From the IMG/VR virus record IMGVR_UViG_3300045135_001512, positions 1 to 21,359 of that record: DNA of 21,359 nucleotides; one strand, given 5' to 3'. Source of the DNA: a virus. A program made the translations under genes and the position numbers. Shown piece by piece: positions 1-21,359 of this stretch. The notes beneath the pieces were generated by a model. It saw only the letters and a program-made list of their open reading frames with translations, had not been told where the DNA came from and made no database searches. Numbering within the stretch: position 1 is the first letter of the stretch; each line of letters opens with the position of its first letter.

Positions 1-226
1 CATTATCAGTATTTATTGAGGGATCTGGTCCTTGTGGGCCATAGTAAGGGTTGTAAGTAAAAACATCTATGTTACCTAATATATTTGTAACAGCACCAAC
101 GTCAGAAGCTTCTGAAGTTGAAACTTGTATATTCAAGGCGTCTCTATATTGACCATTAGGTACTAGTCTTTCGTCAAGGTCTTTGTTCATCTTACCTTGA
201 GTAAAAGTGTTTTTAATCTCCGGCAT
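1..226 (-). CDS. Tail hub/stabilisation-like virion protein, N-terminal part only
   Basis: The ATG at 226-224 opens a frame that runs without a stop off the left edge, so only about 75 residues are visible. The protein starts MPEIKNTFTQGKMNKDLDER and continues LVPNGQYRDALNIQV, then a Ser/Thr-rich stretch ending TNILGN. This opening is, from memory, typical of a large virion protein family in uncultured marine phages. It also recalls the opening of the P22 gp10 tail stabilisation protein, a beta-propeller-like tail hub, but that link is inference. The start lies 3 bases after the stop of the upstream connector gene, so the two are almost certainly co-transcribed. The leader has no Shine-Dalgarno sequence. 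The family is usually long, so most of the gene lies outside the window. Confidence 0.6.
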   Translation of the reverse strand, partial: MPEIKNTFTQGKMNKDLDERLVPNGQYRDALNIQVSTSEASDVGAVTNILGNIDVFTYNPYYGPQGPDPSINTDN

Positions 227-229
227 ATA

Positions 230-1669
230 CTAGTGTTTTATTTGCTTAGATTTACCTCTAAGTATTTGAGTTAATTCTTCTAGTTTTAAATTTGATAGTC
301 TTAGTTTTGCTTGTCTTACAGCAGCAAACCTGTCTTTTTTAAATCTTCTTACAACATATTCTTGTATGTTAGCCATTGTAGAAAGTATCGAGTATGCTAT
401 ACACATATACATTGCCTGCTCAGCAAACTTATGCACTTTCATTTCTTTTTCAGTTCCAAGGCTATCACTTATGTAATCAAGAACTACAGTTTTTCCATTT
501 ATACCTGATGAAAAATGTATTAAACCTGTATTGTCATTTATGTAATAAGAACCATTGTCTTGTGAGTATTGTGGATCAATACCGTATCTTCTTCCTTCAG
601 CTTGCCACCTGTTATTATCTTCATATTCTTTAACTTCTGTAGTGGTGGGGTTGTGTTTCTTATATCTTCCCCAAGACTCTGATTTTGTGTTTAAATCAAC
701 AACAATAACTTGAGTGTTTGGCTGCATAGTAGTTTCTGGTCTACCAGCTGTGTTTGTTGGTGTATCTAATAGTAAATCTGCTTCGTATTCTGGATTTGTT
801 ATAGTTATTGATGTACCTCTGTAATTACCAGTTGTAGTTTCAAACACAGAAGCTACTGTTGTATTTGGAGGTATACCAGGTCCAAAAACAGCTTGACCAA
901 CAGCTATATCTGGATAATCACCATGAAAAAGAATTTGCATATCAAACGCACTATTTGGATTTCCTGTATAAAAAACGTAATTAGTGTTGTTAGCTCCATT
1001 TCCAGGATTAACTCTTGTAGCGCCTGTAACATTTACTCTAGTTTCAACTTCATACTGTTGTAAAGGTGTTTTTGAAACAAAGTCATTATCAGAAACAATT
1101 TGATTACCAAACGAATCGTATGATTTTGTTATACCGTATTCTAGATATTTATCTTGAAGAGGATGTCCTGATATATTGTTTTTCCAAGTGTTAGTTTCAA
1201 ATTTTAAAGTACCATCATCATTTTGTTGATAAGCTATAGGATTTGAAGTTTTTGAAAGTGGATATAATCTTCTTTTAATACCGTCATTATCTACTAAAGA
1301 AATAGCAGTATAATGTATATAGTCTTGTGGTAAAGATAAAGTTAATGAAGGTGGAACTTCTAACTCATAAGATTTAACTGATTTTAACGTATCAAAACTT
1401 AATTCAGCTAAAGCTCTTTGAGCGTGGAAAGCAACGTCAGTTCTTTTTATTTTACTTATTATTTTATTTTCTCCAACATAAGCAACTAAAAAAGTATTTA
1501 TAATATCTTCTAAAGAAACAAACTGATAATTACCAAATAATTCATCGCCAGTTCTTTGAACACCATCAGCTCCTTCGTAATATATTTTTGAATCTAAACC
1601 TAAATCAATAAGTTCACCAACACCACCAGTTATTGTATTATTTTGTTGAATATTATCTAATAATCCCAT
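230..1669 (-). CDS. Probable head-tail connector / tail adaptor protein
   Basis: This 479-residue protein probably forms a ring at the portal-tail junction. The N-terminal third is a mixed helical domain containing AFHAQRALAELSFD and a VPPSLTLSLPQDYIHY segment, typical of adaptor proteins in marine phages. The last 80 or so residues form a long helical region (HKFAEQAMYMCIAYSILS, then a basic RRFKKDRFAAVRQAKLRL), as expected for the helical bundle of T7 gp11-like or P22 gp4-like adaptors. Between them, at about residues 235-300, lies a beta-type stretch with VGQAVFGPGIPPNTTVASV that looks like an inserted domain. It sits between a smaller probable connector gene, 3 bases upstream, and a probable tail-hub gene, 3 bases downstream. 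The exact ring (adaptor or nozzle) cannot be told from sequence alone. Confidence 0.6.
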   Translation of the reverse strand: MGLLDNIQQNNTITGGVGELIDLGLDSKIYYEGADGVQRTGDELFGNYQFVSLEDIINTFLVAYVGENKIISKIKRTDVAFHAQRALAELSFDTLKSVKSYELEVPPSLTLSLPQDYIHYTAISLVDNDGIKRRLYPLSKTSNPIAYQQNDDGTLKFETNTWKNNISGHPLQDKYLEYGITKSYDSFGNQIVSDNDFVSKTPLQQYEVETRVNVTGATRVNPGNGANNTNYVFYTGNPNSAFDMQILFHGDYPDIAVGQAVFGPGIPPNTTVASVFETTTGNYRGTSITITNPEYEADLLLDTPTNTAGRPETTMQPNTQVIVVDLNTKSESWGRYKKHNPTTTEVKEYEDNNRWQAEGRRYGIDPQYSQDNGSYYINDNTGLIHFSSGINGKTVVLDYISDSLGTEKEMKVHKFAEQAMYMCIAYSILSTMANIQEYVVRRFKKDRFAAVRQAKLRLSNLKLEELTQILRGKSKQIKH

Positions 1670-1672
1670 ATG

Positions 1673-2350
1673 TTATGCTTTTTCTTGTTGAATGTTTTTA
1701 TTGTCTTCTGCAACAGCTGTTTGGTATATACTAATGTCTCCTATTGATAATCCAGCTAAAGCTAGTATTTTTACCACTAAATTAGTTTCTTCTGAAGCGT
1801 GCAGCTCAAAGTTTTTAGAAGTAGAAGGCTCGTAAAGTGCGTGATCTCCTACTACAACATAACCCCAGTTTACATCTTCAGGTCTTTTAACATAATGTAA
1901 ATGCACATCATTTGTAAAGTGCGGATATACTCTAAAACCTTTAGAAGAGTCTATATAAATAGGTCTATTTATAGTTGGTCTTGCTAAAGGTGATAATTGT
2001 ATGTTTAAATATTCTTTTTGAGTAACTTGCTCTATTTCACTTAGGTTAGTTTGCAAAGATCCTATTCTATATAAATCTATTGGTTTTATAAAGTGTGGAT
2101 CAGTAAAAGTTAATTTTTCAATTTTTTGAAACAAAGCTATTTTTTCTTCTAATAAACTTAACATATCTGAGTAATCAGTGTCATTACCAGGTACTCTGTT
2201 AAATTGATTTATGTCGTAAAAATACTGTTCAAATATATCCATTTGAGCGTGATTAGCAAATAAATTAAACTCTTGAGGTGTTATATAACCTCTTTGTTCT
2301 TTGTTAATTATTGCTAATACTTTTTGATATACGTTATCTATTCTTACCAT
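1673..2350 (-). CDS. Probable head-completion / connector protein
   Basis: This 225-residue soluble protein starts MVRIDNVYQKVLAIINKEQ and has an early helical region (GYITPQEFNLFANHAQMDIF) followed by mixed alpha/beta sequence. I recall this opening from uncultured marine phage structural modules, where it lies just after the capsid genes, but I cannot name a characterised homologue. Its position between the capsid block and the 479-residue connector, with a 3-base gap to the latter, argues for a head-completion or portal-ring role. The first 100 residues contain several aromatic and acidic residues and no membrane segment or signal peptide. A GC-rich hairpin lies in its leader at 2361-2397. 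The ATG sits after an A-tract (AATAAAAAAAT) with no Shine-Dalgarno motif. Confidence 0.5.
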   Translation of the reverse strand: MVRIDNVYQKVLAIINKEQRGYITPQEFNLFANHAQMDIFEQYFYDINQFNRVPGNDTDYSDMLSLLEEKIALFQKIEKLTFTDPHFIKPIDLYRIGSLQTNLSEIEQVTQKEYLNIQLSPLARPTINRPIYIDSSKGFRVYPHFTNDVHLHYVKRPEDVNWGYVVVGDHALYEPSTSKNFELHASEETNLVVKILALAGLSIGDISIYQTAVAEDNKNIQQEKA

Positions 2351-2360
2351 ATTTTTTTAT

Positions 2361-2397
2361 TGTAGTTACGATCGCCCCGTAGGGCGACCGCTCTACA
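2361..2397 (-). promoter_or_regulatory. GC-rich hairpin in the leader of the connector gene
   Basis: TCGCCC at 2372-2377 pairs with GGGCGA at 2382-2387 around a 4-base loop. Two more G-C pairs follow after one mismatch, and an outer stem pairs TGTAG (2361-2365) with CTACA (2393-2397). In the minus direction the hairpin is followed by AATAAAAAAAT, so it lacks the U-tract of an intrinsic terminator. It may be an RNA-stability, processing or translation-control element between the genes at 2404 and 2350. This is the only gap between two genes in the left 2.4 kb and is strikingly GC-rich against its surroundings. Confidence 0.55.
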
Positions 2398-2403
2398 GTT
2401 TGA

Positions 2404-3216
2404 TTAGTTTAATCTTTTTTCTATATTTGCATATATTTCCATACCTTCATCAGTTTTAAACCAATGTGCTAAAGCAGTGTATGGATGTTCATCAAAAGGA
2501 ACTGTCATAATAACTCTATTGTTAGAGCCCCACATAAAAGTTCTTTGATCAGTGCTTAGTTTTAATATACCAAGCTCTGTAGCTTTAATACCAAAGTTTC
2601 TAAGTTGAACATTATCATCAGTAGCTAATTCTAAGAACAGATCAGGATTTTGCCTAGCAAATAGCAATAAATCACGTTTAAGCTCCTTAGAACTCAACTC
2701 TGATACACTAGAGCCTTTTTCTACACGTAGTATTGCTTCTGCCATGTCTATGTCCATATTTCTAGCAGCTAATATTGCGTCTGCTTGTAACTCTAATATT
2801 TCTATTTCGTCTTCAGCTTCTTTAACAGGTTCATATTCATAGTATATTCTACCTTTGTGCGGGTGATATAATGAAAGTAGTTTTTGTAATACTGTTTTTT
2901 CTTTCGGTACATATAAACTTCCATCTCTGAAAATTATATGCTCAAGCCTTTGATCTCCTTTCATTTCATCAACAAAACAGGTTCTTTGATTTGAGCAATA
3001 TTTTAATTCTCTTTCATAACCTTTTTCTTCATCAAAATAATACAAGTTTGAGCTTCTCATTAAATAAGAAATAGGCTTTTTATTACCTTGCAAATAATAT
3101 ACTCTATCTTTTAATTCCCATTTTGGTTCTTTAGGTTGAACTTTTTTAGGTTTTGGTGTTTCAACAACTGGTGTTTCAACAACAGGCACCTCTGCCTTTT
3201 CTTGTTTTTTTGCCAT
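2404..3216 (-). CDS. Conserved phage structural-module protein, function unknown
   Basis: This 270-residue protein has a charged N-terminus, MAKKQEKAEVPVVETPVVET, with a short direct repeat (PVVET twice), then a Lys/Pro linker to about residue 33. A compact domain follows, with motifs WELKDRVYYLQ, FDEEKGYERELKY, FVDEMKGDQRLEHI and VPKEKTVLQKLLSLYHPH. A helical second half ends with FDEHPYTALAHWFKTDEGME. I recognise it as a recurring family in uncultured marine phages next to the capsid gene, but no biochemical function is known to me. It is the first gene after the terminator that follows the capsid gene, so its transcription depends on read-through or on a promoter in the AT-rich 30 bases upstream. 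That leader resembles the one before the scaffold-like gene. Confidence 0.55.
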   Translation of the reverse strand: MAKKQEKAEVPVVETPVVETPKPKKVQPKEPKWELKDRVYYLQGNKKPISYLMRSSNLYYFDEEKGYERELKYCSNQRTCFVDEMKGDQRLEHIIFRDGSLYVPKEKTVLQKLLSLYHPHKGRIYYEYEPVKEAEDEIEILELQADAILAARNMDIDMAEAILRVEKGSSVSELSSKELKRDLLLFARQNPDLFLELATDDNVQLRNFGIKATELGILKLSTDQRTFMWGSNNRVIMTVPFDEHPYTALAHWFKTDEGMEIYANIEKRLN

Positions 3217-3249
3217 AATATAATATATAATAAAATTAATAAAAAGAAA

Positions 3250-3273
3250 GGGTCGAGGCCGAAGCCTCGATCC
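3250..3273 (-). terminator. Intrinsic terminator after the major capsid gene
   Basis: Read on the minus strand, GGATCGAGGC pairs with GCCTCGACCC over 10 base pairs (one G-T pair) around a TTCG tetraloop, and is followed directly by TTTCTTTTT. It starts 12 bases after the capsid stop codon. The very stable tetraloop and the U-rich tail make this the best-supported regulatory site in the window. It probably sets the level of capsid mRNA relative to the connector and tail genes. Confidence 0.9.
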
Positions 3274-3284
3274 TTAAAAATAGT

Positions 3285-4814
3285 TTACTTCAATAACATA
3301 AAGTTATTAGCAGCTTGAGTAATTAAACATCTTTCAGTTAAGAAGTGTAGTCTCATTACATCTAAAGCAGTTGTAGCAGCACCAACAGAACCAGTGATCC
3401 AAGTTTTCATTCTTCTATCATCAGTTTGTGAAGCTCTATAACGTACGTGTAAGAAAGGTCTCTTCATGCTCTGTCCAACAGTTTGATCATAAACTGAAGA
3501 AGTACCAGCAGGTATCATGACTCCTCTAATTGCGTTAACACCAGCAGCACTGTTAATACCACCTCTTGTAGCTTTATCATTTAAGTATCTGAAGTCAGAC
3601 TTGTAGAAGTCATAAGAACCTCTTCTGAAACCAGTGAAACCTAAATTTAACGCCATATCCTCAGAATTGTTAAATACTCCGTAAGAAGTACCAGCAAGAC
3701 CGTAAGAGTTCATACCAGCTAACATGTCATCAATAGCTAGGCTAGTTGATCTGTTTAAGAACATCATGTACTCTTCAATAGCACCTTGCTTGTCAAACTC
3801 AGCAAGTATTGCATCAAACTCATCTAAATCAGTTTGTGGAGCAGCACCAGTAATACCAGTAGTAATGTTTCCTCTGTCTTCGATAGCGTCAAATAAACCT
3901 TGAGTACCTGTTTCGTTACCAGTCTCACCATATAAAGCGTTACCAGCAGATTCAGTTTGGTCATTACCAGCACCACCTTTTTCAGATTCTAACATTGCCA
4001 TTTCAATGTAATCAGTGAAACGAGCTCTAGTATCAGCTTCAGCTTTTAGGTACCATAAGTAACCTGATTGTCCGTTTTCAGCAGATACTTCAACCCAACC
4101 AATTCTAGAAGTATCAGATCCTGAAACTTCGTAGTAATCTTTCATGATAATTGGCTTGTTAGTAAAAGTTTGGAATTTAGGCTCGTTAGCACCTCTAGTT
4201 TCAATGTCGCCAGAAGAAGCGTCAGCAGCTCTATATCCAGAACCTTTTGAGTATTCAGAACCATAAACTAATATAGTTGTTCCGTTAGCAGTTGTATTTA
4301 AAGTTAACGTTGCAGTTCCATAAGGAGCTACGTCAATAACTTCATTAGCAACTTTTACAACTAAAGCTTTAAAAACACCATCAGAGTTAGCAACAATAAT
4401 AGTATCGTTAACTCTTACTGCGTGATCAACAGAACCAGAAGAAACAGCAGCTCCATCGATTTCTTTTTCTAAAGTAATTTGAGAAGATCCTGTAGAAGAA
4501 CCACCAGTACCAATACCACCAGCAGCAGATGAAACTTTACCAGTGTATGATAAATGTAGTCTACCTTGCTCAGACCAAACTACTTGATCAGATTGCATTG
4601 CTTCTTCAGCACCAACCTGTGCTAGGAAACCAGAAATTGTTCTAGGTCCAAAAACCTCAGCTTCTTTTTCCATTAGCTCTGGAAGATATTGTTGTCTCCA
4701 GTCATTAGGCGTAGACGCCCCTGTAAAATCAAGGTAGTTATTAACTAATGTTTGCTTATTAGGAGCAGGAACACTATTTAAATTACCACCAGGATTCGAA
4801 ATATTATTCGGCAT
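3285..4814 (-). CDS. Major capsid protein
   Basis: This 509-residue protein is the probable HK97-fold shell protein. The N-terminus is flexible (Asn/Pro-rich to about residue 25). The segment at residues 43-87 (YLPELMEKEAEVFGPRTISG and on to VVWSEQGRLH) is, from memory, a hallmark of capsid proteins in marine and crAss-like podoviruses. Ser/Gly/Thr-rich beta stretches at about 92-200 may be an inserted surface domain. The C-terminal part carries FLHVRYRASQTDD and a hydrophobic end. It lies directly after a scaffold-like gene (20-base gap) and before a strong terminator, the classic place for the capsid gene. No separate maturation protease is visible nearby. The leader is A/T-rich with no Shine-Dalgarno sequence. 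Residue use (Ala/Gly/Ser/Thr-rich, few Cys) fits a highly expressed shell protein. Confidence 0.85.
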   Translation of the reverse strand: MPNNISNPGGNLNSVPAPNKQTLVNNYLDFTGASTPNDWRQQYLPELMEKEAEVFGPRTISGFLAQVGAEEAMQSDQVVWSEQGRLHLSYTGKVSSAAGGIGTGGSSTGSSQITLEKEIDGAAVSSGSVDHAVRVNDTIIVANSDGVFKALVVKVANEVIDVAPYGTATLTLNTTANGTTILVYGSEYSKGSGYRAADASSGDIETRGANEPKFQTFTNKPIIMKDYYEVSGSDTSRIGWVEVSAENGQSGYLWYLKAEADTRARFTDYIEMAMLESEKGGAGNDQTESAGNALYGETGNETGTQGLFDAIEDRGNITTGITGAAPQTDLDEFDAILAEFDKQGAIEEYMMFLNRSTSLAIDDMLAGMNSYGLAGTSYGVFNNSEDMALNLGFTGFRRGSYDFYKSDFRYLNDKATRGGINSAAGVNAIRGVMIPAGTSSVYDQTVGQSMKRPFLHVRYRASQTDDRRMKTWITGSVGAATTALDVMRLHFLTERCLITQAANNFMLLK

Positions 4815-4834
4815 AATTTTGTAATTTTAAATTG

Positions 4835-6052
4835 TTATTTATTTTTAATTTTAAACTTAAAAGTTGGAGAAGTATCATCGTTAAGCACTCTAACTCTAGG
4901 GCCGCTAGTGTTATCATTTGAAAATGCCTGCCTTGGATCCATACTTACGTTTTTAGCCTTAGCAACACTTTCTTTCATAGCATCAGCTTTACCTTGCTCG
5001 TAAAAATGCTTAGCAATAGCGTCGGGATTCATTGCTGTATATAAAGATTTATGATAACCTTTAGCATCTGACATTTCATTATTTTCGTTCAAGAACTTCT
5101 TGACAAAATTATTAATGTCGCTTTGAGTTTCTTTTATCTCACCAGCGTTCTTCACGTTAAACCGATATTTTTTATCACCGACGTTGTATTCAAAACCTTT
5201 GAATTTATCGTTAAAAACTTCTTGAGTTCTTAATTTAAAAGTATTAGTTTGTTTTTCCGCTATTTTTTTATTCTCTTCGTTTTCTTTGTTGTATCTATTA
5301 AAAAAGTCCCAAGCCTTTTGTTGTTCAGGCGTTAGCCTACTTCCAGCTTTAACTTCTTCATAGTATTTAGACTTTTGCCCGTCTAAGTGGCTTTTAGCGT
5401 TAGCAACTTGCTCTTTCAACGCTATTTTCTTTTTTCTTATTTCTCTATCTTCATCTACTTCTTCATCGTATGAAAATGAATCATCAATTAAAAAAGTAAT
5501 TTCCTCGTCTGTAAGATGTTTCTTTGTTTGTTTATAATACTCTCTTAATACAGTCATATCATCATAACTAGAATAATCTTGATTAAGACGTACATAATCT
5601 TCTAAATTACCACCAGTTTCATCCATAAAGTCCATAAGCTTTTGTATGTTCTCTGGAAGTTCTTTGCCAGTTTCTTGAGCTTCTTCTATAGCTTCTTTAA
5701 CTTCTTCAGCTAATTCTTCTGTTTTTTCTTGAACTTCTTCTTCTGTTACTTCCTCAATAACGGGTGCTTCATCTTGAACTTGTTCGGAGACTTCTTCTCC
5801 GGTAGGTTTTTGATCTGTTGCTTCGACGACTTCTTCGAGTACTTCTTCGCTAGTTTCGGATTCGTCGCGTACAGGAACCTCATCTGTGCTTTGCTCTGGA
5901 ACGGCATCTTCTTTTGTTTTTGGTGGTTTAGTTAAATCTACTTTTATTACCTCATCTTCAGAGGTTTTTGTTTCGTCACTTAAAATTTTAACTTTAGTAA
6001 CGTTGTCTTCAGCAGCCTTTTCGACTACTTCTTCTTTTTTCTTTTTTGCCAT
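4835..6052 (-). CDS. Scaffold-like capsid assembly protein
   Basis: This 405-residue protein lies between the portal and capsid genes, the usual position of a scaffolding protein. After a basic start (MAKKKKEEVVEK) it has a very acidic, Glu/Val-rich, low-complexity region to about residue 135, then a charged helical middle and a Gln/Lys-rich coiled-coil-like stretch. It ends in a basic tail, FKFKIKNK. An acidic, helical body with a basic C-terminus is typical of scaffolds, whose basic tail binds the capsid shell. There is no protease motif, membrane segment or signal peptide. Scaffolds are too divergent for assignment by sequence alone, so the call rests on composition and position. Its leader shares an AT-rich stretch ending in TTATATTATGGCAAAAAA with the gene at 2404-3216. 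Confidence 0.65.
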   Translation of the reverse strand: MAKKKKEEVVEKAAEDNVTKVKILSDETKTSEDEVIKVDLTKPPKTKEDAVPEQSTDEVPVRDESETSEEVLEEVVEATDQKPTGEEVSEQVQDEAPVIEEVTEEEVQEKTEELAEEVKEAIEEAQETGKELPENIQKLMDFMDETGGNLEDYVRLNQDYSSYDDMTVLREYYKQTKKHLTDEEITFLIDDSFSYDEEVDEDREIRKKKIALKEQVANAKSHLDGQKSKYYEEVKAGSRLTPEQQKAWDFFNRYNKENEENKKIAEKQTNTFKLRTQEVFNDKFKGFEYNVGDKKYRFNVKNAGEIKETQSDINNFVKKFLNENNEMSDAKGYHKSLYTAMNPDAIAKHFYEQGKADAMKESVAKAKNVSMDPRQAFSNDNTSGPRVRVLNDDTSPTFKFKIKNK

Positions 6053-6080
6053 AATATAATATAATAATAATTAATAATTG

Positions 6081-8489
6081 TTATCTAGGATCAAAGCTTC
6101 CTAAATCAAATCCGCCTCCTAATATATCATTACCTGCAGACTCAAAGTTTTTAGGTTGTTTTTGATTATTTCTTTGATCTATAAGCTCACTTTGTTGTGT
6201 AGCTTGTATTCTAGTTCTTTCGTCTTTACGATCTTCTTTTTCTTTTTCTCTAGACTTCATGCCTTCTACTTCTAAATTCTTCAACTGCATGTTCATCATA
6301 AATTCTAACTCCATTAGCTCTTTTTTGTGCTGAACTTCTTGTTGCATTTTTTGAGCATCTATTTGAGCTTTCATTTGTTCAAGCTGAGCTTCAGCTTGTG
6401 TTTTAGCCATTTGTTTTTGTACTTCCATCTCTGCAGCAGCTTGTTGTGTTTGCATATTTGTTTGTGCCTGCATCTGCATGTTTTGTTGTTGAATTGCTTG
6501 GTCTTTTTCTAGTTTTTGTTGTCTACGTATTTTTAACAACTGATTTGCTAATTTAACGCTTTTAACTTCTCTAAGATCTATAGCGTCTGATAATTCAATT
6601 AATTGTTGTTGTAATGCCATTTGAATATTATTTTCAAGCATTGCTTTTTCTTCATCATCAGGCATAAGCTCTATAAATATACCAAAGTCATATAAATGTA
6701 AATCTGACATTTCTTCAAGCGTAGCTACGTTGTGAACACCAATAGCCTGTATAAAAGCGTCTTTTGTTGGAGAATATTCAATAATATCAGATATTCTTAA
6801 TGATAAAGCTTCTGCAACTTCTTGTGTTAAAAATAAACCAGACTGTAATATATGTCTTGTAGCTGTATTACTATTTGCAGCAGCCATTTTTTGTATACCA
6901 ACTAAAGCGTTTTTATCTGGCGTACTACCGTCTCTAGCTTCGTTAAGACCGGTTACATCTCTAATCATTTGTAAGTAATAGTTGTAATTACCAATCAGAG
7001 CTTGCATTTTATTACCACCACTACCACTTGTTATTTCTTGTATTGGCACTTTACCAGGATTCATATCACCGTCTTGAGTAAATGATCTACCGATTACAGA
7101 ACCTGTTTGGAAGAACATGTTTAAAGCCTCTTGTGGATTATAGTTTGTGCCATTACCTAAATCTATTTCAGCAAGACCATCTGCGTCTAAGTACACACCA
7201 TCTGGTACCATACGCGATAACACTTGCTGTAATTTTAAATGAGTAAGTTGTATCATATCTGCAAAACCTGTTATACGACTTACTAGACTTTCTATTCTAC
7301 CTTTATATAATCTAGGCGCTACAATAGAATAATTCATTTTGACTTTAGTATAATCGCTTTTTGGCCTTAACATATTTTTAGCCATTTCCCACTTTAATAG
7401 TTTGCTACTACCTAAAATTAAAGCGCCATCGTATAAACACTCTATTGATCTATGTAGTTTGCCAAAGTTTTCAGAATCTTCTGGTGGGTTGAACGTATCA
7501 TCTTTTGGCAATATTTTATCAGCACCTGTATTAGTTTCTTTTACTTTGTAAACTTCGTTCATATATGTTTTATAATTAAAATATAAAACTTGAACTTTAT
7601 TTGTATCTTCTTCGCTATAGCTATAACCTTGATTATAATTTGTTTTATTATAATATTTATTTTTAACTATATCTTCTAAATCTTCTTGTGTTAAATGTGG
7701 AAATTGTTTTGCAAGTTCGTTTACAGGTATATTTTTAACTTCACCAACGTAATATATATCATCAAAATAAGGTGATTCAGTATATGAATAAACTAAATCA
7801 GCAGGATCAACATAATCAACTACAACACCTTCAGATGTATTAAAGCTAGTTTTAACAGCGCCAATACCTAAAACAGTTAAATCATAATAAAATTGTTTTT
7901 TAATTAATTCGTATCTGTTGCCTTCTAGCAAAGTGTTTATTGCCTGTTCTTCTGCTATTTCAACAGCTTGCTTGTAATTAAGCTGCATGTGTAATTTTAA
8001 TTCTTCTTCTGAACCTGGCAAAACATCCATTTCACTTTCTGTAAGATCTATACCAAAAGCTTGAACAGCATAATCATTTAATTCTTTTGATCTCATATCT
8101 GCTAGTATAGACTCCATATATTGAGTTCTTTTGCTAACACCATATTCGTCTTGTGAGTAAGCTTTTATATCATATGTTCTTTCTGCAATACCGTTTACAA
8201 CTATATCAACAAACTTAGGTATAATAGGCACTGGTTTCCAGTCTAAATTTAAATAAGATAAATCACCGTTGATAGATAATTCGTCTTTATATTTTTGTAT
8301 TGATTGTTCACCTCTAGCATACAACCTTAAATTATGGTAATTATTATGATTAGTTCTATATCTATTACTACCTCTATCTGTGTGAAACCACTCAGCTTCA
8401 ATAGCCTTAGCTACTTTTAAACCATAATCATAGCTCATTTTTTCCACATCACTTACAACTTGAGAAGGAAAATAACTTTTTACAATCAT
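6081..8489 (-). CDS. Portal protein
   Basis: This 802-residue protein probably forms the dodecameric ring through which DNA enters and leaves the head. It follows the large terminase gene with a 2-base gap and precedes the scaffold and capsid genes. Recognisable parts include DYVDPADLVYSYTESPYFDD in the wing region and the stem/crown segment QMIRDVTGLNEARDGSTPDK, with NALVGIQKMAAANSNTATRH after it. From memory, the latter is typical of crAss-like and marine podovirus portals. About residues 650-765 form a long Gln/Met/Lys-rich coiled coil, which may be the C-terminal barrel or crown extending into the head. The tail end is Gly/Phe/Asp-rich (GGGFDLGSFDPR). The length exceeds T7-type portals (about 530) and is close to crAss-like ones. 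Confidence 0.88.
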   Translation of the reverse strand: MIVKSYFPSQVVSDVEKMSYDYGLKVAKAIEAEWFHTDRGSNRYRTNHNNYHNLRLYARGEQSIQKYKDELSINGDLSYLNLDWKPVPIIPKFVDIVVNGIAERTYDIKAYSQDEYGVSKRTQYMESILADMRSKELNDYAVQAFGIDLTESEMDVLPGSEEELKLHMQLNYKQAVEIAEEQAINTLLEGNRYELIKKQFYYDLTVLGIGAVKTSFNTSEGVVVDYVDPADLVYSYTESPYFDDIYYVGEVKNIPVNELAKQFPHLTQEDLEDIVKNKYYNKTNYNQGYSYSEEDTNKVQVLYFNYKTYMNEVYKVKETNTGADKILPKDDTFNPPEDSENFGKLHRSIECLYDGALILGSSKLLKWEMAKNMLRPKSDYTKVKMNYSIVAPRLYKGRIESLVSRITGFADMIQLTHLKLQQVLSRMVPDGVYLDADGLAEIDLGNGTNYNPQEALNMFFQTGSVIGRSFTQDGDMNPGKVPIQEITSGSGGNKMQALIGNYNYYLQMIRDVTGLNEARDGSTPDKNALVGIQKMAAANSNTATRHILQSGLFLTQEVAEALSLRISDIIEYSPTKDAFIQAIGVHNVATLEEMSDLHLYDFGIFIELMPDDEEKAMLENNIQMALQQQLIELSDAIDLREVKSVKLANQLLKIRRQQKLEKDQAIQQQNMQMQAQTNMQTQQAAAEMEVQKQMAKTQAEAQLEQMKAQIDAQKMQQEVQHKKELMELEFMMNMQLKNLEVEGMKSREKEKEDRKDERTRIQATQQSELIDQRNNQKQPKNFESAGNDILGGGFDLGSFDPR

Positions 8490-8491
8490 AT

Positions 8492-10708
8492 TTATTTTTT
8501 AATTAATTTTGACATATTACCTTTGTTTGAATATCTAGCAATATTTATATTTAGTTTTGGTTTTTCTATGGTAGCGTTTGGTCTATACAAATGTCTATTA
8601 CAAGCCATTATAGCTAAACCAGAGCTTATAGAAGCATCGTGTTTTGTTCTTCTGTTTATATCAAACTTAGCCCAGTCGTTTAACAAATCGTTAAAATAAC
8701 AATTACCAAATTGACCTTCAGCGTTCATACCCACGTGGCTTTGTATATACATTTCAATAGCTGCGGCATGAGCTTGTTTTATATCTTCGCTAGAGTTTGG
8801 TATACCACCTATTTCTTTTTCTGCAGTTGACAACTTGTTCCAAAGTTTATCAGGTCTATTCATGCTAAAACCTCTGTAACCGCGTCTTCTTAAATAATAA
8901 AGTAAACGAGGTTTATTATTTTCTGCAAGCAAAGGCATGCCATAAAACACTAAAGCCATTAAAACATCTTCAAAAAACATTTCTGCAGTTTGCGGTCTAG
9001 CTATATATTCTAAGAAAAATTGATTAGCAGGCGCGTCTTCCATGCTAAACTTAGTTAAACCGTGTAAAGCACCTTTAGATCCTTTACCATCTACAGTTCC
9101 TGATATATCATAACTATCACAGCCAAAAGCTCCCATATGCTCATTACCAGGATATTTTATACCGTTTTTTATTATAACTTTATTTTGTATATGTGTTGGT
9201 GGTACCCAACTTATTTTAAATCTACCTTGTGGATCTGGATAAAATATAACACTTGTATCTTTTACTCCATTAACCCATTGAAAACTACCTGTTGAAACGC
9301 CTAATGTTCTTGACATTTCTTCATTGTAGTCTATTTGTTCGTATATTTTAACTAAGTTAAATATACTATTTTTTGTTTCATCTCTAAATGCATGCTCTGT
9401 AGTTCTTGGAAATTGACGATAAAATTCATTTAAAGCGTCTTGGTCATTTTTTAAACCATCAGCTTCGTTCTGCCAATTATCTATTACACCTACATCTATT
9501 AACTCTCCATGGGGGTCAAAGACTTCATCACTCGGAGTATTGAAGACTGGGCTTCCGTGCTCGTCAATAAATCCTTCGTAGTTCCACTCCATTGGGATAA
9601 AAAGAGAATATAAACCAGACGCTGTCTGTCCATTTCTGTTTCGCTTAGTGACGTCGGATGCGTTGTATAATCTTTTGAAGTTTTCTCCACCTTTATCTAA
9701 TGAGTTTGATGTTGAGCCCATCATACATTTACCAATAATCCTACTACCTAATCGTAAACATGTTTTGGTTACTCTCCAGTTATTTAATATATTGTCGGGT
9801 CTTTCCCATTTACCACTTTCATCGTGTACTAACAGCTGAAGCTTTTCTCCGTCATAACTGTTATCACCTGTATTTTTCCAATCAATAGTAGTATCAAGTC
9901 CAACCAAGTCTTCCTGCTGTTCGTTTGTAGTAATCTTTTTACGCGTGAACTTACTTGCAGGAACCCTATAAGCAAGTTCAGACTTAGGTCTATCCATACC
10001 GTCTTGAATCGGTTTAAAAAAGAACGGATAGTTGACTGATATTGGAACAACTTTGTCTGTAAACATTTTTTTAGCATCTGCACCTGTTTTAGAGAGTATA
10101 CCAAATCTACTATCACTTGCTAATGTAGCTTGGTTAACTGTTTCTGCTGAAGACATGAAAGAAAATCCAGACCTACGATTTTTAAGGTAGCACATCCCGT
10201 AACATCTTTTGTCGGCTTTACAAGCTTCCCAGAATATATAAAATAGTCGATTTGCTTCTCTAAAATCAGGCGCACCTACATCTATTTTACTCCATTGCAA
10301 GTACATATAATGTGTACCTGTTATATATGTTGGTGTACCGTTATTATTAAACCAGAAACCTTCTTCACGTCTTTTAAACTCTTCGTCTATATAATCATAC
10401 CACTTTGCTTTACTTTCTTCAGGATATGCTCTCCAGTCAAATATATTTTTAAGTCTTGCTAGCTCTTTTGGATATTCAAATTGTTGCCACTTTTTTACTT
10501 CATTAGAGAACACTTGCACTGGCTGTTTGGGCAATGCAATTCGCAAATTTTGTATCTCAAGTATTTCACCGATTTTACCAGTTTTTGATATAACGACAAT
10601 ATCGTGTTCTTTATTATATCCATATTCCCATTTATTTTTTTTATTAAGCCTTTTAATTGTATTAATTTTAACTGGCTCAACTATTTTAACTAAGCTTTGT
10701 TCGTACAT
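8492..10708 (-). CDS. Terminase large subunit
   Basis: This 738-residue protein is the DNA-packaging ATPase and nuclease. A deviant, Arg-rich Walker A-like motif, KNRRSGFS, lies at residues 176-183. Walker B is LLVHDE at 292-297, with the catalytic acidic pair D296/E297. A probable coupling motif GSTSNS is at 331-336. The C-terminal RNase H-like nuclease shows GCDSYD at 529-534 and a late KHD at 689-691, both plausible metal ligands. Absence of a canonical GxxGxGKS P-loop is normal in this family. The length and the form of Walker A resemble crAss-like terminases. Its ATG overlaps the stop of the small upstream gene by one base (TAATG), suggesting coupled translation. The portal gene follows after 2 bases. 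Nothing appears truncated. Confidence 0.92.
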   Translation of the reverse strand: MYEQSLVKIVEPVKINTIKRLNKKNKWEYGYNKEHDIVVISKTGKIGEILEIQNLRIALPKQPVQVFSNEVKKWQQFEYPKELARLKNIFDWRAYPEESKAKWYDYIDEEFKRREEGFWFNNNGTPTYITGTHYMYLQWSKIDVGAPDFREANRLFYIFWEACKADKRCYGMCYLKNRRSGFSFMSSAETVNQATLASDSRFGILSKTGADAKKMFTDKVVPISVNYPFFFKPIQDGMDRPKSELAYRVPASKFTRKKITTNEQQEDLVGLDTTIDWKNTGDNSYDGEKLQLLVHDESGKWERPDNILNNWRVTKTCLRLGSRIIGKCMMGSTSNSLDKGGENFKRLYNASDVTKRNRNGQTASGLYSLFIPMEWNYEGFIDEHGSPVFNTPSDEVFDPHGELIDVGVIDNWQNEADGLKNDQDALNEFYRQFPRTTEHAFRDETKNSIFNLVKIYEQIDYNEEMSRTLGVSTGSFQWVNGVKDTSVIFYPDPQGRFKISWVPPTHIQNKVIIKNGIKYPGNEHMGAFGCDSYDISGTVDGKGSKGALHGLTKFSMEDAPANQFFLEYIARPQTAEMFFEDVLMALVFYGMPLLAENNKPRLLYYLRRRGYRGFSMNRPDKLWNKLSTAEKEIGGIPNSSEDIKQAHAAAIEMYIQSHVGMNAEGQFGNCYFNDLLNDWAKFDINRRTKHDASISSGLAIMACNRHLYRPNATIEKPKLNINIARYSNKGNMSKLIKK

Positions 10709-10980
10709 TATTTTGATCTACCTTCTGCAAATCCTTTAAATACTTTTACTTTATCTTCAGGTTCTTTACCTTCTAATAAGTTTTCTTCTTCTTGGATCCT
10801 GTTTAATATTTCAAACGCATCAAATATTGCTAGCTTTTTTGTAGCAGCTGCATTTTTTAATCTATCAGCAGATATATCATCATCGGAGTCTACGATAGGC
10901 TCTTTAGCAACTTTGATTAATTCATCAACTGCTCTCTGCCCAGCCTGGATTATATTCTTCTTCGTCTCCTTGATATTCAT
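10708..10980 (-). CDS. Small helical protein, possible terminase small subunit
   Basis: This 90-residue protein is predicted almost wholly helical: ETKKNIIQAGQRAVDELIK, an acidic loop (DSDDDISADR, 31-40) and a second helix (KNAAATKKLAIFDAFEILNR, 42-61) with an acidic end. It lies just before the large terminase and ends in TAATG, overlapping that gene's start by one base. Position, size and helical make-up suit a terminase small subunit or a packaging accessory protein. I see no clear helix-turn-helix, so the call is positional. Its first 56 bases overlap the end of the double-GroES-like gene in another frame. No later Met could serve as an alternative start, so the overlap appears real. Confidence 0.5.
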   Translation of the reverse strand: MNIKETKKNIIQAGQRAVDELIKVAKEPIVDSDDDISADRLKNAAATKKLAIFDAFEILNRIQEEENLLEGKEPEDKVKVFKGFAEGRSK

Positions 10981-11536
10981 ATTTAATTGTAATAAATTTT
11001 GATAGTAATCTATATAACTTCTTACCGTCTATAATAAACTCATATTCTGAGTTTGGTCTAAATCCTATTAAATCTCCTTCGTTAACCGTACCGTCTGTGT
11101 ATTTAACAACACCCATTAAAGGCTGTTCTTTTTCTGAACTTAGTTTATTTGTTGATTTTATAGGTGCAACAAAACAATAACCTTTCATTGCTTGCCACTT
11201 TCTATTATGATAACTAAATATAGCTTTTGGTTTGTGTAAAAATATTTGATCTGGTTGTACTAAATAATTATCTTCATCAATATAAGCTCTACTGTTTTTT
11301 TCTATACCGTGTTGGTTGTGCCATCTTCTAAAAACGTTATGATGTACAATTACAGTATCACCAACTTTAATATCTGTTTCACCTACAGTTGGTATCGCTT
11401 TTACTATAGCTTCTCTGCTAATATATTGATGATTAAATATTTCAGTATTTACTATTAACTCTTTACCGTCTATATCTTTTGTATTGTTGTATCTTGATTT
11501 TACAGGCGTTACAACAAAGTTGTAAACCGCTTTCAT
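10925..11536 (-). CDS. Tandem GroES-like-fold protein
   Basis: This 203-residue protein reads as two Cpn10-like units. Unit 1 (1-101) starts MKAVYNFVVTPVKSR, has the GroES-type EAIVKAIPTVGETDIKVGDT turn (42-61) and ends with YLVQPDQIFL. Unit 2 (about 116-188) starts AMKGYCFVAPIKS, then GVVKY, NEGDLIGF (152-159) and DGKKLYRLLSKFITIKY (170-186), matching the order of the classic GroES end 'GD.V.F...DG.....L...DI'. The first unit also resembles the separate GroES encoded at 18672-18929 (MQAVNNYIIVEKIK). Two fused GroES folds are known in plastid Cpn20. Whether this protein caps a chaperonin or only shares the fold is unknown. It follows the 73-residue gene with a TAATG overlap and ends inside the next gene. 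Confidence 0.6.
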   Translation of the reverse strand: MKAVYNFVVTPVKSRYNNTKDIDGKELIVNTEIFNHQYISREAIVKAIPTVGETDIKVGDTVIVHHNVFRRWHNQHGIEKNSRAYIDEDNYLVQPDQIFLHKPKAIFSYHNRKWQAMKGYCFVAPIKSTNKLSSEKEQPLMGVVKYTDGTVNEGDLIGFRPNSEYEFIIDGKKLYRLLSKFITIKYEYQGDEEEYNPGWAESS

Positions 11537-11757
11537 TAATATTGTAAATTATATTCTACAGATACAGCCATGTTTTTATTAAAGTCTTTCCAAGGCAAAA
11601 CATTACTACCTTTTCTAATATAAACACTATATTTATCTTCTTCTTCTAGTATATCACATATAGTATGACCACCATACACTTCTTGCCCAACGGCATAGTG
11701 CATGGCGTCATTTTTATAATCTTTTCCTATACTTATCTTACGAATTAACTTGCTCAT
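11536..11757 (-). CDS. Conserved small phage protein, function unknown
   Basis: The 73-residue form beginning MSKLIRKISIGKDYKNDAM is preferred over a start eight codons earlier, because it is how I remember this family starting in marine phage genomes. It overlaps the upstream coiled-coil gene by 20 bases, and its TAA overlaps the next ATG by one base. The core HYAVGQEVYGGHTICDI followed by beta-like stretches (YSVYIRKGSNVLPWKDF) suggests a small beta-rich fold. It contains one Cys, and there is no membrane segment or catalytic motif. Its position between the coiled-coil gene and the GroES-like gene in the packaging region suggests a role in assembly or packaging, but there is no direct evidence. 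Confidence 0.55.
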   Translation of the reverse strand: MSKLIRKISIGKDYKNDAMHYAVGQEVYGGHTICDILEEEDKYSVYIRKGSNVLPWKDFNKNMAVSVEYNLQY

Positions 11758-12016
11758 CTTTTTGATATTGTATAGTACCATCTTGTATGTTGATGTTTAC
11801 CTTTCCATACTCTTTTTCAAGCTCAACTTGTTTTTGTCTAAGAGTTTTTTGAAGCTCTAATATATCATGCATTATAGAGTGTTTTCTAGTTTCTATAATA
11901 CCTAAATCCATTTGTGCTTGATTTATAGGCGCTACTAAACTTTGTATTGATTTTAGTTGCTCTTCAGTAATTGACGTAGGTTTAAGGTCTACAGCCTTTT
12001 TTTTGTTTTTTGCCAT
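11738..12016 (-). CDS. Small coiled-coil protein, function unknown
   Basis: This 92-residue protein starts with a basic segment (MAKNKKKAVDLK). A continuous heptad-like helix follows from about residue 17 to 70 (TEEQLKSIQSLV, then RKHSIMHDILELQKTLRQKQ, then VELEKEYGK). The C-terminus has a short beta-like piece, NINIQDGTIQY. No enzyme motif is present. A coiled coil of this size is likely to oligomerise or bridge partners, and relatives seem common in marine phage late regions near the terminase. The start follows an A/T-rich leader of 33 bases. The end overlaps the next gene by 20 bases. It is well conserved in my recollection, but I cannot give a function. Confidence 0.6.
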   Translation of the reverse strand: MAKNKKKAVDLKPTSITEEQLKSIQSLVAPINQAQMDLGIIETRKHSIMHDILELQKTLRQKQVELEKEYGKVNINIQDGTIQYQKDEQVNS

Positions 12017-12049
12017 TTTTATTTAATTTAAGTTAATTTAATTTATTGT

Positions 12050-12814
12050 TTATATCATCTCACAGTGTAAGATTATTTTTATTGGATTGTTGTGGGCAAT
12101 CTCGTCTGCATTTGCTAAAGCACCCGCTACAGCGTCTACAGTAATTGAAGTGTTTGTTGTTGCTGTAACTCTACCTATAGCAGCATCGTCATGAGCATGA
12201 ATAAGATCACCTTTCATAAATACTTTTCTAGGATCAGTACCTGATACGTCAAATGTTGTTTCTGTTGTAGCTGCTGCTTGAGTACCATCTGTTAATACGC
12301 CTGTATTAAAATCAGCATCACCTGAAGTGTGAATAGCTGCTAAAGCTAGTTTACCAACTCTATCCATGTTTGGAACTAACTTATCTTGTGCAAGATTACG
12401 TCTAACAGTAGTGTCTACAACAAGATGGCCATCATAATTTCCATCATTACCACCATCTGTTGTTACGCTCATATAATCTGTTCCACCCGCTGCAGGTTCT
12501 AATAGTATACTACCACATAAGTGGTTGTAATAGTTAATTCCATCTGCTGAATCATTTACAGTTCCAATAGAAATAGGGTTTCCATCAGACTGGTCTAAGT
12601 GAGCAAACAAAAGTTGAAATTTAAATCCTTGAGCAGCACCGTTTGTTCCTCTAGCAACAACTGTAGCTCCATGTATTTTTATAACACCACCTGGAAAGTC
12701 TACTGTTTCCCAGTCAAAAAATACATCTTGAGCAGCAAATGCAGCAGCAGTTTTGCTCTGAAGTCCATTTATACCGGTAAATGTTGGTTTAAATTCTATA
12801 TTAAAATATCCCAT
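12050..12814 (-). CDS. Probable virion protein, beta-rich
   Basis: This 254-residue protein is rich in Gly, Ala, Thr and Asp and has no signal peptide or membrane segment. It opens MGYFNIEFKPTFTGINGLQS, has a hydrophobic beta core (GGVIKIHGATVVARGT, FKFQLLFAHLDQSDG), a Gly/Asp-rich stretch (about 125-150) and a Thr-rich C-terminal part that looks like beta strands (TETTFDVSGTDPRKVFMKGD). Composition is like that of capsid decoration or head-fibre proteins of marine phages. Lying 6 bases after the holin-like gene and upstream of packaging genes, it is probably a structural component. The assignment rests on composition and context, since I recognise no named family. Confidence 0.5.
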   Translation of the reverse strand: MGYFNIEFKPTFTGINGLQSKTAAAFAAQDVFFDWETVDFPGGVIKIHGATVVARGTNGAAQGFKFQLLFAHLDQSDGNPISIGTVNDSADGINYYNHLCGSILLEPAAGGTDYMSVTTDGGNDGNYDGHLVVDTTVRRNLAQDKLVPNMDRVGKLALAAIHTSGDADFNTGVLTDGTQAAATTETTFDVSGTDPRKVFMKGDLIHAHDDAAIGRVTATTNTSITVDAVAGALANADEIAHNNPIKIILHCEMI

Positions 12815-12820
12815 TTTTTT

Positions 12821-13213
12821 TTATTTTTTTACTTTTTCTAGCGATCTACCACCGAAGTAAGCACCGATCACTGTTATTAATACTAATTGCAAAAGATCTA
12901 CATAAGAGTCTTTTACATTGAAATTTATTTTACCCGCGTCTATAAATATAAGTAACATTGTGCATACTACTAAAAATATTAATACTAACGGTCTTATATT
13001 TTTACTTAGCCACGAGTCTGAGTTCATGTCTAGCCTCCATCTTTCGGTTACTTGTTTTTGCATCTCAGCTTCGTAACCCATAATTAAATCTTTTATTTTA
13101 GCTTCAGCTGCTAGCTTTTCTTCTTTAGTTGTAGTTAGATTATCTAATACTCCACCTACGTTTTTTACTAGCTCACCAGCTCCTGCTGAAAACACTTTAC
13201 TTAATATACTCAT
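12821..13213 (-). CDS. Holin-like membrane protein (GTA_holin_3TM type)
   Basis: This 130-residue protein resembles the 3TM holin family first described from gene transfer agents. It has an amphipathic N-terminal segment (1-25), a charged helix (30-58), then the family-typical TERWRLDMNSDSWLSKNIRP at 56-75. Two clear hydrophobic segments follow at about 75-92 (PLVLIFLVVCTMLLIFI) and 104-120 (YVDLLQLVLITVIGAYFGGR). A short basic C-terminus, KVKK, completes it. Holins make membrane lesions that time lysis and release endolysin. The next genes upstream are a Ser-rich small protein and a metallopeptidase-like protein. No classical lysozyme or amidase is visible in the window, so the lysis partner is unresolved. 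Role assignment is by family resemblance only. Confidence 0.75.
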   Translation of the reverse strand: MSILSKVFSAGAGELVKNVGGVLDNLTTTKEEKLAAEAKIKDLIMGYEAEMQKQVTERWRLDMNSDSWLSKNIRPLVLIFLVVCTMLLIFIDAGKINFNVKDSYVDLLQLVLITVIGAYFGGRSLEKVKK

Positions 13214-13223
13214 AATTTATTTT

Positions 13224-13457
13224 TTAATACCCACTACTACCACTGCTGCTACTACTAACAGTTGATGAAGATGTAGGTGTAATTGTTGGTGCGGTTAAAG
13301 ATGCAACAGCACTAGCGTGAGTTGCACCTCCCATATAACCTGTTTGTCCTTGATAAACGTGTGTGTGATAACCTTGAACATTATTTTGAAGCGCCCAGTT
13401 TAAAGCCTCTTGAGGAGTTGAATATAAAGGTATACCATCTATTGTTGTTAATATCAT
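13224..13457 (-). CDS. Small Ser-rich protein of unknown function
   Basis: This 77-residue protein starts MILTTIDGIPLYSTPQEALN and has a core, GYHTHVYQGQTGYMGGATHA, that I recall from small marine phage proteins located near holins and virion proteins. From about residue 58 it is Pro/Thr/Ser-rich, ending SSSSSGSSGY, likely disordered. His and Tyr in the core (HTHV, THA) are notable but do not form a recognised enzyme site. Its start overlaps the end of the zincin-like gene by four bases (ATGA), so translation is probably coupled. The following holin-like gene begins 11 bases later. Function unknown; a lysis accessory or virion role is possible by position. Confidence 0.55.
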   Translation of the reverse strand: MILTTIDGIPLYSTPQEALNWALQNNVQGYHTHVYQGQTGYMGGATHASAVASLTAPTITPTSSSTVSSSSSGSSGY

Positions 13458-13855
13458 GTATTAGCTGTTCTTTCCCAAGGAAAATCATCACCAGCTTCTT
13501 TCCACTGACCATCAACTTTAATCATATCTTTACCGTTTCTAGTTTCTCTTGGGTATGTTATACCATCATAATATACTGCGTCGTCGCTATAAGCTAACTT
13601 GCCTAACTTCATATCAGTAGCATGCCTCATTTCATGCAACAATACTTGTCTTTCTTCTTCACTTCCAGGTTGTACCTTGTTGCTTACAAATATACTACCG
13701 TCCATATTAGCTTCGCCAAGTATACCTTCATCTAATTTTTTTCTTATAACAGGATTACCAGGTATAGACGCATCGCTTGACTTGAAGCTAAGTTTTTTAT
13801 TTAAAACTCCACCGCTAGCTATTGGCTGCTTAGCTCTACCTAATTTAAATGCCAT
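13454..13855 (-). CDS. Minimal zincin-like metallopeptidase (DUF4157/gluzincin-like)
   Basis: This 133-residue protein carries HEMRH at residues 74-78, a perfect HExxH zinc motif, on a predicted helix (ERQVLLHEMRHATD). The stretch before it, EANMDGSIFVSNKVQPGSEE, matches the strand-turn-helix layout that precedes HExxH in DUF4157-type proteases, which have an 'I.f....pgs.e...lL.HE..H' pattern. At the very C-terminus, E128-R-T-A131-N132 fits the ExxAN third-ligand motif of gluzincins. So a complete but minimal active site can be proposed. No signal peptide or transmembrane segment is seen. It is joined to the basic protein upstream by a TAATG overlap and to the Ser-rich gene by ATGA. Likely roles are virion maturation, entry or lysis. 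Activity is inferred. Confidence 0.6.
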   Translation of the reverse strand: MAFKLGRAKQPIASGGVLNKKLSFKSSDASIPGNPVIRKKLDEGILGEANMDGSIFVSNKVQPGSEEERQVLLHEMRHATDMKLGKLAYSDDAVYYDGITYPRETRNGKDMIKVDGQWKEAGDDFPWERTANT

Positions 13856-14139
13856 TATTTTTCACCACACTTTTTACTTGGATTACCAACCTGTCTCCAG
13901 TCTTGTTTTACCCAAGTTTTTAAACTACCACCACTACTAGTGCCAGTTACATTACTTTTGCTTGATCTTTTATATTTACCAGCTTTACCCGCAGCCCTTT
14001 TAGCACGTATAACAGCTTGTCTTTCAGACTGGCTCATACTAGCTATTTTAGCTTTAGGCAGACATACTTTAGTAGTACCTCCGCCTTTAGCTTTAGTCTT
14101 TGCAACTTTTTTAAAAGGATTACGTTTTTGTAAATACAT
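13855..14139 (-). CDS. Small basic protein, MYxQxxNPFKK type, DUF5872-like end
   Basis: This 94-residue, strongly basic protein begins MYLQKRNPFKK. The same MYxQxxNPFKK opening occurs in the gene at 15115-15387. The middle has CLPKAKIASMSQSERQAVIR and AGKYKRSSKSNV, and a Ser/Gly linker leads to SLKTWVKQDWRQVGNPSKKC. From memory, that last part recalls the DUF5872-type end of small phage proteins with a SLKxWxxxxW pattern. Two Cys (26 and 91) are present. Predicted roles are nucleic-acid binding or virion incorporation. Its stop overlaps the start of the zincin-like gene by one base (TAATG), and it follows the Lys/Ala/Met-repeat gene directly. Function is not established. Confidence 0.55.
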   Translation of the reverse strand: MYLQKRNPFKKVAKTKAKGGGTTKVCLPKAKIASMSQSERQAVIRAKRAAGKAGKYKRSSKSNVTGTSSGGSLKTWVKQDWRQVGNPSKKCGEK

Positions 14140-14421
14140 TTACTTCTTTTTCTTAAGTTTAGCAGCAGATTTGTCCATTTTTAATTTCATAGCTGAAGCT
14201 TTTTTCATCATAGCTACAGATTTTTTCATCATAGCCATAGACTCTTTCTTCATTTTCATCGCAGCTTTCTTCATTGTAGCTGGAGAAGCGTCAACAGCAG
14301 CTTTAAATTTACCACTTAACTTACCAGCCGCAGAAGCAGCTTTTAATTTTGCGTTGAATTTAGCTGGAGCTTTTTTCATTTTAGCTGCAGATTTTTTTAG
14401 TTTAGCAGGAGCTTTTTTCAT
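14140..14421 (-). CDS. Histone H1-like Lys/Ala/Met repeat protein
   Basis: This 93-residue protein has 31 Lys, about a dozen Met, many Ala and only three acidic residues. Short units repeat: MKKAPAK at 1-7 and 15-21, and MMKKSVAMMKKASAM near 64-78. The central part AASAAGKLSGKFKAAVDASP is less regular, and the end is KLKKKK. The composition is like the tail of linker histones or bacterial histone H1-like proteins, suggesting charge-neutralising DNA contact or virion DNA condensation. No folded domain is evident. It lies in the basic-protein block, directly between the PAP2 gene and the DUF5872-like gene, with 0-1 base gaps. It could instead be a peptide tail evolving by repeat slippage. Confidence 0.6.
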   Translation of the reverse strand: MKKAPAKLKKSAAKMKKAPAKFNAKLKAASAAGKLSGKFKAAVDASPATMKKAAMKMKKESMAMMKKSVAMMKKASAMKLKMDKSAAKLKKKK

Positions 14422-14422
14422 T

Positions 14423-14953
14423 TTATATCTTGTTTTTAATATGTTTATACATTGAGTTACCTAATTGTTCGCCCATTTTACTGTCAGACTTATAGTGAGC
14501 ACGGGCAACTCTACGACTATAAGATATGTTTTCCCCTGTTTTAGCAAAAGCTGATTTTGCTTTAGGGTGTTTATCACCTAATACTTTAGCTATTAAAATA
14601 CCTTGAACAGAGTGTCCAGAAGGATATGATTTAGTCTTCATTGAAGCCATTTCATAGTTAGGCAGTTTTTTATCTAAGTCTTTAGGTCTTGGTCTATTAT
14701 GAAACTTCTTTAATTCTAAGATTACAGGTGCAGAGTCTTTTATTAACTTTGCAGCAACCTTTTTATCATAATCTTCTACATTATTGTCTTTAGCAGTCTT
14801 AGCAAAAGCAGTTTCTATATTATCAAACTTCTTTACAAAATCTTTTTTTAAAGGTATTTTTTTAAGTTCGTTTATTTCTGTACGAGTAGTATAACCACTA
14901 TCAACTGGTGGTTTCATTTTTTTAAAACTACTTATATTAAAATCTTTAAACAT
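14423..14953 (-). CDS. PAP2-type (class A acid phosphatase-like) phosphatase
   Basis: This 176-residue protein has the full three-part PAP2/haloperoxidase active site. K82-x6-R89-P90 is the first motif (KKFHNRPRP), PSGH at 111-114 the second, and S146-R147-x5-H153-x3-D157 the third, written SRRVARAHYKSD. These residues bind and attack phosphate in acid phosphatases and lipid phosphatases. It has no signal peptide or transmembrane segments, so it is a soluble member, unlike most bacterial lipid phosphatases of this family. A Lys-rich N-terminal third surrounds the catalytic core. It sits among the basic mini-protein genes, 1-2 bases from each neighbour, suggesting it may be a virion-carried enzyme. 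Possible substrates include nucleotides or phospholipids, but none can be told from sequence. Confidence 0.85.
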   Translation of the reverse strand: MFKDFNISSFKKMKPPVDSGYTTRTEINELKKIPLKKDFVKKFDNIETAFAKTAKDNNVEDYDKKVAAKLIKDSAPVILELKKFHNRPRPKDLDKKLPNYEMASMKTKSYPSGHSVQGILIAKVLGDKHPKAKSAFAKTGENISYSRRVARAHYKSDSKMGEQLGNSMYKHIKNKI

Positions 14954-14954
14954 A

Positions 14955-15122
14955 TTATTTAGGTCTGTTTGTTTGCATGTTAATAAACCAGTTAGCTAGC
15001 TGCTTATCTCTAGCCGTAGCATCTCGTCTAGCTTTTAATCTTCTAGCTTTATTTACAGTTACATCACCACCATAAAGCTTAGATATACGAGCTTTTAATA
15101 CACCTCTATACGCTTTACTCAT
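14955..15122 (-). CDS. Tiny basic protein, 55 residues
   Basis: A complete 55-residue frame starts with ATG at 15122-15120 and ends with TAA at 14957-14955. It reads MSKAYRGVLKARISKLYGGD followed by a basic helix containing KARRLKARRDATARDKQ and ends with the segment ANWFINMQTNRPK. The ATG overlaps the end of the previous gene by eight bases and the next ATG lies one base after the stop, so the spacing fits a true gene in the packed block. Composition is basic like its neighbours, with no tag motif. The ARDKQLANWFINMQ end recalls small marine phage proteins. Function is unknown; nucleic-acid or virion association is only a guess from charge. Confidence 0.6.
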   Translation of the reverse strand: MSKAYRGVLKARISKLYGGDVTVNKARRLKARRDATARDKQLANWFINMQTNRPK

Positions 15123-15387
15123 CTTTCTTTTTACCTAAACGTTTTCTAACTATATTCTGTGTAGTTTTCATTTTACGAGCATAACCTGGGTTTTTACCTC
15201 TGTTAAATACTATTTGTTGATTTAAACTACTTATAATTCTAGACAAGTTACCTTTACGTGATTTTATAAGCCAACTAGCCAAACCTGACGCTGACAAGCT
15301 TTTAAACTTACCTTTAGCATCTGGCGCGTCTGAGTGTTTAAAATCACCCATACGTTTTTTAAATGGATTATTGCCTTGTGTATACAT
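15115..15387 (-). CDS. Small basic protein, MYxQxxNPFKK type
   Basis: This 90-residue basic protein starts MYTQGNNPFKK, sharing the MYxQxxNPFKK opening with the gene at 13855-14139. The core FKSLSASGLASWLIKSRKGN (28-47) followed by LSRIISSLNQQIVFNRGKN looks like a small helical domain that I recall from marine phage mini-proteins. The C-terminus is very basic (RKRLGKKKDE). No enzyme motif or membrane segment is seen. It begins immediately after the stop of the 52-residue gene and overlaps the 55-residue gene by eight bases. Predicted role: nucleic-acid binding or virion cargo, by charge and neighbours. Function is not established. Confidence 0.6.
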   Translation of the reverse strand: MYTQGNNPFKKRMGDFKHSDAPDAKGKFKSLSASGLASWLIKSRKGNLSRIISSLNQQIVFNRGKNPGYARKMKTTQNIVRKRLGKKKDE

Positions 15388-15546
15388 TTAGCACTTACCT
15401 TGTCTTTGCGTTCTAGACGCCCACATATTAGCATATGCAGAAGGGTATACTTTGAATTTTCTTTTTGCAGCAGCTTTACAACTAGCGCTAAGCTTAGCTA
15501 AAGCTGGTGACTTTTTTAATTTTAATGCTGATGCTTTGTTTTTCAT
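15388..15546 (-). CDS. Tiny basic protein with CKAAAKRKFKVYPSAYAN motif
   Basis: A complete 52-residue frame starts with ATG at 15546-15544 and ends with TAA at 15390-15388. It reads MKNKASALKLKKSPALAKLS, then CKAAAKRKFKVYPSAYANMW and an RTQRQGKC end. The CKAAAKRKFKVYPSAYAN stretch is a known-looking module of small phage proteins from marine viruses and cyanophages, seen here near the C-terminus. The start contains the SPA form of the SPxK tag shared with other basic genes. There are two Cys. It is separated from its neighbours by 1 and 0 bases, which supports expression. Function is unknown. Confidence 0.7.
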   Translation of the reverse strand: MKNKASALKLKKSPALAKLSASCKAAAKRKFKVYPSAYANMWASRTQRQGKC

Positions 15547-15547
15547 A

Positions 15548-15868
15548 TTAGAATTTTGGATTTATTGCAAAATTTATCATTTTATTTAAAAGACCTGGGC
15601 CTTTTTTCTTTTTCTTTTTCTTTTTCTTTTTATCTTTTTCAACAACCTCTGCTTTTACAGGTTTTACAGCTGCCATACCTTCTAAAAACCCTAGTGCAGC
15701 TTCACCAACAATTGAAGTAGGTTCTTCTTTACTCATCATACCAGCAGCTTCCAATAAAACAGCGTCAGGATTTATGCGAGAGTTTCTAGCTGTAGCTATA
15801 TTTTTTACAGGAGATTTACCAGGATAAGTAAAACCTTTCATTTTAAATGGGCCTTTTTTAGTTTTCAT
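15548..15868 (-). CDS. Tagged basic protein, FKMKGF...SPVK type, with poly-Lys run
   Basis: This 106-residue protein opens MKTKKGPFKMKGFTYPGKSP, sharing FKMKGF and the SPVK element with the genes at 15871-16446 and 16837-17451. Residues 30-75 are a more neutral, Ala/Met/Glu-containing helix region (NPDAVLLEAAGMMSKEEP, then GEAALGFLEGMAAV). A ten-lysine run follows at about residues 80-89, encoded by a hexanucleotide-like repeat at 15602-15631, then GPGLLNKMINFAINPKF. The neutral helix makes it the least basic of the tagged set. It is spaced 1-2 bases from its neighbours. The tag suggests a common fate such as virion packaging or common partner binding. Confidence 0.65.
   Translation of the reverse strand: MKTKKGPFKMKGFTYPGKSPVKNIATARNSRINPDAVLLEAAGMMSKEEPTSIVGEAALGFLEGMAAVKPVKAEVVEKDKKKKKKKKKKGPGLLNKMINFAINPKF
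15602..15631 (-). repeat. Hexanucleotide microsatellite coding for ten lysines
   Basis: On the minus strand this is AAAAAG repeated four times followed by six A bases, encoding ten consecutive Lys codons. It lies inside the tagged basic gene at 15548-15868. The perfect hexamer makes it liable to slippage that adds or removes two lysines without a frameshift. Confidence 0.85.
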
Positions 15869-15870
15869 AA

Positions 15871-16446
15871 TTATCTCTTTTTTCTTCTGACTCTTGTTAT
15901 TAAATCACGTTCTTGCTGAAAAGTCATTTTTCCTTTCATTTTAGGATTAGCATCTGCAGTACCCATTGTACCCATCATCATACCTGCAATACCTGTAGCT
16001 CTTTTACCAGCAATCTTACCAAAACCTTTAGCTACATTTTTAAAGTTTCTAAAAATTCTACGACCAAAACTTGTTGGTTTTTTATTTAAAATATCTTTCA
16101 TTTTACGCGCTTGGTCAGCTTTATAACTCATTTTGTTTGAAAAGTTTTTGTAATTTATTTCTTTTCCTTTTGCAGTCATGTCACCACCAAGATGGCCAGG
16201 CTTTAAAGGTCCTAGCTTAACTTTTCTACCTACAGTGCCTGTTGCTTTTTGAGCGTCAATTTTAGGTGTAGCAAAAGTTGCAGATTTTCCTCTTACAGCT
16301 TGGTTTAACTTGTCGTTAAGAGTCATATCTACTTTTCCAGCTGCAGAATAAATATTCCTAACATTTTTAGCTTTTTTGTTTTGTTTTACAGGCGAATTAC
16401 CAAATCCTGAAAAACCTTTCATTTTAAAACTACTTTCTTTTTTCAT
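15871..16446 (-). CDS. Tagged basic protein, FKMKGFSGFG...SPVK type
   Basis: The start at 16446 is preferred over one 78 bases upstream, because it gives MKKESSFKMKGFSGFGNSPV, nearly identical to the start of the gene at 16837-17451, and leaves a normal 13-base gap to the upstream gene instead of a long overlap. The 191-residue product is very basic. After the tag it contains a Lys-rich linker, a region with GPLKPGHLGGDMTAKGKEIN and helices FRNFKNVAKGFGKIAGKRAT. A Met/Gly stretch (AGMMMGTMG) leads to the basic end RVRRKKR. No enzyme motif is seen. The protein-level identity of the tag despite synonymous base changes points to selection for the peptide itself. Confidence 0.6.
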   Translation of the reverse strand: MKKESSFKMKGFSGFGNSPVKQNKKAKNVRNIYSAAGKVDMTLNDKLNQAVRGKSATFATPKIDAQKATGTVGRKVKLGPLKPGHLGGDMTAKGKEINYKNFSNKMSYKADQARKMKDILNKKPTSFGRRIFRNFKNVAKGFGKIAGKRATGIAGMMMGTMGTADANPKMKGKMTFQQERDLITRVRRKKR

Positions 16447-16459
16447 ATTTTTATATTTT

Positions 16460-16834
16460 TTAACATTTCCACCTACGTCTAGCTGCTTTACCTCTTTCGC
16501 CAGTCCAACCTTTTGATCTTGCACAAAATGATTTTCTACGCTTAGCAGCTTTACTACCAGGTTTTACGTCGCCTGTTACGGCTGTTTTTAATTTACTACC
16601 AGGGTTTTTACGTCTATACTCTGCAACACCTTTACTTGTCATACCTGCTCCTTCTTCTACAGTTCTAAAGTTTCTACCTTTACCTTTAGTTGTTTTTCTT
16701 GGCTCATTACTTTTCATTAAAGGTGAACCTAAGTTTCTACGTCTACCACAGCTAGAAACAGGAAAAGGGTTACCGCTCTGAACGTAACCCTGAGACTTAT
16801 TAAACATTTTGTTTTGCATTGGTGATCCTGGCAT
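16460..16834 (-). CDS. DUF6321-type basic protein
   Basis: This 124-residue protein ends in a domain I recognise as DUF6321-like: EEGAGMTSKGVAEYRRKNPG (60-79), KLKTAV, then KPGSKAAKRRKSFCARS (91-107) and the end RRRWKC. From memory it is common in cyanophage and marine phage genomes. The N-terminal half has two tag-like motifs: MPGSPMQNK at the start and GNPFPVSSCGRRRNLGSPLMKS at 21-42, the second related to the NPF and SP elements of its neighbours. Cys lie at 29, 104 and 124. It is strongly basic (Arg/Lys). It lies between two FKMKGF-tagged genes, 2 bases after one and 13 before the other. Function is unknown; nucleic-acid or virion association is a guess from charge. Confidence 0.75.
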   Translation of the reverse strand: MPGSPMQNKMFNKSQGYVQSGNPFPVSSCGRRRNLGSPLMKSNEPRKTTKGKGRNFRTVEEGAGMTSKGVAEYRRKNPGSKLKTAVTGDVKPGSKAAKRRKSFCARSKGWTGERGKAARRRWKC

Positions 16835-16836
16835 TG

Positions 16837-17451
16837 TTATAATCTATTTCTGTTAGGATTTTTTCTTTTTCTTTTAATATTACCTATAACTTTTTTAGCT
16901 TTATCTCTTACGCCTCTTCCTATACCAGATAATACTCCTCCTCCAAAAGATAACCCCGCTACTTTTGCCGCAGCTCCGGCTGCTGCTGGAAATGCTGCAG
17001 CTGCCATAAGTGCTCCTGCTGTTGGTAAAGCAACTTGAACAAGATCACGCCCTGTTTCTCTTAAGTTAGATTTAAGTTTTGCACGTCTTTGCTTACGAGT
17101 AGTTTGGCTAATTATTCCTCCTGCAGGAACATGTTTTTTAAATCTTCCTCCTTCATAAATATCAGCCCCTGACTTTGGACTTTGTCTTTTAGTAATAGTA
17201 GCTCCTCTAACTCCTTTTTTAAATTCACGTGTTACAGTATCACCACTTCTTTTTGTTTTAGTAGTTTTAAAAGCTTTTTTCTTACCAGGCTTGAACTCTT
17301 TAACTTTTCTTACAGTACCATCTCTTCTTGTTCTAGTAACTGTTTTACCACCTGTATCTTTATTTATAGTTACTGTTTTTTTCTTTGCAGGTGATTCTTC
17401 AGTCCCAAAACCACTGAAGCCTTTCATTTTAAATGTTGATTCTTTTTTCAT
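16837..17451 (-). CDS. Tagged basic protein with Ala/Gly-rich hydrophobic segment
   Basis: This 204-residue protein begins MKKESTFKMKGFSGFGTEES, the same tag as the gene at 15871-16446 with synonymous changes (for example GGT TTT TCA versus GGC TTC AGT). Residues 25-130 are a Lys/Arg/Thr-rich, low-complexity region with repeated KTVTRTRRDGTVRKV-like strands. Residues 137-178 form an Ala/Gly-rich hydrophobic stretch (ALPTAGALMAAAAFPAAAG onward), followed by a basic tail (KRKRKNPNRNRL). The hydrophobic stretch might touch membrane, so a role in DNA ejection is possible but unproven. Its ATG overlaps the stop of the winged-helix-like gene by one base (TAATG). Confidence 0.65.
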   Translation of the reverse strand: MKKESTFKMKGFSGFGTEESPAKKKTVTINKDTGGKTVTRTRRDGTVRKVKEFKPGKKKAFKTTKTKRSGDTVTREFKKGVRGATITKRQSPKSGADIYEGGRFKKHVPAGGIISQTTRKQRRAKLKSNLRETGRDLVQVALPTAGALMAAAAFPAAAGAAAKVAGLSFGGGVLSGIGRGVRDKAKKVIGNIKRKRKNPNRNRL

Positions 17452-17891
17452 TATCTATTTTTATCTTTAATCATATCATCTATAGCTTTATTATAAACCT
17501 TGTCTGTATACGATTTGTTATTATAGAATATACTTCTTTCTGACGTAGGCATATCTTCTTCACCTAATAGTATTCTATATATACGATTAATTAATTGTTT
17601 ACATCTATATGATGTTTTATACACACTATATTTTATAGTGGTACGGTTTCTATGTCTCCACACGTCTATCCATCCTTGTTGTCTAAGCCTGTCCCATCTG
17701 GCTTTATCCCAAGAAAATGTATATACTCCGTCCATGAAATCTTTTCGTGTGAATCTTCCTTCACAATCTAAATAAAATAAAAGTTCTAAGTCTGCGTCTA
17801 ATATCCCGTAAGTCTTACAAGCCCACTTTCGTGTGAGCCTGTAATACTTAAGGATATTCATTTCACGCAAATCTTGCGCGGTTAATCTCAA
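17451..17891 (-). CDS. Winged-helix-like DNA-binding protein
   Basis: This 146-residue protein starts MRLTAQDLREMNILKYYRLT and has a helix-turn-helix-like core: ADLELLFYLDCEGRFTRKDF (33-52), then SWDKARWDRLRQQGWIDVWR (60-79). A wing-like strand RNRTTIKYSVYKTS (81-94) and a basic helix KQLINRIYRILLG follow. This layout resembles MarR/PadR-type winged helices, where the first helix, recognition helix and wing come in this order. It may regulate late genes or contact DNA in the particle. From memory, the sequence is well conserved in marine phages next to structural genes. Six bases separate it from the beta-rich gene upstream, and its stop overlaps the next start (TAATG). Confidence 0.6.
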   Translation of the reverse strand: MRLTAQDLREMNILKYYRLTRKWACKTYGILDADLELLFYLDCEGRFTRKDFMDGVYTFSWDKARWDRLRQQGWIDVWRHRNRTTIKYSVYKTSYRCKQLINRIYRILLGEEDMPTSERSIFYNNKSYTDKVYNKAIDDMIKDKNR

Positions 17892-17897
17892 TTGCTA

Positions 17898-18596
17898 TTA
17901 AGATACAGCTAAAGATGCAGCAGTGTCAAACATACCTGTAATGTGCCACGCATCTCCTTCATAAACACACTCGAAGAAATCTCCAAGTTCAAATTTATTA
18001 GAAGCAACTACAGCACTAGATGTACCTGTATGCTCTACAGTATCACCAGCTTGAAGAGTAACTCCATAAAAAGCACCAGCGATAGTAATAGTATGAGCGC
18101 CAGAAGCTGCTTCACATACAAACTTATAGTTAGCTCCATCTACAGGAGATGAAGGTAATGTAATTGTAGAGTTACCACCAGTTGTTGGAACTAATACAAC
18201 ACTACCAGATTGAGCGTTTGTAACAGTAATATCATCAGAACTAAATGCAGCATCGATAATATTTTTAAACGTACCAGCACCTGAATCTACAGATATAGAA
18301 GATACAGCAGTAATTTCTGGTAAGAAGTAAGTTGAGTTTTGATCATCAGCAATAACTGTCATACCCGCTCTACCGTTAGATATAGCTGCAGCTAGTTGCT
18401 CCATAACATACTCTTCTTTTCCAGCTGAAACAGTTAAAACAACAGCATCTGTACTAGTTGCAGTAGCAGAAGCTCCTTGTCCTAAAAATCTTAGTGTAAC
18501 GGCTGTAGTAGAAGAAGACATGCTAGATAAATTATTTGCGTAATTTGCATAAGAGGTGTTAGACCCATTATGAAATACTAACATATTCATTGACAT
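17898..18596 (-). CDS. Probable virion protein, beta-rich, decoration-like
   Basis: This 232-residue protein is rich in Ser, Thr, Ala and Val with few basic residues, unlike its neighbours. It opens MSMNMLVFHNGSNTSYANYA. The middle reads as beta strands with repeated Thr/Ser/Gly (SGSVVLVPTTGGNSTITLPS), and the end, HTITIAGAFYGVTLQAGDTV..FFECVYEGDAWHITGMF, looks like the beta sandwich of phage surface or decoration proteins. No signal peptide or membrane segment. It is preceded by the 75-base gap after groES. Starts at Met3 or Met5 are possible; Met1 is chosen as the longest. The virion role is inferred from composition and position. Confidence 0.5.
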   Translation of the reverse strand: MSMNMLVFHNGSNTSYANYANNLSSMSSSTTAVTLRFLGQGASATATSTDAVVLTVSAGKEEYVMEQLAAAISNGRAGMTVIADDQNSTYFLPEITAVSSISVDSGAGTFKNIIDAAFSSDDITVTNAQSGSVVLVPTTGGNSTITLPSSPVDGANYKFVCEAASGAHTITIAGAFYGVTLQAGDTVEHTGTSSAVVASNKFELGDFFECVYEGDAWHITGMFDTAASLAVS

Positions 18597-18671
18597 TTTT
18601 TTAATTTTTTTAGTTAATAATTAGTTTAATTTACGATTTTAGGTTTTTGGTTTAAGGCTTAGGGTTTGTGT
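18597..18671 (-). other. AT-rich intergenic leader
   Basis: This 75-base gap between groES and the beta-rich virion gene contains no gene. On the minus strand it holds A/C-rich repeats of the AAACC/CCTAA kind (AACCCTAAGCCTTAAACCA) and an AT-rich end (AACTAATTATTAACTAAAAAAA). I see no strong hairpin, terminator or consensus promoter. It may carry the promoter of the virion block. Confidence 0.4.
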
Positions 18672-18929
18672 CTAGTCTATCAATACTACATCACCTGAAC
18701 GGATAACATAGTAAAGAGTTTCTTTATACTGAACACCATGCCCAGCATGTTTATCATAATAAACAACATCGTTGTTTTTTATTCCTTGTACAAGGTTACC
18801 AATTGATATTACTTTGGCCTTTATATACCTATTGTCCGCATCTACATCTTCAGTCAATATAAGTCCACCAATTTTTTTTGGCCCTTGTTTTATTTTTTCT
18901 ACGATTATATAATTGTTAACTGCTTGCAT
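18672..18929 (-). CDS. groES: GroES co-chaperonin (Cpn10)
   Basis: This 85-residue protein has the Cpn10 pattern: MQAVNNYIIVEKIK at the N-terminus, a mobile-loop region KKIGGLILTEDV (18-29) with GGLILTE matching the GroES loop motif 'GGIVLT', then KAKVISIGN (37-45), GIKNNDVVYYDKHAGHGV and a C-terminal strand ending SGDVVLID. It is slightly shorter than bacterial GroES (about 95-97). The protein caps a GroEL ring during folding. Its start lies inside the groEL 3' end, a 14-base overlap, giving the order groEL-groES, opposite to bacteria. AGAGG lies just before the ATG but too close for a classic ribosome binding site. Confidence 0.85.
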   Translation of the reverse strand: MQAVNNYIIVEKIKQGPKKIGGLILTEDVDADNRYIKAKVISIGNLVQGIKNNDVVYYDKHAGHGVQYKETLYYVIRSGDVVLID

Positions 18930-20487
18930 TTCCTCTCATGTTTGAAATTATACAATCAGCGGATATAATAGTAGTTACAACACTTACCGCATTTTTAAGT
19001 GCTGACTTAGTTACAAGCACTGGATCTATAATACCTTCTTGTATCATGTTGCACTCAGTGTTGTATTTTACATTTACACCTATACCATCTGTAGGCTCTG
19101 CAGCTCTATATATACCAGCATTATCTAATATAGTTTGGTATGGTGATCTTATTGCGTTTAGCAATATTTTTTCAGCTTTGTTGTCTACATTGTAAACTAC
19201 GTTCTGCGCAGCGTTTAACAACGCAATACCACCGCCAGGTACAATACCTTCTTTTAAAGCAGCTTTAGTAGCGTATATAGCATCTTCAACTCTGTCTTTC
19301 TTTTCTTTTAATTCTACTTTAGTTGCTGCGCCTACACGTACCATACCTACTTTACCTGATAACATAGCTAAACGATCTTGTATTTTTTTCTTCATAAAAG
19401 CATCTTTTTCCTTTTTTATTGCTTTTTTTACGTTTTCAATACGATCTTGTAAGTCTATATCTAAATCTAGCGTAGTAATTACAGTATTTTTGCTATTTGT
19501 AACGGCTTTATCAGCTTGACCAAGGCAATCAACAGTAATTAAGTCCATATCATCGCCTAATTCTTCATTTATTACTGTCGCGCCAGTTAAAAATGCCAAA
19601 TCTTGCACTGTATCTTGCTTAGTTGGGCCAAAACCTGGTAAATCTACTATATTTACCTTAATATTACCCTTAACTTTATTCATTAAAAGCGCTGATTTTA
19701 CACCATCATCAACTTTTGCAACAATAAGCAGCTCTTTTTTGTTCTTTATGACGTGTTCTAGTATAGGTTGTATCTTACGTATGTTAGGTATTTCGCTACC
19801 TACGATCAAAACTAGTGGTTCTTCAAGTACAGCTTCATGTTTTTCAGTGTCTGTAACAAAATGTGGTGATATTAAAGGGCAGTCAAACTGTACACCATCA
19901 ACAATGTCAACATATGTTTTTTCAGTTTCTGAGTTTTCCATGAAAACTACACCATCTTTACCAACTTTATTGTAAGCTTCTGCTATAATTATACCTAAAT
20001 CACGGTCGTTATTACAACTTATACTACTTACATCTTCTAGCATACTACCTTCTACATCTATAGCAGTGTCTGTAAGGTATGTATTTACTCTTTCTAAAGC
20101 AGAGTTAATACCATCTTTAATATCTCTTATAGAAATATCTTTATATTCTTCTTTATTTACTTCTTTTATCAGTGCTTCAGCAAGAACGGTAGCTGTAGTA
20201 GTACCGTCACCTGCTTCTTTCACTGTATTTTGCGCTGCCTGCTTAATAAGCATAGCACCTAGGTTTTCAACCGGGTCATATAAGACAACAGATTCAGCTA
20301 CTGTTACTCCGTCTTTTGTAATGACCGGGTTGCCTCGTGCATCTTCATAGATCACACATTTCCCAGAAGCACCAAGGGTAGATTTAACTGCTTGAGCAAG
20401 TTTATCTACACCTGCAATTATTTTTGATTTAGCGTCTTGACCAAAGTTTAATTCTTTGATAAGATCACTCGGGTGATTATATTCCAT
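18916..20487 (-). CDS. groEL: GroEL chaperonin (Cpn60)
   Basis: This 523-residue protein is a complete group I chaperonin. The ATP motif GDGTTT is at 93-98, GVTVAE at 60-65 and VEDA with the catalytic Asp (D402, equivalent to E. coli D398) at 400-403. The hinge motif GIVPGGG at 414-420 and a DPVLVTKSALKNA end (488-500) are present. The apical domain (about 195-330) shows PHFVTD at 208-213 in place of E. coli SPYFIN, so two of three substrate-contact aromatics (Y199, Y203) are changed while Phe remains. The Gly/Met-rich C-terminal tail of bacterial GroEL is missing, ending MRGNASS. It probably folds phage virion proteins. groES follows with a 14-base overlap. Confidence 0.95.
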   Translation of the reverse strand: MEYNHPSDLIKELNFGQDAKSKIIAGVDKLAQAVKSTLGASGKCVIYEDARGNPVITKDGVTVAESVVLYDPVENLGAMLIKQAAQNTVKEAGDGTTTATVLAEALIKEVNKEEYKDISIRDIKDGINSALERVNTYLTDTAIDVEGSMLEDVSSISCNNDRDLGIIIAEAYNKVGKDGVVFMENSETEKTYVDIVDGVQFDCPLISPHFVTDTEKHEAVLEEPLVLIVGSEIPNIRKIQPILEHVIKNKKELLIVAKVDDGVKSALLMNKVKGNIKVNIVDLPGFGPTKQDTVQDLAFLTGATVINEELGDDMDLITVDCLGQADKAVTNSKNTVITTLDLDIDLQDRIENVKKAIKKEKDAFMKKKIQDRLAMLSGKVGMVRVGAATKVELKEKKDRVEDAIYATKAALKEGIVPGGGIALLNAAQNVVYNVDNKAEKILLNAIRSPYQTILDNAGIYRAAEPTDGIGVNVKYNTECNMIQEGIIDPVLVTKSALKNAVSVVTTIISADCIISNMRGNASS

Positions 20488-20507
20488 TTAATTAAATTTA
20501 TTTTAGT

Positions 20508-20798
20508 TTATTCAAACGTTTTTATTACTTTAGGTCCTGCCGCTGCTTCGATCTTCTTTTTAAAATGATCGATGCTACCATCAATTGCAGCTTCTGCACC
20601 TTCTACAGTTTCACGTCTGGTTACATCGTGCCATGTATTTTCATTTACATGTTTACACTCTGTTTGGTAAAATCCATTAGCAAGCTGTGTTATCCTCCAG
20701 TTCTTCTTATCTGCAAGATGTGTCCATTGCTCTAATGTTTTTTCACTTGGTTTTTGGTTGTACGATGCCGTACTCGTTTTGTAATATAAATAAGTCAT
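20508..20798 (-). CDS. Conserved small phage protein, function unknown
   Basis: This 96-residue protein starts MTYLYYKTSTASYNQKPSEK and has a beta-rich core: TLEQWTHLADKKNWRITQL, then NGFYQTECKHVNENTW. A helix with DGSIDHFKKKIEA (73-85) and the end GPKVIKTFE follow. I recall this family from uncultured marine phages, often upstream of a chaperonin or structural gene. No catalytic motif, signal peptide or membrane segment is seen. It starts 49 bases after the small basic gene, in an A/C-rich leader ending AAAAAAATG, and ends 20 bases before groEL, so it probably shares the chaperonin transcript. Function not known. Confidence 0.6.
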   Translation of the reverse strand: MTYLYYKTSTASYNQKPSEKTLEQWTHLADKKNWRITQLANGFYQTECKHVNENTWHDVTRRETVEGAEAAIDGSIDHFKKKIEAAAGPKVIKTFE

Positions 20799-20847
20799 TT
20801 TTTTGGTTTTATTTTGGTTAATATTCGACTTGGTTTAGGGTGTCTCC

Positions 20848-21087
20848 CTATTCGTTTCTCGTGCCTTTACCGAAGTTGCCACGATTATTTCTTATTGAAA
20901 CCCTTTTTACACTACCGGATTTAGTATGATGTAGATCACTATTAGAACTCTGGCCTAATCTTTGATTTTCTGCTTTTTTAGCTCTACGAGCTGGGGTTTT
21001 TGCAGTAGCAATATCTCTTGCTTTTTTAGCCGCAGCAGCTTTTCTACTTAGTTTTTGTTTTGTTAGTGTAAATGGTGATGATTTCAT
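20848..21087 (-). CDS. Small basic protein, SPF-tagged
   Basis: The start at 21087 (MKSSPFTLTK) is preferred over one nine codons upstream, because the extra residues are hydrophobic and unlike the family, while MKSSPF fits the SP-type openings of other basic genes in the window. The 79-residue product is basic: KAAAAKKARDIATAKTPARR (16-35), AKKAENQRLGQ, then SDLHHTKSGSVKRVSIRNNR (50-69) and GNFGKGTRNE. From memory, the NRGNFGKGTxNE end is a common signature of small phage proteins in marine metagenomes. It is the first gene after the 272-base non-coding region, so it may be the start of the late block. Function unknown. Confidence 0.6.
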   Translation of the reverse strand: MKSSPFTLTKQKLSRKAAAAKKARDIATAKTPARRAKKAENQRLGQSSNSDLHHTKSGSVKRVSIRNNRGNFGKGTRNE

Positions 21088-21125
21088 ATAGTATATGATT
21101 ACATAGTAAAACAATTATTTAAAAA

Positions 21126-21172
21126 GTGGACACAAGGCCCTTACTAGGTAACTATAATAGGCTAATGTCCAC
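21126..21172 (-). terminator. Possible terminator hairpin with T-tract
   Basis: GTGGACA (21126-21132) and TGTCCAC (21166-21172) are a perfect 7-base inverted repeat around a 33-base loop that can form a smaller TTAC/GTAA stem. On the minus strand it is followed by TTTTT. This would suit termination of genes upstream of the window, but the long loop makes it weak. It is also flanked by ACTTTTT on both sides, so it may be another kind of site. Confidence 0.4.
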
Positions 21173-21206
21173 AAAAAGTTATTATAAATTTTGGGATGTA
21201 GCGTAG

Positions 21207-21266
21207 CCCCCCTATATACCCACCTGTATACCCCAGCAAAAGCTGTTTTATTCTGGCCAGCCCCCC
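21207..21266 (-). other. G-rich tract, possible G-quadruplex
   Basis: On the minus strand four G-runs lie within 60 bases: GGGGGG, GGGG, GGG and GGGGGG, in an otherwise AT-rich region. The first loop is 26 bases and contains the palindrome CTGGCCAG (21253-21260) and a CAGC-TTTT-GCTG hairpin (21245-21234). The other loops are 9 and 6 bases. Folding as a quadruplex is possible but unusual because of the long first loop. Confidence 0.4.
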
Positions 21267-21359
21267 TTGTATTTTTATTTTACAAATATTTTTTTTTACA
21301 TTTTACATTTTGTATTTTTACAATATTATTTTTTGTAATACAATTTTCTGTAAATATTT

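Follow-up and report, generated by a model that had tools for sequence, protein, structure and literature searches.

A short N-terminal peptide on unrelated late proteins of crAss-related marine viruses as a candidate procapsid-loading signal

Introduction

The capsid targeting sequence (CTS) of bacteriophage T4 is N-terminal. It is the only part in common among the T4 internal proteins, a diverse and fast-changing set of small proteins, and it directs them into the prohead's scaffold core (PMC3012670). Short terminal peptides are also used to load unrelated proteins into the HK97-fold shell of encapsulins (PMC8346489), and in other systems the coat protein is bound by the C-terminus of the scaffold, as by the hook of P22 or the last 25 residues of the HSV-1 scaffold (PMC12005531). 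In a related virus group, crAss001 stores cargo (ejection) proteins in its virion (PMC10172136). The virion proteins listed in PMC13288928 are the methylated ones only.

Here we describe a stretch of 21,359 nucleotides (the window; IMG/VR virus record IMGVR_UViG_3300045135_001512) from a lineage of uncultured viruses that infect marine bacteria and are related to the gut crAssphage group. Three of its genes open with the peptide FKMKG, of which we found no mention in the literature searched, and which may serve to load proteins into the procapsid.

Results

The signal is defined here as an N-terminal [A/x]-F-K-M-K-G, often followed by S-P-x-K within about 30 residues. An earlier note on the window had reported nearly the same opening peptide in three genes, and FKMKG and SPxK do stand at the start of each of them, all on the minus strand: 16837..17451 (204 aa, pI 11.6, N-terminus MKKESTFKMKGFSGFGTEESPAK), which gave no Pfam or PHROG match, 15871..16446 (191 aa, pI 11.0, N-terminus MKKESSFKMKGFSGFGNSPVK), with a likely ATG at 16446 and a mechanical ORF beginning at a GTG at 16524, and 15548..15868 (106 aa, N-terminus MKTKKGPFKMKGFTYPGKSPVK). 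The synonymous differences between leaders that it had pointed out are also there (GGC TTC AGT GGT TTT GGG against GGT TTT TCA GGA TTT GGT), and the three bodies that follow show no relationship to one another (best blastp E 7.5). Given these unrelated bodies and differing codons, local gene duplication was rejected as the origin of the shared leader. The description of the block as one of tiny basic proteins is right as to charge (pI 9.9–11.6) and loose as to size, since two of the tagged proteins have about 200 aa.

Related pieces are found, as the same note had it, in other minus-strand genes of the block. The Lys/Ala/Met repeat protein at 14140..14421 carries KKAPAK and has a domain that recurs in proteins bearing the tag in relatives, the small basic protein at 15388..15546 (phrog_27331, leader MKNKASALKLKKSPAL) carries KKSPA, and the leader of the DUF6321 protein at 16460..16834 has both GSPM and GSPL; among the relatives of the latter, SP was seen in 14, an FKMKG-type leader in four and neither in eight. 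Another small basic protein (15115..15387, minus strand, leader MYTQGNNPFKKR) has one relative with an FKLK-type leader, and the relatives of the GGGTTKVCLP-family small basic protein at 13855..14139 (minus strand) bear an FKMK-type leader in three cases, SP in five and neither in nine. One body family can bear FKMKG, SP or neither. Outside the block, the SSPF leader was confirmed in a basic protein at 20848..21114 (minus strand), a weak homologue (E 0.0023) of phi38:1 gp080, which is annotated as structural.

Beyond the window, MAFKMKG matched at least 120 IMG/VR stretches, versus 12 for the permuted peptide MAKFMKG, and the terminase of the lineage is encoded in 44 of the 46 tagged contigs checked. 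Bacterial and archaeal genomes (84,980; 257 Gb) gave 27 scattered matches, none of them resembling the viral tagged proteins. The earlier note had held that an equal occurrence in unrelated host proteins would refute its idea, and the outcome is in its favor; a host origin of the tag was rejected. Across 12 long contigs the tag was present on 40 of the 524 genes of the late strand and on 1 of 271 others (Fisher p 7e-7); like a T4-type CTS, it is encoded with late (head) genes. In late-strand proteins the pattern SP[LFAVMIY][KRQNYE] appears 42 times no further than residue 40, where 5.7 would be expected, and never on the other strand; it also opens late proteins of 2,535 and 3,297 aa and Gly-rich ejection-like ones. 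Chance or composition as the source of the tag was rejected by the permuted-peptide, shuffle and strand controls.

The tag is not universal in the lineage. In its strict form it is patchy: of 21 loci that were selected by terminase and extend at least 5 kb upstream, 5 have it, and the exact pattern occurs in 1 of 15 long contigs, several of which end close to the terminase gene. Among cultured or complete relatives (MW202828, Panino, elemo and phi38:1) it was absent from the parts scanned for the motif, except for MFKMK opening the elemo scaffold; the scan concerned Panino beyond its first 27 kb and the other three genomes short of their remaining ends, which served for annotation only.

The 198 tagged proteins fall into 88 unrelated body clusters, 67 of them singletons; the leader has thus been exchanged among unrelated bodies, and in an alignment of 89 representatives conservation is limited to MAFKMKG...SPxK. 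This is a short N-terminal peptide on otherwise unrelated accessory proteins, as in the case of a T4-type CTS. Its F and M are at least 90% conserved, and the Met of FKMK is nearly fixed (180/185, counted on KMK-bearing tags). The suggestion that the peptide itself is under selection is well supported by the unrelated bodies, by F, K and G codons near background and by the restriction to one lineage and to the late strand.

Between the portal and capsid genes we found a putative scaffold protein (4835..6052, minus strand). Several features point to this assignment: its position beside the portal and major capsid genes, its acidity (pI 4.8), its mainly helical body (predicted helices 103–367, with low-confidence ends) and, behind that body, a tail predicted to be disordered, which ends in SPTFKFKIKNK. 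Foldseek gave no convincing known fold for it, which excludes nothing. Since its homologues in elemo and phi38:1 are annotated "structural protein", it may stay in the virion. The tail is conserved, with F-K-hydrophobic-K at the C-terminus in 58 of 73 homologues versus 0.3 expected after shuffling, and scaffolds are 39 of the 40 proteins matching the C-terminal motif in terminase-selected loci. In the listed C-terminal words of the scaffolds the position of the tag's Met is taken by F, V, I or L, never by M, and because that Met is nearly fixed in the tag, the latter is no plain copy of the scaffold tail. No co-variation between the two was seen by eye, and for the SPxK part of the tag the scaffold tail in the window has nothing comparable except SPTF. 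A further gene (5746..5907, minus strand; phrog_1375, MPFQSKAQMRF), with the C-terminal sequence KFKMKHPLLRK, is nested within the scaffold gene in its +1 frame; its KFKMK and the ending of the putative scaffold had both been overlooked in the earlier note. The neighbouring head protein, probably the major capsid protein (3285..4814, minus strand), is proposed as the receptor of the peptide.

At 13454..13855 (minus strand) lies a candidate minigluzincin-like metallopeptidase with the leader MAFKLG, also overlooked before, the motif HEMRH and an invariant Glu128. The family has one gene in each of the 12 long tagged contigs, whereas in four untagged relatives no member turned up in the parts examined. 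HExxH is present in 91 of 92 members, and H74, E75, H78 and E128 are invariant in 67, which gives the HExxH plus invariant Glu of minigluzincins and IrrE-like proteins; M-x-F-K at the start is kept about as strictly as the zinc ligands. Its predicted structure (pLDDT 75) had weak matches (best Foldseek E 0.15, VIA-align Z 6.1 at most), as did its profile (MJ1213, E 0.002). No prohead protease of the two families searched, Peptidase_S78 and ClpP type, was found in 15 contigs, and the zincin could, speculatively, be the prohead protease that removes the leader.

Discussion

We consider, with a probability of about 0.5, that the leader is a modular procapsid-loading signal, docking accessory proteins for enclosure with the DNA and delivery at the next infection. 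Late in infection the phage would make small accessory proteins, most of them basic, in a changing assortment, and the leader would dock them on the inner surface of the capsid as it forms, or on the scaffold core, at a site that is probably the one also taking the F-K-hydrophobic-K tail of the scaffold; once enclosed, they would stay with the DNA until delivery. Virion loading, already put forward in the earlier note, stands as the best inference from sequence, favored because the peptide matches the C-terminus of the scaffold and because the SP motif recurs on late proteins that are giant or ejection-like. The tagged proteins would then be located in the virion, after binding to capsid or scaffold and packaging. 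We are less sure of an imitation of the scaffold tail by the tag than of the loading itself, and we advance only tentatively a lineage-wide exchangeable code of this kind, by which any late gene gaining an FKMKG leader would become virion cargo.

Other explanations have to be weighed against a loading signal. The leader might be a basic, amphipathic element binding or condensing nucleic acids, so that late in infection the tagged proteins would cover the DNA of phage or host without a specific capsid receptor, and indeed most of these proteins are basic (the median pI is 9.8), Lys and hydrophobic residues alternate in the leader, and many bodies are Lys-rich. We judge this unlikely, as 43 of 190 bodies have a pI below 7, a peptide with such fixed F and M is far more specific than charge requires, and the acidic putative scaffold ends in the same F-K-x-K pattern. 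Slightly less likely would be a role of the tagged proteins as late host-takeover or lysis factors inside the producing cell, with the leader targeting a host component: their genes are accessory ones on the late strand, with variable content, and a holin-like gene lies close by, but both the pattern in common with the putative scaffold C-terminus and the SPxK on giant late proteins would be left unexplained.

Of similarly low likelihood is that some late phage factor that is not the capsid, such as the minigluzincin-like protein or phage GroEL/GroES, docks on the leader or processes it. There is one zincin gene per long tagged contig and none was found in the untagged relatives as far as examined, and genes for phage GroEL and GroES adjoin the block; however, FKLG zincin genes are present where no strict tag was seen, the zincins bear the leader themselves, more like clients, and untagged relatives also have GroEL/GroES. 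It is very improbable that the leader acts at the nucleotide level, as a translation start context or a recombination seam with the shared peptide as a by-product. The tagged region is highly variable, and GCA is the second codon in 71% of tags versus 27% elsewhere, the usual start-codon effect, but the background-like codons and the synonymous differences in the window speak against it, as do the variable offset of the motif from the ATG and its occurrence at protein ends too; a start signal in the nucleotides is largely rejected by the codon use.

If a loading signal is what we have found, injected proteins could be read from the sequence in abundant marine phages, where such genes are almost all unknown. 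The tag would directly list injected accessory proteins, including a small metallopeptidase with a possible function in the head itself, it would offer a minimal tag with which to direct proteins into a capsid of this kind, and another phage lineage besides the T4 group would have a general cargo code. As this code would be tied to a recognizable part of the scaffold, the docking partner is directly testable.

Compared with known systems, the tag resembles the T4 CTS in being a short peptide that is the sole common part of diverse accessory proteins, and differs from it in belonging to a crAss-related flavophage lineage and in its likeness to a scaffold C-terminus. Encapsulin targeting peptides are mostly C-terminal, have another motif and serve a cellular compartment with an encapsulin shell, whereas nearly every carrier of the tag has it at the N-terminus and is encoded by a phage genome with terminase. 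The cargo of crAss001 consists of large conserved proteins (gp45–gp50), with no common leader peptide reported in the parts of PMC10172136 used here. The zincin is like minigluzincins (selecase, abylysin) and IrrE-like metallopeptidases in having HExxH with a further invariant Glu, perhaps in a similar small fold; the sequence and fold matches are weak, and the phage family has in addition the leader FK(L/M) and the motif FPWE at the C-terminus. Where P22 and HSV-1 have a short coat-binding segment at the C-terminus of the scaffold, the putative scaffold has the conserved F-K-hydrophobic-K tail; the segment of P22 is a helix-turn-helix, whereas here it is a predicted disordered tail of alternating hydrophobic residues and Lys, with a similar motif reappearing on the accessory proteins.

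Affiliation of the Virus

The window is a viral record 21,359 bases long and encodes a terminase, a portal, head proteins (one of them probably the major capsid protein), a holin, GroEL, and GroES. Its terminase shares 64% identity with that of MW202828 (Manatee Spring) and 44% with those of the Flavobacterium elemo phages, Cellulophaga and Tenacibaculum phages being more distant than either, and the capsid protein agrees with these relationships, adding Maribacter phage Panino as a relative. Judged from these matches, the virus would be a marine relative of the flavophages, which are close to the crAss-like viruses. The analysis covered the gene maps of four relatives. Two GroES-like genes are found in this single fragment (10925–11536 and 18672–18929, minus strand), the second adjoining GroEL (18916–20487).

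A Leader Peptide Shared by Late Proteins

The leader peptide is real and under selection, and within a single phage lineage numerous late proteins that are otherwise unrelated have it in common. Three minus-strand genes of the window (16837–17451, 15871–16446, and 15548–15868) open, as an earlier note had described, with FKMKGF followed by SPAK or SPVK, and the weaker leader pieces that it listed are likewise present; the bodies show no similarity to one another (best E 7.5). The two longest leaders do write identical residues with different synonymous codons (GGC TTC AGT GGT TTT GGG versus GGT TTT TCA GGA TTT GGT). Among 143 genes with MAFKMKG, its Phe, Lys, and Gly codons are near the usage of their own bodies and the second codon is skewed to GCA, codon bias near the start codon being usual. 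The basic-protein block also holds a PAP2-superfamily phosphatase-like protein (14423–14953, minus strand), barely above the Pfam cut-off, and Met/Lys/Ala repeat runs (AMKMKKEA...) occur in tagged and related proteins (window 14140–14421 and viral loci L091, L138, and L146).

Exact scans of IMG/VR found MAFKMKG, in any coding, in at least 120 stretches and the permuted control MAKFMKG in 12, all lacking the lineage hallmark genes within the fetched stretch; the lineage terminase is encoded on 44 of 46 tagged contigs. The earlier note had named equal use in unrelated host proteins as the case against its proposal, and this did not appear: an equivalent scan over 257 Gb of bacterial and archaeal sequence, from 84,980 genomes, found 27 matches, within long frames or in short or unrelated frames without viral features. 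FKMKG was not mentioned in the literature searched.

The 198 tagged proteins of the fetched loci form 88 body clusters (67 singletons), and MAFKMKG......SPxK is the sole conserved part when 89 representatives, almost none with a Pfam name, are aligned. In relatives, the body families seen in the window come with FKMKG, an SP leader, or neither (DUF6321: 4, 14, and 8; CLP family: 3, 5, and 9), showing that leaders move from body to body. The strict tag is patchy, present in five of the 21 loci that were selected by terminase and extend 5 kb or more upstream; variants such as FKLG bring this to 14, one or two of them chance-looking. The exact pattern occurs in one of 15 long contigs, several of which end near the terminase gene. 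Another recurring motif, approximately DGRxxSSAFQK, was seen in proteins of tagged phages (L101, L109, L136, L137, L140, L141, and L154); 10 of the 198 tagged proteins contain it.

With mechanical gene calls, 12 long contigs carry the tag on 40 of 524 terminase-strand genes versus one of 271 opposite-strand genes (Fisher p 7e-7), frequencies biased by selection of these contigs via the tag; most tagged genes lie either 3–12 kb upstream of the terminase gene or, on that strand, at its far end. The motif SP[LFAVMIY][KRQNYE] appears 42 times within the first 40 residues of late-strand proteins (5.7 expected) and not once in opposite-strand proteins (2.4 expected), and SP falls at residues 9–40 in 68 of the 198 tagged proteins (4.8 expected). 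Among the carriers of the former motif are a 2,535-aa and a 3,297-aa late protein, along with Gly-rich ones resembling ejection proteins. The SSPF protein of the window is a weak homologue (E 0.0023) of phi38:1 gp080, annotated as structural.

The Putative Scaffold and Its Tail

The gene between those of the portal and capsid protein (4835–6052, minus strand) encodes, by position and make-up, a putative scaffold, acidic (pI 4.8) and helical with ends predicted to be disordered, whose C-terminus is SPTFKFKIKNK. F-K-hydrophobic-K occurs within the last 20 residues of 58 of 73 homologues (0.3 shuffled), and a looser version in 69. In terminase-selected loci, [FY][KR][MLIFV][KR] is found 11 times at N-termini (3.3 shuffled), 66 at C-termini (3.7), and 82 inside proteins (74, without enrichment); of the 40 proteins matching at the C-terminus, 39 are the putative scaffold. 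In elemo phages the homologue starts MFKMK and no tag was seen in the part scanned, a sign that of the two the scaffold motif may have come first.

Nested in the +1 frame of this gene is another (5746–5907, minus strand; MPFQSKAQMRFLYATNPKL...; phrog_1375, E 4e-5), with homologues inside the scaffold gene of L047, L052, L075, L104, L170, and L195, partial in L050; many other loci have a different basic +1-frame ORF there.

A Tagged Zincin-Like Family

One copy of a minigluzincin-like family (window 13454–13855, minus strand) occurs in each of the 12 long tagged contigs; the parts of four untagged relatives that were scanned yielded none. Of 92 members, 91 have HExxH; its H, E, and H do not vary, nor does a later E, and conservation reaches 90% or more at F3 and K4. 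Leaders read FKLG (48), FKMK (21), or something close to these. A weak resemblance to minigluzincins and IrrE-like peptidases emerged from profile and fold searches (MJ1213, E 0.002; VIA-align Z up to 6.1, model pLDDT 75). The family may act as a delivered peptidase. A more speculative role is that of a head protease, no S78 or ClpP-type enzyme having turned up in 15 contigs.

Interpretation of the Tag

The most likely reading, at roughly even odds, is that the tag would be a procapsid-loading signal. More tentatively, it may imitate the scaffold tail. Because scaffold C-termini bind coat protein in P22 and HSV-1 (PMC12005531), the simplest model would have the tag use the same capsid site, with the caveat that the third position is almost always Met in the tag and never among the listed scaffold C-terminal words. 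Such loading would work like the capsid targeting sequence of T4, without a claim of membership; in T4 this peptide is all that the varied internal proteins have in common, and it guides them to the scaffold core of the prohead (PMC3012670). Encapsulin targeting peptides offer a second parallel although, unlike the phage tag, they are mostly C-terminal and cellular (PMC8346489).
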